Shown: in pieces, positions 1 to 64,000 of the stretch | Layout of the letters: each line of letters starts with the position of its first letter | Numbering within the stretch: the first letter of the stretch is position 1 | Assembly (NCBI RefSeq): GCF_003946265.1 | Contig: NZ_RHNO01000015.1 | Location: 1-64,000 of the forward strand | Direction of reading: 5' to 3' | DNA length: 64,000 nt | Source of the DNA: Levilactobacillus yonginensis | Lineage (GTDB): Bacteria > Bacillota > Bacilli > Lactobacillales > Lactobacillaceae | The notes under the pieces: model-generated | The model's database searches: none | Told to the model about the DNA's origin: nothing | Seen by the model: only the letters and a program-made list of their open reading frames with translations | Translations under genes and position numbers: made by a program

Positions 1-6
1 AATTAT

Positions 7-79
7 TCCGGCATAGCTCAGTTGGTAGAGCACCTGACTGTTAATCAGGTTGTCGACGGTTCGAGCCCGCCTGCCGGAG
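7..79 (+). tRNA. tRNA-Asn (GTT)
   Basis: Cloverleaf with acceptor stem TCCGGCA/TGCCGGA, D-arm AGCTCAGTTGGTAGAGC and T-arm GGTTCGAGCCC. The anticodon loop CTGTTAA gives GTT, hence asparagine, and the discriminator is G. The CCA end is not encoded. It is the first of a tandem pair and may continue a larger tRNA or rRNA operon lying left of the window. Confidence 0.96.
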
Positions 80-107
80 TCGGGTTAACCCAGTTAGCCA
101 GAGTTAT

Positions 108-180
108 GCCGGCTTAGCTCAGTTGGTAGAGCATCGGTATCGTAAACCGAGGGTCGGGGATTCGAATTCCTCAGCCGGCA
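108..180 (+). tRNA. tRNA-Thr (CGT)
   Basis: Acceptor stem GCCGGCT/AGCCGGC and canonical D and T arms. The anticodon stem TCGGT/ACCGA closes the loop ATCGTAA, so the anticodon is CGT (threonine). It lies 28 bases after tRNA-Asn and just before a terminator, so the two are probably co-transcribed. CCA is not encoded. Confidence 0.96.
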
Positions 181-187
181 TCAGATA

Positions 188-217
188 ATCGTCAGTCTTA
201 TGACTGGTGATTTTTTT
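188..217 (+). terminator. Rho-independent terminator of the tRNA pair
   Basis: A ten-pair stem (two wobble pairs) with loop TTAT ends in seven T residues, directly after tRNA-Thr. Confidence 0.85.
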
Positions 218-472
218 GTGTCTAAAATTTGTTTGCTAGTCGTAGTCAACCGCCGAACCTAACTTGACCGTGTCAGGAAGAAAACGGTTACAGTCGATGA
301 CACAATTGGTATATCCAATCGAAACTAATTGGTATAGAGCACATAAACCCTAACATGACGGTAAATAAGGTGGGCTAAATAAATATTGATTTTCTCTATT
401 ATCCTATTGTGGTATAGGTAGCAAAGTGCTATTCTTAATTCATGAAGAAGAACGTGAAGGGGAGAACTAATT
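218..472 (+). promoter_or_regulatory. Upstream region of the EIIB-like gene with operator-like repeats
   Basis: No gene is visible in these 255 bases. ATTGGTATA occurs twice (305-313 and 328-336), the first as part of the inverted repeat ATTGG-TATAT-CCAAT (305-319). A second inverted repeat, CCTAT/ATAGG, lies at 403-418. These resemble operators of a GntR or LacI type regulator. The ribosome site GAAGGGGAG precedes the ATG at 473. I could not fix a convincing -35/-10 pair. Confidence 0.4.
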
Positions 473-790
473 ATGAAGAATGTTCTATTATTATCCGGTA
501 AAGAAAACTCAAGTCGACTATTTTTAGGTGAAGCTAAGCGAGTTGCTGAGACACGTCACGTGGCATTAGCTTTTACAGCTAGTACGGTTGATGATTTGAC
601 AGCTGACATGCTGGCGGAACAAGACTTGGTCTTACTGGCCCCCCAAGCTGCTGATCTCGTGGAAACTGCAGCCCTTCATACTCAGGTGCCAACTGCTTTG
701 ATCCCCAATGATATCTATGGGTGGTTGAATGGCCAAGCTTTAGTCAAATTTGCTTGCCAACAGTTGGACTTAGCTTCAATGCCTGCTTAA
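473..790 (+). CDS. PTS EIIB-like protein lacking the active cysteine
   Basis: A 105-residue protein shaped like the EIIB component of lactose/cellobiose PTS permeases: an N-terminal beta strand and loop, a DLVLLAPQ segment near residues 50-58, and an IPNDIYGWLNGQALVKFA stretch near 79-96 like the family's DYG-MNG-VL-FA tail. In true EIIB proteins the first loop carries the phosphorylated cysteine in a C-x-x-G-M-S-T-S motif. Here the loop is LSGKENSSRL, and the only cysteine is near residue 97. No EIIA or EIIC gene is adjacent. It cannot relay phosphate in the usual way; a regulatory or binding role is a guess. Monocistronic, with its own terminator. Confidence 0.65.
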   Translation: MKNVLLLSGKENSSRLFLGEAKRVAETRHVALAFTASTVDDLTADMLAEQDLVLLAPQAADLVETAALHTQVPTALIPNDIYGWLNGQALVKFACQQLDLASMPA

Positions 791-804
791 CATATATATG
801 GAAG

Positions 805-840
805 AAACGTGTGTTGGTTAAAACCTGACACACGTTTTTT
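805..840 (+). terminator. Rho-independent terminator
   Basis: Stem AAACGTGTGT / ACACACGTTT followed by a T-run, 15 bases after the EIIB-like gene. Confidence 0.9.
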
Positions 841-990
841 ATTTGCGAAATTTTATTCATAACTAAATTGATAATCGCACGATAAGGAGAATGAATAAAA
901 AATAAGAGGATTGCATGAGATGGCTAATAATTTCATCATTGTTTTTTCGCGCCATGCCGCTAATTAGAGCGGGTGCCGTTGCGAAAGTCG

Positions 991-1019
991 TTGCGTAACG
1001 GTACTTCATGCAGTATAAT
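991..1019 (+). promoter_or_regulatory. Sigma-A promoter of dtpT
   Basis: TTGCGT, 17 bases, then a perfect TATAAT. It leaves a leader of about 105 bases containing a hairpin (CGCCAA 1057-1062 with TTGGCG 1074-1079) before the GGAGG at 1118 and the TTG start. The 841-990 stretch upstream holds only tiny reading frames (see findings). Confidence 0.75.
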
Positions 1020-1132
1020 TACTACTATGTTTTATTAGAGGTCTATGAGACACCGCCGCCAAGGGATTTGGGATTGGCGTTACGGATGATAAAATTATTC
1101 ATTTTTGCAGATGCTATGGAGGTATTATAGTT

Positions 1133-2614
1133 TTGAATAACAAACCGGAATCAACCAGCCAGGACCGAACCTTCTTCGGCCAACCTCGCGGGTTATCAAC
1201 CTTGTTCTTCACAGAAATGTGGGAACGGTTCAGTTACTACGGGATGCGTGCCATCCTTATTTACTACATGTACTACTCTGTCACCAAGGGTGGTCTAGGC
1301 TTTGACAAGACGACCGCTGCTTCCGTGATGTCCATCTACGGGTCGATGGTTTACTTATCCTCTGTTTTGGGTGGGTACTTAAGTGACCGTGTTTGGGGTA
1401 GTCGACGGACTGTGTTCATTGGTGGGGTTCTCATCATGTTTGGGCACATTGCGTTGTCTGTTCCTGCCGGGAGCGTTGCCCTGTTTATTTCGATCCTGCT
1501 GATTGTTTTAGGGACTGGGCTGTTGAAGCCAAACGTCTCTGAAATGGTTGGGGGCCTGTACGATGCAGGGGATACCCGTCGAGACGCTGGGTTCACCATC
1601 TTCGTCTTCGGGATTAACCTGGGGTCGTTAGTGGCACCAATGTTAGTTGGTTGGCTTGGGTTGAAGTACAACTTCCACCTTGGGTTCTCATTAGCCGCTA
1701 TCGGGATGTTCTTGGGGTTAGTTCAATACTGGCTTGGCGGTAACAAGTACCTGAGCAAGGATAGCTTGTACCCAAGTGATCCACTGGAACCTGGTGACAT
1801 GAAGAAGCTGACTGTTCGGGGCTCACTCGGATTGGTTGCTTTCGCCTTAGTCATTGTTCTGATGTACTTATTGGGTTCATTGAACTTAAACAACTTCGTG
1901 CTCTTGTTGTCGATCATTGCCCTCGCTGCACCAGTTGTCTACTTTATCATCTTCTTAACCAGTAAAAAGGTTACACCGACCGAACGGAAACACGTTTGGG
2001 CTTACTTGGGCCTGTTCATCGCTGCGATGATCTTCTGGGCAATTGAAGAACAAGGGTCATCCGTATTGGCACTGTTCGCAGCCAACCAAACGAATAACCA
2101 CTTCATGGGAATTCACATCTTGCCAGCTTGGTACCAGATGTTAAACCCACTGTTCATCTTGATCTACACGCCATTCTTCGCTGCTTTGTGGAACCGTTGG
2201 GGTAAGAAACAGCCAAGTTCTCCAGCTAAGTTTGCAACTGGTATGTTATTTGCCGGGGCATCTTACTTGATCATGGTGATTCCTGTCACGATGTTTGGGA
2301 CTAGCGCTCGAATCAGCCCACTCTGGTTGGTTGGTAGTTGGGCAGTTGTCGAAATTGCCGAACTGTTGATTTCACCTATCGGGTTGTCCGTGACGACCAA
2401 GTTGGCACCAAAGGCCTTCCAATCTCAAATGATGAGTATGTGGTTCTTGGCCGATGCCGCTGGGCAAGCCGTGAACTCACAAATCGTTAAGTTCTACACG
2501 CCAGGTAATGAAGGTAACTACTTCTTGGGCGTGGCGATTGTAGCCATTGTTGCCGGGTTGATTATGTTTGTCTTGGTTAAACCAATTAAGAACTTAATGG
2601 CTGGGATTAAATAG
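1133..2614 (+). CDS. dtpT: Proton-dependent di/tripeptide transporter (POT family)
   Basis: A 493-residue integral membrane protein of the POT/PTR family, importing di- and tripeptides with protons. The family signature FFTEMWERFSYYGMRAIL stands at residues 26-43, covering the E-x-x-E-R proton-coupling motif of helix 1. A second conserved stretch, GxNLGSLVAP, lies near 160-169. Length and 12-14 hydrophobic segments fit DtpT of lactococci and lactobacilli. The start is TTG at 1133, 10 bases after GGAGG; no ATG fits better. Single gene between its own promoter and a strong terminator. Peptide uptake agrees with the peptidases (S9, PepC) in this window. Confidence 0.93.
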   Translation: MNNKPESTSQDRTFFGQPRGLSTLFFTEMWERFSYYGMRAILIYYMYYSVTKGGLGFDKTTAASVMSIYGSMVYLSSVLGGYLSDRVWGSRRTVFIGGVLIMFGHIALSVPAGSVALFISILLIVLGTGLLKPNVSEMVGGLYDAGDTRRDAGFTIFVFGINLGSLVAPMLVGWLGLKYNFHLGFSLAAIGMFLGLVQYWLGGNKYLSKDSLYPSDPLEPGDMKKLTVRGSLGLVAFALVIVLMYLLGSLNLNNFVLLLSIIALAAPVVYFIIFLTSKKVTPTERKHVWAYLGLFIAAMIFWAIEEQGSSVLALFAANQTNNHFMGIHILPAWYQMLNPLFILIYTPFFAALWNRWGKKQPSSPAKFATGMLFAGASYLIMVIPVTMFGTSARISPLWLVGSWAVVEIAELLISPIGLSVTTKLAPKAFQSQMMSMWFLADAAGQAVNSQIVKFYTPGNEGNYFLGVAIVAIVAGLIMFVLVKPIKNLMAGIK

Positions 2615-2630
2615 TCATTATTTAAAGCAG

Positions 2631-2665
2631 AAAGTGCTACTCTTATGCGGAGTAGCACTTTTTTT
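2631..2665 (+). terminator. Rho-independent terminator of dtpT
   Basis: Twelve-base stem AAAGTGCTACTC/GGAGTAGCACTT with loop TTATGC and a run of T. Confidence 0.93.
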
Positions 2666-2685
2666 ATGGAAGGAGGCGGGTTTCT

Positions 2686-3501
2686 GTGGTTCGCGTAGCA
2701 ATGATCAGTGATTTGCACTTAGACATCAATCATCAAGACGCTCATACTGTGGCGCGGCAGCAAACTGCTTATCTGCGCCAGCAACGAGTTGGTATTTATC
2801 TGATTGCGGGGGACATCAGCAATCATTTTTCCCAATCGGTGGCGTTTACTCAGGACTTGCAGAGACAATTAGCACCGGCTCAAGTGAAATTTATTGCGGG
2901 CAATCACGATATGGTTCATGACATCTCGTATGCGGGCCTAGAATCGCCTCAGGGGCCAACTTACCTTCATCGCGGGTATTTAGACGTACCGGGGACAAAC
3001 TGGCGGATAATTGGCAATAACGGCTGGTATGACTATCTATTTGCCGACAACCTGACTGGTCGGAACTTTTTAACCTGGAAACGGGCGTTCTGGGTCGATG
3101 CTGCAATTACTCAACCGATGACGGACCCCGAACGGATGGATGAGGTGTTAGCTCAGGTTGAGGCACAATTACGGGTAGCACAACAAGCTGGCAAACGGGT
3201 ATTGTTTATGACGCATTTCGTTCCACGACGAGATTACATCAAAATTACCGGAGATGATCGTTTCTGGAACATGGCCAACGCACTGTTAGGTAGTCCCCGG
3301 TTGGGGGACCTGTTGGCCAAGTATCACGTGACAATCACACAATTTGGCCACGTCCATCGACGCTTTGCCCCGCGTCATTTTGCTGGAACGACTTATTATG
3401 ATCAAGCAGTTGGCTATCGGAATAAGCGCTTTAGTGAATGGTCGCAACCAGATTATATGACTGAGTGGCAGCAACGATTAAGAATTTTAGACTTAAAATG
3501 A
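2686..3501 (+). CDS. Calcineurin-like metallophosphoesterase
   Basis: A 271-residue soluble phosphoesterase. The metal-site motifs appear in order: D-x-H in ISDLHLD (residues 8-14), GD near residue 46, GNHD near 72-75, TH near 175, and GHVHRR near 221. The whole catalytic core is therefore present. The substrate cannot be read from sequence. The GTG start at 2686 lies nine bases after AGGAGG. It stands alone between the dtpT terminator and a tRNA promoter. Similar proteins are annotated as phosphohydrolases in lactobacilli. Confidence 0.85.
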   Translation: MVRVAMISDLHLDINHQDAHTVARQQTAYLRQQRVGIYLIAGDISNHFSQSVAFTQDLQRQLAPAQVKFIAGNHDMVHDISYAGLESPQGPTYLHRGYLDVPGTNWRIIGNNGWYDYLFADNLTGRNFLTWKRAFWVDAAITQPMTDPERMDEVLAQVEAQLRVAQQAGKRVLFMTHFVPRRDYIKITGDDRFWNMANALLGSPRLGDLLAKYHVTITQFGHVHRRFAPRHFAGTTYYDQAVGYRNKRFSEWSQPDYMTEWQQRLRILDLK

Positions 3502-3520
3502 AAAAATATGCAAAAACCTC

Positions 3521-3549
3521 TTGACGGTTTATGCAGAATTTTGTATGAT
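3521..3549 (+). promoter_or_regulatory. Promoter of the tRNA-Tyr/Gln operon
   Basis: TTGACG, 17 bases, TATGAT, about 35 bases before tRNA-Tyr. A strong consensus fit, as expected for stable RNA. Confidence 0.85.
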
Positions 3550-3583
3550 AGTGAAGTTGATTCGTTACGACGATTCATTTTTT

Positions 3584-3666
3584 GGTGGGGTAGCGAAGTC
3601 TGGCTAAACGCGGCGGACTGTAAATCCGCTCCTTCGGGTTCGGTGGTTCGAATCCACTCCCCACCA
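3584..3666 (+). tRNA. tRNA-Tyr (GTA)
   Basis: Class II tRNA of 83 bases with a long variable arm. Acceptor stem GGTGGGG/CCCCACC; anticodon stem GCGGA/TCCGC with loop CTGTAAA, hence GTA. CCA is not separately encoded beyond the discriminator A. Confidence 0.96.
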
Positions 3667-3676
3667 TTTTTATTAT

Positions 3677-3748
3677 TGGGCTATAGCCAAGTGGTAAGGC
3701 AACGGGTTTTGATCCCGTGATGCGCTGGTTCGAACCCAGCTAGCCCAA
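3677..3748 (+). tRNA. tRNA-Gln (TTG)
   Basis: Acceptor TGGGCTA/TAGCCCA; anticodon stem ACGGG/CCCGT with loop TTTTGAT, hence TTG (glutamine). It lies ten bases after tRNA-Tyr and is followed at once by a terminator. Confidence 0.95.
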
Positions 3749-3753
3749 CTTAG

Positions 3754-3782
3754 ACCAGTCACTGTGTGTGGCTGGTTTTTTT
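3754..3782 (+). terminator. Terminator of the tRNA-Tyr/Gln operon
   Basis: Stem ACCAGTCAC/GTGGCTGGT with loop TGTGT and seven T residues. Confidence 0.88.
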
Positions 3783-4061
3783 GTGTCCAAATTTCAAAAA
3801 AACTTTTTTTGTCACAAATTGAAAAGTTTGTCCCTAAAAGTAAGTACTCACTAGTTAACTGTAGGTGCTGGGCTTGCAGTAAGTGTTCTTCTGCATTTGG
3901 TTTAAGTGAATATAAAAGGGCGATACCCAATTATAGCCGTAATCGTTATCCCCCTAGGCAATTGAGCTTCTGGCTCAAGGTGTTAACATGTATATGTGGT
4001 TAGTACGGGATAAATTAAATTATAAGAAAAATGGTTTTATTGTAAAAGGGGTGGCAAAGAC
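3783..4061. other. Upstream region of the surface-protein gene
   Basis: 279 bases without a gene. It holds a small hairpin (TTGAGC...GCTCAA near 3963-3978) and A+T-rich sequence before the ribosome site AAAGGGGTGG. I could not settle a promoter. Confidence 0.3.
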
Positions 4062-7000
4062 ATGTACGAACAAAAATGGCAATCAGCAAAGCATTTCAGC
4101 TGTTCAAGTTGCAAATGGTTATATGCCGGCGCAACCGTGGTTGGCCTGAGCGCCGGAATGATGCTGACAGGGGTCGTCGCAAGTGCTAACAGCGCTGCAC
4201 CTGGCGATTCAGAGTTAACACCACAGACGCAAGTTACATCAGCTACCCAAGCAGCAATTACCACCCCATCAACGCCAGCGACACCTGCTAGTTCCTCAGA
4301 AGATAAGCAGGTAGGAGCCGGTGATCAACAAAGTGGTGAGAATGCCCCGGATCAGCCAGCTAATGGCGGGGTCCAAGACAAGGATTCGAGTCTGTCTAAA
4401 GGTTCAGACCTTTCTAAAGAAACGGACAAGACTAGTCAGCCGGTTCAACCGGCTGACCAATCTGGCAAACTGACGACTTCCGATTCAAACTTTCGGTCGC
4501 GGGTGGCGGCTCCCGAAGCAACTAAGGAAGTACCAACGGCTACGCCAACGACGCAACGTGAACTAGCCTATCAGTTGAACGACGCTGGCTCAGGGTATAT
4601 CTTGACGAGATATGCGGACGCGGGTACTGCGGCAGCGTCGACTGCTACTACCTTAGTGATTCCTGATTTTTATCAAGGGAAGCCCGTTACGGTGGTTGGC
4701 ACTAATGCTTTCAAAGGAGCAGGCTTAACCGATGTAACGTTCGGAAAAAATCTACAATGGATTGAAGCCGGTGCCTTTGAAAATAATCTGTTAAAATCAA
4801 TTAAATTACCCGATGGTGTTTGGTCGGTTGGTGAAAGTGCGTTTGCCCATAATCAACTGACGACGGTTGATCTAAACCAAGTAAGCGCCATCAACGCATA
4901 CGCCTTCAGTGACAATGACATTACCAACCTGACGATTCCCGAGAATGTAACGGGCATCGCGGATTATGCCTTTCAGAACAATGCCATTACGAAACTGACT
5001 CTCAATCAAAAGGTCGTTTCAATCGGGAGCGGTGCCTTTCAGAATAATCAAATTCAAGGGCAACTGGTATTGCCAGATACGTTAACACAATTAGGTGTCC
5101 AAGCCTTTGAAAATAATCGGCTGACGGGTGTTACCTTGGATAGCGGTTTGACGATGTTGAACACGGGTGTTTTCGCCAATAACCAATTGACGGGAACGTT
5201 GGTCTTGCCAGCAACCATCACCAGCGTTGGTGACGAGGCATTTACCAATAACCAGTTGACGGATGTTCAGCTAAACGATAACCTGACTTCGATTGGGACG
5301 GCAGCGTTTGCCCATAACCTTATCGAAAAGTCACTTACCTTACCAAGTAAGTTGATTAACCTGGGCGATGAAGCCTTTTGGGACAACCGACTAACGGGGG
5401 TCACTTTGAATGATCAGTTGACCGGGATCGGCAGCAAAACGTTCGCTGATAATCAACTAAAAGGGACACTCAACCTACCGGCTAATATTTTAAATATTGG
5501 GACGCAGGCGTTCGCCAACAATCAGTTGACCGGTTTAACGGGTGGCACTAACCTACGAACGATTGAAAAGGAAGCCTTTTTGGACAACGATTTGACGGGG
5601 TCGTTTACTCTTTCGGATCAGTTGACGAGTATTGGAGAATCAGCTTTTGCCAACAACCACTTGACTCAGATTTTGGGTGGGGCGGGTCTGACGACCATTG
5701 AAGTCAACGCGTTTGTAAATAATGAGTTAAGTGGTGTCTTGAACCTTTCCAATGTTTTGAAGAGTATTGGGGAGTCGGCCTTTGCCAACAACCGATTGAC
5801 CGGTTTAACCGGTGGCGCCAGTCTGGACACGATCAATGACAAGGCGTTTGCTAACAACCAGTTGCAGGGAACGTTGACGTTAGCTGATACGCTCCATGAT
5901 GTCGGGGAATATGCCTTTGCCTACAACGACCTAACGAAGCTGGACTTGGGTGACGCGGTCAACAGTCTGGCAGATTACTCGTTTGCTTATAATAATCTCA
6001 AGGAAATCAATGCTAGTGGTAAGATCAATACGATTGGGGACTACGCGTTTGCCGGGCAACGAGACCTAGATAATGTTAAGGTGGACGCACTGGTTACCAA
6101 CAATGGTCAAACCAATACAGCAGTCTATCACGTTCGTGAAGCGATTATGAAACGGTTAGGGTTGAGCAACCTCGACTTGGCTGGGTTAAGCTTTACTGAC
6201 ACTGATACGCAACAGCTGCTGAACTACGATGCGGTGACGGATACACTGACGTTACCCGTTGGGTTCATTGGTGGCACGATTACCGTCAGTCTGAGCACCG
6301 ATAGTACAGATACCGGCCGCTACGGTGTGAAAAATCTGACCTTAGTCTTAAACCGCTACGTCATTGCTGATGTTGATATTCCAAGTAATCTGAAAGATGA
6401 AGACATGGGCGAGTGGCTGGTCGAGATTCACGCCGACAAGGTCAAAGATGCTGCTGGATATGTTGGTAATATCATCTCGGTCAAGGTACCCGTGATCGAG
6501 GGGTGGACTGCTAACAAGGCCTCAATTAAGGCAACGGTCAATCCGGATGGGACCATTACGCCAAATGAAGCCGTCATCTACACGTCGAAGGATGATACCA
6601 AGGGTGAACCAACCACTCCAACCGGTGGGGATACTGGTCATACTGGGGATGATTCCGGTACACCAACGATACCGACCGATGGTACTCAGACTGGTGACAC
6701 TGGCACAACGCCGGTAGATCCAGATGAGACACCGACTGAGGGTGACACGACTGACGAACCGACCGTTCAGGTACCCATTGTGATTGATGACCATGAGGCA
6801 GCTAAGATTACACCAGTGCTTTACGTTCCTGGTTGGCAGCATCATCAAAAGGGACGGCCGATTGATACTGAATGGTTGGGGCAACGTGCACCGCAGCAAC
6901 GGCAGACAAGCGTCAAGCCGGCTGGGAGTTACCGAGAAAATGGTGTCGTAGCGGTCAAGCCAATGGCGGTATCAGGATCCACGGCAACCGTTTCGCCGAC

Positions 7001-7151
7001 CACACAGCCCGCTCGGCAGTCAACAAACACTGACAAGCAAGTCACGTTGCCACAGACCAGTGAGCAAACTGGCTGGTGGCAAGCATTGGGTGTTGCCATG
7101 CTTAGTGTTTTAAGTTGGTTGGGCTTGGCTAAACATAAGCGTGAGTCATAG
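4062..7151 (+). CDS. LPQTxE-anchored leucine-rich-repeat surface protein
   Basis: A 1029-residue wall-anchored protein. The N-terminus resembles the KxYKxGKxW class of long signal peptides (CKWLYAGATVVGLSAGMML, residues 17-35), but the K/Y/G positions are partly replaced by cysteine and serine. A Ser/Thr/Pro-rich linker follows to about 150. About 21 BspA-type leucine-rich repeats of 22-24 residues, each with an AF-x-N-N-x-L core, run from about 212 to 665. A beta-rich domain and a Thr/Pro/Asp-rich spacer lead to the sorting signal LPQTSE (about 996-1001), a hydrophobic stretch and the tail KHKRES. The start ATG follows AAAGGGGTGG. The likely role is adhesion; the ligand is unknown. Confidence 0.85.
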   Translation: MYEQKWQSAKHFSCSSCKWLYAGATVVGLSAGMMLTGVVASANSAAPGDSELTPQTQVTSATQAAITTPSTPATPASSSEDKQVGAGDQQSGENAPDQPANGGVQDKDSSLSKGSDLSKETDKTSQPVQPADQSGKLTTSDSNFRSRVAAPEATKEVPTATPTTQRELAYQLNDAGSGYILTRYADAGTAAASTATTLVIPDFYQGKPVTVVGTNAFKGAGLTDVTFGKNLQWIEAGAFENNLLKSIKLPDGVWSVGESAFAHNQLTTVDLNQVSAINAYAFSDNDITNLTIPENVTGIADYAFQNNAITKLTLNQKVVSIGSGAFQNNQIQGQLVLPDTLTQLGVQAFENNRLTGVTLDSGLTMLNTGVFANNQLTGTLVLPATITSVGDEAFTNNQLTDVQLNDNLTSIGTAAFAHNLIEKSLTLPSKLINLGDEAFWDNRLTGVTLNDQLTGIGSKTFADNQLKGTLNLPANILNIGTQAFANNQLTGLTGGTNLRTIEKEAFLDNDLTGSFTLSDQLTSIGESAFANNHLTQILGGAGLTTIEVNAFVNNELSGVLNLSNVLKSIGESAFANNRLTGLTGGASLDTINDKAFANNQLQGTLTLADTLHDVGEYAFAYNDLTKLDLGDAVNSLADYSFAYNNLKEINASGKINTIGDYAFAGQRDLDNVKVDALVTNNGQTNTAVYHVREAIMKRLGLSNLDLAGLSFTDTDTQQLLNYDAVTDTLTLPVGFIGGTITVSLSTDSTDTGRYGVKNLTLVLNRYVIADVDIPSNLKDEDMGEWLVEIHADKVKDAAGYVGNIISVKVPVIEGWTANKASIKATVNPDGTITPNEAVIYTSKDDTKGEPTTPTGGDTGHTGDDSGTPTIPTDGTQTGDTGTTPVDPDETPTEGDTTDEPTVQVPIVIDDHEAAKITPVLYVPGWQHHQKGRPIDTEWLGQRAPQQRQTSVKPAGSYRENGVVAVKPMAVSGSTATVSPTTQPARQSTNTDKQVTLPQTSEQTGWWQALGVAMLSVLSWLGLAKHKRES

Positions 7152-7192
7152 CCGTTAACTGTTACTTCATAATAATAAATTTGTTTGACCGA

Positions 7193-7222
7193 GGGACTGG
7201 AGAATTTTCCAGTCCCTTTTTT
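7193..7222 (+). terminator. Terminator of the surface-protein gene
   Basis: Perfect stem GGGACTGGA/TCCAGTCCC, loop GAATTT, six T residues. Confidence 0.93.
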
Positions 7223-7362
7223 ATTATCGAATTTGTGAGAGCGGTTGATCTCAACGACGGGTCACTCTAAAGAATTGACAATTACCAGGAACTTCGCTAA
7301 AGTCAAACTAATAATTGCTCCAGACCATTTGTATTTTAAAATGAGGAAAGTGGGGTCTTACG

Positions 7363-9321
7363 ATGGCGTTAGCCGTGCAACCAGAGGACCTGTTTGCCTT
7401 GCGCCCGCTGGCTCAACCAGTGAGTGATGGGCAGCGGGTCTACTTTGTTGAAAGTCAACTAGACCAACTGCAGAATAAGTCCATGGCAGCGGTATTCAGC
7501 GTTAACCTGAAGGACGGGCGTGACCGGCGCCGGTGGAGCCCGGCAGATGTGCAGGTCGCCCAACTGACATTGAGTCCCAGTCACCGTTACTTGGCGTTCA
7601 CCGGAAAAGTTGGGGAGCATACCCAGCTCTTCATGGTGCCGCTAGATGGTGGGGCCCCCGAACAGGTCACCCGGGGGGATGCTGATGTTCAGCAACCGGT
7701 GTGGGAAGCCAACGCGGACGTGTTGTATTTTCAAACGACCACTGGTATGACTGAACAGCCGACTTGGCCAGTGCCCCACGTGATTGACCACTTACGTTAT
7801 CAAGAAAATGGTCGTGGTTTATTACCACAAGGTTTAACGTATCAGTGTATCCGGTATAATTGTGTCAATCGTGACCAGTCGGTTGTCTTAGAACGAGCGA
7901 CGGCGTTTAACGTGACGGCAGCTAACGAGCACGGCTTGGTCTACGATACGAAACGCTTACCGTTGGATGAGCACGACTTTAGTACCGGCGTTTACTGGCA
8001 TCCATTTACTGGCGCGGGCGATGTTCTGCTCAATCAGCAACTGGCCGAGGGTAGCTTTAGCCAGGGACAGCTGACGGTCGCAGGCAATCGCGTCGTGATG
8101 TGGGGCCAGGATAACCACGTCCCCAATGTCTCCCAATTTCACGCTTGGACGGTCAAACTAGATGGGACGGCGCTAACTGACGTGACGGCTACCCGCGACG
8201 TTGAGGTTGGCAACATGCTGGCAATCGATAGTCAACAGCGGCTGCGCAACCAATTTGTGGCGTGGTTAACACCGACCCAGGTACTGACTTTGGAAAATGT
8301 TCACGGCCGTGTTCAACTGGTAGTTCAATCAGACCAGAATCCGGCATCCGCGCAAGTAGTATTGGGCGGTAATCGGTCGATTACAGACTTTAGCGTTGTG
8401 GATGCTCGAACCATTGTTTTTACGGAAACGACCATGACCCACGTGAGTCGGTTAGGGGTGTTGGATGTGGCAACTGGGGTTGAACGTCAGTTAATTAATC
8501 CGAACGCCACTTACGAGGCCAAACACGCGTTGGTTGCCGGGCAACGCTTCACGTTTGCTGGTGCCGAGGACTGGCAGATCGAAGGCTGGTACTTCCCGCC
8601 GGTTCATGAAGCACCCAAGCATCCGGCCGTTCTCTACGTACACGGTGGGCCACAGGTGGACTTTGGCTACGGCTTTTATCACGAGCTGCAGTATTTGACC
8701 GGCCTGGGATATGGCGTGATCGCCATCAATCCACGAGGTGGTAATAGCTACGGCCAGGACTTTGAGATGGCCGTCATTGGGCATTACGGTGAAGGTGACT
8801 TTGAAGATCTTATGTTGGGCGTCGATGCAGCACTGGCATTGGATTCGACCATTGATGATGAGCAACTTTGTGTGACCGGTGGCTCGTACGGTGGGTTTAT
8901 GACGAACTGGATCGAAACGCATACCAGTCGGTTTGCTGCGGCAGTAACCCAGCGGTCAATTTCAAACTGGATCAGTTTCTACGGGACCAGCGATATTGGG
9001 TATTACTTTACGCCTTGGGAGCTACAACAGGATATGACGGATATCTCAGCCCTCTGGCGTTTCTCCCCGCTGGCCTACGTTAAACAGGCCACGACGCCCT
9101 TGTTGGTGCTTCATGGGACCGATGATCTACGTTGCCCGGTAACGCAGGGTGAGGAGTTTTACGTGGGTCTCAAGGAGGCCGGGGTGGAGACCCAATTGGT
9201 TCTTTATCCTAAATCGACCCATGAACTATCCCGGTCGGGGTTGCCCAATTTACGGGTCGACCGGTTGAAACGGATTCAGCAGTGGTTCCAGGACCACTTA
9301 CCACATGAGGAGGAAATTTAA
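7363..9321 (+). CDS. S9 family serine peptidase (acylaminoacyl-peptidase type)
   Basis: A 652-residue cytoplasmic peptidase with no signal peptide. Residues 1-390 form the beta-propeller part (repeated SPSHRYLAFTGK-like blades). The alpha/beta-hydrolase domain has the nucleophile in GGSYGGF (Ser near 507), the acid in HGTDDLRCPV (Asp near 585) and the base in STHELSRSG (His near 619). Length and layout fit acylaminoacyl-peptidase or prolyl-oligopeptidase relatives, which trim small peptides. proC begins two bases after the stop, so the two are co-transcribed. Releasing proline-containing peptides beside a proline-synthesis gene may be meaningful, but that is inference. Confidence 0.88.
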   Translation: MALAVQPEDLFALRPLAQPVSDGQRVYFVESQLDQLQNKSMAAVFSVNLKDGRDRRRWSPADVQVAQLTLSPSHRYLAFTGKVGEHTQLFMVPLDGGAPEQVTRGDADVQQPVWEANADVLYFQTTTGMTEQPTWPVPHVIDHLRYQENGRGLLPQGLTYQCIRYNCVNRDQSVVLERATAFNVTAANEHGLVYDTKRLPLDEHDFSTGVYWHPFTGAGDVLLNQQLAEGSFSQGQLTVAGNRVVMWGQDNHVPNVSQFHAWTVKLDGTALTDVTATRDVEVGNMLAIDSQQRLRNQFVAWLTPTQVLTLENVHGRVQLVVQSDQNPASAQVVLGGNRSITDFSVVDARTIVFTETTMTHVSRLGVLDVATGVERQLINPNATYEAKHALVAGQRFTFAGAEDWQIEGWYFPPVHEAPKHPAVLYVHGGPQVDFGYGFYHELQYLTGLGYGVIAINPRGGNSYGQDFEMAVIGHYGEGDFEDLMLGVDAALALDSTIDDEQLCVTGGSYGGFMTNWIETHTSRFAAAVTQRSISNWISFYGTSDIGYYFTPWELQQDMTDISALWRFSPLAYVKQATTPLLVLHGTDDLRCPVTQGEEFYVGLKEAGVETQLVLYPKSTHELSRSGLPNLRVDRLKRIQQWFQDHLPHEEEI

Positions 9322-9323
9322 CG

Positions 9324-10127
9324 ATGAAAATTGGGTTTATTGGTGTTGGCGGCATGGCAAAGGCCATTATTGGTGGCTTATTAAACGCACAGACATTTGC
9401 ACCAACAGATATTTTGGTGCATAGTCACCGACAAGAGAGTTATGGACCATATGCGCAAGAACATGGGTTAGTTGCGGCTGATAGCAACGTTGCCGTGGCA
9501 CGAGATAGTGACCTGGTAGTCTTGGCCGTGACGCCTAACGTGGCGGTTAAGGTGTTGCAGGAAATTGCGCCGCAGTTGGTGGCGGGTGAGAAAACGTTGA
9601 TTTCTATCGTTGCAGGCCTGTCCTTAGCCGAGATGCGTCAGGTCGTGGGCACTGACCTACCAACCTTACGGACGCTACCCAACGTTAACGTAGAGGTCGG
9701 TGCGGGGATGACGGCGGTCGCAGCCAATGATCAGCTGATTGGTGATCAATTGGCCGCTGCCCTGCGGGTCTTTAACACGATTGGGTCCACGACCACGTTA
9801 GCAGAAGACCAGTTTGGGGTCTTCAGTGCGTTGGCTGGGAGTTCACCCGCCTACATTGATTTCTTCATCGATAGTTTGAGTCGGGCCGGGGTCAAGCACG
9901 GTCTGAGCAAAGAACAAGCGACGCAAATTGCTGCCCAGGCCACGTTGGGTTCGGCCAAAATGGTTTTGCAGAGCGATAAGGTTCCGTTCGCCTTGATCGA
10001 CCAGGTGGCTTCACCAGGTGGTAGCACCATTGCGGGGTTATTGGCGATGGAGGAAGCTGGTCTGATGACGGCGGTCGTGAAGGGCATTGACGCCACCATC
10101 AAACGGGATGCTGGGGGTCCCGCCTAA
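9324..10127 (+). CDS. proC: Pyrroline-5-carboxylate reductase
   Basis: A 267-residue NAD(P)H-dependent enzyme making L-proline from 1-pyrroline-5-carboxylate. The Rossmann motif GFIGVGGMAKAI lies at residues 4-15. The C-terminal signature region, with ALAGSSPAYI near 173-182 and VASPGGSTIAGL near 229-240, is intact. Start and ribosome site (GAGGAGGAAA) lie at the end of the S9 peptidase gene, giving translational coupling. The gene ends shortly before an inserted TnpB element, which probably separates it from its original terminator at 11638-11669. Confidence 0.95.
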   Translation: MKIGFIGVGGMAKAIIGGLLNAQTFAPTDILVHSHRQESYGPYAQEHGLVAADSNVAVARDSDLVVLAVTPNVAVKVLQEIAPQLVAGEKTLISIVAGLSLAEMRQVVGTDLPTLRTLPNVNVEVGAGMTAVAANDQLIGDQLAAALRVFNTIGSTTTLAEDQFGVFSALAGSSPAYIDFFIDSLSRAGVKHGLSKEQATQIAAQATLGSAKMVLQSDKVPFALIDQVASPGGSTIAGLLAMEEAGLMTAVVKGIDATIKRDAGGPA

Positions 10128-10286
10128 CGATCGGTAGCTCAAGCAAGATACAACTGAATTTATCAAAAAACTGCGAGTTTAATCGCGGGATGAATGCTAG
10201 AATTTAATGTTATTTTCCGAAACATATGTTCCCCCCTAGAGAGCTAACCATGGTATACTTAATCCAATCTACAGGGGAGGTAGCTA

Positions 10287-11507
10287 TTGGTTAAGTTAGG
10301 GCGAACAATTAAACTGAGACTCTATCCAGACACTGAACAAGCAGCCGCTTTTCTAGCAATGAGTGAAGAGTATCGACGATTGGCTAACATTGTCAGTCAA
10401 TGGATATTTGACCATGGATTTCAGCTAAGCTGGTTAAAAATCAACCACCACATGTACAAAAAAATTAGACAAGAATCAGTACTCAATAGTCAGATGGTCC
10501 AATCGGTCTTTCGAACGGTTGTGGCTCACTATAAGACAGTTAGGGAACAGATGAAACAACATCCTTATCGTTGCAAGGACGAAGAAAGCAAATGGGTTCA
10601 AGTTCCTAGAGACCTAACTTGGTTGGTAACATCCATTCAGTTTCATCGACCACAAGCAGACTTGGTACGTCAGAGTAACTATTCTTTTGTAGATAAAATG
10701 CAACAGCTGTCAATAACCACTCTGGGCAAACGAACTAAGTTAAGATTTACCGACAAAGGATTTGAAAAATATTTTACCGAGGACTGGAAGCTAGGTACCG
10801 CTAAGTTGGTCCACAATCAGGGGAAGTGGTTTTTGCATATTGGTATCACAAAGGAAACTAGTGATTTTGATGCCAAGGATAATCCTCAAATTGTGGGTAT
10901 TGACCGTGGCCTGCGCTTTCTAGCAACCGCCTTTGATAGTGAAGGAAAGACACGGTTCTTTGATGGACAAAAAATCTTACGCAAGCGGAAGAAGTTGCTA
11001 GAGACCCGTCGACAACTACAAAGTAAAGGTACTAAATCTGCCAAGAAAAAGCTGAAGCAACTGGCTCAACGAGAGAACCGCTGGATGACCGATGTGAATC
11101 ATTGGTTAGCTAAGACACTCGTTGCGGCATACGGCTCGCATACGCTTTTTGTTTTGGAAGACTTAACCAATGTGACGTTTAACACCGATGACCTGCCTAA
11201 GTCCCTACGAAACAGCCATCGCTCCTGGTCTTTCTTTCAACTAGAGTCTTTCTTAATGTATAAGGCTCAGGCTATTCAAAGTGCTGTTGTGAAGGTCAAT
11301 CCAGCATTCACCTCACAACGCTGTCCCAGGTGTGGCCTGGTTGAGAAAACTAATCGCCATCACGAGACTCACGAATATTGGTGTGCCCAATGTCAGTATC
11401 GTTGTAATGATGACCGATTAGGGGCAATGAACATCAAGATGCTGGGTCAAGAATGGTTGAATGGTATCAAACGACCAAAGATTACAAAGCTAACAGCTAT
11501 TGGGTAG
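10287..11507 (+). CDS. tnpB: TnpB RNA-guided nuclease homologue (OrfB of IS605 family)
   Basis: A 406-residue TnpB. The RuvC-like catalytic residues look intact: Asp in VGIDRGL (about 205), Glu in VLEDLTN (about 290) and Asp in CNDDRLGAMNI (about 374). The zinc ribbon has C-x2-C (CPRCG, about 345) and C-x2-C (CAQC, about 366). TTG start after GGGGAGG. TnpB proteins are RNA-guided DNA nucleases using an RNA from the element's right end. No tnpA is present, so movement would need a transposase in trans. It differs strongly from the other TnpB in this window. Confidence 0.88.
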   Translation: MVKLGRTIKLRLYPDTEQAAAFLAMSEEYRRLANIVSQWIFDHGFQLSWLKINHHMYKKIRQESVLNSQMVQSVFRTVVAHYKTVREQMKQHPYRCKDEESKWVQVPRDLTWLVTSIQFHRPQADLVRQSNYSFVDKMQQLSITTLGKRTKLRFTDKGFEKYFTEDWKLGTAKLVHNQGKWFLHIGITKETSDFDAKDNPQIVGIDRGLRFLATAFDSEGKTRFFDGQKILRKRKKLLETRRQLQSKGTKSAKKKLKQLAQRENRWMTDVNHWLAKTLVAAYGSHTLFVLEDLTNVTFNTDDLPKSLRNSHRSWSFFQLESFLMYKAQAIQSAVVKVNPAFTSQRCPRCGLVEKTNRHHETHEYWCAQCQYRCNDDRLGAMNIKMLGQEWLNGIKRPKITKLTAIG

Positions 11508-11639
11508 ATCCTGATAGTTAAACGGGTAACCGTCAATTACCCGATGATGTTGCCACTGCGAGTAGGAGTGCCTAACGGGCATGCTGGACTACTGTGTTGC
11601 AAGACACGTGAGCGACAAGCCTCTGAATTCATTCAGGGG
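11508..11639 (+). ncRNA. Candidate omega-RNA (right-end RNA) of the TnpB element
   Basis: The 132 bases between the tnpB stop and the right-end hairpin are G+C-rich and self-complementary, for example GGGTAA/TTACCC near 11524-11543. In this family the 3' end of the transposon is transcribed as the TnpB guide RNA, with the guide read from flanking DNA. Position and structure fit, but the exact processed RNA cannot be defined by eye. Confidence 0.5.
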
Positions 11640-11669
11640 CAATTGACGATGACTGTCAGTTGCCTTTTT
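11638..11669 (+). terminator. Terminator downstream of the TnpB element
   Basis: Stem GGCAATTGAC/GTCAGTTGCC with loop GATGACT and five T. It sits at the very right edge of the inserted element and was probably the original proC terminator. Confidence 0.8.
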
Positions 11670-11688
11670 GGTCTATACCGATTATAAT
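11661..11688 (+). promoter_or_regulatory. nagA promoter with HutC/GntR-type operator
   Basis: TTGCCT (11661-11666), 16 bases, TATAAT (11683-11688). Between them lies GGTCTATACC (11670-11679), matching the HutC-subfamily core GT-N-TA-N-AC. A repressor bound here would cover the promoter. The HutC-type regulator NagR is encoded just downstream, so autoregulation is likely. Confidence 0.7.
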
Positions 11689-11730
11689 GTCAGTGTTGAC
11701 TAAATGTGACATTTGATGAGGAGGAGACTC

Positions 11731-12873
11731 ATGAGTATTGTTTTAAAGCACGCGAAGATTTATACCGGTGACGAGGTTATCAATGATGGCTACATTCGGT
11801 TCGATCAACGGATTGAAGCGGTGGGCCCCGTGGCAGATTTTCGGCCACTTCCCGCTGATGAGATTCAGGTTGTGACGGGTCGGACCATTGTCCCTGGATT
11901 CATCGATGTGCATAGCCATGGTGGCTATGGATATGATAGTATGGATGGGGAACCAGACCAAATTGATAAGATGGTTAACCTGATGGCGCAAGAAGGGATT
12001 ACGTCGATCTTTCCAACTACCATGACGCAGTCTAACGAGGCGATTGACCACGCTATGCGCGGAATCGCGATTGCTGCTGAACGGAATCCCATTATCCAGG
12101 GAGTTCACTTGGAAGGACCATTTATCGCGGCGATTTTTAAGGGCGCTCAGCCAGAAAAGTATATTAAAGATCCGGATGTTAATTTACTAGACCACTGGAA
12201 CCAATTGTCCGGTGGCCGGGTCAAGCTGATTACCTACGCACCAGAAGATACTGGGGCCAAGGACTTTGAAGCTTACTGTTTGGCAAATAACATTGTGCCA
12301 TCCGTTGGTCATTCCAATGCTACCCGGGAACAACTCCTGACCAGCCGGGCCACTCACGTCACACATTTGTACAATGCACAGCGTGGTTTACGGCACCGGG
12401 AACCTGGTGTAACGGGTCATGCAATGTTGGAAGACAACCTGTACTGCGAATTGATTTGTGATGGGTTCCACATTGTTCCCGATATGATCAAGCTGGCGTA
12501 TGAACAAAAGGGCCAACATCGTTTGGAACTGGTGACCGATTCAATGCGAGCTAAGGGGATGCCCGAAGGCGTTAGCGAATTAGGTGGTCAAAAGGTTATC
12601 GTGAAAGACCGACAAGCCCGATTAGAGAGTGGCAATTTAGCTGGTTCCGTCTTACGATTCGATGAGGCGTTCAGAAATGTGATTGCCTTTACCGGGTGCG
12701 ACGTGGACGCAGCCGTGCAGATGAGCTCGGTCAATCAAGCAGAGGAATTTGGCCTGACTCAAAAGGGCAAGCTCTTAGTGGGCCGCGATGCCGATTTAAA
12801 CTTGTTAACTTCAGACCTGCAAGTAGAAACGACTTATAGCTTAGGTCGTCATATTCAGGCCGCAACAGACTAA
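11731..12873 (+). CDS. nagA: N-acetylglucosamine-6-phosphate deacetylase
   Basis: A 380-residue amidohydrolase converting GlcNAc-6-phosphate to glucosamine-6-phosphate and acetate. Metal and catalytic motifs are visible: HSHGGYGYD (about 60-68), HLEGPF (about 126-131), VGHSNA (about 194), THLYNAQRGLRHREPG (about 212-227) and the catalytic Asp in VTDSM (about 270). An in-frame ATG lies 18 bases upstream, but GAGGAGG stands eight bases before this ATG, so 11731 is preferred. It forms an operon with nagR and is probably induced by amino-sugar phosphates. Confidence 0.93.
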   Translation: MSIVLKHAKIYTGDEVINDGYIRFDQRIEAVGPVADFRPLPADEIQVVTGRTIVPGFIDVHSHGGYGYDSMDGEPDQIDKMVNLMAQEGITSIFPTTMTQSNEAIDHAMRGIAIAAERNPIIQGVHLEGPFIAAIFKGAQPEKYIKDPDVNLLDHWNQLSGGRVKLITYAPEDTGAKDFEAYCLANNIVPSVGHSNATREQLLTSRATHVTHLYNAQRGLRHREPGVTGHAMLEDNLYCELICDGFHIVPDMIKLAYEQKGQHRLELVTDSMRAKGMPEGVSELGGQKVIVKDRQARLESGNLAGSVLRFDEAFRNVIAFTGCDVDAAVQMSSVNQAEEFGLTQKGKLLVGRDADLNLLTSDLQVETTYSLGRHIQAATD

Positions 12874-12908
12874 AATTTGTAGTGATTCGAGAAGGGACGT
12901 TGGGTGCT

Positions 12909-13610
12909 GTGAGTTCACCGATTTATATTCAAATTCATAATGATATCAAACGAGCAATCGAAGCGGGAAAGTGGGCGGTTGGCGACCGGATTCCATCGGA
13001 ACGAGAGTTGTCTCGAGATTTTGATGTGAGTCGGATGACTCTGCGCCAAGCGATTCAAACCCTGGTCGATGAAGGGATTTTGGAGCGCCAAGTAGGTTCA
13101 GGAACCTATGTGGCTAACCAAAAAGTGCAGGAAAAGATGTCTGGGGTCACGAGTTTTACGGATCTCATGCTGACGCAAGGCAAACAGCCAACTAGTAAGA
13201 CCATTTCTTACCACGTCATGAACCCTTCCCTGAGTGAGGCTGAGAAGCTGAAGCTTAAGGAAGATGATCAGGTTCTGCGGATGGAGCGGATTCGTTACGG
13301 CGACGATGTTCCCATCTGTTTTGAAGTGGCCACCGTTCCAGAAAAACTGGTCGATGGGTTAAATAAAAAAGAAGTTACGAGCTCGTTGTACCGGGCACTG
13401 GAGGATAAGAAAAGCTTGAACCCAGGCAAGGCACAACAGACGGTTTCCGCTATGTCTGCCTCCGAACGGATTGCGGAATACCTCAAGATTAAACGGGGGG
13501 ACGCCATCTTACGGTTGCGGCAAGTAACTTATTTACAAGACGGAACGCCGTTTGAATACGTTCGCACGCAATACGTGGGTGAACGCTTCGAGTTCTACTT
13601 GGAAAAATAA
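12909..13610 (+). CDS. nagR: GntR-family (HutC subfamily) repressor, NagR type
   Basis: About 233 residues. An N-terminal winged helix (PSERELSRDFDVSRMTLRQA with RQVGSGTYVA) is followed by a UTRA effector domain from about residue 75, with RMERIRYGDDVPICFE near 127-142. The UTRA domain of NagR senses GlcNAc-6-P or GlcN-6-P. A GTG nine codons upstream (12882) has no ribosome site; the GTG at 12909 follows GAAGGGA and starts at the usual SSPIYIQIH. The gene follows nagA closely and probably regulates it through the 11670 operator. Confidence 0.88.
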   Translation: MSSPIYIQIHNDIKRAIEAGKWAVGDRIPSERELSRDFDVSRMTLRQAIQTLVDEGILERQVGSGTYVANQKVQEKMSGVTSFTDLMLTQGKQPTSKTISYHVMNPSLSEAEKLKLKEDDQVLRMERIRYGDDVPICFEVATVPEKLVDGLNKKEVTSSLYRALEDKKSLNPGKAQQTVSAMSASERIAEYLKIKRGDAILRLRQVTYLQDGTPFEYVRTQYVGERFEFYLEK

Positions 13611-13617
13611 TCAGTAA

Positions 13618-13665
13618 AAATGCCTCACAAAGGGTTAGTCTAGCTAACGAGATTGTGAGGCATTT
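13618..13665 (+). terminator. Long hairpin after nagR
   Basis: A thirteen-base perfect stem AAATGCCTCACAA/TTGTGAGGCATTT with an inner hairpin GTTAG/CTAAC. The T-run is short, so termination strength is uncertain. Confidence 0.6.
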
Positions 13666-13702
13666 GCTGTAACTAAATGTGTAACTAAATGGTGATGAAC
13701 GG

Positions 13703-13783
13703 CCGCCTCCGGCCGTTAGGGGCGACGGTGGCCGTGGGGACTGATTCCGGCCTGAGAAGCGGTCCTTCAGCTCGACTTGAAGC
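13703..13783 (+). repeat. Structured repeat family B, copy 1
   Basis: It begins CCGCCTCCGGC and ends CAGCTCGACTTGAAGC. It aligns without gaps to the reverse complement of 14105-14185 over 81 positions, about 62 identical by eye. Contains a hairpin with GGAC/GTCC flanks. Not part of any known IS that I recognise. Confidence 0.75.
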
Positions 13784-13901
13784 TTCACTTAGAACCGTGA
13801 ATCTCCAAGCTCGGTCCGTAGTGTTCTAATTCAGGCCGTTTTAGGACGATGTACATTAACTAGAATTGATCTCAGATGCCAATGAAATGGTGACTAAACA
13901 A

Positions 13902-13938
13902 AAGGTGGCAATATCCATTCATCGGATACAGCCACCTT
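13902..13938 (-). terminator. Bidirectional terminator
   Basis: Stem AAGGTGGC/GCCACCTT with inner ATATCC/GGATAC. On the minus strand it ends in TTTTGTTT, serving tagA; on the plus strand T-rich sequence follows a few bases later. Confidence 0.75.
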
Positions 13939-14104
13939 GCAAAAAGTATTTTTTGTTGAGGTTGTAAAGCTATGGTTGAGCAGTTAGCCAATTTAGCCGT
14001 AGGTCGTCAGGGATGGTTGCAGCTGTGTCGATGGCGTTAACTCGGTGAACTTCCGAGTTTAGGCCATGGGACGAGCTGAAAGACCATCGCGTACTTAGCG
14101 AGGG

Positions 14105-14185
14105 GCTTCCAGTCGAGCTGGAGGACCGCACCTTCGGCCGGAGGCGGTCCCCACAGCAGCGACCATCCCTGACAGCCGGAGGCGG
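14105..14185 (-). repeat. Structured repeat family B, copy 2 (inverted)
   Basis: The inverted partner of 13703-13783, with the same 81-base length. It contains the palindromic stretch GGACCGC...GCGGTCC. Its outer part (14152-14173) is also complementary to 14006-14027, which would close a 168-base stem-loop enclosing a perfect AACTCGG/CCGAGTT hairpin. It abuts the tagA stop codon. Confidence 0.75.
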
Positions 14186-14187
14186 AA

Positions 14188-14922
14188 CTATTTCAACTTT
14201 TTAGCTTGGCGCCGAACCAGGTGTAAATAGTGGGGAATGACTGCGATCCGCTTGAGCCGCTTAGGTTCCTTGACCGTGCGGTACAGCCATTCTAGGTGGT
14301 GTTTCTGCCAGAATTCTGGTGCACGGACCACGGCGCCAGCTAGCACGTCGAAGCTGCCGCCAACGCCCATCCACAGGCCTTTAGTGGTGTGCCGGTGGGC
14401 GTTAATGAATCGTTCCTGTTTTGGAAAGCCTAGTGCGGCGAAGACCATGTCGGGTTGCTTGGCCGCAATGTCAGCCACGATTTCGGCGTCGTCTTCAAAA
14501 TAACCGTCGTGCATGCCGGCGATAATCAGGCCGGGGAACTGGATATCTAGTACCCGCTTTAATTGGGCAATGACGACTGGTTTAGCACCCACAAAGTAGG
14601 CGGAACGGTGGTTATCACTGGCCCAGTTCAGTAACGCTTCCAGTGTATCAAAGCCGGTGATGCGCTCTGGCAAGGGCTGTTTTAGAATCTTAGCCCCATC
14701 CAGGATGCCGACGCCGTCTGGTGTGACGAAGTCAGCGGTATGTATCAGATCAAGGTAATCTGGATGGTCGTGAGCGTACATCGCGATTTCTGGATTAGCT
14801 GTAACCACGAAGGTGTTTTGCTGGTCAACGATGCGTTGCTTGAGAACTTTGAGCAACTCGTCTGTGGTCGTTTTAACGAATGGAATATCAAGGACCGTGA
14901 CGGTCGGAAATGTAGTTTGCAT
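14188..14922 (-). CDS. tagA: WecG/TagA/CpsF family glycosyltransferase
   Basis: A 244-residue GT26 enzyme. TagA transfers N-acetylmannosamine to undecaprenyl-PP-GlcNAc, the committed step of wall teichoic acid linkage-unit synthesis. Visible motifs: VVTANPEIAMYA (about 39-50), the FVTPDGVGI segment with its conserved Asp (about 66-74), and FAALGFPKQERFI (about 161-173). It is peripheral to the inner membrane face. The start ATG follows GAAAGGAGC. It is transcribed divergently from pncB. No other teichoic acid gene is nearby. Confidence 0.92.
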   Translation of the reverse strand: MQTTFPTVTVLDIPFVKTTTDELLKVLKQRIVDQQNTFVVTANPEIAMYAHDHPDYLDLIHTADFVTPDGVGILDGAKILKQPLPERITGFDTLEALLNWASDNHRSAYFVGAKPVVIAQLKRVLDIQFPGLIIAGMHDGYFEDDAEIVADIAAKQPDMVFAALGFPKQERFINAHRHTTKGLWMGVGGSFDVLAGAVVRAPEFWQKHHLEWLYRTVKEPKRLKRIAVIPHYLHLVRRQAKKLK

Positions 14923-14985
14923 GGCGGTGCTCCTTTCGAGATTGTCATGGAAACGAATAAAGCTTCCGTGACGACACTAAATTGT

Positions 14986-15014
14986 ATGACGCTTAATTTG
15001 ATTCATGCTAAAAT
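14986..15014 (+). promoter_or_regulatory. Extended -10 promoter of the pncB operon
   Basis: ATGACG, 17 bases, then TAAAAT preceded by TGC (extended -10). It leads into a leader of about 65 bases before AAGGGAG and the pncB ATG. Confidence 0.65.
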
Positions 15015-15082
15015 GTACCTATTGGATTTAAAAACAAACACAAATAGTCTGGCTTGAAAGATAGCCAAGGGAGTAGCTCATT

Positions 15083-16549
15083 ATGACGAATTTGTATCCT
15101 GACGACAGTCAGACCCTGCATACGGATGCGTATCAAATCAACATGATTCAGACGTATTACGAAGAAGGTATCGCGGATAAGCGTGCCGTCTTTGAAGTTT
15201 TCTTCCGTAAGATGCCGTTTAGAAACGGGTACGGCGTTTTTGCCGGCTTGGAACACATTGTTCATTATATCGAAAATCTTCATTTTTCCCAAACGGATAT
15301 CGATTACTTACGAGAAGCTGAAGATTATTCAGAAGATTTTTTAAATTACTTAGCCAATTTTAAATTCAGAGGATCAATTCGTTCAGCGGTTGAAGGTGAA
15401 TTAGTTTACGCCCACGAACCCTTACTCCAAGTCGAGGGCCCCTTGGCAGACTGCCAATTGGTGGAAACAGCTATTTTAAACATCGTGAACTATCAAACGT
15501 TAATTGCCACGAAGGCCGCTCGGATTCGTTCCGTGGCTGGTGATGACGCCTTGATGGAATTTGGAACGCGGCGGGCGCAAGAGTTTGACGCTGCTATCTG
15601 GGGAACTCGGGCCGCTTACATTGGTGGGTTCGACGCTACTTCTAACGTGCGTGCTGGCAAAATTTTTGGTATTCCCATCAGTGGGACGCACGCGCACGCT
15701 TTGATTCAGACTTATGGTAACGATTACGACGGGTTCATGGCTTACGCTAAGACCCACCATGATTGTGTTTTTCTGATTGATACGTACGACACGTTGCGGA
15801 GCGGGTTACCTAATGCCATTCGTGTGGCTAAAGAAATGGGTGACAAGATTAACTTCCAAGGCGTGCGGATTGATTCCGGGGACATGGCCTACATTTCAAA
15901 ACGCGTGCGGCAGGAGCTGGACGAAGCAGGTTTTCCAAATGCTAAAATCTATGCCTCTAACGACTTGGATGAAAAAACCATTCAAAGTTTGAAGATGCAG
16001 GGCGCTAAGATTGATGTTTGGGGGATTGGGACGAAGCTGATTACGGCGTTCGACCAACCCGCCCTGGGAGCCGTTTACAAGATGGTATCCATTGCCGATG
16101 AGGAAGGGAACATGCACGGCACCATCAAGCTGTCTAACAACGCTGAAAAGGTGACGACCCCTGGTAAGAAACAGGTTTGGCGGATCACCAAGAAGGCTGA
16201 TGGCAAGACCGAAGGGGACTACATTACCCTGATCGATGAGGATCCCCGGCGTGAAGAATCCATTTTCATGTTTAATCCTAACTACACCTATATCAATAAA
16301 ACCATCAATGACTTCAATGCCCGGCCAATTTTACAACCGATTTTTGAAAGCGGTCAATTGGTTTACGAGCTGCCAACTTTGGAAGCTGCCCGGGACCGTT
16401 GTCGCGGTGCCTTAGCTAACTTGTGGCCTGAGTACAAGCGGGATCTGAATCCGCAGAAGTACCCGGTTGACTTATCCGAAGATTGCTACAACCAGAAGAT
16501 GGAAATTATCAAAGGAATTCATAATTACGTTCAAAAGATGCCCGAATAG
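15083..16549 (+). CDS. pncB: Nicotinate phosphoribosyltransferase
   Basis: A 488-residue enzyme joining nicotinate and PRPP to give nicotinate mononucleotide, the entry of the Preiss-Handler NAD salvage route. Typical features are the opening TDAYQINM (about 14-21), EFGTRRAQ (about 157-164), GTHAHALIQ (about 205-213), and RIDSGDMAYISKRVRQELD (about 262-280) for phosphate binding. Length agrees with the long Gram-positive form. It is first in an operon with nadE and a 144-residue unknown. Lactobacilli usually need external nicotinate, and this pair supplies that salvage. Confidence 0.95.
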   Translation: MTNLYPDDSQTLHTDAYQINMIQTYYEEGIADKRAVFEVFFRKMPFRNGYGVFAGLEHIVHYIENLHFSQTDIDYLREAEDYSEDFLNYLANFKFRGSIRSAVEGELVYAHEPLLQVEGPLADCQLVETAILNIVNYQTLIATKAARIRSVAGDDALMEFGTRRAQEFDAAIWGTRAAYIGGFDATSNVRAGKIFGIPISGTHAHALIQTYGNDYDGFMAYAKTHHDCVFLIDTYDTLRSGLPNAIRVAKEMGDKINFQGVRIDSGDMAYISKRVRQELDEAGFPNAKIYASNDLDEKTIQSLKMQGAKIDVWGIGTKLITAFDQPALGAVYKMVSIADEEGNMHGTIKLSNNAEKVTTPGKKQVWRITKKADGKTEGDYITLIDEDPRREESIFMFNPNYTYINKTINDFNARPILQPIFESGQLVYELPTLEAARDRCRGALANLWPEYKRDLNPQKYPVDLSEDCYNQKMEIIKGIHNYVQKMPE

Positions 16550-16579
16550 AGTCGAGCAAAAAACTAGGGGGCAAGTAGC

Positions 16580-17410
16580 ATGCGTGCTATGCAAAAGACG
16601 ATTATTGAAGCTTTAAAGGTACAACCGACCATTGATCCTGCCACGGAAGTTCGTCGCAGTGTGGACTTCTTGAAGGATTATTTAAAGCGGTACGATTTCA
16701 TGAAGACCTTGGTCTTAGGAATTTCTGGTGGCCAAGACTCCACGTTAACTGGCATCCTGTGTGAACAGGCTGTGACTGAGTTACGTCAGGAAACGAACGA
16801 TAATGACTACCGGTTTATTGCGGTTCGTTTACCCTACGGTGAACAGGCGGATGAGGACGATGCCATGATGGCCATCGACTTCATGGGGGCCGATGAGGTT
16901 GAACGCGTCAACATTCAGCCGGCGACGGATGCTATGGTGGCCGCAGTGACCGCTAACGAGGAATCTGTGAGTGACTTCAATAAAGGCAATATCAAAGCAC
17001 GGCAACGAATGATTGCGCAATACGCCATTGCTGGTGCTCGTTCTGGGGCCGTTGTGGGAACGGACCATGCTGCGGAGGCCATCACCGGTTTTTACACGAA
17101 ATTTGGGGATGGCGCGTCAGACATTTGTCCAATTTGGCGGTTGGATAAGCGTCAGGGTGCAGCTATGCTGGACTACTTAGGTGCCCCAGAGCACCTCTAT
17201 AAGAAGGTGCCAACGGCTGATTTGGAAGAAGACCGGCCGGCGCTTCCCGATGAGGTGGCCTTAGGCGTTCACTACGCTGATATTGATGCGTACCTGGAAG
17301 GGCACGACATTGCTGACCAAGCAGCAGAAAAAATTGAGAATTGGTACCAAAAGACCGCGCACAAGCGGCATTTACCAGTCAACGTTTACGATACGTTCTG
17401 GCAGAAGTAA
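16580..17410 (+). CDS. nadE: NH3-dependent NAD synthetase
   Basis: A 276-residue N-type ATP pyrophosphatase that amidates nicotinate adenine dinucleotide to NAD. The P-loop SGGQDS lies at about 51-56, and [18 protein letters not shown] (about 161-178) matches the NaAD site. There is no glutaminase domain, so free ammonia is the donor. ATG at 16580 follows AGGGGGC; a second in-frame ATG nine bases later is possible. It lies 30 bases after pncB in the same operon. The intermediate enzyme nadD is not in the window. Confidence 0.95.
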
Positions 17411-17431
17411 ACTAAGACGGAGGTTAACAGA

Positions 17432-17866
17432 ATGCGTAAAAACAATATGAACGGGTACATCAACGTTTTATCGAAAGTTCTACAAGGAACGGAAGACGCC
17501 GCGGGAGAAATGAACGCGGACTTTGAAACGATGCGTCAGGCCATCGACAACGGGACCGTTGGCGACTTATCCCAAGTTGATTTACAAAAAATTGCGGACA
17601 ACTTTCAACGCGGTACCGATGGTTACGAAGATAAGTTGAACCAACTTGAACAGGCAAGTGCCCCAGTCCGGGTATTGGGCAAACACAAGTCTTTGGTGGC
17701 AGCTTACCGGGTCTACACCGATGCTTGTCAGTCCATGACTGATAGTTTAGATGTAGAACACCAAACGGTTGACCAGGCTGCGTTTGATGAAGCTGAAAAA
17801 ACGCAAGAGAATGCTATGGGTAAAGTGACCGCTGCAATTCAACGGATTATGAGCAGTCCAATGTAG
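17432..17866 (+). CDS. Conserved helical protein of unknown function, NAD operon
   Basis: 144 residues, acidic, predicted almost wholly helical, with no signal peptide, membrane segment or cysteine cluster (one Cys, near 95). I do not recognise the family. It starts 21 bases after nadE behind GGAGG and ends before a strong terminator, so it is the last gene of the pncB-nadE transcript. The spacing pattern (many Asp, Gln and Thr; heptad-like LxxI) suggests a small helical bundle. A link to NAD metabolism rests only on position. Confidence 0.75.
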   Translation: MRKNNMNGYINVLSKVLQGTEDAAGEMNADFETMRQAIDNGTVGDLSQVDLQKIADNFQRGTDGYEDKLNQLEQASAPVRVLGKHKSLVAAYRVYTDACQSMTDSLDVEHQTVDQAAFDEAEKTQENAMGKVTAAIQRIMSSPM

Positions 17867-17885
17867 GACGTTAAAACTCGTGAAG

Positions 17886-17931
17886 ATACGCAAGGATTCC
17901 GGTACTGACGGAAACTCTTGCGTATTTTTTT
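17886..17931 (+). terminator. Terminator of the pncB operon
   Basis: Stem ATACGCAAG/CTTGCGTAT, with an inner TTCCG/CGGAA pairing, then seven T. Confidence 0.92.
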
Positions 17932-17976
17932 GACCGCTCAGCTTAGTCGAGTTATGGACGGTGGGCGGTCGTCCCA

Positions 17977-17985
17977 TGGTATAAT
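17977..17985 (+). promoter_or_regulatory. Extended -10 promoter of tex
   Basis: TGG directly before a perfect TATAAT, about 33 bases before the tex start. The -35 region is weak, as is usual for extended -10 promoters. Confidence 0.6.
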
Positions 17986-18017
17986 GCAGATATGACGAAA
18001 CGTAACGGAGGGGTTGC

Positions 18018-20210
18018 ATGGCAACACAGAAGAATGAGAATGCTTTACGTGAATTGGCTCAGCCGGTTCATGCCCAGCTCAGTCAGTATAAAGTGACCCA
18101 AATACAGGCCGTGCTGTCCCTTCTGGATGAAGGGAATACGGTCCCATTTATTGCACGGTACCGGAAGGAACGTACGGGGTCGCTGGATGAAGTCGCGATT
18201 CGTGACATTGAAGACGAGGCCCGCCGGTTGATGAAATTAAATCAACGCCGACAAGATGTTGTAAAATTAATCGCTGAACAGGGAAAATTAACCCCACAAC
18301 TGCGGCAGTCATTGACTCACGCCACCGTTCTCCAGCAAGTAGAAGATCTTTACCTGCCGTATAAACAAAAGCGACGGACTAAGGCGACGATTGCGCGGGA
18401 GAATGGGTTAGCGCCGCTGGCAGAATGGTTGCTACATTTTCCGGCCAACGGACTAACTGCCAAAGCGCAAGGCTTCGTGAACCTGCAGAAGGAATTACCC
18501 GATGTGGCGGCCGTATGGGCTGGTGTCCATGAAATCTTGGCGGAAACGTTTAGTGAACAAGCTGCTTTTCGAGAATGGATTCGCCGTTATACTTGGCAAC
18601 ACGGTGAGCTGACCAGCAAGCTGAAACGGGGCGCAACCGACGAGCAACAGGTGTATGCGACCTACTATGACTTTAGTCAGCCACTGAAGCAGTTACCACC
18701 TTACCGGGTGCTGGCTATTAACCGAGCAGAACGGGAAAAGGTTCTCACTGTGGGGGTTAACGTAGACCCAGCTTCAATCCTGCAGTATGGGTACTTTCGG
18801 CTGATCGGGCAGCATCAGGGCCCAGCTGTGGCGAAAGTGGAGGCTGCATTTGCGGACGCCTACAAGCGGTTCCTGGGCCCCGCCATCGAGCGGGAACTCC
18901 GGCGGCAATTGACCGAGAAGGCCGATGACCATGCAATTCAGGTGTTTGGAAATAACCTGTATCATCTGTTGATGCAGGCACCGTTGAAGGGCAAAGTGGT
19001 GATGGGGTTTGATCCCGCGTACCGGACCGGCTGTAAGCTGGCTATAATGGACGCTAACGGCCGTTTTCTGGCTAAACAGGTCATTTACCCACATAAGCCG
19101 GCAAGTGGCAAGCAGCGGACGGCAGCGGGGCCAGAGTTCAAACGATTGCTGGACACTTACCACGTGGAAATGATTGCCATTGGTAATGGGACGGCGAGTC
19201 GGGAATCGGAAGAATTTGTTAGTGAGATTCTCAAAACTTTAGACCATCCCGTTTATTACGTATTGGTGAATGAAGCGGGGGCATCCGTCTACTCAGCTAG
19301 CGCGAATGCCAGGGCGGAATTTGCTGATTTTCACGTAGAGGAACGGTCGGCCGTCAGCATTGGTCGGCGGTTGCAGGACCCCTTAGCCGAACTGATCAAA
19401 ATTGATCCCAAGGCCGTGGGGGTTGGTCAATACCAACATGATGTACCGGAAAAGGCTTTGGATGATCAGCTGGATCGCGTTGTGGAAACGGCTGTGAACC
19501 AGGTCGGTGTCAACGTGAATACGGCCAGTCCGGAGCTATTGACGCACATCTCTGGGCTGACGGCGACCACGGCGAAAAATGTGGTGGCTTACCGAAATGA
19601 GAACGGTGCGTTCACGTCGCGTCAGGCTTTGAAAAAGGTCCCACGCTTGGGGCCCAAGGCTTACCAGCAAGCGGTAGGATTCCTGCGAATCATTGGTGGT
19701 ACCGATCCGTTGGACAACACGGATATTCACCCTGAAAGTTACACGGTGGCTAGAAAATTGTTGACCGGTGTGACGGCGACGCTGAGTGATGTAGGCACCG
19801 TTAAGCTGCAGCAGAAGTTGGCGCAATTAAACCGGCAACAGTGGTCAACCCAGTTGGCTGTTGGGACGGCGACGTTGGCAGACATTATTGACGGGCTGAG
19901 TAAGCCCGGTCGGGACTTGCGGGATACGATGCCGGCACCATTGTTGCGTCAGGATGTGTTGACCATGGCTGATTTGAAGCCAGGGATGGAGCTGCAGGGG
20001 ACCGTCCGTAACGTTGTTGATTTTGGGGCCTTTGTAGATATTGGTGTGAAACAGGATGGATTGGTTCACATTTCCCAGTTGGCGGACCATTACGTTGGTG
20101 ATCCCAGCACGGTGGTAACGATTGGGGATGTGGTGACCGTCTGGGTCCTCACAGTTGATGAGAACCGGCAGCGCATTCAGTTGACGATGCGAGCTGATCA
20201 TCATGACTGA
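18018..20210 (+). CDS. tex: Tex, RNA-binding transcription accessory protein
   Basis: A 730-residue member of the Tex/YhgF family. Domains in order: N-terminal helical HTH region (IQAVLSLLDEGNTVPFIARYRKERTG, about 28-53), a YqgF-like RNase H fold (GFDPAYRTGCKLAIMD, about 331-346), a helix-hairpin-helix part (VNTASPELLTHISGL, about 500-514), and a C-terminal S1 RNA-binding domain (GTVRNVVDFGAFVDIGVKQDGLVHIS, about 660-685). Start ATG after CGGAGGGG. sprT overlaps its last eight bases. The role in transcript handling is known only in outline for the family. Confidence 0.95.
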   Translation: MATQKNENALRELAQPVHAQLSQYKVTQIQAVLSLLDEGNTVPFIARYRKERTGSLDEVAIRDIEDEARRLMKLNQRRQDVVKLIAEQGKLTPQLRQSLTHATVLQQVEDLYLPYKQKRRTKATIARENGLAPLAEWLLHFPANGLTAKAQGFVNLQKELPDVAAVWAGVHEILAETFSEQAAFREWIRRYTWQHGELTSKLKRGATDEQQVYATYYDFSQPLKQLPPYRVLAINRAEREKVLTVGVNVDPASILQYGYFRLIGQHQGPAVAKVEAAFADAYKRFLGPAIERELRRQLTEKADDHAIQVFGNNLYHLLMQAPLKGKVVMGFDPAYRTGCKLAIMDANGRFLAKQVIYPHKPASGKQRTAAGPEFKRLLDTYHVEMIAIGNGTASRESEEFVSEILKTLDHPVYYVLVNEAGASVYSASANARAEFADFHVEERSAVSIGRRLQDPLAELIKIDPKAVGVGQYQHDVPEKALDDQLDRVVETAVNQVGVNVNTASPELLTHISGLTATTAKNVVAYRNENGAFTSRQALKKVPRLGPKAYQQAVGFLRIIGGTDPLDNTDIHPESYTVARKLLTGVTATLSDVGTVKLQQKLAQLNRQQWSTQLAVGTATLADIIDGLSKPGRDLRDTMPAPLLRQDVLTMADLKPGMELQGTVRNVVDFGAFVDIGVKQDGLVHISQLADHYVGDPSTVVTIGDVVTVWVLTVDENRQRIQLTMRADHHD

Positions 20211-20682
20211 TGAAGAGCTACAGCGATTGGTGGAACAAATTTCACGCGAAAGCTTTGGTAAGGAGTTCCGCCACCGGGCCATGTTTAATTCGCGGTTAAG
20301 AACGACGGGTGGTCGCTATCGATTACAAGATCACAACATTGAAATTAACCCGCGGATGTTAACTGAGCACGACGAGGCCACTTTGGTAGGCGTGATCAAA
20401 CATGAGTTGTGCCATTACCACTTACATTTAGGCGGTCAATCCGGGCAACATCGAACGGTTGCCTTTAAAAAGTTATTGAAACAGGTGGGGGGGCTACGTT
20501 ATGCCCCGGCACCCGTAAATCAAAAGCCCCGGATCAGACGTTGGAATCTGTACATTTGCACAAACTGCCAACAGAAGTATTACCGGGCAAGAAAAATTGA
20601 TGTTAAAAAGATGGTGTGTGGTCGGTGTCATGGTCGTTTGGCCTGGCAAAAGATTGTTTTAGCACCCACCCGTCCGCATTAG
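20203..20682 (+). CDS. SprT-like zinc metalloprotein
   Basis: A 159-residue SprT family protein. The metalloprotease-type zinc motif IKHELCHYHLH (HExxH, about 66-76) is followed by a C-terminal zinc ribbon with CTNC (about 119-122) and CGRC (about 138-141). Gram-positive SprT relatives (YdcK-like) are annotated near tex; their substrate is not established. The start overlaps the end of tex by eight bases, which implies coupling. Confidence 0.88.
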   Translation: MTDEELQRLVEQISRESFGKEFRHRAMFNSRLRTTGGRYRLQDHNIEINPRMLTEHDEATLVGVIKHELCHYHLHLGGQSGQHRTVAFKKLLKQVGGLRYAPAPVNQKPRIRRWNLYICTNCQQKYYRARKIDVKKMVCGRCHGRLAWQKIVLAPTRPH

Positions 20683-20701
20683 GTTTAGGAGGCAAGAGCT
20701 C

Positions 20702-21583
20702 ATGGGAAAAACGATTATTCGGGTTCCCGCAACGTCGGCGAACCTGGGCCCCGGAATTGATTCAATTGGGGCAGCGTTACATCTGTATTTAACGGTGATT
20801 ATTGAGGAAAAGACTGAAAAATGGCGGGTCAACCACGCGTTGGGAACCGACATTCCGCGGGATGAAAATAATTTGATGGTCCAAACGGCTTTGAAAATCA
20901 AGCCGGATTTGGCACCCCATCAGTTAACCGTGATGTCTGACATTCCAGTGTCACGGGGATTAGGGAGTTCAACGAGTGCCATCATTGCGGGAATCAAGAT
21001 TGCTAATGAGCTTGGCGAGTTGGATTTGACGATTCCGGAACAGTTAGACTGGGCCATCAAGTTGGGTGGCGCGTTGGACAACGTTGCCCCAGCGCTGATG
21101 GGTCAAGCTGCGGTTGCCACAGTGGATGGTGTCCACGCCGATGCCATTAAGTTACCATTACCTGATTTGCAGGTGCTGGTCTTTATTCCCGGCCAGAAGT
21201 TGATGGCGGAAAAGAGTCGTGAGGCACTGCCTAAGACGTTGCCTTTGAACAAGGCCGTGCATGCTAGCAGTGCGGCTAACGTCTTGGTCGCTGCGTTATT
21301 GAAAAAAGATTGGGAACTCGCGGCGAAGATGATTGAACGCGATGAATTCCATGAACAAGCGCGGTCACAACTCGTACCAGAACTTAATACGATTCGGGAT
21401 GCGGCCCATGATTTAAATATTATGGGAACGTACTTAAGCGGGGCTGGGCCTACGGTCGTCACGTTTGGCACGTCAGCACAGCTAACCCTGTTACGTGGGA
21501 AATTAGCGGATCAGGATCTGCCGGGTAGCCTGCGCATTATTGAGCTGGATCAGGACGGTGCGACGGTCTTAACTGATGCATAA
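20702..21583 (+). CDS. thrB: Homoserine kinase
   Basis: A 293-residue GHMP kinase that phosphorylates L-homoserine for threonine synthesis. The N-terminal VPATSANLGPGIDSIG (about 7-22) and the ATP loop VSRGLGSSTSAIIAG (about 84-98) are typical, as is GTYLSGAGPTVVTF near 242-255. It follows AGGAGGC, 19 bases after sprT. No hom or thrC is adjacent, so the pathway genes are scattered or partial in this genome. Confidence 0.92.
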   Translation: MGKTIIRVPATSANLGPGIDSIGAALHLYLTVIIEEKTEKWRVNHALGTDIPRDENNLMVQTALKIKPDLAPHQLTVMSDIPVSRGLGSSTSAIIAGIKIANELGELDLTIPEQLDWAIKLGGALDNVAPALMGQAAVATVDGVHADAIKLPLPDLQVLVFIPGQKLMAEKSREALPKTLPLNKAVHASSAANVLVAALLKKDWELAAKMIERDEFHEQARSQLVPELNTIRDAAHDLNIMGTYLSGAGPTVVTFGTSAQLTLLRGKLADQDLPGSLRIIELDQDGATVLTDA

Positions 21584-21616
21584 ATAAATTTTTTTTGAAT
21601 TAACTTGCAAAAAATA

Positions 21617-21645
21617 TTGTCAGGTGCGAAATCATTTGTTATACT
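21617..21645 (+). promoter_or_regulatory. Promoter of tRNA-Leu
   Basis: TTGTCA, 17 bases, TATACT, ending 18 bases before the tRNA. Confidence 0.85.
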
Positions 21646-21662
21646 ATTTCTTGTGAGTTAAT

Positions 21663-21747
21663 GCGGCCATGGCGGAATTGGCAGACGCGCAAGATTAAGG
21701 ATCTTGTCCGGGTAATCTGGGTGGAAGTTCGAATCTTCTTGGCCGCA
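21663..21747 (+). tRNA. tRNA-Leu (AAG)
   Basis: 85-base class II tRNA. Acceptor GCGGCCA/TGGCCGC; anticodon stem CAAGA/TCTTG with loop TTAAGGA, hence AAG (reads CUU); long variable arm. Single-gene transcription unit. Confidence 0.95.
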
Positions 21748-21761
21748 TCATAATTACGGAG

Positions 21762-21793
21762 ACAGCAATCAGATTACTGATTGCTGTTTTTTT
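21762..21793 (+). terminator. Terminator of tRNA-Leu
   Basis: Perfect stem ACAGCAATCAG/CTGATTGCTGT with loop ATTA and seven T. Confidence 0.95.
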
Positions 21794-21861
21794 ATGGAAT
21801 TAATGAAAAGCGGATGTTTCTGGTAGTTAAAAAGTGGGGGGGAGCTAGCGGTGCGCTAACG

Positions 21862-21926
21862 GGAATAAAAAATCAGACAGGATATTCTCAAAAAAGAGAA
21901 TTCCCTGTCTGATTTTTTATTCCGGG
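21862..21926 (-). terminator. Very long bidirectional terminator
   Basis: Interrupted palindrome GGAATAAAAAATCAGACAGG... with ...CCTGTCTGATTTTTTATTCC, closed by GAGAAT/ATTCTC arms. It carries A-runs and T-runs on both sides, so it can stop both strands. It lies 14 bases past the stop of the minus-strand secreted protein. Confidence 0.85.
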
Positions 21927-21939
21927 TATCACTGCCGAT

Positions 21940-22965
21940 TTACTGTAAGCTTTGAATGTAGGCTTTAGCTTTTTGTTCACTAAAGGATGATTCACCGTTA
22001 GGGCTACCTTGCAAATAGTAAGCGTACGACTCGGCAATATCTTGAAGGTTGGCGTAGAACTTTTGATTACCGACGTTGACTGTGATCCGGAAGGTTCCGG
22101 CGTCACCATTGTCATTATCATAGGCTTGGAAAACGTGGCCGAGTGACATCGTTAATTTGTAGAGTGTTTTACCAGCGACCTTTACCTTCTTGGTCCCAAA
22201 GCCGGTCATTGGTTTAGCTAAGTAGTAGGTGTACGTGGACTTACCACGAGTGAACTTTTTGATCTTAATGGATTGCGCAATTTTGGTGTAGTTCACTTGC
22301 CCTGACTTGGTGGTGTAATTATGATAGTAATTCAAGTAATTATCAGCGGTGACTGTCACAAATCCATTATTGGCTCTGTCGGTGTCAAAATAGGATTGCA
22401 AGTTTTTCCGATAGAGTCTGGGAAGATTGGAGTAGGCACCGTAAGCAAAAGCCGTCTTGGATTTGTGTTCAGTTAGAAAGGCTGTTTGCGCAGATGTATT
22501 CAACTTCTTCATGGATACAGCATATGACCACTTGTGCCCGATGACATTCAAAACTTTCTTCTGATTCTTTTTGGAAAGGACGGTCGTGTCAACGTTGGCT
22601 ATTCCCCAGGTGCTAACGTTACCAACGACGACAGAATGTTTTCCCAGGGTGACGCCGTGGGTTCGATTCTCATTGCCGATTGCGAGTGGTTGACCAATCG
22701 TAAAGACGTCCGGTTGGAAGTCTTTAACGACGGAACTACTCATATTGATTCGAGTCAGTCGGGTTAGATTTCGCATGCCAACCTTATCGAATTCACTGTC
22801 GACCTTTTTGGTAGTCTTCGTGGTCTTTTTATCAAGTTTGGCGTAGTTGTTCAACTGGGCCAGCTTGCCTTTGCTCATGGCGGATGCATTCGTGACAGCT
22901 AAACTGCCAACTGTGGCCCCTAACAGCATGAGCAATACCGCACTCGTTCTTCTAAATGATAACAA
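21940..22965 (-). CDS. Secreted protein of unknown function
   Basis: 341 residues. A signal peptide is clear: RR, hydrophobic LLMLLGATVGSLA, then NASA near 27-30 for signal peptidase I cleavage. No LPxTG, lipobox or membrane anchor is seen. The mature part is rich in Lys, Thr, Tyr and Asn and predicted mostly beta; I do not recognise a family. It resembles lactobacillus extracellular proteins with repeated KxxxKTxTK stretches. TTG start eight bases after AGGGGG. Single gene, convergent with tRNA-Leu and divergent from the MATE gene. Confidence 0.8.
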   Translation of the reverse strand: MLSFRRTSAVLLMLLGATVGSLAVTNASAMSKGKLAQLNNYAKLDKKTTKTTKKVDSEFDKVGMRNLTRLTRINMSSSVVKDFQPDVFTIGQPLAIGNENRTHGVTLGKHSVVVGNVSTWGIANVDTTVLSKKNQKKVLNVIGHKWSYAVSMKKLNTSAQTAFLTEHKSKTAFAYGAYSNLPRLYRKNLQSYFDTDRANNGFVTVTADNYLNYYHNYTTKSGQVNYTKIAQSIKIKKFTRGKSTYTYYLAKPMTGFGTKKVKVAGKTLYKLTMSLGHVFQAYDNDNGDAGTFRITVNVGNQKFYANLQDIAESYAYYLQGSPNGESSFSEQKAKAYIQSLQ

Positions 22966-23345
22966 TCTAATTACCCCCTATAATGAATATCCTACTTCAA
23001 TGGCTAGTGTAACGCTTTTTGTAATGCATGAGAATAAGCATATTAATGAATGGGAGTAGGGGAGCCACTGATGAATCACGTAATCTGTTGAATAATCAAA
23101 GTTATTTTCTGAAAATAATACTGAAATGTCACTAGAAAATGACAAACAGATAACAATTTTTAAGGGAAATCGTTTTCAGTGGAAATGGGGGTTCAAATGC
23201 GGTTAAAAAGGGCGTAGAATGCCTTATTACAGCGAAAAATCCGATTGAAAAATAAGTGAGCAAATTTGCTGACAATCCGGGTGTTTCGCGTTATAGTAGT
23301 CTTCTTGTGTGTTTAGCAAGATAAATATTAGAAGGAGGTCGGCGT
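22966..23345. other. Divergent intergenic region with MATE promoter
   Basis: About 380 A+T-rich bases between divergent genes, without a gene. The plus-strand promoter of the MATE gene is CTGACA (23269-23274), 17 bases, TATAGT (23292-23297). The minus-strand promoter of the secreted-protein gene was not resolved. Confidence 0.55.
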
Positions 23346-24770
23346 ATGAGCGACTTAACCAAGGGCAATTCCCTGAAACTTATTTTCTTTTTCACGATTC
23401 CATTGTTGATTGGTAACTTATTTCAGCAATTGTATAACGTCTCCGATACCGTTGTTGTGGGACAAACTCTTGGTGTCAAGGCGCTCGCCGCTGTTGGAGC
23501 TACCGGTTCCATTAACTTTCTGATTATTGGCTTTGCCCAGGGCTTAACTGCCGGCTTGGCCATCATTACGGCAACGCGATTTGGCGCACGCGATTATCGT
23601 GGGGTGCGGCGGTCGTTTGCTGCGAGCATTATCATTTCGATTTTAATGACGATTGTTTTAACGGTTTTAGCATTAACGTTTGTTGATCCCATTTTAAAGT
23701 TGATGCAGACACCTGCGTCAATCTTCGACAATGCGCGGACCTTTATCAGTATCATTTTCGCTGGTATCTTTGCGTCCATGGCATTTAACCTGTTGTCCAA
23801 CATTATTCGGGCATTAGGCGATTCACGAACACCACTGATCTTTTTGATGATTGGGACGGTGGTTAACGTGATTTTGGAATTATTGTTCATTCTGGTCTTT
23901 CATATGGGGGTTGCCGGTGCCGGTTGGGCAACAGTTATTTCTCAAGTGATCGCGTCACTCTTATGTGTGGGCTACATTGTGCGGTCAATTCCGTTGTTAC
24001 ACATTTCAAAGGAAGACTTCAAGTTTGATTTAAATGAATTGTGGCAACACTTTTCAACGGGGATGCCAATGGGATTTCAGCTTTCCATCATTGCAATTGG
24101 GACGATGGTTATGCAGGCAGCGTTGAACTCACTAGGGACTGATTCCGTTGCTGCTTCGACGGCGGCGTCTAAGGTTGATCAACTCTGCTCGTTACCAATG
24201 TCTTCATTCGGTGTTACTATGGCAACTTTTGCTGCACAGAACTTTGGTGCGGGTAAGTTTGGTCGAATCTTAGAAGGGGTCAAAAAGACCCTGTGGTTAT
24301 CTGGGAGCTTTGCCGTTTTCGCTGGTGGTTTGGTTATCTTCCTGGGTAAGCCAATCGTGACCTTGATCATCGGTACTGCTGATGAGAACGTGATTCACTT
24401 GTCACAGACGTACTTCAACATTATTGGTAGTACGTACCTGTTGTTGAGTGTGTTGTTTATTATTCGGAACACCCTTCAGGGACTGGGTCGACGTGTTTTG
24501 CCGACTTTGGCCGGTGTTGGTGAATTAACGATGCGGGTGTTTGCCGCTTTATTCATGGTCCATGCCTTTGGTTATGCTGGCGCAGTTTCAGCAGAACCAT
24601 TAGCTTGGTTGGGATCATGTGCCATCTTAGTGCCATCCTGGATTCGGGCAGTTAAGCAACTGCGGAACTTACAGCGTTCTGTTGACGTCGTTGAAGGGAA
24701 GACCGAAACGACGGAAGAGAACTTAGATGCACCAAGAATGATGGCAGCATCTCCCAAATTAGAGTCCTAA
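23346..24770 (+). CDS. MATE family efflux transporter
   Basis: A 474-residue, 12-helix multidrug and toxic compound extrusion protein of the DinF/NorM-like branch. It opens with TKGNSLKLIFFFTIPLLIGNLFQQLYN, typical of Firmicutes MATE exporters, and repeats the two-bundle MatE domain (about 10-170 and 235-395). It would use a Na+ or H+ gradient to expel cationic compounds; the substrate is unknown. ATG after GAAGGAGG. The C-terminal 35 residues are hydrophilic. Single gene. Confidence 0.92.
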   Translation: MSDLTKGNSLKLIFFFTIPLLIGNLFQQLYNVSDTVVVGQTLGVKALAAVGATGSINFLIIGFAQGLTAGLAIITATRFGARDYRGVRRSFAASIIISILMTIVLTVLALTFVDPILKLMQTPASIFDNARTFISIIFAGIFASMAFNLLSNIIRALGDSRTPLIFLMIGTVVNVILELLFILVFHMGVAGAGWATVISQVIASLLCVGYIVRSIPLLHISKEDFKFDLNELWQHFSTGMPMGFQLSIIAIGTMVMQAALNSLGTDSVAASTAASKVDQLCSLPMSSFGVTMATFAAQNFGAGKFGRILEGVKKTLWLSGSFAVFAGGLVIFLGKPIVTLIIGTADENVIHLSQTYFNIIGSTYLLLSVLFIIRNTLQGLGRRVLPTLAGVGELTMRVFAALFMVHAFGYAGAVSAEPLAWLGSCAILVPSWIRAVKQLRNLQRSVDVVEGKTETTEENLDAPRMMAASPKLES

Positions 24771-24788
24771 CCTAAAGCGTGATAAACT

Positions 24789-24821
24789 AGGGTGTAGTCG
24801 GTATGACTGCATCCTTTTTTT
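24789..24821 (+). terminator. Terminator of the MATE gene
   Basis: Stem AGGGTGTAGTC/GACTGCATCCT with loop GGTAT and seven T. Confidence 0.9.
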
Positions 24822-24868
24822 GATGCACTAAGGGTCAACCAACCTGTGATTGAGGAGAAGTTATTTAA

Positions 24869-25480
24869 ATGAAAAATTTTATTTTTGACATTGATGGTAC
24901 GTTGTTAGATACGGAGGCGATGTACATGAAGTCCCTGCAGGCCGTTCTTCACGAAAGGGGAATTGACCGGGAGTACGCAGAATTAGTTACAACCTTTGGT
25001 ATTCCTAGTCGTGAAGCACTGGTACGACTAGGAATCGCTGATATTGATGACGTGCTAGCTGCCTGGGGACCGAGAACGGCTCAATATCGTGAATCAGTTA
25101 AAGTGTATGCAGGTGTCAAACCAGCATTGACGGCTTTGAGAAAAGCGGGTGCTCACCTGGGAATCATGACGTCAAAACAGCAATTTGAATATGAGCGTGA
25201 CGTGACGGCTGAGGGCCTAGACACAGAGATGAGTATCGCTGTCGTTGCAGAAGATGTTGCGCACGGTAAACCGGAACCCGATGGGATTCTATTAGCCATG
25301 CAACGTTTAGGTGCCAAGCCTGCCGAAACGGTCTATGTCGGGGATACGGCCTATGATGCGCTGGCTTCTAAAGCAGCAGGTGTGACTTTTGGTTTTGCCG
25401 CTTGGAATGGTCGTCAACCACGGGATTTCACACCTGACGTGCGTTTTGCAACGCCACAAGCCATGTTAAAATTGATGTAA
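24869..25480 (+). CDS. HAD-superfamily phosphatase
   Basis: A 203-residue HAD subclass IA hydrolase. Motif I FDIDGTLLDTE (5-15) has the nucleophile and acid aspartates, motif II is MTSKQQ (about 102), motif III is the lysine in GKPEPDG (about 133), and motif IV GDTAYDALA (about 154). The helical cap between 15 and 85 is of the beta-phosphoglucomutase/PGP type. Similar sugar-phosphate phosphatases are common; the exact substrate is not predictable. It is followed 35 bases later by the EIIA gene, perhaps co-transcribed. Confidence 0.85.
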   Translation: MKNFIFDIDGTLLDTEAMYMKSLQAVLHERGIDREYAELVTTFGIPSREALVRLGIADIDDVLAAWGPRTAQYRESVKVYAGVKPALTALRKAGAHLGIMTSKQQFEYERDVTAEGLDTEMSIAVVAEDVAHGKPEPDGILLAMQRLGAKPAETVYVGDTAYDALASKAAGVTFGFAAWNGRQPRDFTPDVRFATPQAMLKLM

Positions 25481-25515
25481 GTGTTCCTTAAGTATAAGAG
25501 GAAAGGGATGGCAAC

Positions 25516-25938
25516 ATGTTAGCCATAATCGTCACTGGCCACGGTGAGTTTACCCGTGGTATTTTGCAGAGTGCCGAGATGATCTTTGGCAAGGCGCCCA
25601 AAGTGACAGCAGTTACTCTGGGGGCTAAAGAGAGCGTTGAAGACCTGGCCAATCATTACCAGGCTGCAATTCAAGCTATGCGACCGGTTGATGAGTTATT
25701 GTTCTTAGTGGATTTGTGGGGTGGGTCGCCCTACAATGCAGCTAAGCAAATTGTTGCACAACATGCAGATAAATATGGTCTCGTTTCAGGATTAAATCTG
25801 CCAATGTTAATTGAAGCATTGTCGAGTCAAAAGCAACCACTAGCGGAAGTGATTCCACGAATTGAAACGGCTGCTAGAGCGGGAATTCGCCACGTAGAAG
25901 ATGCTAACGATACGGCGGCTGATGAAGAGGACTTTTAA
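25516..25938 (+). CDS. Stand-alone PTS EIIA, mannose family
   Basis: 140 residues with the EIIA-Man fold. TGHGEF (7-12) holds the histidine normally phosphorylated by HPr, and VDLWGGSPYNAA (about 71-82) is the conserved second loop. Its EIIB/C/D partners are not adjacent, so it serves permease parts encoded elsewhere or is regulatory. RBS-like GGAAAGGGA precedes the ATG. The second TnpB element begins within a few bases of its stop, so insertion may have cut off further downstream PTS genes. Confidence 0.87.
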   Translation: MLAIIVTGHGEFTRGILQSAEMIFGKAPKVTAVTLGAKESVEDLANHYQAAIQAMRPVDELLFLVDLWGGSPYNAAKQIVAQHADKYGLVSGLNLPMLIEALSSQKQPLAEVIPRIETAARAGIRHVEDANDTAADEEDF

Positions 25939-25946
25939 GGTAGTTG

Positions 25947-26099
25947 CGTGGACTCAGTGGTTCCACGGTTGGTAGTCAACTGCGTCATGGACGCTTACGA
26001 GCCCTGGTTAGCAATCAGGGAACCGTAATTTGCGTGATTTTTCCTAGGTTAAGTATTGGCCATCACGCCAAACCCGCAAGTTGCCAAACGGGGGAGCTA
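25947..26099 (-). ncRNA. Candidate right-end (omega) RNA of the second TnpB element
   Basis: The region downstream of tnpB contains hairpins such as CCCTG/CAGGG near 26012-26030 and ends at the CGTGGA/TCCACG hairpin. The position fits the family's guide RNA, with the guide taken from the end of the EIIA gene. Boundaries are inferred. Confidence 0.4.
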
Positions 26100-27341
26100 T
26101 TATGCTAGACAGAGTAACCCACGGTTTAAGATATTTTGGGCAGCATTCTGATCACGGCGGTGAAACGTCAGGCAGTGTGGACACCACCAGGTGCGTTCAC
26201 GACAAGTCAGCTTTTGCTGGCCATGCAGGACGTATCCGCAGTGGCTACAGGTTTGGGTAGTTGAAACGGGATCGACCGTGATAAATGTTCGTCCGTATAA
26301 TTGCGCTTTATAGTGCAACATAGACAGCAACGAAATCCAGCCTGGGTCACGAAAACGCCAGGACATGGCATAGTTACGGGCAGTGTCCTGGCCCCGAAGC
26401 TCTTCTGCAACTACGACATCGTGATGACGAATAATTTGGGTACTCAATTGTTGTAAAAAATTTTCCCGTTGCTGGTGTAATTTAATGAGTAGCTTTGCCA
26501 CACATTGGCGTTGCTTCTGGTAATTTTTGGCGGTCCTTAGGGGTCGCCTTTCCTTTTGGGCTAAATGGCGTTGCAAATTTAATCGCCGTACCGCTCGCCT
26601 AAAACGGGAACTGAGTCGCCGATTGAAATGGGGACTGGCTACAGTCCTCCCCGTTGAAGTGGTTAAAAAATTGGCAGTATTCAGGTCGATGCCTACGGGG
26701 TGAGGCTGGGCGTCTAAATGCTGAACAAAGGGAGCGGGACTGGATAGTTGTAAGGAAAGGTAATAGTGATTAATGGCGTCTTTAGTTAGGGTTACCAGGT
26801 TAATTTGAATTGGAGTCTCTCGGTTCAGCAGACGGTGCTGCGAACCGGCCACACGTAATCGCCCAATGATGGGCAGCGTGACGTGGTGTGCATCGGTGAA
26901 TGCAATCGATCCGTTGCGCAGGGATCCGTGACTACGATGGTGGTACTGACAAGCCAACTGGTATCGCCACGTATAGCTTTTCCGTATAAAGTGGGGACGC
27001 TTGGCCCGCCCGAGTACGTAAGCCGTCTGCCGGTTGTGATAATCAATAATGGCCTGTAACCGGACGTGAGCGTCAATGCGAGAATCTGTTAGGAAGGGAT
27101 GATTGAGGGCCATTCGCTGATAATCTAGACTTTTGGTGAGGTATTGGATGAGGGTATGGACTTTGGTTGGTGGGTGTTTAATTTGATGAAGATGTTCCAA
27201 TCGCTGTTGAATGGCATGATGCTCGTTGTAGACGAAACGGTACGCCTCAGCGTTACGTTTGATCAATTGTTTTTGCCGGTCGGAAGGGTAGATTCTTACC
27301 TTGATGCCAAAACGATAGGGGAGTTGTCCAAAGTCTCTCAT
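26100..27341 (-). CDS. tnpB: TnpB RNA-guided nuclease homologue, second type
   Basis: A 413-residue TnpB starting MRDFGQLPYRFGIKVRIYPS. RuvC-like residues: Asp in VGIDLNTANF, Glu in VVAEELRG and Asp in RRDQNAAQNIL. Zinc ribbon CSHC and CPHC. The open frame reaches up to 27509, but that extension runs through the cyclase terminator, so a start at 27341 (after GGTGGTGG) or 27380 is preferred. It is only distantly like the TnpB at 10287: a different lineage, with an HLDAQPHPVGIDLN insert and a longer basic linker after the first catalytic Asp. Catalytically it appears intact. Confidence 0.85.
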   Translation of the reverse strand: MRDFGQLPYRFGIKVRIYPSDRQKQLIKRNAEAYRFVYNEHHAIQQRLEHLHQIKHPPTKVHTLIQYLTKSLDYQRMALNHPFLTDSRIDAHVRLQAIIDYHNRQTAYVLGRAKRPHFIRKSYTWRYQLACQYHHRSHGSLRNGSIAFTDAHHVTLPIIGRLRVAGSQHRLLNRETPIQINLVTLTKDAINHYYLSLQLSSPAPFVQHLDAQPHPVGIDLNTANFLTTSTGRTVASPHFNRRLSSRFRRAVRRLNLQRHLAQKERRPLRTAKNYQKQRQCVAKLLIKLHQQRENFLQQLSTQIIRHHDVVVAEELRGQDTARNYAMSWRFRDPGWISLLSMLHYKAQLYGRTFITVDPVSTTQTCSHCGYVLHGQQKLTCRERTWWCPHCLTFHRRDQNAAQNILNRGLLCLA

Positions 27342-27454
27342 GAAGCCACCACCAATCTGAGTTTTTGGTAGCTTTACCATAACATGCTCACGTTGATTAT
27401 TCACCCCATTCACCTTATAACGTTTTTCATACCGAATACTAAAAAAATCGTAAA

Positions 27455-27497
27455 CAAAAAGCGCTGCTTCCATTTCCCATTGGAAAGAAGCAACGCT
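27455..27497 (-). terminator. Terminator of the diguanylate cyclase gene
   Basis: Read on the minus strand: stem AGCGTTGCTTC/GAAGCAGCGCT followed by TTTTTG, immediately after the cyclase stop codon. Confidence 0.85.
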
Positions 27498-27501
27498 AAT
27501 T

Positions 27502-28632
27502 TTAGCCAACCGTGACTTGGTCTCGGCCGTGGCGTTTAGAATAATAGAGATTCTGATCAGCCCGTTTATAAACGTCCAGCTGTTCAGCGTCTGCTCGACG
27601 GACTTGGGTCACGCCAACTGAGAGGCGAACGGCGATCTGATTACCAGCCTGTTCAAATTTGGCTTCACGAATGGACTGTGCAATGGCATCGATGTGGGTC
27701 CGTGCCTGGTCCGTTGTGTAGTTGGTGAAGAGAATTGTGAATTCTTCGCCACCAGTTCGGTAAAGTGAGAGTTCTGGGTCGATAGTCTGCAACTGTTTCG
27801 TGATCAGGCTAGCGGTACGGTTAAGCACGTAATCGCCAGCTAAATGACCATACGTATCATTGACGTTTTTGAAGTGGTCAATATCAAATAACATTAGCGT
27901 CAATGGCTGATTGGCGAGCTTACTCTGACCAAAGCCGCGTTCAAAATCATTTTTGAAGGCAAAATAATTTTTGACCTTCGTTAATTCATCAAAATTAGTC
28001 GTGTAGGTTAATTGGGCTAGCGTTGAGGCACTGGAAATCAACGTTCCCAGGTAAATGTACATAATGGTGAGCAAGAAGAAACTAAAAATTAATTCCCAGA
28101 GAAGTGTGTTGCGCGGCAATTCATAGCGAATCCCAATCAGTCCCCAGAGAACGGCAGAGAATGCGAGACTGGCTATCGTATAGTCCACGAAGTCTAGCCA
28201 GTGATGATGGCGATGCTTCTTTACCTGTTTCATCGCATAAAATAGGCCAATGTAAAAGGCGGCAAAGACCCAAGATAGACCGAAGAACATGGTACCATTG
28301 ACGACCATGAAGATGACGATCACACTGATCAGTTGCCATAGATGGATGTCTAATTGGAGGAAGTAGCTGACAAATACAATCGCAAATATTTGAAAGTTAG
28401 CGAAGACCCAACTATTAGAAGTACCGTTGACAGCTAATTGCATACCAACAATTAAGAGGGCAATGTAAATGACCCCAACGTGAGTGCGTACCTGATCAGG
28501 GTCAGGATGTTTGCCACGATTTTTAAGAAAACGAATAATCTCGTTTGTAAGGAACCAATATAGGGTTAAGACACCGAGGAGAAAGAAGAGACTGGTAAAG
28601 GCCGGTGTCACGAACCAGTGGGACCAAGTCAA
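27502..28632 (-). CDS. Membrane diguanylate cyclase (GGDEF)
   Basis: 376 residues: six hydrophobic segments (about 1-200) with a sensor-like layout, then a GGDEF domain from about 218. The Mg/GTP motif FDIDHFKNVNDTYGH and the active motif RTGGEEF are intact, so it should make cyclic-di-GMP. The inhibitory I-site R-x-x-D that usually precedes the motif is absent (IDPE instead), which suggests no product inhibition. TTG start at 28632 after GGATGGTGA. The neighbouring EAL gene on the same strand gives a synthesis/degradation pair. Confidence 0.9.
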   Translation of the reverse strand: MTWSHWFVTPAFTSLFFLLGVLTLYWFLTNEIIRFLKNRGKHPDPDQVRTHVGVIYIALLIVGMQLAVNGTSNSWVFANFQIFAIVFVSYFLQLDIHLWQLISVIVIFMVVNGTMFFGLSWVFAAFYIGLFYAMKQVKKHRHHHWLDFVDYTIASLAFSAVLWGLIGIRYELPRNTLLWELIFSFFLLTIMYIYLGTLISSASTLAQLTYTTNFDELTKVKNYFAFKNDFERGFGQSKLANQPLTLMLFDIDHFKNVNDTYGHLAGDYVLNRTASLITKQLQTIDPELSLYRTGGEEFTILFTNYTTDQARTHIDAIAQSIREAKFEQAGNQIAVRLSVGVTQVRRADAEQLDVYKRADQNLYYSKRHGRDQVTVG

Positions 28633-28863
28633 TATGAGTCACCATCCAATCCGGAAAAATAAGTTTTTAATATCAATTAATTTCATTGTCACATATTAAC
28701 GCGTTACCAGCGCTTTTGCCATGATAACGAAACAGTCTTGAGAAAATGGATAGAGAAAAAGCGGTCTAACTGTTCGACTTGGTAACAGACTTATAAAAGT
28801 GTCCCTAAAAAAGAGGCCCAGGAAGATATTCCCGGACCTCACAAAAATTTTAAATTAAGCTGT
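28633..28863. other. Spacer between the GGDEF and EAL genes, with terminator
   Basis: A minus-strand terminator for the EAL gene (28807-28840: stem GAGGTCCGGGA/TCCTGGGCCTC plus six T) means the cyclase needs its own promoter in the remaining 165 bases. No gene is seen here. Confidence 0.6.
28807..28840 (-). terminator. Terminator of the EAL gene
   Basis: Minus-strand stem GAGGTCCGGGA/TCCTGGGCCTC with loop ATATCT and six T. Confidence 0.9.
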
Positions 28864-29511
28864 TTAAACTAGACTAGGTTTGCCGTAAAGATATCCTTGA
28901 TGAAGCGTAATACCGAATTGTTTGGCAAGTTCCTGATCCTGTTCGTTCTCGACACCTTCCAGAACGAGCCGGAGACGGAAGTCCCGGGCGGTTTGAGCCC
29001 AGAAGGCCAAACTAGCCGGAATTAAGTCACCTTCGCCACTCATGCGCAAATTTTGCATAGCAAACTTGATCTCATCGACGAAAGGTAATAGGAAACGAAT
29101 GTTTTCGTAAGTGTTACTTCCAGTGCCCACATCGTCTAACACTAAGCCAATGCCGTATTGATGAACGGACATACTGAAGAGTTTCATTTCATCTAACGTC
29201 GGCGCTTCCGTCAATTCAATCGTAAGCGCTGCGGGAGCGATACGTTTTTTAAGTGCGATAATTGTTCCCAGAGTTAAGGGATCTCGTAATTGTTGATTGT
29301 TAAGGTTAAAGGCCAAGACTTGGTTATTAACAGCGGTGTGCAGGGATGAAGCTGCTTCTTCCAGGAGCTTTGCCTGGTCAGTCACGGAAATATCCGTAAA
29401 GTGTTTTGGCAAAACCCAGGTATCATTTTCCTGCTTACGTAGTAAAACTTCGTAACCAAAAACCCGTTTATCATCTTGATTTATTTGAGGCTGTACGAAA
29501 AATCGATACAT
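28864..29511 (-). CDS. EAL-domain cyclic-di-GMP phosphodiesterase
   Basis: A 215-residue, single-domain EAL protein without membrane or sensory part. The residues for c-di-GMP hydrolysis can be followed: YEVLLR for the E-x-L-x-R motif (20-25), Asn in FNLNN (about 69), Glu in IELTE (about 98), LDDVGTG for the DDFGTG loop (about 120-126), Lys in EIKFA (about 141), Glu in LEGVE (about 179) and QGYLYGKP (about 204-211). Activity is therefore plausible although EAL itself is EVL. The domain is about 25 residues shorter than usual. Pairs with the cyclase 230 bases downstream. Confidence 0.88.
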   Translation of the reverse strand: MYRFFVQPQINQDDKRVFGYEVLLRKQENDTWVLPKHFTDISVTDQAKLLEEAASSLHTAVNNQVLAFNLNNQQLRDPLTLGTIIALKKRIAPAALTIELTEAPTLDEMKLFSMSVHQYGIGLVLDDVGTGSNTYENIRFLLPFVDEIKFAMQNLRMSGEGDLIPASLAFWAQTARDFRLRLVLEGVENEQDQELAKQFGITLHQGYLYGKPSLV

Positions 29512-29791
29512 GCCGATCCTCTCCTTTGGACGCTTTAAAGACCATTCGTTCTGATAAGTTTAAATCCATTTTAACGCATTATTAAAAAAGCACAACGACA
29601 TATATCTTTTAGTGTGGTAACTTCAGAATGGTATGACTCGCTTACCCTAATGATTATCGGGGTCGCAATTCATTTCTACAAGAACAGGCGAGCATTTCTA
29701 GCACTGTTTCACATTATCGAAGTGTTCTCGTCATTTGCTAGCGACTGATAAATCTTGGCAAAAATACCAAATTGGCAGAATTGTCGCAATT

Positions 29792-29816
29792 AAAAAATGC
29801 AGACGAGACGTCTGCA
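29792..29816 (-). terminator. Second minus-strand terminator behind the LCP gene
   Basis: Perfect TGCAGACG/CGTCTGCA stem with a three-base loop, then six T on the minus strand. Confidence 0.8.
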
Positions 29817-29876
29817 CTTATCATAGCATATAATTGTGTACTTCGCGCTAATTGGTTACTTTGACTGGCCAACCAG

Positions 29877-29912
29877 AAAAAAAGGGTCCGAGACAATCGT
29901 CTCGAACCCTTA
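29877..29912 (-). terminator. Terminator of the LCP gene
   Basis: Minus-strand stem AAGGGTTCGAGAC/GTCTCGGACCCTT with loop GATT and seven T. Confidence 0.92.
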
Positions 29913-29923
29913 GGAATTATCTA

Positions 29924-31051
29924 TTAGTAACCGTAACCGGTATTGGTTGCAGTTCCGGTGGTACCGTCGTAACCAGTGGCGCCAGTAGTAGACGTGTCTG
30001 CGTCAGTCGTAAACTTCGTCGTGTTAGCCAGACCCAAAGTCTTTCGAATATGATTGGAAACCTTCTTTAACTCGGTCGTGGTAGGGACTTGATAGGAAAG
30101 ACCGTCAATCATTGCGTCCTGTCCTTGCAAAGTTTCAGAACTAATATGATGAGACGCGTCGCCGTATTTGGCCCGAATCTGCATCAAATCGTCGAAGGTC
30201 AAGTCAGTCTTTAAATTACCATTCAGCGACTTGAGAATGGTTTGGTAACGGGTAATCGATGAAAGCCCGGCTGCCTTAACAACCAGCTTTTGTAGAACTT
30301 CCCGTTGCCGTTTTTGCCGACCGTAGTCGCCTAGTGGATCTTCGTGACGCATCCGGGAGTAATCTAGGGCCTGTTTCCCATTAAGATGGGTCTTTTTGCC
30401 CTTGACCACGTTAGCCGCACCATAGTGGAAAGTGAGTGGCGGTTTAACGTCTACCCCACCAACCGCGTTGACCATCTTTTCTAGCCCACCCATGTTGACG
30501 ATGGCGTAGAAGTCGATTGGAACATCCAAGAGGTCTTCCGTTGTTTTAACGGCAGTTTTGGCACCACCAATGGTGTATGCCGCATTAATTTTTTGAATGG
30601 AAGCATTCTGGCCGGAACCAACTGTGACCCGCGTATCCCGCGGAATACTGGTCAAGTAGGCTGTTTCCTTCTGGGGATTAATGGTGGCAACCATCATGGT
30701 ATCGGTTCGCCCAACATCTGAACGACCCAAGGCACCGGTGTCAGTTCCCATTAAGAGAATTGAGAATGGTTTGTTCGACCGTAAGACGGCTGACACATTC
30801 CGACTCTTAGCGGCGTTCGAGGCTTCATAAGTTTGACTGAAGGTCTTCTTGGCCGAGTTCCATGCCTGATAGCCGTATGCTAAGCCCCCGCCTAACAGAA
30901 CGAGTAGGGCAATGACAATCGTCCACATGACTGGACGGTGTGGGTGAACTTGTGGTTGTTTGTAGTGTGAGTTTCGGTCGGCACGCCGGTCGTAGACTTG
31001 TTCAAAGTCTTCGGGGGAGTGTTGCCGCCGTGGTTTATTATCATTTGGCAT
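29924..31051 (-). CDS. LytR-CpsA-Psr (LCP) family cell-wall ligase
   Basis: 375 residues: a cytoplasmic basic N-terminus, one membrane helix (about 42-62) and an extracellular LCP domain. Family residues are visible in MGTDTGALGRSDVGRTDTMM and SIPRDTRV, with the Arg/Asp pairs that bind polyprenyl pyrophosphate, and in DYSRMRHEDPLGDYGRQKRQ. LCP proteins attach wall teichoic acid or polysaccharide to peptidoglycan, which fits tagA in this window. A longer frame exists, but ATG 31051 has GAGGAAAAT in place. The C-terminus ends in a Gly/Thr/Tyr tail (TGYDGTTGTATNTGYGY), unusual and probably disordered. Confidence 0.9.
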   Translation of the reverse strand: MPNDNKPRRQHSPEDFEQVYDRRADRNSHYKQPQVHPHRPVMWTIVIALLVLLGGGLAYGYQAWNSAKKTFSQTYEASNAAKSRNVSAVLRSNKPFSILLMGTDTGALGRSDVGRTDTMMVATINPQKETAYLTSIPRDTRVTVGSGQNASIQKINAAYTIGGAKTAVKTTEDLLDVPIDFYAIVNMGGLEKMVNAVGGVDVKPPLTFHYGAANVVKGKKTHLNGKQALDYSRMRHEDPLGDYGRQKRQREVLQKLVVKAAGLSSITRYQTILKSLNGNLKTDLTFDDLMQIRAKYGDASHHISSETLQGQDAMIDGLSYQVPTTTELKKVSNHIRKTLGLANTTKFTTDADTSTTGATGYDGTTGTATNTGYGY

Positions 31052-31108
31052 ATTTATTTTCCTCATCCTCATCAAAATCTTTAGACCATTATAAGCCGGA
31101 TTTCCCAC

Positions 31109-31418
31109 CAGTTAAAAGGGAGCCAACCAACTTTACCAGATTTTAAAATTCCCCTGGAATCCCATCTGTAGACTCAATTAATCCATTAGACCATAAATTT
31201 CGACGTTCGTAAATGTGTGGGCACCGTCAACTCCCAGATAATGAGGGAAAGTTTACCGCAACTTTGGTGATTTCACAAGCTGTCAAGGTAGGATAAACCG
31301 GATAAGAATGCTGGTTGTAAACGGTTGCGAAGGCGTGTTTGCGCGGACCTATGCTATAATAAGACGCGTTGCTTAAGAAACTCTAATTTTTCGTAATGAT
31401 TAGCGGGGAGGTTAGCGG
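31109..31418 (+). promoter_or_regulatory. Intergenic region with AEC promoter
   Basis: No gene. An extended -10 promoter, TGC-TATAAT (31352-31360), lies about 60 bases before the AEC start. The rest shows no clear structure. Confidence 0.5.
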
Positions 31419-32366
31419 ATGGCCGTCTTTATTCGAAGTGTCTCAGGGGTCTTGATCATTTTGGTCATGATCAGTCTGGGGTACGTACTTTCCCGCCGGG
31501 GGTGGTTTGACGATCAAGCGCCGAAGCTAATCGCCCGGTTGGTGACCCAGATTGCGTTGCCAGCTTATATGATCAGTACCATTACCGCGAAGTTTTCCGC
31601 AGTGACGTTGAAACGAACGTTGCCGGATCTACGGTTCCCGATTATTTCAATGCTGATTATGTTTGGCCTTTCAATTATTGCCTTCCATTTATTCCGGATT
31701 CACCCGCAACACCGGGGATTGTTTGAATCAATGTTTTTGAATTCAAATACGGTTTTTGTGGGATTACCCGTGAACGAAGCGTTGTTTGGTCCGAAGAGTT
31801 TACCATTCGTGTTAGTCTACTACATGGCAAACACGACTTTCTTTTGGACCTTGGGGGTTTACCTCATTCAGCGCGATGGTCAAGGTAAGGCTAAGTTCAA
31901 TCTCAAAGACACACTCCAAAAGATTTTTTCACCACCGTTACTGGGATTCATTGTGGGGGTCCTCTTGGTCCTCCTTAACATCCAATTACCAGATTGGATC
32001 ATGAAGGACTTCCAGTATATCGGTGGCCTGACGATTCCGCTGTCGATGATTTTTATCGGGACAGCCATCGCCGGGGCAGGATTGCAGAACATCCGGTTTA
32101 ACCGGGATAGTTGGGGCATCCTGTTTGGACGGTTTATTGTGGCACCAACCTTAATGGCGTGCCTGGTACTACCGTTACCCTTACCAATTTTAATGAAACA
32201 GGTTTTTATTTTGCAAGCAGCGATGCCCGTCATGACGAATGCACCAGTAGTCGCCAAGCTCTACCGAGCGGATGCCGACTACGCGGCCATCATGGTAACC
32301 GAAACGACCCTCCTAAGTTTAGTGGTGATTCCGATTCTGATGGTGATTGTCCAGCACGTTGCCTGA
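31419..32366 (+). CDS. AEC family permease (auxin efflux carrier type)
   Basis: A 315-residue protein with about ten membrane helices in the inverted-repeat AEC fold. Motifs: LGYVLSRRGWFDDQAPKLIARLVTQIALPAYM near the N-terminus, NTVFVGLPVNEALFG (about 109-123), and MPVMTNAPVVAKLYRADADYAA near 268-289. Bacterial AEC members often move malate or other organic acids, sometimes in malolactic loci, but no such enzyme is adjacent here. ATG after GGGGAGG. The EamA gene follows 40 bases later and is probably in the same transcript. Confidence 0.88.
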   Translation: MAVFIRSVSGVLIILVMISLGYVLSRRGWFDDQAPKLIARLVTQIALPAYMISTITAKFSAVTLKRTLPDLRFPIISMLIMFGLSIIAFHLFRIHPQHRGLFESMFLNSNTVFVGLPVNEALFGPKSLPFVLVYYMANTTFFWTLGVYLIQRDGQGKAKFNLKDTLQKIFSPPLLGFIVGVLLVLLNIQLPDWIMKDFQYIGGLTIPLSMIFIGTAIAGAGLQNIRFNRDSWGILFGRFIVAPTLMACLVLPLPLPILMKQVFILQAAMPVMTNAPVVAKLYRADADYAAIMVTETTLLSLVVIPILMVIVQHVA

Positions 32367-32406
32367 TTGTTGAGTCGGTTCATATAAGGAGGAACAATTT
32401 TTCGTT

Positions 32407-33477
32407 TTGAGAAAAACAATGTTGTACATCGCATTTTCAACCTTAATGTTTAGTTCAATGGAAATCGCTTTGAAGTCTGCCGGTGGGGCGTTCAACCCCA
32501 TTCAGTTGAACCTCATTCGGTTCTTCATTGGGGGCGTTGTCTTGTTGCCAATCGCCTTACGTGCCTTACATAAGCAACATCACCGCTTAAATCGGAGTGA
32601 TTGGGCGTTGTTCTTCCTGACCGGCTTGGTCTGCGTCATCATTAGTATGACGCTATATCAATTGGCAATTACGGTGGATGAGGCTTCCACCGTTGCCGTG
32701 CTGTTTAGCTGCAACCCCGTCTTTGCCTTGATCTTCTCTTACTTGATCTTGCATGAACGAATGGGGCGGGCTAACTTGATTGCCGTTATCGTCTCCATCA
32801 TTGGTCTGGTAGTTATCGTCAACCCCGCGCATTTAACGAATCCCGTGGGCCTGACCTTAGCCATTGCCTCAGCGTTGACCTTTGGGCTGTACAGTATCGT
32901 TTCCCGGTGGGGCTCCGTCCGTCACGATTTCAACGGCATCGTGATGACCTGTTTCACTTTCTTGGCTGGCTCATTGGAACTGTTCATCATCATGGCCATT
33001 ACTCACGTGCCAGCGATTGCTGGGAGTATGCGTCAGGTGGGATGGTTACGTCAGTTTGCTGCCATGCCAATTTTACAAAATATTAGCTTCCAATATTTCT
33101 GGATTCTGTTCTTCATCGGGGTTTGTGTGACCGGTGGTGGGTTTGCCTTTTACTTCTTGGCAATGGAACGTTCCGATGTTTCCACTGCGTCACTGGTCTT
33201 CTTTATCAAACCAGGTTTGGCGCCAATCATGGCGGCCATTTTGATTCACGAAAAGATTTTGACGAACACCATTGTTGGGATCGTCATCATCTTGATTGGG
33301 TCCGTCATTACCTTCATGGGGAACCGGGTCAAGGCACGCGAATCCGATTTGGAAGAAGAAGATGCCAGCGACTTTCAAACGCCTGCTATGGCTGAACAGT
33401 CGGCGGTTGCTAAAGCTGCCTTAGCCAAATTGGCACGACACGCTGAAGAATCTTCAACTGATTACTCAAATGACTAA
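32407..33477 (+). CDS. EamA-family (DMT superfamily) permease
   Basis: 356 residues with ten membrane helices in two EamA repeats (about 5-140 and 155-300) and a hydrophilic, Ala-rich C-terminal tail of about 55 residues. Drug/metabolite transporters of this type often export amino acids or metabolites; the substrate is unknown. TTG start at 32407 is 14 bases from AAGGAGG, rather far, but the next ATG is farther still. It follows the AEC permease. Confidence 0.87.
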   Translation: MRKTMLYIAFSTLMFSSMEIALKSAGGAFNPIQLNLIRFFIGGVVLLPIALRALHKQHHRLNRSDWALFFLTGLVCVIISMTLYQLAITVDEASTVAVLFSCNPVFALIFSYLILHERMGRANLIAVIVSIIGLVVIVNPAHLTNPVGLTLAIASALTFGLYSIVSRWGSVRHDFNGIVMTCFTFLAGSLELFIIMAITHVPAIAGSMRQVGWLRQFAAMPILQNISFQYFWILFFIGVCVTGGGFAFYFLAMERSDVSTASLVFFIKPGLAPIMAAILIHEKILTNTIVGIVIILIGSVITFMGNRVKARESDLEEEDASDFQTPAMAEQSAVAKAALAKLARHAEESSTDYSND

Positions 33478-33484
33478 TTAAACC

Positions 33485-33528
33485 AATGTCACGCGTCCTT
33501 CTAAATGGAGGCCGGGTGGCATTTTTTG
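33485..33528 (+). terminator. Terminator of the AEC-EamA pair
   Basis: Imperfect stem AATGTCACGCGTCC/GGCCGGGTGGCATT followed by six T. Confidence 0.8.
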
Positions 33529-34080
33529 TTAGACGCTAAAGGTTGAAAGCACTGAAACACCCACTATGTCTGATACAACAAGAGTTTGGTATTGGAATTT
33601 AGTCAGAAATAGTGGGAAATTACCGCCTTACCGTTCACCAAATTTTGACTGGAACGCGGCGGGAAGGACGGGACAAGTCAAAGAACGGTCTTGCCCTTCG
33701 CTTGAAGCCGCAAAGCATGTCTTCAAGTCGCCATTTTCAAGAAAGACACTTGAAAATCCCACGGCTTAGTTCAAATTTGGCTCACTCTCGGCTACTTAAT
33801 GGAGCGCCAATAATATTGCGTAAGTGCGGTCATGTAGGTATTTAAGCTAGCTTAGTTTCCAAGAACCCGTCTGACCGCCGCAGGTGACTGGATAAGACTA
33901 GTTTTAAGTCTATAACGCCTTACTATTCTTGGCTTGATAACGGTTTTCGAACTTTCTTTAGTTAGACGGTGCGTTTCAGCAGGTGACCCAATTATTCTCG
34001 TGAAAAGTTACACGAATTAGACGAAACGCCCTGGGAGCTATGGTATCATGGTTGGTGGGAATTGATTGAAATGACTGAGA
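33529..34080. other. Gene-free region with repeat family A, copy 1
   Basis: About 550 bases. 33609-33758 is the 150-base repeat (entered separately). Elsewhere no gene is supported. The extended -10 promoter of gpmA (TGG-TATCAT, 34041-34049) is at the right end. Short open frames over the repeat lack ribosome sites. Confidence 0.6.
33609..33758 (+). repeat. 150-base repeat family A, copy 1
   Basis: It aligns without a gap to 43046-43195, with about 17 differences in 150 bases. It contains GGGACAAG...CTTGCCC and CTTGAAG...CTTCAAG complementary arms, so an RNA copy would fold. Both copies lie in the same orientation in gaps between unrelated genes. Confidence 0.88.
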
Positions 34081-34096
34081 GAAAGGGAGTATGGCG

Positions 34097-34768
34097 ATGG
34101 CAACGCTAGTTATTTTACGGCACGGAGAGAGTGTCGCTAACCGGGATAATATTTTCACGGGGTGGAGCGACGTGCCGCTGACGGCCAAAGGCAGGGAACA
34201 GGCCTGGAGCGCTGGTGAATTGGTTGCTGAGACTGGTATCCAGTTTGCGGCACTGCACACGTCCATGCTTCAGCGGGCAATTGTGACCTCCCACATTATT
34301 TTAGAGGCCATTGATCAGCTCTATTTGCCAGAGTATAAATCATGGCGGCTGAACGAACGGCATTACGGTGCGCTCCGTGGCAAGAATAAAGCAGCCGTGC
34401 AGGCAGCCGTGGGGGTCGCCCAGGTGAAGCTCTGGCGGCGGAGTTTTGAAACGGTGCCTCCGTTACTGGATCACGTGATTCAGGACCGGCGCTATGATCA
34501 ATTTGGCCCGCACGTGGAGCCATTGGGTGAAAGTCTAGAAATGGCCTATCATCGATTGATGCCTTACTGGGAGGATGAAATTGCCCCACGGTTGCTGGCC
34601 GGTGACAATCAATTGGTGGTCGCGCACGGCAGTACGTTGCGGGCGTTGATTAAGTACCTCGACCATGTGGCGGATGCAGATATCAACCAGGTTGAAGTAG
34701 CAAATGGTGAACCCATTCGCTATGATTTTGATGATCGGTTGAACGTCTTACGGAAGACCGTCCTGTAG
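34097..34768 (+). CDS. gpmA: 2,3-bisphosphoglycerate-dependent phosphoglycerate mutase
   Basis: 223 residues. The phospho-histidine motif LRHGES (about 7-12) is followed by [29 protein letters not shown] (about 80-95) and [14 protein letters not shown] (about 176-189) complete the dPGM signature. It differs from the classic enzyme in ES-V-A-N for ES-x-W-N and HGST for HGNS, so it may be a second, diverged copy rather than the main glycolytic enzyme. ATG 34091 is too close to GAAAGGGAG; ATG 34097 is chosen. Confidence 0.82.
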
Positions 34769-34797
34769 CCGAAAATTAACAAAAGAATAAGATAATT

Positions 34798-34847
34798 AAG
34801 TTGGCGGAAGCAATGCTCATAAATCATTGTTTTTGGCCAACTTTTTC
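34798..34847 (+). terminator. Terminator of gpmA
   Basis: Stem AAGTTGGC/GCCAACTT with inner CAATG/CATTG and five T. The next gene's promoter (TTGTTT, 16 bases, TATAAT, 34827-34854) overlaps it. Confidence 0.82.
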
Positions 34848-34893
34848 GTATAATCAAGCTAGTAGTATCTATTAGATTGGGGATTGGGGAAAA

Positions 34894-36126
34894 GTGAATA
34901 AGCGAAATTTGATCCATTGGGGTGTGTTACTGGTCATTATCTTGGGGATAAGCGGCCTGGTCTTTGGGATGCATCAGATCGATACACAGGACAAAAAAGA
35001 AATCGCAACGTCTAACCGTAAGTCGGCAAAAAAAATCAAGCGGGACATTCGGTCAGACGCCCGAGATAGTAGCCGCCAGCGGACCCATCAGGTGACTGCA
35101 TTTGATCGGCGGCGTGCTGGGAAGCAAACACCGATATTTACGGGTAAGTTAACGACGGCACTGAAAGATAAAAAATTCAGTGGGACGGCCTTGGTGGTGA
35201 AAAATGACCAAGTGGTTTATCAGCGGTCATTTGGGATGGCCAATGCTGAGAAGAATCAACAGAACCAGGCCACTTCTCAATTTGTGGTGAACTCTATTCA
35301 GAAGTCGATGACGGGGATGCTGGTCATGCGCGCCGTCCAAGCCGGCAAGATTTCACTGACGGATAAGTTAAGTAAATATTACCCGAAAATTGCTGGCAGT
35401 AATCGCGTGACCCTACGGCAGATGCTTGATATGAAGGCGGGACTGGTGGGAGAGGTCAATCCTAGCACGACACTGTCTGAGAAGGGCGTGTACAAGTACT
35501 CTAGTCAGTTGGCCAAAGTCGATAAGCAGTCAATCAATAAATTTAACTATCAGCCAATCAGTTTTGTTTTATTGGCGGCCATTGTGAACCGAGTGACGGG
35601 GTTATCCTATTACCAAAACTTCTATGAACACATTGTGACGCCGCTGGACTTAAACCATACGTCGTTTGCCCAGATCCGGTCCACGACGAAGGGCATGACG
35701 ATGGGGTATAAAGGGAATATTCCGGGTGATTACACCACACCGGTCTCAACGTCCATGCGAGACATGGAGGCACAAGTGGCCACTGGGAACGCGACAATGA
35801 GTGCTGGGGACCTGTTCCGAGCAGAGCGGGCCATCATTCAAGGAACCCTGTTGGCAACGCCTAGTGGCGCTAACGAGCTCCATGAAGCGAAGGTGGCAGA
35901 CGCTAACTACGCCGGAGGAATGTATCACTTTGAGAAGCTCGGCTACTATGGTCATGGCTTAGGCGAGTTTTACGAAGGAACGTTCGTGATGAGTAAGAAT
36001 GGACGGACTGGGGTAATTTTCCTCTCAAACAATTTCTACAAGAAGACCATGTGGCCAGACTGGTCGACCGAAGAGTTAGCCAAGACCACCTTTAAACATG
36101 TGTTAACGGCGAAAAATCTTAAATAA
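34894..36126 (+). CDS. Membrane-anchored serine hydrolase (beta-lactamase/PBP fold)
   Basis: 410 residues. One N-terminal membrane helix (about 8-26), a Lys/Arg/Asp-rich linker (about 30-80), then a class C beta-lactamase-like domain. The catalytic S-x-x-K is SIQK in VNSIQKSMTG (about 134). The Tyr motif is NYQP instead of Y-x-N, and HGLGE replaces K-T-G. Such proteins act on peptidoglycan, D-alanyl esters or small esters; the substrate is unknown here. GTG start after GGGGATTGGGG. Single gene with its own terminator. Confidence 0.85.
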   Translation: MNKRNLIHWGVLLVIILGISGLVFGMHQIDTQDKKEIATSNRKSAKKIKRDIRSDARDSSRQRTHQVTAFDRRRAGKQTPIFTGKLTTALKDKKFSGTALVVKNDQVVYQRSFGMANAEKNQQNQATSQFVVNSIQKSMTGMLVMRAVQAGKISLTDKLSKYYPKIAGSNRVTLRQMLDMKAGLVGEVNPSTTLSEKGVYKYSSQLAKVDKQSINKFNYQPISFVLLAAIVNRVTGLSYYQNFYEHIVTPLDLNHTSFAQIRSTTKGMTMGYKGNIPGDYTTPVSTSMRDMEAQVATGNATMSAGDLFRAERAIIQGTLLATPSGANELHEAKVADANYAGGMYHFEKLGYYGHGLGEFYEGTFVMSKNGRTGVIFLSNNFYKKTMWPDWSTEELAKTTFKHVLTAKNLK

Positions 36127-36160
36127 CTAGTGCTAATTGTCTTTAGGCATTCGAAAATGA

Positions 36161-36195
36161 AGAGGTCCGGGATTTTGTCCGGGACCTCTTTTTTT
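36161..36195 (+). terminator. Terminator of the serine hydrolase gene
   Basis: Stem AGAGGTCCGGGA/TCCGGGACCTCT around TTTTG with seven T. Confidence 0.93.
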
Positions 36196-36283
36196 CCAAT
36201 TCAACCACCAATTATTTTGTGAAAGTCACCTGGTGATTTTCTGGATTAACTAGTAAATAGTTAAATTAGTCTGGAGATTGATT

Positions 36284-36442
36284 ATGGGCCAAAACGAATT
36301 TCACTCGGATTTAACGAGCTATATTAAACCGGTATACCTACAGGCGGCACGTGAATTTGCGACTATGCCATTAATTAGTCCGGATAAATATAGCGCTTTC
36401 ATAAGGAATTATGTTGCGCTATACTGCAAGAGTACTTTGTGA
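36284..36442 (+). CDS. Possible small protein, 52 residues
   Basis: Reads MGQNEFHSDLTSYIKPVYLQ... and ends FIRNYVALYCKSTL. GGAG stands seven bases before the ATG, and the reading is free of rare-looking stretches. It is soluble, mixed charge, with no known motif. It lies alone between a strong terminator and the glycerate operon. A promoter was not clearly seen, so it may also be a chance frame. Function unknown. Confidence 0.45.
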   Translation: MGQNEFHSDLTSYIKPVYLQAAREFATMPLISPDKYSAFIRNYVALYCKSTL

Positions 36443-36484
36443 AATTTACCGAGCAACAATGACTAAGATGGGAGTGGTCTACGC

Positions 36485-37789
36485 GTGTCAGTTTCTGTTA
36501 GCTGGATCGGAGCCTTAATCGGGTTGGCTCTTGCAATTATTTTAATCCTTCGTAAATTAAATCCCGTTTACTCATTACTCCTGGGAACCATTGTGGGCGC
36601 ACTCATTGGTGGTGCTAATCTCACCCAAACCGTTAACATCGTCGTGACTGGCTCTCAGAGTGTCATGGGAACTGTCGTCCGGGTCTTGGCTGCTGGTGTC
36701 TTTGCCGGCGTCATGATGGAGTCCGGTGCGGCTAACGCCATTGCCCGAGGAATCGTCACAAAATTTGGGGAAAGCCTCGCCATCTTCTCGTTAGCGTTGG
36801 CAACCATGATCATTACAGCGGTCGGGGTCTTCATTCCCGTAGCCGTCCTGATTGTGGCGCCAATTGCGCTAGAGGTGGGCAGTCGGATGAAGATTTCTAA
36901 GCTGGCGTTATTGGTGGCCCTGTCCGGTGGGGGAAAAGCCGGGAACATTATCTCGCCTAATCCCAACACGATTGCGGCCGCTCACGGATTCAACATTGAG
37001 TTGAGTCAATTAATGGTGGCCGATTTTATTCCTGCCGTCTTTGGGTTGATCATGACCGTGTTGCTGGCAACGTTGCTACGTCACCGGGGTGCCATTGCCA
37101 CGATGGCCGACGTTCAGGCTAACCAGGACCAGAGCACGTCCGACGAACCGGTGGAACTTCCTTCCTTGCGGTCCGCTATTGTGGCTCCCGTACTGGCGGT
37201 CATTCTGCTCTTGCTGAACCCCGTTGGTAGTATTTTACATATTGGATTATTAGAAAAATTTGAAGTCGATGCCATGTATATTTTGCCACTGGCCGGGTTA
37301 GTTGGGATGCTGGCCATGCACCAGGGCAAACAAGTCTTAGCCTACACGAAGGCTGGTATGGCACGGATGACGGACGTTGTCTTGATTCTAATTGGTGCTG
37401 GGGCAATTGGTGGTCTGATTACGACCTCAACCCTCCCCGCAGCAATTGTGCATCTGATTAAGATCTCCGGTATTTCTGGTACCTTCCTGGCACCAATTGC
37501 TGGTATCTTGATGGCCGCTGCTACAGCTTCGACGTCAACCGGTGTTATCTTAGCCACTGGATCGTTTGGGAAAGCCATCTTGGCCTTCGGTACGGCACCA
37601 CTAGCCGCAGCCGTGATGGTTCATACCGGTGCTACGGTGATCGACCACCTGCCACAAGGAAATTATTTCCACGTGACGGCGAACGCGATGAACATGACCT
37701 TGAAAGAACGGATGCAATCAGTCCCTTATGAAACAGCTGTTGGGTTAACGATGACGGTTGTTGGGGTCATTATGTTTACCTTGCTCTAG
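36485..37789 (+). CDS. GntP-family permease, probably for glycerate
   Basis: 434 residues with about 12 membrane helices, of the GntP gluconate:H+ symporter family. Conserved stretches: LNPVYSLLLGTIVGALIGG (about 26-44), ALSGGGKAGNIISPNPNTIAAA (about 144-165) and TGATVIDHLPQGNYFHVTANAMN near 379-401. It lies 23 bases before a glycerate kinase gene, so D-glycerate is the likeliest substrate. GTG start after GGGAGTGG. Gluconate or another sugar acid cannot be excluded. Confidence 0.87.
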   Translation: MSVSVSWIGALIGLALAIILILRKLNPVYSLLLGTIVGALIGGANLTQTVNIVVTGSQSVMGTVVRVLAAGVFAGVMMESGAANAIARGIVTKFGESLAIFSLALATMIITAVGVFIPVAVLIVAPIALEVGSRMKISKLALLVALSGGGKAGNIISPNPNTIAAAHGFNIELSQLMVADFIPAVFGLIMTVLLATLLRHRGAIATMADVQANQDQSTSDEPVELPSLRSAIVAPVLAVILLLLNPVGSILHIGLLEKFEVDAMYILPLAGLVGMLAMHQGKQVLAYTKAGMARMTDVVLILIGAGAIGGLITTSTLPAAIVHLIKISGISGTFLAPIAGILMAAATASTSTGVILATGSFGKAILAFGTAPLAAAVMVHTGATVIDHLPQGNYFHVTANAMNMTLKERMQSVPYETAVGLTMTVVGVIMFTLL

Positions 37790-37812
37790 ATTACGGAAAG
37801 GATGGTTCACCT

Positions 37813-38943
37813 GTGAAAATTGTGATTGCCCCAGATTCATTTAAAGGAAGTCTGACTGCGAAACAAGCCGCCGAGGCCATTCACACCGGTTTACAACGGG
37901 TATTCCCGGATGCAGACTATGAAGTCGTGCCAATGGCTGATGGTGGCGAGGGGACGGTGCAGTCCTTGGTTGACGCCACACAGGGAACGTTTAAACACGC
38001 CGACGTGCTGAATCCCTTAGGCCAAACGGTCTCTGCTGAATACGGACTGTTAGGCGATCAACGGACCGCCGTCATTGAAATGGCCGCAGCTAGTGGCATT
38101 CAGTTTATCAACGATGCGACTAAGAATCCCTTGGTTACGACGACCTATGGGACCGGTCAACTGATGCTAGATGCGATGCATCACGGTGCTCAGGAAATCG
38201 TGATTGGTATCGGTGGTAGTGCCACGACGGACGGCGGTCAGGGGATGGCTGAAGCGTTAGGGGTAAAGTTCCTCAATGCTGCCGGCGAGCCCATCAAGCG
38301 AGGTGGCGGTGGCTTGGCTGAACTAGCCAGTATCGACGTTTCTGCGGTTGATCCGTTGGTGGCCCAAACCAAGATCCGGATTGCGTCTGACGTGACGAAT
38401 CCATTGGTGGGACCAAAAGGTTCGGCAGCCGTGTTTGGTCCGCAGAAGGGGGCGACGCCAGAGATGGTTCCCATTCTGGATGCGAACTTGGCCCATTACG
38501 CGGCAATTATTAAACAAACCTTGGGGAAAGACTTGGCAGATTACCCTGGTGCCGGTGCTGCCGGTGGACTGGGTGCGGGTTTGTTAGCCTTTACCCGGTC
38601 GCAGATGGAGAAAGGTGTCGAAATTGTGGTTCGGGAAACGCACCTGAAAGAGCGAGCGGTGGGGGCTGACCTGGCCTTTACTGGTGAAGGTGCCATTGAT
38701 TTCCAGACGCAGTACGGTAAGACCCCGATGGGAACTGCTCAGGCTGTGAAAGCAGCCAGTCCACACGCTAAGGTGATTGGTGTAGCTGGCAACGTTGGAG
38801 AGGGAATCGACCAACTCTATGATTTGGGCATTGATGCCATCTTTGGTATCCTACCGGGAGTTGTTGATCTGCCAACCGCCATTCAGACGGGACAGGCTAA
38901 CTTGGCCCGGACTGCGGAGAATATTGCCCGCGTCATCAAATAG
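37813..38943 (+). CDS. Glycerate kinase
   Basis: 376 residues of the GlxK/GarK family, phosphorylating D-glycerate (2- or 3-phosphoglycerate depending on subgroup). It opens MKIVIAPDSFKGSLTA, then VPMADGGEGT (about 41-50) and GIGGSATTDGGQGMAEALG (about 134-152), all family signatures. GTG start after GAAAGGATGG. Together with the permease it feeds glycerate into lower glycolysis; the gpmA upstream may be linked in function, though it is separately transcribed. Confidence 0.93.
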   Translation: MKIVIAPDSFKGSLTAKQAAEAIHTGLQRVFPDADYEVVPMADGGEGTVQSLVDATQGTFKHADVLNPLGQTVSAEYGLLGDQRTAVIEMAAASGIQFINDATKNPLVTTTYGTGQLMLDAMHHGAQEIVIGIGGSATTDGGQGMAEALGVKFLNAAGEPIKRGGGGLAELASIDVSAVDPLVAQTKIRIASDVTNPLVGPKGSAAVFGPQKGATPEMVPILDANLAHYAAIIKQTLGKDLADYPGAGAAGGLGAGLLAFTRSQMEKGVEIVVRETHLKERAVGADLAFTGEGAIDFQTQYGKTPMGTAQAVKAASPHAKVIGVAGNVGEGIDQLYDLGIDAIFGILPGVVDLPTAIQTGQANLARTAENIARVIK

Positions 38944-39031
38944 CTTGATTTGACACCTGCTGGCTAGGCTAGGTCTGCCGGGAAAAACAGCCTGCCATTA
39001 GACGATTTGAAATTAAAAAAGTTAGGCATTA

Positions 39032-39068
39032 AAAAGTCCGTGAAATCTTAGCGATTTCACGGACTTTT
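39032..39068. terminator. Bidirectional terminator between glycerate kinase and pepC
   Basis: Perfect 16-base stem AAAAGTCCGTGAAATC/GATTTCACGGACTTTT with loop TTAGC, with A-run and T-run flanks. It serves two convergent genes. Confidence 0.92.
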
Positions 39069-39095
39069 GGACTATATTAAGAAAGAAACTTTTGA

Positions 39096-40430
39096 CTAAG
39101 CTAAAGCACCCATTGGGTCCCATGGCGCCAGAACAGTTGGTTCTTCGGTTTCCTGCGTCTTCTTCAAGTCGTCAGGTAAGAATTGCTTGTTCACAACAAC
39201 TTGGTAGCAATATTCATCCATCCAAGCGTCGCTCATCACGAAGTAACCCTTCGTTCCGACCTTTTCACCCCAAGAGTTTTCAACTTTCCACTTGGTTGGT
39301 TGGCCATCGACCAAGTCGACACCAGTTAAGACCATGGCGTGGGTCATCATGCTTTCACCATAATCAAGGCGTTCTGCCTTGGTCGTGGAGAAGTCGATGT
39401 TGAAGAGGGCATCCTTGTCGTAGAACTTGGTGTCCATGATTCCTTTTTGACGTTCTGAGGATTGACCAACGTCACAACCGAACCAAACGGATTGGCCAGC
39501 TTGTAATTGCTTGATGGCCAGTTGCTTGAAGTCCTGCATCGTGACGTTTAAATGCTTAACTTGGCGGCCGTTGACCACGTTGCCTAACATTTCAACGGTG
39601 TAGGTGTGGTTGTATGGCTTGTCGTCAGTTGGGGCGTTGATGATGGAAACGTAGTCGCTTAAGTCCCAGTTGACGTACTTGTCGAAGAAGGACTTAGGGG
39701 TCAAGCCCTTGTCGATGTGGTAGTTTTTGTCATCGTCGCGGTATTCGAAGTCGAATTCGCTAACGGGTTCGCCGAGTGAGAAGCTCAGTAAACGGTAAAC
39801 TTCGCCTAACATCTTGTCCTTAGCAGCGGCAATGTCAGCATCGCTGGTCTTGTCGGCAACTAATTTACGTAAAGTAACGGCATCCTTACGTAGCTTTAAG
39901 TTCAACGTGCTGTTGAGTTCGCTGGACTTGGAACTGTTATAAGTTTCAGGCATAACGGACTTAGGCACGATTCCGTACTTTTCAATGATGGCACACAGCA
40001 TGTCCCATTGACCACCGTCTTGTTGTGGGGTAGCCATTAAGAAGGCGACCTTCCGGCTAGACGTTGGTTGGTCAGCAGTGGCCAAGACGTTTTCATAAAA
40101 GTAGTTAGCTTTTTCAAACTTGTCCCAGAAGTTAGTGTAGTTCTGAGATAATTCAAAATCGCTTAAGTTGAAGAGGTCGGCTAAATGATGACGCATCGTG
40201 TTCAATGCGGCAAACATCCAGCAACGGCCACTTTGCTTTTGATTGGCAACTTTCCCAGTGTCCAAATCAATGGAGAAGACGGGAGTCATGTCGGTTTCTG
40301 AAGCGTAATCGGCAGAAGTTGCTAAAATTCCTTGATGACTGACGGCCCGTTCTAAGACCTTTGCGGTGGGGTCAGCAGCTAAAGCTTGTTGGTAACGGGC
40401 GGTTTGATCCGCCGTGATTTCTTTACTCAA
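39096..40430 (-). CDS. pepC: Aminopeptidase C (bleomycin hydrolase family)
   Basis: 444-residue cytoplasmic C1B cysteine peptidase releasing N-terminal residues from peptides, part of lactobacillus protein use. The triad is visible: Cys in QKQSGRCWMFAALN (about 68), His in MMTHAMVLTG (about 362) and Asn in KVENSWG (about 382). The C-terminal WDPMGALA tail that reaches into the active site is typical. A longer frame to 40478 exists, but TTG 40430 has AGGAG ten bases before it and begins at the usual SKEIT. Single gene. Confidence 0.94.
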   Translation of the reverse strand: MSKEITADQTARYQQALAADPTAKVLERAVSHQGILATSADYASETDMTPVFSIDLDTGKVANQKQSGRCWMFAALNTMRHHLADLFNLSDFELSQNYTNFWDKFEKANYFYENVLATADQPTSSRKVAFLMATPQQDGGQWDMLCAIIEKYGIVPKSVMPETYNSSKSSELNSTLNLKLRKDAVTLRKLVADKTSDADIAAAKDKMLGEVYRLLSFSLGEPVSEFDFEYRDDDKNYHIDKGLTPKSFFDKYVNWDLSDYVSIINAPTDDKPYNHTYTVEMLGNVVNGRQVKHLNVTMQDFKQLAIKQLQAGQSVWFGCDVGQSSERQKGIMDTKFYDKDALFNIDFSTTKAERLDYGESMMTHAMVLTGVDLVDGQPTKWKVENSWGEKVGTKGYFVMSDAWMDEYCYQVVVNKQFLPDDLKKTQETEEPTVLAPWDPMGALA

Positions 40431-40478
40431 TGACGTCACTCTCCTAACTATTCTCTCATTGTACCCCAATCTTCTCAT

Positions 40479-40745
40479 TTTTGTATAGGGTTGGTTGAAA
40501 TTCGTGGGTCAGGGACAAAAGTCTCAGGCCCGTTTGCGGCTCCGAACGAATGTAATCGAAATGTGTGACAAGCGGCAGTCAGTTCGGCCTAACCACGCTA
40601 GACAAACAATCCAAGACCGGGATTATGTGACGATTAACGTTAATGATCATTGACTAACCAGCCTTTGACGCACACAACTTTTGGTTGACAACCCAAACGA
40701 CCAAGCCCATTATTTGAATAGATATACTTGTCGGGGGATGTCAGG
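40479..40745. other. Intergenic region upstream of a small membrane protein
   Basis: No gene. The right part has TTGACA (40685-40690), 17 bases, CATTAT (40708-40713), and a second -10-like TATACT (40733). These could drive the 35-residue ORF. The left part shows nothing recognisable. Confidence 0.4.
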
Positions 40746-40853
40746 ATGTTCTATTTGGGAGATTCTTTGTTTTACATAATTAGTTTTGTCTTTTGGATTG
40801 CAGTCTTTGGTGGGATTATTTGGCTGATTAGACATTTGGTTAAGCGTAAATAG
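40746..40853 (+). CDS. Small single-helix membrane protein, 35 residues
   Basis: Reads MFYLGDSLFYIISFVFWIAV and on to a WLIRHLVKRK tail: one membrane helix (about 9-29) and a strongly basic C-terminus. GGGGGA lies eight bases before the ATG, a consensus-like promoter is upstream, and a strong terminator follows 17 bases after the stop, so it looks like a complete one-gene unit. The size and shape recall type I toxins or small regulatory membrane peptides, but I recognise no family. Confidence 0.6.
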   Translation: MFYLGDSLFYIISFVFWIAVFGGIIWLIRHLVKRK

Positions 40854-40869
40854 GCAGTTGACGTATTAA

Positions 40870-40912
40870 AAGGGTGCTCACTAACTCCGTGTGGAGTAGT
40901 GAGCACCCTTTG
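40870..40912 (+). terminator. Terminator after the 35-residue ORF
   Basis: Perfect 14-base stem AAGGGTGCTCACTA/TAGTGAGCACCCTT with inner CTCC/GGAG. Short T-run; bidirectional, also usable by marR. Confidence 0.85.
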
Positions 40913-40962
40913 TTAATTGCTGGCTTAAATGAACGTTAAATCGTGGTTTTAGTGAAAATGGA

Positions 40963-41397
40963 TCACTGGAGATGATCGAATACCTTTGCACGCTCACTCA
41001 GGGATGCCAATTGATTGAAAAATAGTTCGACGTCAGCTGCTGATGTATCAACGAGAATTTGATCCCAGAGCGCTTGTTTAATTTGCCGAATCGTTTCACA
41101 GGCAGTCAGGCCCTTAGGGGTAATACTGACCCAAGTGGCTCGGCGGTCAGTGGCATCAGGGACCCTGGTGACGTAACCAGCGTTCTCAAGGCGGGTCATT
41201 TCACGACTAACGAGACCTTTATTGATGGCCAGTTCGGTTGTGATTTGTTTGGCGGTGACCCGGTCATGTTCGCTGATAAACAGTAGAAAATTTGCGTTGC
41301 TGGCATTGATTTCAGGGAGCGTTAATTCGCGATTCATAGCCGTCTGAAAGCGACGGTGGAGTGCTCCAATGAACTTTCCTAATTTGATAGTGTCCAA
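40963..41397 (-). CDS. MarR family transcriptional regulator
   Basis: 144 residues with a winged helix: VTAKQITTELAINKGLVSREMTRLENAGYVTRVPDATDRRATWVSIT (about 52-98) is the classical MarR DNA-binding part, with the D-R-R wing. TTG start after AAAGGAGG. It is divergent from a small membrane protein gene, with matching palindromes between them, so it probably represses both. The ligand is unknown. Confidence 0.9.
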   Translation of the reverse strand: MDTIKLGKFIGALHRRFQTAMNRELTLPEINASNANFLLFISEHDRVTAKQITTELAINKGLVSREMTRLENAGYVTRVPDATDRRATWVSITPKGLTACETIRQIKQALWDQILVDTSAADVELFFNQLASLSERAKVFDHLQ

Positions 41398-41428
41398 GGC
41401 AACGGCCTCCTTTGTGGTTATTTAGGTT

Positions 41429-41498
41429 AGTATAGCATAAATATAGTTGACAAATACACTAAATACGACTATTCTGTAATAGTTGTCTTATCAACTAT
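41429..41498. promoter_or_regulatory. Divergent promoters with MarR operators
   Basis: Plus strand: TTGACA (41447-41452), 17 bases, TATTCT (41470-41475). Minus strand: extended -10 TGC-TATACT (complement of 41429-41437). Palindrome ATAGTTG-N6-CAACTAT at 41479-41498, and a matching half ATATAGTTGA at 41441-41450 overlapping the plus -35. The two sites also form a 10-base inverted repeat across the region. Confidence 0.7.
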
Positions 41499-41513
41499 AT
41501 GGAGGACTTTAAA

Positions 41514-41972
41514 ATGACTTTAAAACAGCGATTACTTTTTACATTATTTTTGTGCACCGGTATGGCTAGCAGTATGAGCTGGTTAGGAATGGCGAAGAGT
41601 GTTGGCATTAACCACAACATGTGGCGAGTATTTTGGCTGTCAGTTGGGCCCACGATTGCCTTCGCTTTCGTTCTTAACCTCCTGGTAGCTGTGAATTTGA
41701 GTAACTTGTTAATTAAATGGCAGACGCACCGGATGGTTGATGAGGCGAGAATCCAAGCGAAATCTACGACGATTCGTAGTTGGACCATGCTCCTGACAAT
41801 GTGTTTCACAATGAGCACGCGGGCGTTACTGTTGAACGGGACACTGGGGCATATGACGGTGAGTCAATTTATTCTGGGGTTCTTCAGTACCCTGACAATG
41901 GCCTATTTTATTCGGGACCTGTTCGTTATGCCAGCAGCGACTCGCTTGGTATTTCGGATTATGCCTTCTTAG
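41514..41972 (+). CDS. Integral membrane protein, MarR-linked
   Basis: 152 residues with four membrane segments in two similar halves: LFTLFLCTGMASSMSWLGMA, then a second helix and an RxxxxDEARI linker; then WTMLLTMCFTMSTRALLLNG and a last helix. This twofold pattern resembles DUF2798-type proteins often placed beside MarR or TetR regulators. ATG 41514 follows GGAGG; an upstream ATG at 41499 has no site. No transport or enzyme motif is seen. Confidence 0.75.
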   Translation: MTLKQRLLFTLFLCTGMASSMSWLGMAKSVGINHNMWRVFWLSVGPTIAFAFVLNLLVAVNLSNLLIKWQTHRMVDEARIQAKSTTIRSWTMLLTMCFTMSTRALLLNGTLGHMTVSQFILGFFSTLTMAYFIRDLFVMPAATRLVFRIMPS

Positions 41973-42042
41973 TAGGGCAGTTGAGACTTCCAGCGTTATC
42001 AGCCTTCAGTGACTCATAACCAAGCATGGAGACGCCGGTAAC

Positions 42043-42074
42043 AAAAAAAGCGCCTGGGACTGCTCCCAGACGCT
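42043..42074 (-). terminator. Terminator of the aldo/keto reductase gene
   Basis: Minus-strand stem AGCGTCTGGGA/TCCCAGGCGCT with loop GCAG and seven T. Confidence 0.92.
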
Positions 42075-42117
42075 GGTCGGTTTTGAATGACCGATATTTC
42101 TAATTTTTAACAACTGC

Positions 42118-42924
42118 TTAGTCGTAATTTAAATGCTTATCTTGATCTAAGCCGTTGATTTCTGCAATTTCTTCGGTCGTCAAATGAAAGCCAGAGATTT
42201 CAAAGTTTTCTCGAACCCGGGCTGGCTTTGAGGACTTAGGGAAGACCACAAAGCCCGTGTCAACTTGCCAGCGCAAAACAATTTGTGCTGGGGACTTACC
42301 ATATTTATCAGCCAGCTTAGTGATGACGGGGTCTTCGAGAATCAAGTGACCGTGGCCAATCGGTGAGTAACCTTCATTCAGCAGACCATTGTCCGTGTCG
42401 AATTTGCCTAATTCAGCTTGTACCTTGTAGGGGTGACGTTCGATTTGGTTGACCATTGGTTTAACTTTAGCCATGGCAAAAACCTGGTTCAGTTGGTCTT
42501 CGGAAAAGTTGGAAACCCCAATGGCCCGAACCTTCTTTTGTTGGTAGAGCGTTTCTAAGGCGCGCCAAGTGTCTAAGGTGAGGTCGAAGTTTTCTTCATT
42601 TGGCCAGTGGATTAAATATAAATCCAAGTAGTCTAATTGTAAGTCACTTAATGTTTGGTCGAAGGCTGCCAGGGTCTTATCGTAACCTTGATCAGCGTTC
42701 CAAACCTTGGACGTGATGAACAGGTCAGAGCGGTCAATGCCAGACGCTTTGATGGCCGTACCAACGGCTGGTTCGTTGCCGTAAATGTGGGCGCAATCGA
42801 GATGCCGGTAGCCAGCATCTAAGGCTGTCTTGATAGCTGCTGGGACGTCTTTACTGTCAATTAAGTAAGTTCCGAATCCTAACATGGGGATGGTAACGCC
42901 GTTGCTTAATTGTGTCGTTTCCAT
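42118..42924 (-). CDS. Aldo/keto reductase
   Basis: 268-residue NADPH-dependent oxidoreductase of the AKR5 type. The catalytic tetrad appears in LDAGYRHLDCAHIYGNE (Asp and Tyr, about 36-52), ITSKVWN (Lys, about 70) and LIHWP (His, about 103). The cofactor part is FPKSSKPARVRENFE near 226-240. Related enzymes reduce 2,5-diketogluconate, methylglyoxal or other carbonyls; the substrate is not determinable. Single gene. Confidence 0.92.
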   Translation of the reverse strand: METTQLSNGVTIPMLGFGTYLIDSKDVPAAIKTALDAGYRHLDCAHIYGNEPAVGTAIKASGIDRSDLFITSKVWNADQGYDKTLAAFDQTLSDLQLDYLDLYLIHWPNEENFDLTLDTWRALETLYQQKKVRAIGVSNFSEDQLNQVFAMAKVKPMVNQIERHPYKVQAELGKFDTDNGLLNEGYSPIGHGHLILEDPVITKLADKYGKSPAQIVLRWQVDTGFVVFPKSSKPARVRENFEISGFHLTTEEIAEINGLDQDKHLNYD

Positions 42925-43045
42925 GTAATTACCTCACTATACAAATATTTTAAAGCGATATAAACATGTATTAATGATACACTACTGGGCTAATAGTTTC
43001 ACGGATGGCACCTTATCACCGTGTACCATTCGTTTGAGTACAGAC

Positions 43046-43195
43046 ATAGTGGAAAATTGTCGCCTTACCGTTCGCCAAATTTGGACTGGAACGCGGTGGG
43101 CAGGACGGGACAAGCCCAAAAGCGGTCTTGCCCCTCGCTTGAAGCCGCAAGGCACGTCTTCAAGTCGCCATTTCCAAGAAAATCACTTGAAAATC
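43046..43195 (+). repeat. 150-base repeat family A, copy 2
   Basis: Gapless partner of 33609-33758. It lies between the aldo/keto reductase and rpiA, in the same orientation as copy 1, and ends just before a long bidirectional hairpin (43201-43243). Complementary arms CTTGAAG/CTTCAAG and GGGACAAG/CTTGCCC are kept. Confidence 0.88.
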
Positions 43196-43200
43196 ATAAG

Positions 43201-43243
43201 AAATGCCCCATTCAATTCTATTTCAGAATTGAATGGGGCATTT
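43201..43243 (-). terminator. Terminator of the rpiA operon
   Basis: Perfect 19-base stem AAATGCCCCATTCAATTCT/AGAATTGAATGGGGCATTT with a five-base loop. T-rich on both sides but no long run. Confidence 0.82.
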
Positions 43244-43259
43244 TAGAATTAAGTTAAAA

Positions 43260-43946
43260 CTAGTCCCGTGCGTTCAGGACTTCTGGTCCATCTTGACGGC
43301 CAACAATCACAGTGTTGACCGTGTCTAAGAAGAGTCCGTGTTCGACGACACCCACGATGCCGTTTAACGTGTCGGCTAATTCGTGAGGATGGTCGATCCG
43401 GCCCAAGTGCAGGTCAATGATGTAATTCTTGGAGTCGGTCAGCACGTGGCTGCCGTCTTCTTGCATCCGGAATTCAGGGTGTAAGCCCATTTTATCCAGC
43501 TTTTCTAACACATGAGTGGAACCGAATGGAATGACTTCTAGTGGAAGTGGGAATTGGCCTAAGTGATGAACCATTTTGCTTTCATCAACGATCCACATGT
43601 TTTTAGTCGAGTTGATAGCCACGATTTTTTCCCAAAGGTGAGCAGCACCGCCACCCTTGATTCCTTGGAAGTTATCGTCAATTTCGTCAGCACCGTCAAT
43701 GGTGAGGTCGAGGTGGTCGACTTTATCCAATTGCTTGATGGTGATGCCCAATGATTCAGCTTGCTTAGCGGAACGGTCTGAAGTGGCGACCCCCACGATG
43801 CTGAGGCCCTCTTCCTTAACGCGCTTGCCAAGGGCATCGATCATGTAACGAACGGTTGAACCGGTACCGATACCTAAAATCATGCCATCTTTGACGTACT
43901 TTACGGCTTCTTGGCCAACGAGGGCCTTTAATGCATTCTGATCCAT
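43260..43946 (-). CDS. rpiA: Ribose-5-phosphate isomerase A
   Basis: 228 residues, interconverting ribose-5-P and ribulose-5-P in the pentose phosphate or phosphoketolase route. Family motifs: [10 protein letters not shown] (about 25-34), [12 protein letters not shown] (about 79-90, catalytic Asp) and [14 protein letters not shown] (about 94-107, catalytic Glu). RBS GAGGAG. It lies 25 bases downstream of the small acetyltransferase gene in one operon. Confidence 0.95.
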
Positions 43947-43971
43947 CTAAATGTCTCCTCTTCTGAGTGTT

Positions 43972-44292
43972 CTAGTCTAAAGATACTGGTTGTACCGCCG
44001 CGGCCCCGCTGACCGGCAGTTGGTGGTCTGCCAGCAACGTGGGCGCGGGATGCTGAGTAAAGTAGCGTTTGGCGTACGGGTCCAACAACTTAACGGTTAC
44101 GTGCGCCGCCGTTGCTAGCTCGATGAACCGGGTGATCAGTTGAGCTGCTAATTCAGTAGCAGGCTGTGATGGTCGGACAAAAATTTGTTCGAGTACCCAA
44201 CTTGCGTCACTCAAGCAAATGTAGTGTAAGCTTGCCCGCAACTGGTCGTCGACCATTAGGGTCAATCGACCAGGTTCTTCTGTAATCGCCAT
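43972..44292 (-). CDS. GNAT-like small acetyltransferase (YjdJ type)
   Basis: 106 residues. The order of strands, with IFVRPSQPATELAAQLITRFIELATA then LLDPYAKRYFTQHP, matches the short GCN5-related family (COG2388/YjdJ). The loop that normally reads R-x-x-G-x-A/G for CoA is replaced by SQPATEL, so catalysis is doubtful. ATG follows AAAAGGAG. First gene of the rpiA operon. Confidence 0.75.
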   Translation of the reverse strand: MAITEEPGRLTLMVDDQLRASLHYICLSDASWVLEQIFVRPSQPATELAAQLITRFIELATAAHVTVKLLDPYAKRYFTQHPAPTLLADHQLPVSGAAAVQPVSLD

Positions 44293-44465
44293 GCCAAAAC
44301 TCCTTTTCCAAACCAGTCTTACTTCGATTTTGGTCTATCAGGCAAGGGTTGTCAACTAATTTTCGAGAGAACGTGTTTTTGCTGGTAATCTGGTCTGAGG
44401 ATGCTTATTCTAGTAACAGAGTGAAAGATTAGCGTTCATCTAAAAATGAGGGAGTGTCGATTTTT

Positions 44466-45002
44466 ATGCAACGGGGATTTGAAATTGTCAGTAAGTATGC
44501 CGATCAGGGGTTAAAACTCCCTTATAGGACCACGCAACAGGCGGCGGGCTACGACTTTGAGTGCGCCGAGGACTTTACGTTACCTTCTATTTGGCGCCAT
44601 GATCTTCTCCACGCTTTTAAACACCTGAAGCACCGTGAACCCTTGACGACAGCTGAGCTAACGGCCGGCCAAAGTGACCTGAAGCCTTGGCTGGTTCCGA
44701 CGGGCATCAAGGCATTTATGCAGCCGGGTGAGGTGCTGATGCTGGCTAACCGGTCCAGTAACCCGTTGAAACACAATTTGATTCTGCCAAACGGGGTCGG
44801 CGTGATTGACGCTGATTACTATAATAATGATAAAAATGAAGGCGAAATTTTTGTTCAGCTGGTCAACGTGGGTCTAACTGACATCACTATCCAGAAGGGC
44901 CAACGGATTGCGCAGGGAATCTTTATGCCATTTTTACTCGCTGATGGGGAACAGATTCCACAGCAACAACGGACTGGTGGCTTTGGGTCTTCGGACAAAA
45001 AT
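44466..45002 (+). CDS. dut: Deoxyuridine 5'-triphosphate nucleotidohydrolase (dUTPase)
   Basis: About 179 residues, trimeric dUTPase keeping uracil out of DNA. Motifs in order: AAGYDFECAED (1), NRSSNPLK (2), LPNGVGVIDADYYNND (3), KGQRIAQGIF (4) and RTGGFGSSDK (5). A lactobacillus-type insertion (HDLLHAFKHLKHREP) lies between motifs 1 and 2. The upstream GTG overlaps GAGGGAG, so ATG 44466 is used. Stop codon ends near 45005. Confidence 0.92.
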
Positions 45003-45051
45003 TAGGTCGGAAAAATAGCGCAACAGACTAGTGGGGAACGCCCATTAGGTA

Positions 45052-45060
45052 TGCTAAAAT
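45052..45060 (+). promoter_or_regulatory. Extended -10 promoter of radA
   Basis: TGC-TAAAAT 36 bases before the GTG start of radA, with a poor -35. Confidence 0.5.
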
Positions 45061-45095
45061 AAAGTTAAATCAATCAAGAAAACAGGGGGATCTAC

Positions 45096-46478
45096 GTGGC
45101 TAAACCAAGAACAACTTATGTTTGTCAGAACTGTGATTATAGTTCACCGCGCTATCTGGGCCGCTGTCCCAACTGTGGCGAGTGGAATACGATGGTGGAA
45201 GAGGTTGTGACCCCGGCCGCTGATAAGCCAAAGCCGCAATCTACGCGAACAGCTGTCGGTGGGGAACAGTCCCATCCACAACTCATGAGTGAAATTAAGC
45301 ATTCCACTGAAACTCGGGTCAAGACTCAGATGGAGGAATTGAATCGGGTCTTGGGTGGTGGTATCGTACCGGGCTCCCTCATCTTAATTGGTGGGGACCC
45401 CGGAATTGGCAAGTCCACCTTGCTGCTACAGGTGTCTGGGCAACTTAGTCAGACCGGGGGCAAGGTGTTGTACGTGTCAGGGGAAGAAAGTGCTTCGCAG
45501 ATTAAGATGCGGGCTGACCGATTAGTGGTCAATAGTGATAATCTTTACCTCTATCCAGAAACGGATATGGCCAGCATCCGAGCTAACATTGAACAAATGC
45601 AGCCGGATTACGTGGTTATCGATTCCGTTCAAACTATGCAGGCACCAGGAATTGAATCGGCCATTGGCTCGGTTTCTCAGATTCGGGCCGTGACGGGTGA
45701 ACTCATGCAAATTGCCAAGACCAACGGCATTACGATTTTCGTCGTGGGTCATGTGACCAAGGGAGGCGCCATTGCGGGGCCTAAGATTTTGGAACACATG
45801 GTGGACACCGTCTTGTACTTCGAAGGTGATTTGCACCACACCTACCGGATCTTACGGGCAGTGAAGAACCGTTTTGGGTCCACCAATGAGCTAGGAATCT
45901 TTGAAATGCGGGAAGGCGGGCTCTATGAGGTGGCCAATCCGTCGGAGATTTTCTTAGAGGAACGGTTGAAGGATGCAACTGGGTCGGCGATTGTGGTCTC
46001 GATGGAAGGGACGCGACCAATTCTGGTTGAAGTTCAAGCCTTGATTACACCGTCAGTCTTTGGCAATGCGCAACGGACCTCAAGTGGGTTGGACCGTAAC
46101 CGGGTCTCCTTACTGATGGCCGTTCTGGAAAAGCGAGCGAACTTGATGTTACAGAATCAAGATGCCTTTTTGAAGGCTGCCGGTGGGGTCAAACTTGACG
46201 AACCCGCCATTGATTTGGCGATTGCGATGTCGATTGCTTCCAGTTATCGGGACACGGCGACGGCCCCTACGGACTGCTTCGTGGGTGAAGTCGGACTGAC
46301 TGGTGAAATTCGGCGGGTCAACCGGGTTGAATCGCGGGTTGCCGAGGCCAAAAAGCTCGGTTTCAAACGGATTTACGTTCCTAAAAACAATCTCCAAGGG
46401 TGGAACCCACCAACTGGAATCGACGTTGTGGGAGTTTCCACGTTGCGGCAAACGTTGAAATTGGCTTTGGGCGTTTAA
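45096..46478 (+). CDS. radA: DNA repair protein RadA (Sms)
   Basis: 460 residues: N-terminal zinc finger CQNC/CPNC (about 10-27), RecA-like ATPase with Walker [11 protein letters not shown] (about 94-103), the RadA motif KNRFGS (about 253-258), and a Lon-like C-terminal domain. It processes recombination intermediates and aids branch migration. GTG start after AGGGGGA. Upstream of yacL, as in many Firmicutes. Confidence 0.96.
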
Positions 46479-46514
46479 CGGTGTTCACTGCCAGTGAAGG
46501 GAGGTGAGTAAATA

Positions 46515-47696
46515 ATGCGTAAGAAAACAGTGATTTTGATTGTCTTTGCCGTCATCGGGGCCATTCTCGGGGTAGCTTATCTGCCCCACATCTGGGTATT
46601 GATGGGGGTCACGAGTCCGTTAGTCGACAACATGCTCGTTAATATTTTGCTTGGTGCTATTATTTTCCTGATTTTGGGATTGCTCTTTGCGGGCCTGTTG
46701 CTGAAACTAATCAATCGAATCGAAGCCTATTTGAACCAGCAGAATCCGGTGACCATGATTCTGGGGGCGTTGATGACCATCGTTGGGTTAGTCCTAGCGT
46801 TGTTGATTTCGTCGTTCCTGTTTAAGATTCCAAACGTTCTGTTTGGAACCGTTATTCCCGGAATCTTAATGCTACTTTTTGGTTATTTTGGTTTTCGAAT
46901 TGGGGTGCGGCTGAGTAAGATGCGGCCAGAAGAATGGCGGAAGCTGTTCCAACCTCGAAACAAGAAGAGCGCTGAAGAGAAAGCAGAAAAAGCCGTGTTA
47001 GATAAAGAGGTGGAACCTAACTTTCACCACTACAAGATTTTGGATACCAATATCTTAATCGATGGTCGTATCTACGATTTGGCTAAGACGGGCTTCCTGG
47101 AAGGGACACTCTTAGTCCCCAACTTCGTGTTGTATGAACTTCAGTACATTGCAGATTCTAGTGATTCAATCAAGCGGGTACGGGGTCGTCGTGGCTTGGA
47201 CATTTTGAACAAGCTCCAGAATGAACACATCATGCCGATTGAAATGTACGAAGGGGACTTTGAAGACATTCCGGAAGTTGATAGCAAGTTGATTGCCCTG
47301 GCTAAGCAAAATGGTGGGGTGATTGTTACCAACGATTACAACCTGAACAAAGTCATCCAGTTCCAAAACGTTCAGGTCTTAAACATCAACTCCCTAGCTA
47401 ATGCGTTGAAACCACGGGTCATTCCTGGTGAGGACATCCACGTGATGGTCGTCAAGAATGGGACCGAACGTCAACAGGGGGTTGCTTACCTGGATGACGG
47501 AACCATGGTTGTCGTGGAAGATGGTCGTTACTTCATCAATAAGCAGTTGGATGTCACGGTTACGAGTGCCATTCAAACGGATGCCGGCCGGATGATTTTT
47601 GCTAAGCCAGCTCACTCCAGTAAGAATATTGAGGAACAGGCTGAAAGTGAAAAGTCAGCAGCTAAGGGGTCCAAAAATACAAAGCGTTCCCGTTAA
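46515..47696 (+). CDS. yacL: PIN/TRAM-domain membrane protein YacL
   Basis: 393 residues: four membrane helices (about 5-125), a PIN nuclease domain (LDTNILIDGRIYDLA, about 175-189; EVDSKLIALAKQNGGVIVTND, about 254-274) and a C-terminal TRAM domain. The acidic PIN residues are present, so it may cut RNA at the membrane, but the function of YacL is not well settled. ATG follows GGGAGGTGAG, 36 bases after radA; clearly one operon. Confidence 0.92.
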   Translation: MRKKTVILIVFAVIGAILGVAYLPHIWVLMGVTSPLVDNMLVNILLGAIIFLILGLLFAGLLLKLINRIEAYLNQQNPVTMILGALMTIVGLVLALLISSFLFKIPNVLFGTVIPGILMLLFGYFGFRIGVRLSKMRPEEWRKLFQPRNKKSAEEKAEKAVLDKEVEPNFHHYKILDTNILIDGRIYDLAKTGFLEGTLLVPNFVLYELQYIADSSDSIKRVRGRRGLDILNKLQNEHIMPIEMYEGDFEDIPEVDSKLIALAKQNGGVIVTNDYNLNKVIQFQNVQVLNINSLANALKPRVIPGEDIHVMVVKNGTERQQGVAYLDDGTMVVVEDGRYFINKQLDVTVTSAIQTDAGRMIFAKPAHSSKNIEEQAESEKSAAKGSKNTKRSR

Positions 47697-47761
47697 TTTA
47701 CTGAAATTGACGGAATTCTGAGAAGGATTGAGGGTCACGCCTTTATTTTTCTTGGCGAGCA

Positions 47762-47791
47762 TTGTAAACTTAGAACATTGCGTCATAAAAT
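47762..47791 (+). promoter_or_regulatory. Promoter of gltX
   Basis: TTGTAA, 18 bases, TAAAAT, about 57 bases before the start. Confidence 0.55.
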
Positions 47792-47848
47792 TATGGCGAA
47801 GTGTCAGCAATTAAACGTGAATAAAATTTAGAAAGAGGCGCAAACGTT

Positions 47849-49339
47849 TTGGCGAAAAATTCAATTCGGGTTCGGTACGCACCGAGCCCAACCGGTCATT
47901 TGCACATTGGTAATGCCCGGACGGCCATTTTTAACTATTTATTTGCCCGTCACAACAAGGGTAAGTTCATCATCCGGATCGAGGATACGGATACGAAACG
48001 GAACATCGCAGACGGTGAACGGAGCCAATTAGAGAACTTAAAGTGGCTTGGTTTGGACTGGGATGAAGGTCCTGACGTCGGTGGCGACTACGGTCCTTAC
48101 CGTCAATCCGAACGGCGCGACATTTACACGCCACTCATCCAACAATTGTTAGATGAAGGCAAGGCTTACGAATCTTACCGGACGGAAGATGAATTACAAG
48201 CCGACCGTGAAGCTCAAAAAGCGCGCAAGGAAATGCCTCACTACGAATATGAATACGCTGGGATGAGCGAAGAAGAAAAGCAAGCCGCTATCGATGCCGC
48301 TAAGGCTAAGGGCTTGAAGCCAGTTGTTCGTTTCCGCGTACCTAAGGATGAAATTTTTGCCTGGGATGACATGGTTAAGGGAAACGTTTCCTTTAACTCT
48401 GACACCATTGGTGGGGACTTCGTTATCGCTAAGCGTGACGGGATGCCAACTTACAACTTCGCCGTGGTTGTTGATGACCACAAGATGGCTATCAGCCACG
48501 TCTTCCGTGGTGATGACCACGTTGCCAACACGCCTAAGCAATTGATGATCTACCAAGCCTTTGGTTGGGAAGCACCTAAGTTCGGCCACATGAGCTTGAT
48601 CATCAGCAAGGATACTGGTAAGAAGTTATCTAAGCGTGATGAATCTGTTCTGCAATTCATCGAACAATACCGTGACCTGGGTTACTTGCCAGAGGCTATG
48701 TTCAACTTCATTCTGTTGTTGGGCTGGTCACCGGTGGGTGAAGATGAAATCTTCAACCGTAAGCAATTCATTAAGATGTACGATGAAACTCGCCTGAGTT
48801 CATCACCTGCCACGTTTGACAGTGACAAGCTGGAATGGTTGAACAACCGTTACGTGAAGGATGCCGATGACAGTACCATCATGGATCTGGCTTTGAAGCA
48901 ATTGATCAAGGCGGGGAATATTCCAGCTAACCCAGACAATCAAAAGATTGAATGGGCGCGGCAATTGATCAACTTGTACAAGCGTCAGATGAGTTACATG
49001 GCTCAAATCAATGACATGGCTTCAGTCTTCTTTGAAGAACCTGACCAAGTTAGTGGTGAAGCCTTTGACGAAATCAACAACGAGACCGCACCGCTGGTCT
49101 TGAAGGCGTTCGCTGCTCAGATTGAAAAGTTGGACTTATTTGATGCGCCAGAAATCTTTAAGGTCATCAAAGCCGTTCAAGCTGAGACTGGTATCAAGGG
49201 TCGGCAACTTTGGATGCCGATTCGAATTGCTGTGACCCACGAAATGCACGGGCCAGAACTGCCAGAATCCATTGAATTAGTTGGGCGGGAAACTGCTTTA
49301 ACACACATCAAACAAACTTTAGCGCAATTAGAAGGCTAA
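47849..49339 (+). CDS. gltX: Glutamyl-tRNA synthetase
   Basis: 496-residue class I aminoacyl-tRNA synthetase. HIGH-type motif [17 protein letters not shown] (about 10-26), KMSKS-type motif KLSKRD (about 255-260). In lactobacilli without GlnRS this enzyme normally charges both tRNA-Glu and tRNA-Gln. TTG start after AGAAAGAGG. Terminator follows. Confidence 0.96.
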
Positions 49340-49350
49340 TGATTTCGTAA

Positions 49351-49396
49351 AGAAGCCGAGTGAAGGCCAATTGGCACTTCATTCGGCTTCTTTGTT
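49351..49396 (+). terminator. Terminator of gltX
   Basis: Stem AGCCGAGTGAAG/CTTCATTCGGCT with inner GCCAATTGGC, then TCTTTGTT. Confidence 0.8.
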
Positions 49397-49632
49397 ATCC
49401 CCTGATTATGCTACAATGGAGCTACCTCAGTTTATTTCAATGAAGTAGGCTGCCGCACCGCCCGACCGGTGCCAATCGTGAGTTGTTGCCCAGACAACTG
49501 GTTCTGTTCAGTTAGGGCCCACCACGACGATGGCGACACTTAAGGAATCACCGTTAGATTCAGTATGATTTCAATCGGGTGGCAATAACTAGCTAATTAA
49601 CGAAAACTATGAGACGTGAAAGGAGCTTCGGG
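49397..49632 (+). promoter_or_regulatory. cysS promoter and long unassigned leader
   Basis: Extended -10 TGC-TACAAT (49409-49417) is followed by about 210 bases before cysS, with hairpins such as GTTGT/ACAAC near 49482-49498. No intrinsic terminator and no canonical T-box sequence were found. Function unknown. Confidence 0.4.
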
Positions 49633-51042
49633 ATGCTCAAAGTATTTAACACCATGACTCGTCAAAAGGAAACATTTGAACCGATTACCCCCGGAGTGGT
49701 CAACATGTATGTGTGTGGCCCCACCGTTTACAACTATATTCACATTGGTAACGCGCGTAGTGCCATTGCCTTTGATACCATTCGCCGGTATTTTGAATAC
49801 CGGGGATACCAGGTCAAGTATGTCTCGAACTTTACCGACGTTGACGATAAGATGATCAACGAGGCTAAGAAGGAAGGCATTACGGTCCCCGAATTAGGTG
49901 ACCGGTTTATCAAGGCCTTCAAGGAAGACACGGCGGCCTTGAACATTGAACCGGCGACGGCCAATCCACGGGCTACTGAACACATCAATGAAATCATTGA
50001 ATTTGTGCAGGATTTAATCAAGAAGGATTACGCTTACCCGGTTGCTGGTGACGTCTACTACCGGGCGCGGAAGTTTGATCACTATGGTGAGCTGGCTCAC
50101 ATGAATATTGATGACTTAGAAGAGGGTGCCTCTCAGCATACCAACGATGAGGAAACGATTCGTAAGGAAGATCCCGTAGATTTTGCTCTTTGGAAGGGTG
50201 CTAAGCCTGGTGAAATTTCCTGGCCATCGCCTTGGGGAGCAGGACGTCCTGGCTGGCACATCGAGTGTTCCGTGATGTCGACCCACTACCTCGGGGATAC
50301 CTTTGACATTCATGGTGGGGGTGAAGACCTGGTCTTCCCACATCATCAAAATGAAATCGCCCAGAGTGAGGCCAAGACGGGCAAGAAGTTTGTGAACTAT
50401 TGGCTCCACAATGGTTTTGTGACCGTTGGGGATGACGACGAGAAGATGAGTAAGTCGCTGGGCAACTTTGTTACGGTGCACGACATTCTGAAGACAGTGG
50501 ATCCACAAACGTTGCGGTTCTTTATGGCAACGACTCAGTATCGCCGGCCGATTCAGTACAGTCAACGGAATTTAGATACCGCTGAACGCAACCTGGAACG
50601 CTTACAGACGGCGTACAACAACATGGGCTACCGTTTGAAGGACGCCGAAGAAGGCAATGATCCTAAGGTAGAACAAGAAACTCGGCAAATTGTTGCGGAC
50701 TACATTGATGCCATGGATGATGATTTTAACGTCCAAAATGGTGTCGCGGGTGTCCACGACTTAGCCCGGTTAGGTAACGTGTACGCGGAACGGCCAGTGG
50801 TCTTTGCTGGTACGTTAAACTTTATTCGCAAGACACTGGCTGACCTGGTGGGCGTCTTTGGGGTCACCTTCAATGAAGCTGATTCCCTGGATGACGACGG
50901 GATTCAGGCGTTGATTGATGAACGCCTGGCTGCTCGAAAGAACCGGAACTTTGAACGCAGTGATGAAATTCGTGAACAATTGAAGAATCAAGGAATTATT
51001 TTGGAAGACACGCCCCAAGGGACGCGTTGGAGAAAGGGTTAA
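49633..51042 (+). CDS. cysS: Cysteinyl-tRNA synthetase
   Basis: 469 residues. Zinc/HIGH region [17 protein letters not shown] (about 28-44), KMSKSLGN (about 269-276). Class I synthetase charging tRNA-Cys. An in-frame ATG at 49609 exists, but AAAGGAG precedes 49633, the standard start. First gene of a run cysS-mrnC-rlmB-rae1 typical of Firmicutes. Confidence 0.96.
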
Positions 51043-51045
51043 TTA

Positions 51046-51453
51046 ATGACAACTGAAGTAGATTATCGGCAACTGAACGGGGTCGCACTGGCCTACATGG
51101 GGGATGCTTCTTACGAAGTCATCATCCGTAAACACTTGATTGCGGAAGGCTTGGCTAAGCCCAATCACCTGCAAAAGAAGGCGACCCATTACGTCTCCGC
51201 CAAGGCTCAAGCGGCTTTGATCGATCTGATGGAACAGGATAAGATTTTGAGCGAAGACGAGTGGACCATGTTCAAACGGGGGCGGAATGCTAAGAGTTAC
51301 ACGCACGCTAAGAACACGGACGTGGTGACTTACCGAATCTCAACCGGGTTTGAAGCCTTGATGGGCTACCTTGCGTTGAGCGGTAAACAGGCCCGAGTCG
51401 ATGAACTCGGTCAGTGGTGCATTGAACAAGTAGAAGCGGGGCGGACTGAATAA
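51046..51453 (+). CDS. mrnC: Mini-ribonuclease III
   Basis: 135 residues; RNase III catalytic fold without the dsRNA-binding domain. [17 protein letters not shown] (about 14-30) carries the conserved Asp and Glu. It matures 23S rRNA ends in Bacillus. It starts three bases after the cysS stop and overlaps the rlmB start. Confidence 0.93.
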
Positions 51454-52232
51454 TGAGACCAGATCAACCAACAAATGAAGATAAAGATATCAGCAGCGAT
51501 TTTGTCATTGGCCGGCATCCAGCCGTTGCGGCCTTGCGTAGCCAACAAACAATCAACAAAGTTTTTCTGCAGAGTGGCCTGAAGGCGGAAGCTCTGGATG
51601 AGATCCGACAGTTAGCTAAGAAACGTCACTTGGTTATTTCAGAAGTGCCTAAGCAAAAGCTGGATCTGCTGACTGAACATCAGAATCACCAAGGGGTGGC
51701 TTTAGGTGTCGCAGCCTTTGCCTATGCTAGTATCGATGACCTCTTTGCTAAGGCGGAAGCCGCTGGCGAAGCACCATTCTTTCTGATTTTAGACGGTGTG
51801 GAAGATCCTCATAACTTAGGATCGATTCTGCGGACGGCGGATGCCAGTGGTGTACATGGGGTGATCATTCCGAAGCGGCGGGCAGTTGGTCTGACGTCGA
51901 CGGTTGCCAAGACCTCCACCGGGGCCATTGAACGCGTTCCCGTTGCCCGGGTCACCAACCTGGTCAACACCGTTCACGAGTTAAAGGATCGGGGCGTGTG
52001 GGTCTTTGGGACTGACATGGCTGGAACTGATTATCGTGACTGGGATGCCAAGGGGGCAACGGCACTGATCATCGGTAACGAAGGCAAAGGTATTTCACGT
52101 TTACTGAAGGAAACGGTTGACCAAATGTTGACGATTCCAATGGTCGGTGAGGTCCAAAGCTTGAATGCCAGTGTTGCCGCTGGACTGTTGATGTATCAAG
52201 GATTTAGTTCCCGGCATCCGGTTCAACACTAA
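51453..52232 (+). CDS. rlmB: 23S rRNA 2'-O-methyltransferase RlmB (SpoU family)
   Basis: 259 residues: N-terminal substrate-binding domain, then the SPOUT knot methylase with ILDGVEDPHNLGSILRTADASG (about 111-132), IIGNEGKGISRL (about 207-218) and MVGEVQSLNASVAAGLLMY (about 230-248). Methylates G2251. The start overlaps the mrnC stop (TAATG). Confidence 0.94.
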   Translation: MRPDQPTNEDKDISSDFVIGRHPAVAALRSQQTINKVFLQSGLKAEALDEIRQLAKKRHLVISEVPKQKLDLLTEHQNHQGVALGVAAFAYASIDDLFAKAEAAGEAPFFLILDGVEDPHNLGSILRTADASGVHGVIIPKRRAVGLTSTVAKTSTGAIERVPVARVTNLVNTVHELKDRGVWVFGTDMAGTDYRDWDAKGATALIIGNEGKGISRLLKETVDQMLTIPMVGEVQSLNASVAAGLLMYQGFSSRHPVQH

Positions 52233-52263
52233 TCTAATCAAGAGATGAGCGAGGGAGAGGTCA

Positions 52264-52809
52264 ATGAAAGAAGACATTTTAATTGTCGATGCCTATAATA
52301 TGATCGGCAACTGGCCCAAACTCAACCGGTTAAAGTTGCAGGATCGGTTACCTGAGGCCCGTGACGAGTTGCTGAACCTGTTGGCCAACTACAAAAAATT
52401 GCGTGATGCCAGCATTACGGTGGTGTTTGATGCGATGTACGTTCCCGGCATTTCTAAGAGCTACAATCAATTCGACTTAGAGGTTGTGTGGACTAATCGC
52501 GACGAGACCGCTGATAGCTATATCGAAAAGCTGGCCAAGGAACGTCAGACGCGGTTTACACAGGTTACGGTGGCAACGAGTGATCAGGCGGAACAATGGA
52601 CGATTTTCTCCGAGGGGGCCTTACGAATCCCAGCTGGGGAATTACTAACGGACATTGAACGGGCCCAAAATGAGGTCAAGCAAACGGCGAGAGAGTTTGC
52701 GGACCGCGGTATTGTGCGTAAGTCACCGTGGAATGATCAACAGCTCTATAAGCTGGAAAAGTTGCGGGACCAAATGATGGCCAAGCCCCATAAGAAAGAT
52801 AAGAAATAA
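52264..52809 (+). CDS. rae1: NYN-domain endoribonuclease Rae1 (YacP)
   Basis: 181 residues with a PIN-like NYN fold: ILIVDAYNMIGNWP (about 5-18), VVFDAMYVPG and the NRDETADSYIEKL segment with acidic residues. Rae1 cuts mRNA in the ribosomal A site in Bacillus. Next in the conserved operon. Confidence 0.92.
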   Translation: MKEDILIVDAYNMIGNWPKLNRLKLQDRLPEARDELLNLLANYKKLRDASITVVFDAMYVPGISKSYNQFDLEVVWTNRDETADSYIEKLAKERQTRFTQVTVATSDQAEQWTIFSEGALRIPAGELLTDIERAQNEVKQTAREFADRGIVRKSPWNDQQLYKLEKLRDQMMAKPHKKDKK

Positions 52810-52881
52810 ACGCCCGTTCGTAAGAAGGGTGCTGTGCCTTCCTGTAAACTGGAGTAACCAGTTGAAGGGGAGGCTTTTTTG

Positions 52882-53451
52882 ATGAATGAGATGAGCAACG
52901 CGGCTTTATTAGTGTGTTTACAGGATCAGTTAGATTCACCCGCCCTACATATTCTTTTTGAGCGTTACCGACCCGTACTGAAAAAGTTACAACACCGTTA
53001 CTTTATTGTTGGGTTTGATCAGGATGATTGGGATCAGGAGGCCTTGCTAGTGTTCTGTCGGTCCATTTCGCGGTTTGACGCCACTAAGGCTCCCAATTTT
53101 GGGGCATTTTACCGGCTCAACCTGCGCCATCGGGTATTTGATCTGATTCGTCGAAGCAAGGCTCTAAAGCGGCAGCAGAGCCATAAGGTTATCTCACTGG
53201 AAGCCAACAGCGACTATTTTGCGGACACCTTAAAGGATAGTCGTTGGGCTGTACGGGAGCAGTTAGAGGTTCAGGATGCCGTTCAGCGTGTACAGGAAAG
53301 CCTGTCTGGGGTTGAACACACCGTTTTTAACGGGTTACTGCGGGGCGAGACACTTTTAGTGATCAGCCAACGAAAACGGTTACCTTACCGACAGGTCACG
53401 GCGGCGTCTCATCGGAGTCAAGTCAAGCTCCGCCGACTCCTCGCTGAATGA
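52882..53451 (+). CDS. Sigma-70 family factor, SigH/ComX-like
   Basis: 189 residues. Region 2 with FDQDDWDQEALLVFCRSISRFDATKAPNFGAFYRLNLRHRVFDLIRRSKA (about 45-93) binds the -10 and core enzyme; a short region 4 with QRKRLPYRQVTAASHRSQVKLRRLL is C-terminal. The place between rae1 and rpmG-secE-nusG is that of sigH in Bacillus and its lactobacillus counterpart, linked to competence genes. ATG 52882 follows GGGGAGG. Confidence 0.85.
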   Translation: MNEMSNAALLVCLQDQLDSPALHILFERYRPVLKKLQHRYFIVGFDQDDWDQEALLVFCRSISRFDATKAPNFGAFYRLNLRHRVFDLIRRSKALKRQQSHKVISLEANSDYFADTLKDSRWAVREQLEVQDAVQRVQESLSGVEHTVFNGLLRGETLLVISQRKRLPYRQVTAASHRSQVKLRRLLAE

Positions 53452-53525
53452 TTGACGGCGGGGACAAACGATGGTAAGCTATTGCAGTATGAGTTGAATA
53501 GGATTTAATTAAAGGTGGTGGCAAG

Positions 53526-53675
53526 ATGGCTCAAAGGAAAATTGCCCTGGCCTGTTCAGTTTGCGGGTCACGGAATTACACCATCACAGCAAGTGCAACC
53601 CGCACTAAGCGACTAGAGGTTATGAAGTTTTGTAAGTACTGTGGGAAACACACGTTACACCGTGAAACCCGCTAA
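53526..53675 (+). CDS. rpmG: 50S ribosomal protein L33
   Basis: A 49-residue L33 of the zinc-binding type: CSVC (10-13) and CKYC (36-39) pairs. It starts [21 protein letters not shown] follows AAAGGTGG. Position before secE-nusG is standard. Confidence 0.93.
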
Positions 53676-53720
53676 TGCGTAGTAAATCACGACAAACACT
53701 AATTTTAGGGAGGCAACACC

Positions 53721-53897
53721 ATGCGTTTATTCCGTTTCTTTAAGTCCGTCGGAGCAGAAATGAAACAAGTTTCTTGGCCGGGGGTTAAGCAAACGCGGCA
53801 CGATACTGGCACCGTCGTTGGGATTTCTGTCTTGTTCGCAATCTTCTTTGCGGTCGTCGACTGGGTCGTTCAGTACGGCTTAAAGTTCATCTCCTAG
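53721..53897 (+). CDS. secE: Preprotein translocase subunit SecE
   Basis: 58 residues, one membrane helix (about 32-52). The conserved amphipathic part FKSVGAEMKQVSWPGVKQT precedes it. ATG follows GGGAGG. Between rpmG and nusG, as in nearly all Firmicutes. Confidence 0.95.
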   Translation: MRLFRFFKSVGAEMKQVSWPGVKQTRHDTGTVVGISVLFAIFFAVVDWVVQYGLKFIS

Positions 53898-53908
53898 TGG
53901 ATTGTCGG

Positions 53909-53976
53909 TAGTCAAAGACGTTTAAATATGCTATATTAGTTGGTAACAGGGAACTTCGTGTACGCGGAGTTTTTTT
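53909..53976 (+). promoter_or_regulatory. Promoter followed directly by a terminator, upstream of nusG
   Basis: TAGTCA, 17 bases, TGC-TATATT (53932-53937). About 15 bases later comes the hairpin AACTTCGT/GCGGAGTT (53952-53971) with seven T. It ends secE transcripts and would also stop RNA started at this promoter, so it looks like an attenuator for nusG. Confidence 0.6.
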
Positions 53977-54020
53977 ATTTTGCTCGAAAAGTCAAAGAAT
54001 ACTAAAGGAGTGCACCAAAC

Positions 54021-54572
54021 ATGGTTGAGTCAGCTGAAAAGCAATGGTACGTTCTTCACACCTACGCAGGTTACGAGAACAAAGTTATGGCGAACTTGGA
54101 ATCGCGGGCCGAATCAATGGGGATGCAAGACAACATCTTCCGGGTCGTTGTCCCCGAAGAAGAGGAACACGAAGTTAAGAACGGTAAGGACAAGGTCACA
54201 ATGGAAAAGACCTTCCCTGGCTACGTTTTAGTTGAAATGGTCATGAGTGACCAAGCTTGGTACATTGTGCGGAACACGCCTGGTGTTACTGGGTTCTTGG
54301 GTTCCCATGGACAAGGTAGTAAGCCAACGCCACTCCTGCCAGATGAAGTTGAACGCATCTTACGTCGGGTCGGAATTTCTGCTCGTCACGCTGAGCTGGA
54401 CGTTGCTGTTGGAGATTCAGTAACCATTGTCGACGGTGCCTTCAGTGGCTTAGTTGGGAAGATTACGGAAGTTGACAACGAAAAGATGAAGTTGAAGGTC
54501 AACATCGATATGTTCGGTCGGGAAACGAGTACTGAACTGAACTTTGATCAAGTTGACCCCATCTTAGGTTAA
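54021..54572 (+). CDS. nusG: Transcription termination/antitermination protein NusG
   Basis: 183 residues: NGN domain starting KQWYVLHTYAGYENKV, FPGYVLVEMVM (about 66-76), then a KOW domain VGDSVTIVDGAFSGLVGKI (about 132-150). Links RNA polymerase with ribosome or Rho. ATG after AAAGGAG. Confidence 0.96.
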   Translation: MVESAEKQWYVLHTYAGYENKVMANLESRAESMGMQDNIFRVVVPEEEEHEVKNGKDKVTMEKTFPGYVLVEMVMSDQAWYIVRNTPGVTGFLGSHGQGSKPTPLLPDEVERILRRVGISARHAELDVAVGDSVTIVDGAFSGLVGKITEVDNEKMKLKVNIDMFGRETSTELNFDQVDPILG

Positions 54573-54707
54573 GTTCTTTTGGATGCGTGATGGGAGGCAG
54601 CTTGCCGCTTACAGCCGACAGGAACCACACTGTGGGGACGTTTTAGCCCCAGAGTGGGGAACCCATCCTCGCTAGTGGGTCATTCAGCATCCGGTTGAAA
54701 AGAACTT
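54571..54707 (+). ncRNA. Unassigned structured RNA element between nusG and rplK
   Basis: 137 bases beginning in the nusG stop codon. Outer stem of ten perfect pairs, AAGTTCTTTT (54571-54580) with AAAAGAACTT (54698-54707), continued by GGATGC (54581-54586) with GCATCC (54687-54692). Inner stem GATGGG (54589-54594) with CCCATC (54662-54667); apical stem CCAC-CT-GGGG with CCCC-AG-GTGG (about 54625-54657). ACCCA (54661-54665) can also pair with TGGGT (54676-54680), which excludes the inner stem. No T-run follows. It lies upstream of the rplK promoter. I recognise no Rfam-type family. Confidence 0.65.
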
Positions 54708-54734
54708 GTTGTAGTTAGTAAAGTGTGGTATGAT
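54706..54734 (+). promoter_or_regulatory. Promoter of rplK-rplA
   Basis: TTGTTG, 17 bases, TATGAT. It starts exactly where the structured element ends. Confidence 0.75.
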
Positions 54735-54765
54735 TCTCAAGTATGCGTTAGAGCGTACAGTTAAC

Positions 54766-54799
54766 GTGGGAGGAGCAAACTAACAGCTCCACTTACCAC
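54766..54799 (+). promoter_or_regulatory. Probable L1-binding leader of the rplK operon
   Basis: GTGG (54766-54769) pairs with CCAC (54796-54799) and GGAGC (54772-54776) with GCTCC (54786-54790), leaving an asymmetric internal loop. This shape and place agree with the L1 repressor site known in the L11 operon leader, mimicking the L1 site of 23S rRNA. Confidence 0.55.
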
Positions 54800-54825
54800 A
54801 CACGGACTCAAGGAGGTATTGTCTC

Positions 54826-55251
54826 GTGGCTAAAAAAGTAGCTAATGTCGTCAAATTACAGATTCCTGCGGGTAAAGCAACCCCAGCTCCCCCAGTTGGA
54901 CCAGCTTTAGGTCAAGCAGGTATCAACATCATGGGCTTCACTAAGGAATTCAACGCACGTACAGCTGACCAAGCTGGTATGCTGATTCCTGTTGTGATCA
55001 GTGTCTATGAAGATCGTTCCTTTGATTTCATCACCAAGACCCCTCCAGCAGCTGTTCTGTTGAAGAAGGCCGCTGGTGTTGAAAGTGGTTCTGGCGAACC
55101 TAACACGAAAAAGGTTGCTACGGTAACCAAGGATCAAGTTAAGCAAATCGCTGAAACTAAAATGCAAGATCTAAACGCAGCTGACGTTGAAGCAGCTATG
55201 CGCATGATTGAAGGTACTGCCCGGAGCATGGGCTTCACGGTCGAAGGTTAA
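54826..55251 (+). CDS. rplK: 50S ribosomal protein L11
   Basis: 141 residues, normal length. [40 protein letters not shown] is the textbook N-terminus; it binds the GTPase-centre rRNA. GTG start after AAGGAGG. Confidence 0.97.
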
Positions 55252-55349
55252 GCTCAGTTTTCGGATAGTCGGACACTTCACGAAAATGAAATGTGTCAAG
55301 TGGGAGGTTTATCCGTTACAACCACATTTGCAAGGAGGAATACACAAAA

Positions 55350-56048
55350 ATGGCTCACAAACGAGGTAAAAAGTATCAAGACGCTGCCAAACTGGTCGAG
55401 GCCGACAAGGTCTACACCATGGGCGACGCCGTTGATTTAGTAAAGAAGATGGATTTCGCTAAGTTTGACGCAACTGTTGAAGTTGCCTTCAAGCTTAACG
55501 TTGACACAAAGCAAGCGGACCAACAACTCCGTGGCGCATTGGTATTACCTAATGGTACCGGTAAAGATACTACGGTAATCGTATTCGCTAAGGGTGACCA
55601 AGCTAAGGCTGCTGAAGCAGCTGGTGCTGACGTTGTTGGCGAACAAGACTTAGTAGAACGCATCCAAGACGGCTGGTTGGACTTTGACGTTGCCATTGCA
55701 ACGCCAGACATGATGGCCCAAGTTGGTCGTTTAGGTCGTGTCTTAGGACCTAAGGGCTTGATGCCTAACCCTAAGACGGGTACGGTTACGATGAACGTCG
55801 AAAAAGCCGTTTCCGATGCTAAGAACGGGCAAGTTACTTACCGGACTGACCGGGATGGTAACGTTGCTGTTCCATTTGGTAAGGTTTCCTTTGATGCTGA
55901 CAAGCTTGCCGGTAACTTGAAGACCATTGCTGAAACGATTGTTCGCATTCGTCCAGCTGCTGTACGTGGTACTTACGTACAACACGTTTCAATTTCTTCA
56001 ACGTTCGGCCCTAGCGTCGACGTTGACTTGGCTTCATTATTAGCCTAA
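55350..56048 (+). CDS. rplA: 50S ribosomal protein L1
   Basis: 232 residues starting [17 protein letters not shown]. Motif [23 protein letters not shown] is intact. L1 is also the likely translational repressor of this operon. The frame extends upstream, but AAGGAGG fixes ATG 55350. Confidence 0.97.
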
Positions 56049-56084
56049 GTTAAAACGTGAATTAAAAAAATCCCTATCAGTGCA

Positions 56085-56113
56085 TTGACAGCAATGTCGA
56101 AGTATTGTATGCT
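56085..56113 (+). promoter_or_regulatory. Promoter of rplJ-rplL
   Basis: TTGACA, 17 bases, TATGCT. Confidence 0.85.
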
Positions 56114-56119
56114 ATTGAA

Positions 56120-56250
56120 GTTGTATTTAATAGATCTACCTAAGACTCAGGTGGCCTAATGGTCTTAATTTCCTGCCGAGGAAGAAGTTTACTTAAACTT
56201 TGGACTCCTTATGTCTTGGTGGCATAGGGATTTTTTTATCCCACCAAACT
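56120..56250 (+). promoter_or_regulatory. Ribosomal L10 leader with attenuator
   Basis: The leader holds the L10-leader hallmark segments CCTAAGACTCAGGTGG and TTCCTGCCGAGGAAG, then an intrinsic terminator (CCTTATGTC 56207-56215 with GGCATAGGG 56221-56229, seven T). In this known family L10(L12)4 binding favours termination, giving feedback on rplJL. Confidence 0.85.
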
Positions 56251-56269
56251 ACTCCGGGAGGTGAACAAT

Positions 56270-56776
56270 TTGAGTGAACAAGCTATTGCAATCAAAGCAA
56301 AAAAGGTTGATGAGGTCGTTGAGAAATTCAACAACGCCGTTAGTGCTATCGTCGTTGATTACCGTGGGTTAACAGTTGAACAAGCTACTGACTTACGTAA
56401 GCAATTACGTGAAGCTGGCGTCCAAATGAACGTCATCAAGAACAAGGTTTTGGTACGTGCTGCAGAAAAAGCTGGTTACGAAGGTCTTAACGATCTTTTC
56501 GCCGGTCCTACTGCCGTTGCTTTCTCTGACGAGGATCCAATCGCACCAGCTAAGGTCTTGAAGAAGTTTGCGGATAGTGTTGACGCCCTTGAAATCAAGG
56601 GTGGTTACATCGAAGACAAGATCATGTCTATCGACGAAATCAACACCTACGCTACCTTGCCTAGTCGTGAAGACCTGCTCTCTATGCTGGCTAATGTCTT
56701 ACAAGCACCAGTACGGAACGTGGCTTACGCTGTTAAGGCGATTGCTGAAAAGGGTGACGAAGGCGACGCAGCCTAA
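56270..56776 (+). CDS. rplJ: 50S ribosomal protein L10
   Basis: 168 residues, starting [46 protein letters not shown] is typical. It anchors the L7/L12 stalk. GGGAGG is eight bases before TTG 56270; the GTG at 56261 touches the ribosome site and is rejected. Confidence 0.95.
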
Positions 56777-56834
56777 GTCCCTGATTCAAATTTGAAACAT
56801 AAAATATAAAACCCAATTATTGGAGGAAAATAAC

Positions 56835-57200
56835 ATGGCTTTTGATAAAGATGCTATCATCGCTTCTCTTAAAGAAGCATCCATTACTGACCTTAACGAC
56901 TTAGTTAAGGGTATCGAAGACGAATTCGGCGTATCCGCTGCTGCACCAGTTGCTGCAGCCGGTGCTGCTGGTGGCGACGCTGCTGCCAAGGATTCATTCG
57001 ACGTTGAATTAACTGAATCTGGTGACGCCAAGGTTAAGGCCATCAAGGCTGTCCGTGAAATCACTGGTTTAGGTTTGAAGGACGCTAAGGGCCTCGTTGA
57101 CAACGTACCATCTGTCATCAAGGAAGGCGTTGCTGAAGACGAAGCTAACGACATCAAGGAAAAGCTTGAAGCCGTTGGTGGTGTGGTTACTCTTAAGTAA
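56835..57200 (+). CDS. rplL: 50S ribosomal protein L7/L12
   Basis: 121 residues: N-terminal dimer domain, Ala-rich hinge ([16 protein letters not shown]), C-terminal domain with [21 protein letters not shown]-like sequence. ATG 56835 after TGGAGG; a TTG five codons upstream is not used. Confidence 0.96.
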
Positions 57201-57222
57201 TCATCTTCACTTACGAAATGAG

Positions 57223-57253
57223 AAACCACTGCCTGCGGGTAGTGGTTTTTTTG
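57223..57253 (+). terminator. Terminator of the rplJL operon
   Basis: Stem AAACCACT/AGTGGTTT with ten-base loop and T-run. Confidence 0.92.
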
Positions 57254-57345
57254 TGCATAATTTTTTAAATTTAAGTGAAGCAGATAGTAATTCAGGGACA
57301 ATATCGCTATGCTAAGGATAAGTAAAGTTTACGGGAGGTTGCAGC

Positions 57346-58041
57346 ATGGCGGGAACAATCTTAATTGTGGAGGACGACGCAGCGTTACTTGATTCGTTGA
57401 CCACTGAGCTCCAATTTGAGGATTACACGGTGTTGAACGCACAAGATGGTAAGACAGCACTAAGTATTTATGAAAGTAATCGCGGACAGCTGGACTTGAT
57501 TTTACTAGATTGGATGCTGCCTGAGTTAGATGGATTAGGCGTTCTTCGGCGGATTCGTAAGCACGATGATTTACCGGTCATCATGATGACGGCCCGCGAC
57601 TACGTTGGTGATAAGGTGGCTGGTTTAGATACGGGGGCGGATGATTATATCACCAAACCGTTTGATATCGAAGAATTATTGGCGAGAATTCGCGTGATTT
57701 TGCGGCACCAAACACATCATCAAGCGGTGGTAAGTCAGCTCCATGTGGGTGATTTAACGTTGGATACCAAGTCTCGTCAAGTTCTGCGCAATGGGCAATT
57801 GATTCAATTGACGCAGCGCGAGTACGAGTTGTTGCTGTGCCTCATGAAAAATTCCGGTCAGACGATGACGCGGGATGATTTGCTGAACGCTGTTTGGGGT
57901 GTCGACTTTGAAGGGCAACCGAATATCGTAGATGTTTACGTCCGTTATCTCCGCCACAAGTTGAGTGAAGAACAATTACCACCACTGATTCATACAGTCC
58001 GTGGCGTGGGTTACGTTCTTTCCACAGAGTACAATGGGTGA
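57346..58041 (+). CDS. OmpR-family response regulator
   Basis: 231 residues. Receiver with EDDA (about 9-12), phospho-acceptor in LLDWMLPELDG (about 51-61) and Lys in ITKPFD (about 104). Winged-helix DNA-binding domain from about 135 to 228 with TQREYELLLCLMKNSGQTMTRDDLL and VDVYVRYLRHKL. RBS GGGAGG. The histidine kinase gene follows at once. Confidence 0.93.
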   Translation: MAGTILIVEDDAALLDSLTTELQFEDYTVLNAQDGKTALSIYESNRGQLDLILLDWMLPELDGLGVLRRIRKHDDLPVIMMTARDYVGDKVAGLDTGADDYITKPFDIEELLARIRVILRHQTHHQAVVSQLHVGDLTLDTKSRQVLRNGQLIQLTQREYELLLCLMKNSGQTMTRDDLLNAVWGVDFEGQPNIVDVYVRYLRHKLSEEQLPPLIHTVRGVGYVLSTEYNG

Positions 58042-58047
58042 TTGCGA

Positions 58048-59436
58048 ATGAAGAAACGACAAGCTTCGCGGACAACCGCGCAAGAAATCCAGCGGCGGTT
58101 TTTAACCATGTTAGTGTTAATGACGCTCGTTATGGGAGCGGCGGTTTTTAGTACGGTGGGCTATCAACTGGTCAAACAGAGTGAACGATCATCGCAACAG
58201 CTTATTCGTAGCCTAGGTCGTTCGTTTATCGATGATCGGCCTGACTGGGATTACTGGCAGCAAACGAGTCCATTGGACACACGAAACACGTTTGTGCGAG
58301 TATACCGGGATCATAATAGTAAGCCGACCAGTACTTTTTATTCGGCTCGCGCCCGGCACTTTGTCAAGCAACGTCATTATTCAGTTCCTTTTTTCGCAGC
58401 ATTAGATTACACCCCTGGGTACGGTATTACGTACTACCGCTCAGGTCATCGCCAAGGATTCTATTCTGAAATCTGGATGAGTCTGACCCCAATCACCATG
58501 ATTTTATTCTCCGTGTTATTAGTAACCGTCGTCGTGGCAATATTGATGATTGGGATTGGTTGGATTTACGTCCGACTAACGGCCAATAAAATTACCCAAC
58601 CCCTGGCGAGCCTCAACGTGGCAGCTCAGGAGCAAGCGCATACGAAGACGGTCAAAGGGGCGTTACCGGTCCCTGACCGACCGCAGGAAGTTAGCCAGCT
58701 GGCGTCTAGTTTCAATGAGCTACTGACAGTTATCAATCAAAATGCTGAGCAGGAGCGGGAGTTTACGTCTAATGCCGCTCATGAATTACGGACACCGATT
58801 GCTGCGATTCGAAGTCACGTGCAACTGCTGGAGCGGCGGTCGGATGATCACCCGGAAATTATTCCAAGGTCGATCCACTTCATTGATGAAGAATCGATGC
58901 GGATGCAAAAACTGGTTGATAGTTTGTTGACCCTGTCGCGGGCGGATCGGGGGACTCTGAAACTGGACTACTTTGATTTAGCAGCCGTCGTTCACGAGAC
59001 CGTGGAGGAAGAGCGGGCAGTGTTACGACAGCCGGTCGAGGTAAACGTTGTTGACCTGGCGTTAGTCTTTGGCAATGCAGAGAGCGTTCAGCAGATCTTA
59101 ACAGCTATCATGGATAACGCGGGGAAATATTCGCCGGCGGACCAACCCATTACGGTGCAGGTAACCGCTGATACCCAGCAAATCCAGCTGAGTATTGCCG
59201 ACTTAGGACTAGGAATCGCTGCTGATGACAAGACCCGTATTTTTGAGCGTTTTTATCGAGTAGATTCCGCCCGGACGCGTGAAATCGGGGGTACCGGGCT
59301 AGGCCTGGCAATCGTCGCTCAGTTGGTAAAATTAAATCGGGCAACGATTAAAGTTGTGGATAACCTTCCCCAAGGGAGTCGGTTTATCCTGACTTTTCCA
59401 CCGGCTACTGTGAATTCTGAGAAATTTTCAGATTAA
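58048..59436 (+). CDS. Membrane sensor histidine kinase
   Basis: About 462 residues. Two membrane helices (about 20-42 and 150-172) enclose an extracellular sensor of about 110 residues rich in His, Tyr and Arg. HAMP domain, then HisKA with NAAHELRTPIAAIRSH (phospho-His), and ATPase with NAGKYSP (N box), DLGLGIA and GGTGLGLAIV (G boxes). Signal unknown. ATG 58048 has GGGTGAT; a TTG two codons earlier is the alternative. Operon with the regulator. Confidence 0.92.
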   Translation: MKKRQASRTTAQEIQRRFLTMLVLMTLVMGAAVFSTVGYQLVKQSERSSQQLIRSLGRSFIDDRPDWDYWQQTSPLDTRNTFVRVYRDHNSKPTSTFYSARARHFVKQRHYSVPFFAALDYTPGYGITYYRSGHRQGFYSEIWMSLTPITMILFSVLLVTVVVAILMIGIGWIYVRLTANKITQPLASLNVAAQEQAHTKTVKGALPVPDRPQEVSQLASSFNELLTVINQNAEQEREFTSNAAHELRTPIAAIRSHVQLLERRSDDHPEIIPRSIHFIDEESMRMQKLVDSLLTLSRADRGTLKLDYFDLAAVVHETVEEERAVLRQPVEVNVVDLALVFGNAESVQQILTAIMDNAGKYSPADQPITVQVTADTQQIQLSIADLGLGIAADDKTRIFERFYRVDSARTREIGGTGLGLAIVAQLVKLNRATIKVVDNLPQGSRFILTFPPATVNSEKFSD

Positions 59437-59466
59437 TCTCTTTTCCGAACTGTATTTAATCCGTCA

Positions 59467-59513
59467 GCATTTAACTATTATGGAGATATTCCATAAAGGT
59501 TAAGTGCTTTTTT
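59467..59513 (+). terminator. Terminator or attenuator between the kinase and GT2 genes
   Basis: Stem GCATTTAAC/GTTAAGTGC with inner TTATGGA/TCCATAA and six T. Only 19 bases remain before the GT2 start, which leaves no room for a promoter after it. Confidence 0.85.
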
Positions 59514-59532
59514 CGTGTAAGGAGGATCCGTT

Positions 59533-60474
59533 ATGCCAGTCATTTCAATCGTCGTTCCCTGTTATAACGAGCAGGAGAGTTTGCCATTATTTTATCAACG
59601 GGTCGAAGAAATTCTGCAAGAATTTAATCGGCATCAAGCAACCTATCAATGGGAATACTGGTTCGTGAACGATGGGTCCACGGACGATTCCTTGAAACAG
59701 ATGCAGTACCTTCACGCGACGGACCCAGAAAATGTGCATTACGTGAGCTTTTCTCGCAATTTTGGGAAAGAGGCTGCTTTATTAGCCGGCTTGAAACAGG
59801 CACAAGGGGACTACGTTGCGGTGATGGATGTGGATCTGCAAGATCCCCCAGAGTTACTGCCAACGATGATTAAGACGTTAAATGAAACAGATAACGACGT
59901 CGTGGCAACCAAACGGTCTGACCGGGCGGGCGAACCTTGGCTACGGTCTATGCTTTCCCAAGCGTTTTACCACGTGATTAACTTTATTTCTCAGGTCAAA
60001 ATTGTGCCCGGTGCCCGTGATTATCGGTTGATGCGCCGTAACGTAGTCCAAGCCATCATTGACATGCCAGAATACAATCGCTTTTCAAAAGGAATTTTTA
60101 GTTGGGTGGGCTTTAAGACCACCTACCTCCGTTTTCCGAACCAAGATCGGGTCGCAGGGCATACTCACTGGTCAATGCGGCAGCTGTTTTCCTACTCAAT
60201 GGAAGGCATCATGGATTACTCTGAGGTGCCGCTCGCTATCGCGTCTTGGTTAGGCGGTTTCTCATTCGTGGCAGCAATCCTTGGCATGCTGTGGATTGTG
60301 ATTCGCGCCTTGTTGTTTGGCAATCCCACGGCGGGGTGGCCGTCACTTGTGGCCATTATCCTGATGCTCGGTGGCCTGCAATTACTTTGCCTCGGCATTG
60401 TCGGCAAGTATATCGGCAGAATTTACTTAGAGACCAAACATCGGCCCCAGTTTTTAATCAAAGAAAAGAGGTAG
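59533..60474 (+). CDS. Polyprenyl-phosphate glycosyltransferase (GT2, CsbB/GtrB-like)
   Basis: 313 residues. GT2 catalytic domain: VVPCYNEQESLP (about 8-19), FVNDGSTDDS (about 44-53), MDVDLQDPPE (about 98-107, D-x-D-type), then two membrane helices (about 235-255 and 270-290). Such enzymes load a sugar on undecaprenyl phosphate on the inner membrane face. The downstream PAP2 and YfhO-like genes suggest surface glycan glycosylation. ATG after AAGGAGG. Confidence 0.9.
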   Translation: MPVISIVVPCYNEQESLPLFYQRVEEILQEFNRHQATYQWEYWFVNDGSTDDSLKQMQYLHATDPENVHYVSFSRNFGKEAALLAGLKQAQGDYVAVMDVDLQDPPELLPTMIKTLNETDNDVVATKRSDRAGEPWLRSMLSQAFYHVINFISQVKIVPGARDYRLMRRNVVQAIIDMPEYNRFSKGIFSWVGFKTTYLRFPNQDRVAGHTHWSMRQLFSYSMEGIMDYSEVPLAIASWLGGFSFVAAILGMLWIVIRALLFGNPTAGWPSLVAIILMLGGLQLLCLGIVGKYIGRIYLETKHRPQFLIKEKR

Positions 60475-60483
60475 GCACCGCAG

Positions 60484-61131
60484 ATGACAGTTTCACAACG
60501 TAATCAACAATTAGCTTTAGGTTTTTTCGGTCTCTTTGGGATTCTCGCAATTTTAGTCAAATTTCGTTTTGCTTGGCTGTTGGGACTAGACCATCAACTC
60601 TTAACGGCTTTTAGTACCAGCTCTCTGGGGCAACATGTCCGGCTGTGGAAGTGGCTGACGCTGGCCGGGAGCCCGGTGATAACCGGTGGCTTGGCCGTAC
60701 TCTTGGCGCTCTTCTTGTGGCGGATTCGGCAGTTGAGGTGGGCGGCCACCGTCTTAGTGGCGTTAGTTAGCGGGGACGCCTTACTCCTGATTGTAAAGCA
60801 GTTGGTGGCACGGTTACGGCCCTTGCAACCAGTCGTCGCAGACGGTGGTTTTAGCTTTCCTAGTGGTCACGTCTTCAGCACGACCTTGGTGGCGTTGATG
60901 GTGATCACGCTGCTATTTTACTTGTTGAAGGGAAACTGGGTCTGCTGGACATTGACCGGTGTGATTGGGTTAGTCGTCATCAGCGTGCTTTTCGCGCGGT
61001 TGGGGTTACGTAATCATTATCCCAGCGATGTTCTGGGAAGTATCTTACTGGCCAGTGGTTGGTGGTTACAAGTCGTGAGTGTTTCAGAACGGCTGTTAAA
61101 AAAATGGCGACCAGTTCAGTCGCAAGAATGA
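60484..61131 (+). CDS. PAP2-family membrane phosphatase
   Basis: 215 residues with about six helices. The three phosphatase motifs are KQLVARLRP (about 112-120), PSGH (about 134-137) and RNHYPSDVLG (about 177-186). Probably a lipid or undecaprenyl-pyrophosphate phosphatase, recycling the carrier used by the neighbour GT2. Nine bases after the GT2 stop; one operon. Confidence 0.9.
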   Translation: MTVSQRNQQLALGFFGLFGILAILVKFRFAWLLGLDHQLLTAFSTSSLGQHVRLWKWLTLAGSPVITGGLAVLLALFLWRIRQLRWAATVLVALVSGDALLLIVKQLVARLRPLQPVVADGGFSFPSGHVFSTTLVALMVITLLFYLLKGNWVCWTLTGVIGLVVISVLFARLGLRNHYPSDVLGSILLASGWWLQVVSVSERLLKKWRPVQSQE

Positions 61132-61141
61132 GGTGGTCGGC

Positions 61142-63775
61142 ATGAAGAAAGTTGACGTTAAACGTCTTTGGCAAAACGTTGGGGTAGCGTGGGTAGTAGG
61201 CCTGCTAATTATCATGGGTGTTTTTGCTTTTTGGCACGTGACACCGTTTGGTAATCATAGCCTGCTGATGAGTGATATGGGAACGCAGTACATCCCCTTA
61301 TTAACGGCATTCCAACACGCACTCAAGTACCAGGCCTTTCATCTCTACACGTTTTCACAGTCGTTGGGGAGTAATGCTGTTCCTACGGTCGCCTACTATC
61401 TCTTGAGTCCGTTTAATCTCATTGTGATTTTCTTCGGTGCGGCTCAGGTGACCACAGCAGCGAGTGTCATCATTATGGCTAAAGTTGCGACGATTGCTGC
61501 GACGATGACGTGGTACCTACAACGCCATTTTCGAACAACCACGCGGATGACAGTGATTTTTTCGTTGGCATTTAGTTTTTGTGGGTTTGTGGCCATTAAT
61601 TATTTTGATTTTATGTGGCTGGATAGTTTGATTATCTTACCGCTGGTCGCCGCAGGAATTGATTGCCTCGTTCGTGAGTTACGGCCAGGTCTGTACTTTG
61701 GCGCGTTATTGGCCAGCATCGTGACGAACTATTACTTAGGTTATATGACTTGTCTCTTCAGTGTGCTGTACTTTGCGTACGTGTTATACGGATGGCTGGG
61801 TCACCATCGGGAATTGGCATTACGCCAATGGGTCAACCGGCTGAGCCGCTTCGTCATTACGTCACTTCTTAGTGGGTTGAGTGTAGCATTGCTCCTGGTT
61901 CCCACGGGGCTGGGGATGTTACAGACAGCCAAACAGACACCCAATCCCTTGAATTTCCATTTAATTCCAGAGTTTGGGTTAGAATTCTTTACGCAATTTG
62001 GGGTTGGTGCCACAAATTATACGCAACGTTTAGGGCACGCACCGAGTGTCTTCGTCTCAAGTGCTGTCGGGTTATTGGTCTTAGTATTCTTTGTTCATCC
62101 CGCGTTTTCCAAGCGAGAAAAGTGGTCGGCGGCAGCCCTCTTACTCAGTTTGCTTCTGGCAATGTGGGTGCGGTTGTTTAACACTATCTGGCACCTGATG
62201 CAGGCACCAGCAGGTTTTCCCTTTAGAAATGTTTTCTTCTTGAGCTTTGTCATGGTGGTTTTAGGATTTGCCGCCTGGCAGGCAGACCCAAGATTGATTC
62301 GTCGTCGCTGGCAATGGGGCCTCCCCGTTGTTCAAGCACTGAGCATGGTGATTGGAGCCAGATTTATCGTTGTGATGACGCGATTGATGAAGGGCCGTTC
62401 GGCTAAGCTCGAGAAGTACTACGCTAGCATTCAGCAGGTTCATTGGCAAAGTTTGGCGATTGCCGTGGCTTACGTGGCAGTGACCGCTCTGATTCTCTTT
62501 GGGACCCAGCAAGTACTACGAAAGTGGTTGGTGACCGGGTTGATTATGACTGAGGTCGGGGGAAACTTCATCTTAACCATGCGATTGACGACATTCGGTA
62601 ATCAGGCTAATTATGAGCGGGCCTATCAAACTGAGAACAAACAAATGGGGCAGGTTAACGATCCGGATGGTCAGCTTTATCGCGTACAAAATGATAATAC
62701 GTTGATCAACGGGGCCTATGCTGATCATTACAATAACTATAATGATGGGCTGTTATTTAACTTTCACGGGGTGGCTGCTTATAACTCGACCCTTAATGAA
62801 CAAACGCGCTTGACGCTTAAACAGTTAGGGTTGTTCAGCGGCAACGTGCGGCGCGTTGGTGCGGTTGGCCTGACGCCGGTCACTGAGCTGTTATTAGGGG
62901 TGAAGAATACCGTTCATTTGACCACTGCGGGCGCGCAAACAACCACGACTCAGGGGTACAGTGGCATGGGCTTCGCCGCCCCCCAGGCACTGCGTCAAGT
63001 GCCGATGACGACCAACGCTTTGCACAATCAAGAGGCCATCTTGCAGGCTCTGAAACCTAGCAAGACGCCTTACTTTGCTCAGACAACTTTGCTTCGAGAC
63101 AAAGTGAAGCGGGTTACCAAAGTTAACGGGGTTAAGACGAGTTATCCAGAACATCACCGGCTGCAGCTACGAGCAACGGCCACCGGTCCAATCTATTTTT
63201 GGGCAGCAAGCGGTGACACCAAGTATTCAACCATGGCGGTCGATGGCAAACGGATTACACCGGGGATGAACGCTAACGGTACTGCCACGTTGATCAAGCT
63301 GGGGGATTTCCAGCGTGGTCAAACGTTTACGCTGAAGTTTGCGGCTACATATCTGGTGGCAGCCTATAAGACCCAGGCAATGAGTCTTCGCCAAGCTGCC
63401 TTGCAGCAAGTCTTGCAACAGGTACGGCAACAACGTCTCTCGGTTCACACGGTGGCCAGTCACTTTAAGACGTCAATTGTGGGTCAGGTTACGGGGTCCT
63501 CAAGACGTTCCGAATTATTCCTGAGTTTACCCTACGATACTGGTTGGCAAGTTTTGGTGAATGGTCAATCGGTGAAACCGCATCGTTTGCTATCGGGCTT
63601 AATGGGCGTACCGCTTCAACCAGGTCATAATCGGATTCAATTGACCTATCACGTACCTGGAGGCAAGTTAGGCCTTGGTTTAAGTGTTATTGCGTTGGTA
63701 GGTTTTGGATTTCTTGACTGGTGTTGGCGTCGAAAGCTACGCGTCAGCGAGGAACAGCGTGCCAAGAAGGCGTGA
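61142..63775 (+). CDS. YfhO-like multi-membrane protein (putative GT-C glycosyltransferase)
   Basis: 877 residues: about 12 membrane helices in the first 480, with acidic LLMSDMGTQYIPL (about 40-52) in the first outside loop as in GT-C enzymes, a large extracellular domain (about 490-840) and a final helix with basic tail. This matches the YfhO family, which in Bacillus works with CsbB to add GlcNAc to lipoteichoic acid. Same order of functions here. ATG 61142 after GAGGTGG. Confidence 0.87.
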   Translation: MKKVDVKRLWQNVGVAWVVGLLIIMGVFAFWHVTPFGNHSLLMSDMGTQYIPLLTAFQHALKYQAFHLYTFSQSLGSNAVPTVAYYLLSPFNLIVIFFGAAQVTTAASVIIMAKVATIAATMTWYLQRHFRTTTRMTVIFSLAFSFCGFVAINYFDFMWLDSLIILPLVAAGIDCLVRELRPGLYFGALLASIVTNYYLGYMTCLFSVLYFAYVLYGWLGHHRELALRQWVNRLSRFVITSLLSGLSVALLLVPTGLGMLQTAKQTPNPLNFHLIPEFGLEFFTQFGVGATNYTQRLGHAPSVFVSSAVGLLVLVFFVHPAFSKREKWSAAALLLSLLLAMWVRLFNTIWHLMQAPAGFPFRNVFFLSFVMVVLGFAAWQADPRLIRRRWQWGLPVVQALSMVIGARFIVVMTRLMKGRSAKLEKYYASIQQVHWQSLAIAVAYVAVTALILFGTQQVLRKWLVTGLIMTEVGGNFILTMRLTTFGNQANYERAYQTENKQMGQVNDPDGQLYRVQNDNTLINGAYADHYNNYNDGLLFNFHGVAAYNSTLNEQTRLTLKQLGLFSGNVRRVGAVGLTPVTELLLGVKNTVHLTTAGAQTTTTQGYSGMGFAAPQALRQVPMTTNALHNQEAILQALKPSKTPYFAQTTLLRDKVKRVTKVNGVKTSYPEHHRLQLRATATGPIYFWAASGDTKYSTMAVDGKRITPGMNANGTATLIKLGDFQRGQTFTLKFAATYLVAAYKTQAMSLRQAALQQVLQQVRQQRLSVHTVASHFKTSIVGQVTGSSRRSELFLSLPYDTGWQVLVNGQSVKPHRLLSGLMGVPLQPGHNRIQLTYHVPGGKLGLGLSVIALVGFGFLDWCWRRKLRVSEEQRAKKA

Positions 63776-64000
63776 GTGGGTTGAACAGATGTTTGAAAGG
63801 ATGAAAACACCTATGTCCTCAATATCTGGGGATTATCGTGGTTTCTTTGATTCCAGCGGTCATTGGCTGGCTCAAAGGCAGACATAGTTCATCTGTCGAC
63901 TAGTAGTGGCCACTTTCTAAGTCTTAGCGGGTTTGAATGAAAACTGAAATACTGTGGCAAGTGACAGATATCTTCGAAGAAATTCGCTAGATTCAATTCA
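63776..64000. other. Right edge: no supported gene
   Basis: 225 bases after the YfhO-like gene with only short frames (for example 32 residues from 63790 and 17 residues near 63937) lacking good ribosome sites. No terminator was seen. It may be the remnant of a small gene; see findings. Confidence 0.4.

Follow-up and report, generated by a model that had tools for sequence, protein, structure and literature searches.

A lineage-specific spacer closed by a conserved, predicted stem between nusG and rplK in Levilactobacillus

The L17 downstream element (RF01708) is a candidate structured RNA of Lactobacillales and Listeria that lies in the 3′ UTR of a ribosomal-protein gene (PMC2864571). In Bacillus subtilis, NusG-dependent terminators are characterized by consecutive A-U/G-U pairs at the base of the hairpin, a TTNTTT motif and distal interruptions of the U-tract (PMC8060035). 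Further structured RNAs belong to the rplK gene cluster itself, namely the L1 site of the rplK leader and the L10 leader (RF00557). We compared with these systems a 137-base element (54571–54707) between nusG and rplK of Levilactobacillus yonginensis, located in a 64,000-nucleotide stretch of contig NZ_RHNO01000015.1 that was analyzed as a whole (the window; all coordinates are window positions on the plus strand). The element resembles the L17 downstream element in being a candidate structured RNA from the same order, but it matches no Rfam model, is limited to one clade and has only its closing stem clearly kept. It shares with the B. subtilis terminators an A-U stem base and has beside the stem a motif resembling TTNTTT at five of six positions; unlike them it has a poor U-tract and a very large interior. 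The L1 site and the L10 leader (56121–56245) both lie downstream of the rplK promoter, whereas the element lies upstream of it, and the leader carrying the L1 site is nearly identical in related species, which the element is not.

In the list of ORFs, nusG occupies 54021–54572 and ends with the stop codon TAA (54570–54572), and rplK (54826–55251) starts with GTG and is present in all 35 genomes of the genus. In a protein search that gave 180 related stretches, the best 80 of which were kept, the nusG product shared 99% identity with its counterparts in L. hammesii, L. tongjiangensis and other species. The rplK promoter (54706–54734) was inferred from sequence alone, as a −35 box TTGTTG (54706–54711), a 17-base spacer and an extended −10 element TGGTATGAT (hexamer at 54729–54734), and it is kept with small changes across the genus; an automatic promoter scan picked a different, overlapping hexamer pair (54695–54724). 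The insert thus delimited comprises 133 bases from the nusG stop to the −35 box. A putative L1-type regulatory stem in the rplK leader (54766–54799), already named in the preliminary description, stands apart from the element. Two neighboring gaps also carry features of their own. Between secE and nusG, a terminator-like hairpin with a T-run (53948–53975) follows a promoter-like site (53909–53937), an arrangement in which nusG may be transcribed from a promoter of its own, with an attenuator-like terminator ahead of its start. In the gap between rplK and rplA (55252–55350), the best folding energy was −16.0 or −16.1 in all 21 genus loci scored, a near-constancy that is a sign of strong conservation. 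This gap contains GTGGGAGG...CCACAT at 55300, possibly a second L1 site of the kind reported for Firmicutes in a review (PMC10931766).

The preliminary description had proposed that the element is built of a ten-pair outer stem, a six-pair second stem, a GATGGG/CCCATC stem and a G/C-rich apical hairpin, all nested in 137 bases, with ACCCA/TGGGT as a competing, switch-like pairing. The two closing stems are borne out. The outer stem, P1, is a perfect ten-pair helix between AAGTTCTTTT (54571–54580), the first two bases of which lie within the nusG stop codon, and AAAAGAACTT (54698–54707), the last two bases of which are the start of the inferred −35 box, so that the element does end at the rplK promoter as described. 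Its pair probabilities range from 0.38 to 1.00, the six middle pairs reaching 0.98–1.00. The second stem, P2 (GGATGC, 54581–54586; GCATCC, 54687–54692), has a pair probability of 0.99 and is followed directly on its 3′ side by a five-base bulge, GGTTG (54693–54697). The inner part was not reproduced: the GATGGG/CCCATC stem (54589–54594/54662–54667) has a pair probability of 0.00 and costs 3 kcal/mol when forced, the predicted fold is a multiloop instead of a single nest, and the ACCCA/TGGGT pairing does not compete with the best fold, since it belongs to that fold itself (probability 0.56–0.73). This hairpin had no counterpart by eye in the best folds of two relatives. As had been observed, no T-run follows the element, and the longest plus-strand ORF inside it has 30 codons (54583–54675).

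Taken as a whole, the segment has a better predicted fold than its dinucleotide shuffles, one of 200 of which was as good (z −3.2). For the sequence between the outer arms, P2 included, the value was z −2.1 (p 0.03), and the 100 bases inside P2 (54587–54686), the variable interior of the insert, showed no structure beyond shuffles (z −0.81, p 0.21), indicating that the excess of structure in the window comes mostly from the two closing stems. The corresponding segments of the two relatives were not unusually structured between the outer arms (z −0.9 and −0.7); inside P2 they gave z −1.7 (L014, p 0.058) and z −0.6 (L096, p 0.25). A perfect ten-pair inverted repeat within 160 bases is by itself not rare: random sequence of the same make-up contained a mean of 11.85 per 64 kb, and the window contains 64, many of which are registers of one longer repeat.

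No Rfam 15 family reached its gathering score in 54571–54707, in agreement with the earlier designation of the element as unassigned, and no match was obtained at E values up to 10 over 54500–54840. The element was undescribed in the literature searched, a coverage that lacks most subscription journals. Six records of a plasmid collection matched 54761–54840 or part of it, which is the rplK leader and start and not the element. The G+C-rich hairpin and U-tract of an intrinsic terminator were not found, and a terminator scan lists none at the element: the base of P1, AAGTTCTTTT/AAAAGAACTT, is followed by GTTGTAG. This base does contain A-U pairs, in line with the consecutive A-U/G-U pairs at the stem base of NusG-dependent terminators, and TTGTTG matches TTNTTT at five of six positions, with interruptions of the U-tract that are proximal as well as distal. 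The element also lacks the position of a ribosomal-protein leader, given that it ends at the inferred rplK −35 box, upstream of the leader; it could still lie within a read-through transcript. Nor was it found in more than one copy, as would be typical of a mobile palindromic repeat, in its own genome or in relatives.

When 35 genomes of the genus were searched at the DNA level, 12 gave a match. In three of these, namely the window's own genome, G028 and G032, the match covered the element; in the other nine it was confined to 23–26 bases on the side of the promoter. The coding sequences of nusG and rplK do not differ between G028 and L. tongjiangensis (L014). A covariance model built from the three inserts yielded only two further hits in the 35 genomes, at L127 (E 0.35) and L126 (E 0.50), and both were taken as chance. 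The three species with the insert form one clade (support 100/100 in a tree without outgroup) inside a wider group with support 93/97, and in their nearest species (enshiensis, koreensis, fujinensis and andaensis) 12 bases separate the stop codon from the −35 box. Among 30 titled loci (L013–L042, 27 of them with a Levilactobacillus species name), nusG–rplK gaps range from 131 to 947 bases. Eight of them have the 131-base gap, with 12 bases before the −35 box and TTTGAAAAGAAC or a variant of it. The 3′ arm sequence AAAAGAACTT occurs in the gap of 20 of the 30, with or without an insert, and the 5′ arm sequence AAGTTCTTTT at the nusG stop is found in L014 alone. Because AAAAGAACTT is widespread and AAGTTCTTTT rare, the 3′ arm belongs to old sequence beside the promoter, and what looks like a gain is the insert with its 5′ arm. 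Since the gain took place in a group whose four other members have 12 bases, the stem is dispensable.

The interior of the insert differs between the window and the two relatives at 37% and 40% of aligned positions: between the outer arms, and with the bulge excluded, the relatives are identical to the window at 62 of 98 and 63 of 105 ungapped positions. They agree with each other at 62 of 92 ungapped insert positions, and the aligned inserts contain long gaps besides. At fourfold sites of 14 upstream genes including nusG, from which repeated genes had been removed by hand, divergence from the window was 489/2049 (24%) for G028 and 582/2027 (29%) for G032, with per-gene ranges of 7–35% and 14–40%, respectively; nusG itself showed 6/83 and 18/83 differences. 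In the 118 bases of rplK promoter and leader that follow (54708–54825), 118 and 117 positions agree with the relatives. A patch that diverges faster than nearby silent sites do on average therefore adjoins one that is almost frozen. Within the insert, the eight 5′-arm bases past the stop, GTTCTTTT, are invariant in all three species. Given that 43 of 92 ungapped interior columns (P2 included) are invariant, the chance of an invariant GTTCTTTT is 0.002 on the assumption of independent columns, a value that should not be pressed, because the interior run TACAGCCG likewise comprises eight invariant columns. The three species also have in common a motif in the middle of the insert, TTACAGCCG(A/G)CAG (54609–54621), the predicted pairing of which differs among them and which is possibly a protein site or a product of chance.

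Compensatory base changes did not rise above background in these three sequences, a number that gives low power; measured against the refutation criterion of the preliminary description, its proposal is not upheld on this point. The outer stem can provide no covariation, because its 11 alignment pairs never vary. P2 keeps five of its six pairs in each relative, four of the six changed cells being G-U, and the predicted interior folds differ among the three species. The RNAalifold structure has 87.8% pairing cells over the three sequences, as against a mean of 85.6% in shuffled columns; four double changes are seen, a number reached in 154 of 500 shuffles, and the covariation term of +1.34 is unfavorable. 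A different group of five loci was examined in the same manner for a helix CTGTCG/CGATAG, which was extended to nine pairs and shows one double change, CTGTTG/CAATAG in L034. A change of this kind was reached in 98 of 500 shuffles and the RNAalifold consensus omits the helix, so that covariation in this group is only suggestive and was not accepted.

Other Levilactobacillus species carry inserts that differ from that of the window, and we scored whether their ends pair. The first 25 bases past the nusG stop were set against the last 25 bases up to the −35 box, or fewer where the segment was short, and compared with shuffled inserts. The sample comprised 21 segments, stop codons excluded, from 11 Levilactobacillus lineages. 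Left out were eight loci with 12 bases, three parabrevis-group loci whose 25-base segments were too short, two loci with long gaps (L039, 622 bases; L042, 947 bases), two with intervening genes (L120 and L122) and loci repeating an included species. With lineages grouped by hand on trees that have many open forks, and each counted once by its geometric mean, end pairing gave a Fisher p of 1.1e-5, or 9.7e-5 when the window's clade was omitted; when each lineage was represented by its worst member, the values were 3.4e-4 and 1.3e-3, respectively. The strongest single signals came from tujiorum (p 0.0005), spicheri (0.0015), the window's clade (0.003–0.027) and the zymae group (0.015–0.127). End pairing was absent in suantsaiihabitans, angrenensis, brevis CD0817, suantsaii, HBUAS51381, tangyuanensis and lindianensis (p 0.46–0.91), and little was seen in brevis ATCC 14869 (p 0.27). 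The zymae group has inserts of 60, 154 and 273 bases that all begin with CCTTTT(T)AGGGTTA and are almost alike where they reach the −35 box. Two control gaps, scored in 13 lineages each by the first version of the test, gave no excess (rplK–rplA, p 0.99; secE–nusG, p 0.26), with two single secE–nusG segments reaching p 0.02 and 0.04; at least rplK–rplA is a weak control for a mutational process, because it is far less variable in appearance. Differing inserts thus tend toward the same closure, as a statistical result and not lineage by lineage.

The same junction was surveyed across the family in 80 regions, four of them from Levilactobacillus. The nusG gene lay inside the stretch in 44 of the 80, and 42 regions were scored for hairpins, L142 being excluded for its long gap. 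A hairpin with a T-run was flagged in four of the 42, namely L195 and all three sampled genomes of genus g3, which we take as Paucilactobacillus since the gap of L198 equals that of L073. In the three g3 loci (L198, L199 and L200), the T-run seen by eye lies in the rplK promoter spacer, where stop and start signals overlap in bases. Because a hairpin and T-run overlapping the rplK promoter by eye are present in three of three, a real terminator is possible at this spot. These terminators resemble the window's element in that a hairpin stands past the nusG stop and ahead of the rplK −10 element, but theirs is short, with six or seven T behind it, whereas the element has no T-run. L172 has a hairpin and T-run by eye and no recognized −10 element, and L167 a 15-pair stem ending beside the −10 element. 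Five loci of g29, g22 and g27 have only 54–63 bases from the nusG stop to the L1 site and no strong hairpin predicted there, the −10 calls being too early in some. Of three sampled genomes of genus g23, L175 carries a separate insert of about 145 bases at the same junction, with a better fold than shuffles (z −3.2), which L173 and L174 do not have.

The nusG–rplK junction is also a site of gene insertion. In L. plantarum, an ORF of 295 residues (L053:2084–2971), alpha/beta hydrolase-like by eye, lies between the two genes; gaps of about 1 kb are found in other Lactiplantibacillus and many Lentilactobacillus loci, of which L053 alone was translated. In L. namurensis (L042:2049–2996), a terminator-like hairpin with a T-run after nusG is followed by two ORFs before rplK, the first helix-turn-helix-like (70 residues) and the second membrane-protein-like, as labeled by eye. 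L120 and L122 contain sequence very similar to the L042 gap.

We tentatively interpret the element as the 3′ untranslated end of the nusG mRNA, a lineage-specific spacer closed by one useful stem, and assign this reading a probability of about 0.45. The closing stem is strongly predicted and conserved in the three insert species, and the interior exceeds mean fourfold divergence; we infer that the usefulness lies in the closing of the stem and not in the sequence enclosed. With its arms at the nusG stop and the rplK −35 box, the stem would be transcribed within nusG read-through RNA, where it would shield the 3′ end of the nusG mRNA from exonucleases, make RNA polymerase pause or leave ahead of the rplK promoter, or both. 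The rplK–rplA genes would then be driven mainly by their own promoter, under L1 control, and neither a ligand nor a switch would be required. The fall from z −3.2 with the outer stem to −0.8 inside P2 speaks for this reading, as do the invariant GTTCTTTT, the end pairing over lineages with its two negative control gaps, the steady insert ends of the zymae group and the g3 hairpins with T-runs. Against it speak the lack of covariation, the dispensability of the stem, the lineages whose insert ends do not pair, the invariant interior run TACAGCCG, the ordinary folding of the relatives between the outer arms, the two single control segments at p 0.02 and 0.04, the A-U-rich base and a U content past the stem that is poor for a terminator. 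Conservation of the 3′ arm is expected regardless, because it is promoter sequence. Of the functions suggested in the preliminary description, a nusG 3′ UTR or processing element is reasonable, with the closing stem kept in two relatives. A defined 137-base regulator with a switch is not supported: interior folds differ, covariation does not exceed that of shuffles, the insert was found in 3 of 35 genomes, and where it would stand the four nearest species have just 12 bases.

The main rival is template switching in an unconstrained spacer, which would leave inverted copies of A-rich promoter-upstream sequence, so that the stem is functionless and the interior drifts. Template switching is reported to create and maintain RNA hairpins (PMC8794818). 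Its appeal lies in an interior that diverges beyond the mean of local fourfold sites, in an insert that is lineage-specific and dispensable, and in a 5′ arm that repeats the widespread AAAAGAACTT exactly in inverted orientation; it accounts also for the pairing ends of differing inserts. On this account, however, the 5′ arm should decay as the interior does, yet eight of its eight bases are the same in three species, and this unchanged arm is the main direct evidence against it. The two control gaps of the same operon, at least one of which (rplK–rplA) is a weak control, also showed no pairing excess, and on balance we regard template switching as somewhat unlikely. A mobile origin shares with it the inverted ends flanking a variable interior and the presence or absence among close species. 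The element would then be the remnant of a small MITE- or REP-like unit with terminal inverted repeats, but the own genome gave one match and one place with AAGTTCTTTT...AAAAGAACTT, the covariance model added only the two weak hits (E 0.35 and 0.50) in 35 genomes, and the right "repeat" is found also in species free of the insert. Being single-copy, the element is scarcely credible as a mobile remnant, and this reading is largely refuted.

The remaining alternatives give the RNA a regulatory role. A hairpin that closes nusG as a weak intrinsic terminator or pause signal, stimulated by NusG or NusA and giving NusG an influence on read-through into rplK–rplA, would fit the A-U-rich base, the five-of-six match of TTGTTG after the stem to TTNTTT, the full match of TTCTTT within the 5′ arm, and the terminators at the same spot in the g3 genomes sampled. 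We nevertheless consider it quite unlikely: the nine bases past the stem (54708–54716) contain five U, with interruptions near the stem too, TTGTTG is already accounted for as the −35 box, the terminator scan is empty at the element, and the hairpin is absent from lineages without the insert. A novel cis-regulator that has a definite fold or a switch, as the preliminary description proposed, would agree with the lack of an Rfam match and with the TTACAGCCG(A/G)CAG motif common to three species; against this, the interior folds are unlike in the three, the double changes are matched by 154 of 500 shuffles with a covariation term of +1.34, and, being upstream of the inferred promoter, the element is not in the rplK leader made from it. 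Such a regulator appears highly improbable.

As a whole, the element is real but modest, a fast-changing spacer with a conserved closing stem, and a riboswitch-like regulator is unsupported at present. A more far-reaching combination, in which a NusG-responsive pause or weak terminator in the window's clade would join a repeatedly evolved, "sequence-free" closing stem and NusG would tune read-through into the L11-L1 genes, seems to us very unlikely. If template switching is the right explanation, a good fold z-score in a fast-changing spacer need not signal function. The interest of the locus lies in the recurrence of closing stems at the nusG–rplK junction, a statistical result. Should the reading as the closed 3′ end of the nusG mRNA be true, selection would maintain the closure of a hairpin between genes and tolerate turnover of its sequence, length and inner fold, and elements of this kind would escape covariation searches; it would also be relevant to the question of how nusG stays separate from the L11-L1 operon when the two have no classical terminator between them.
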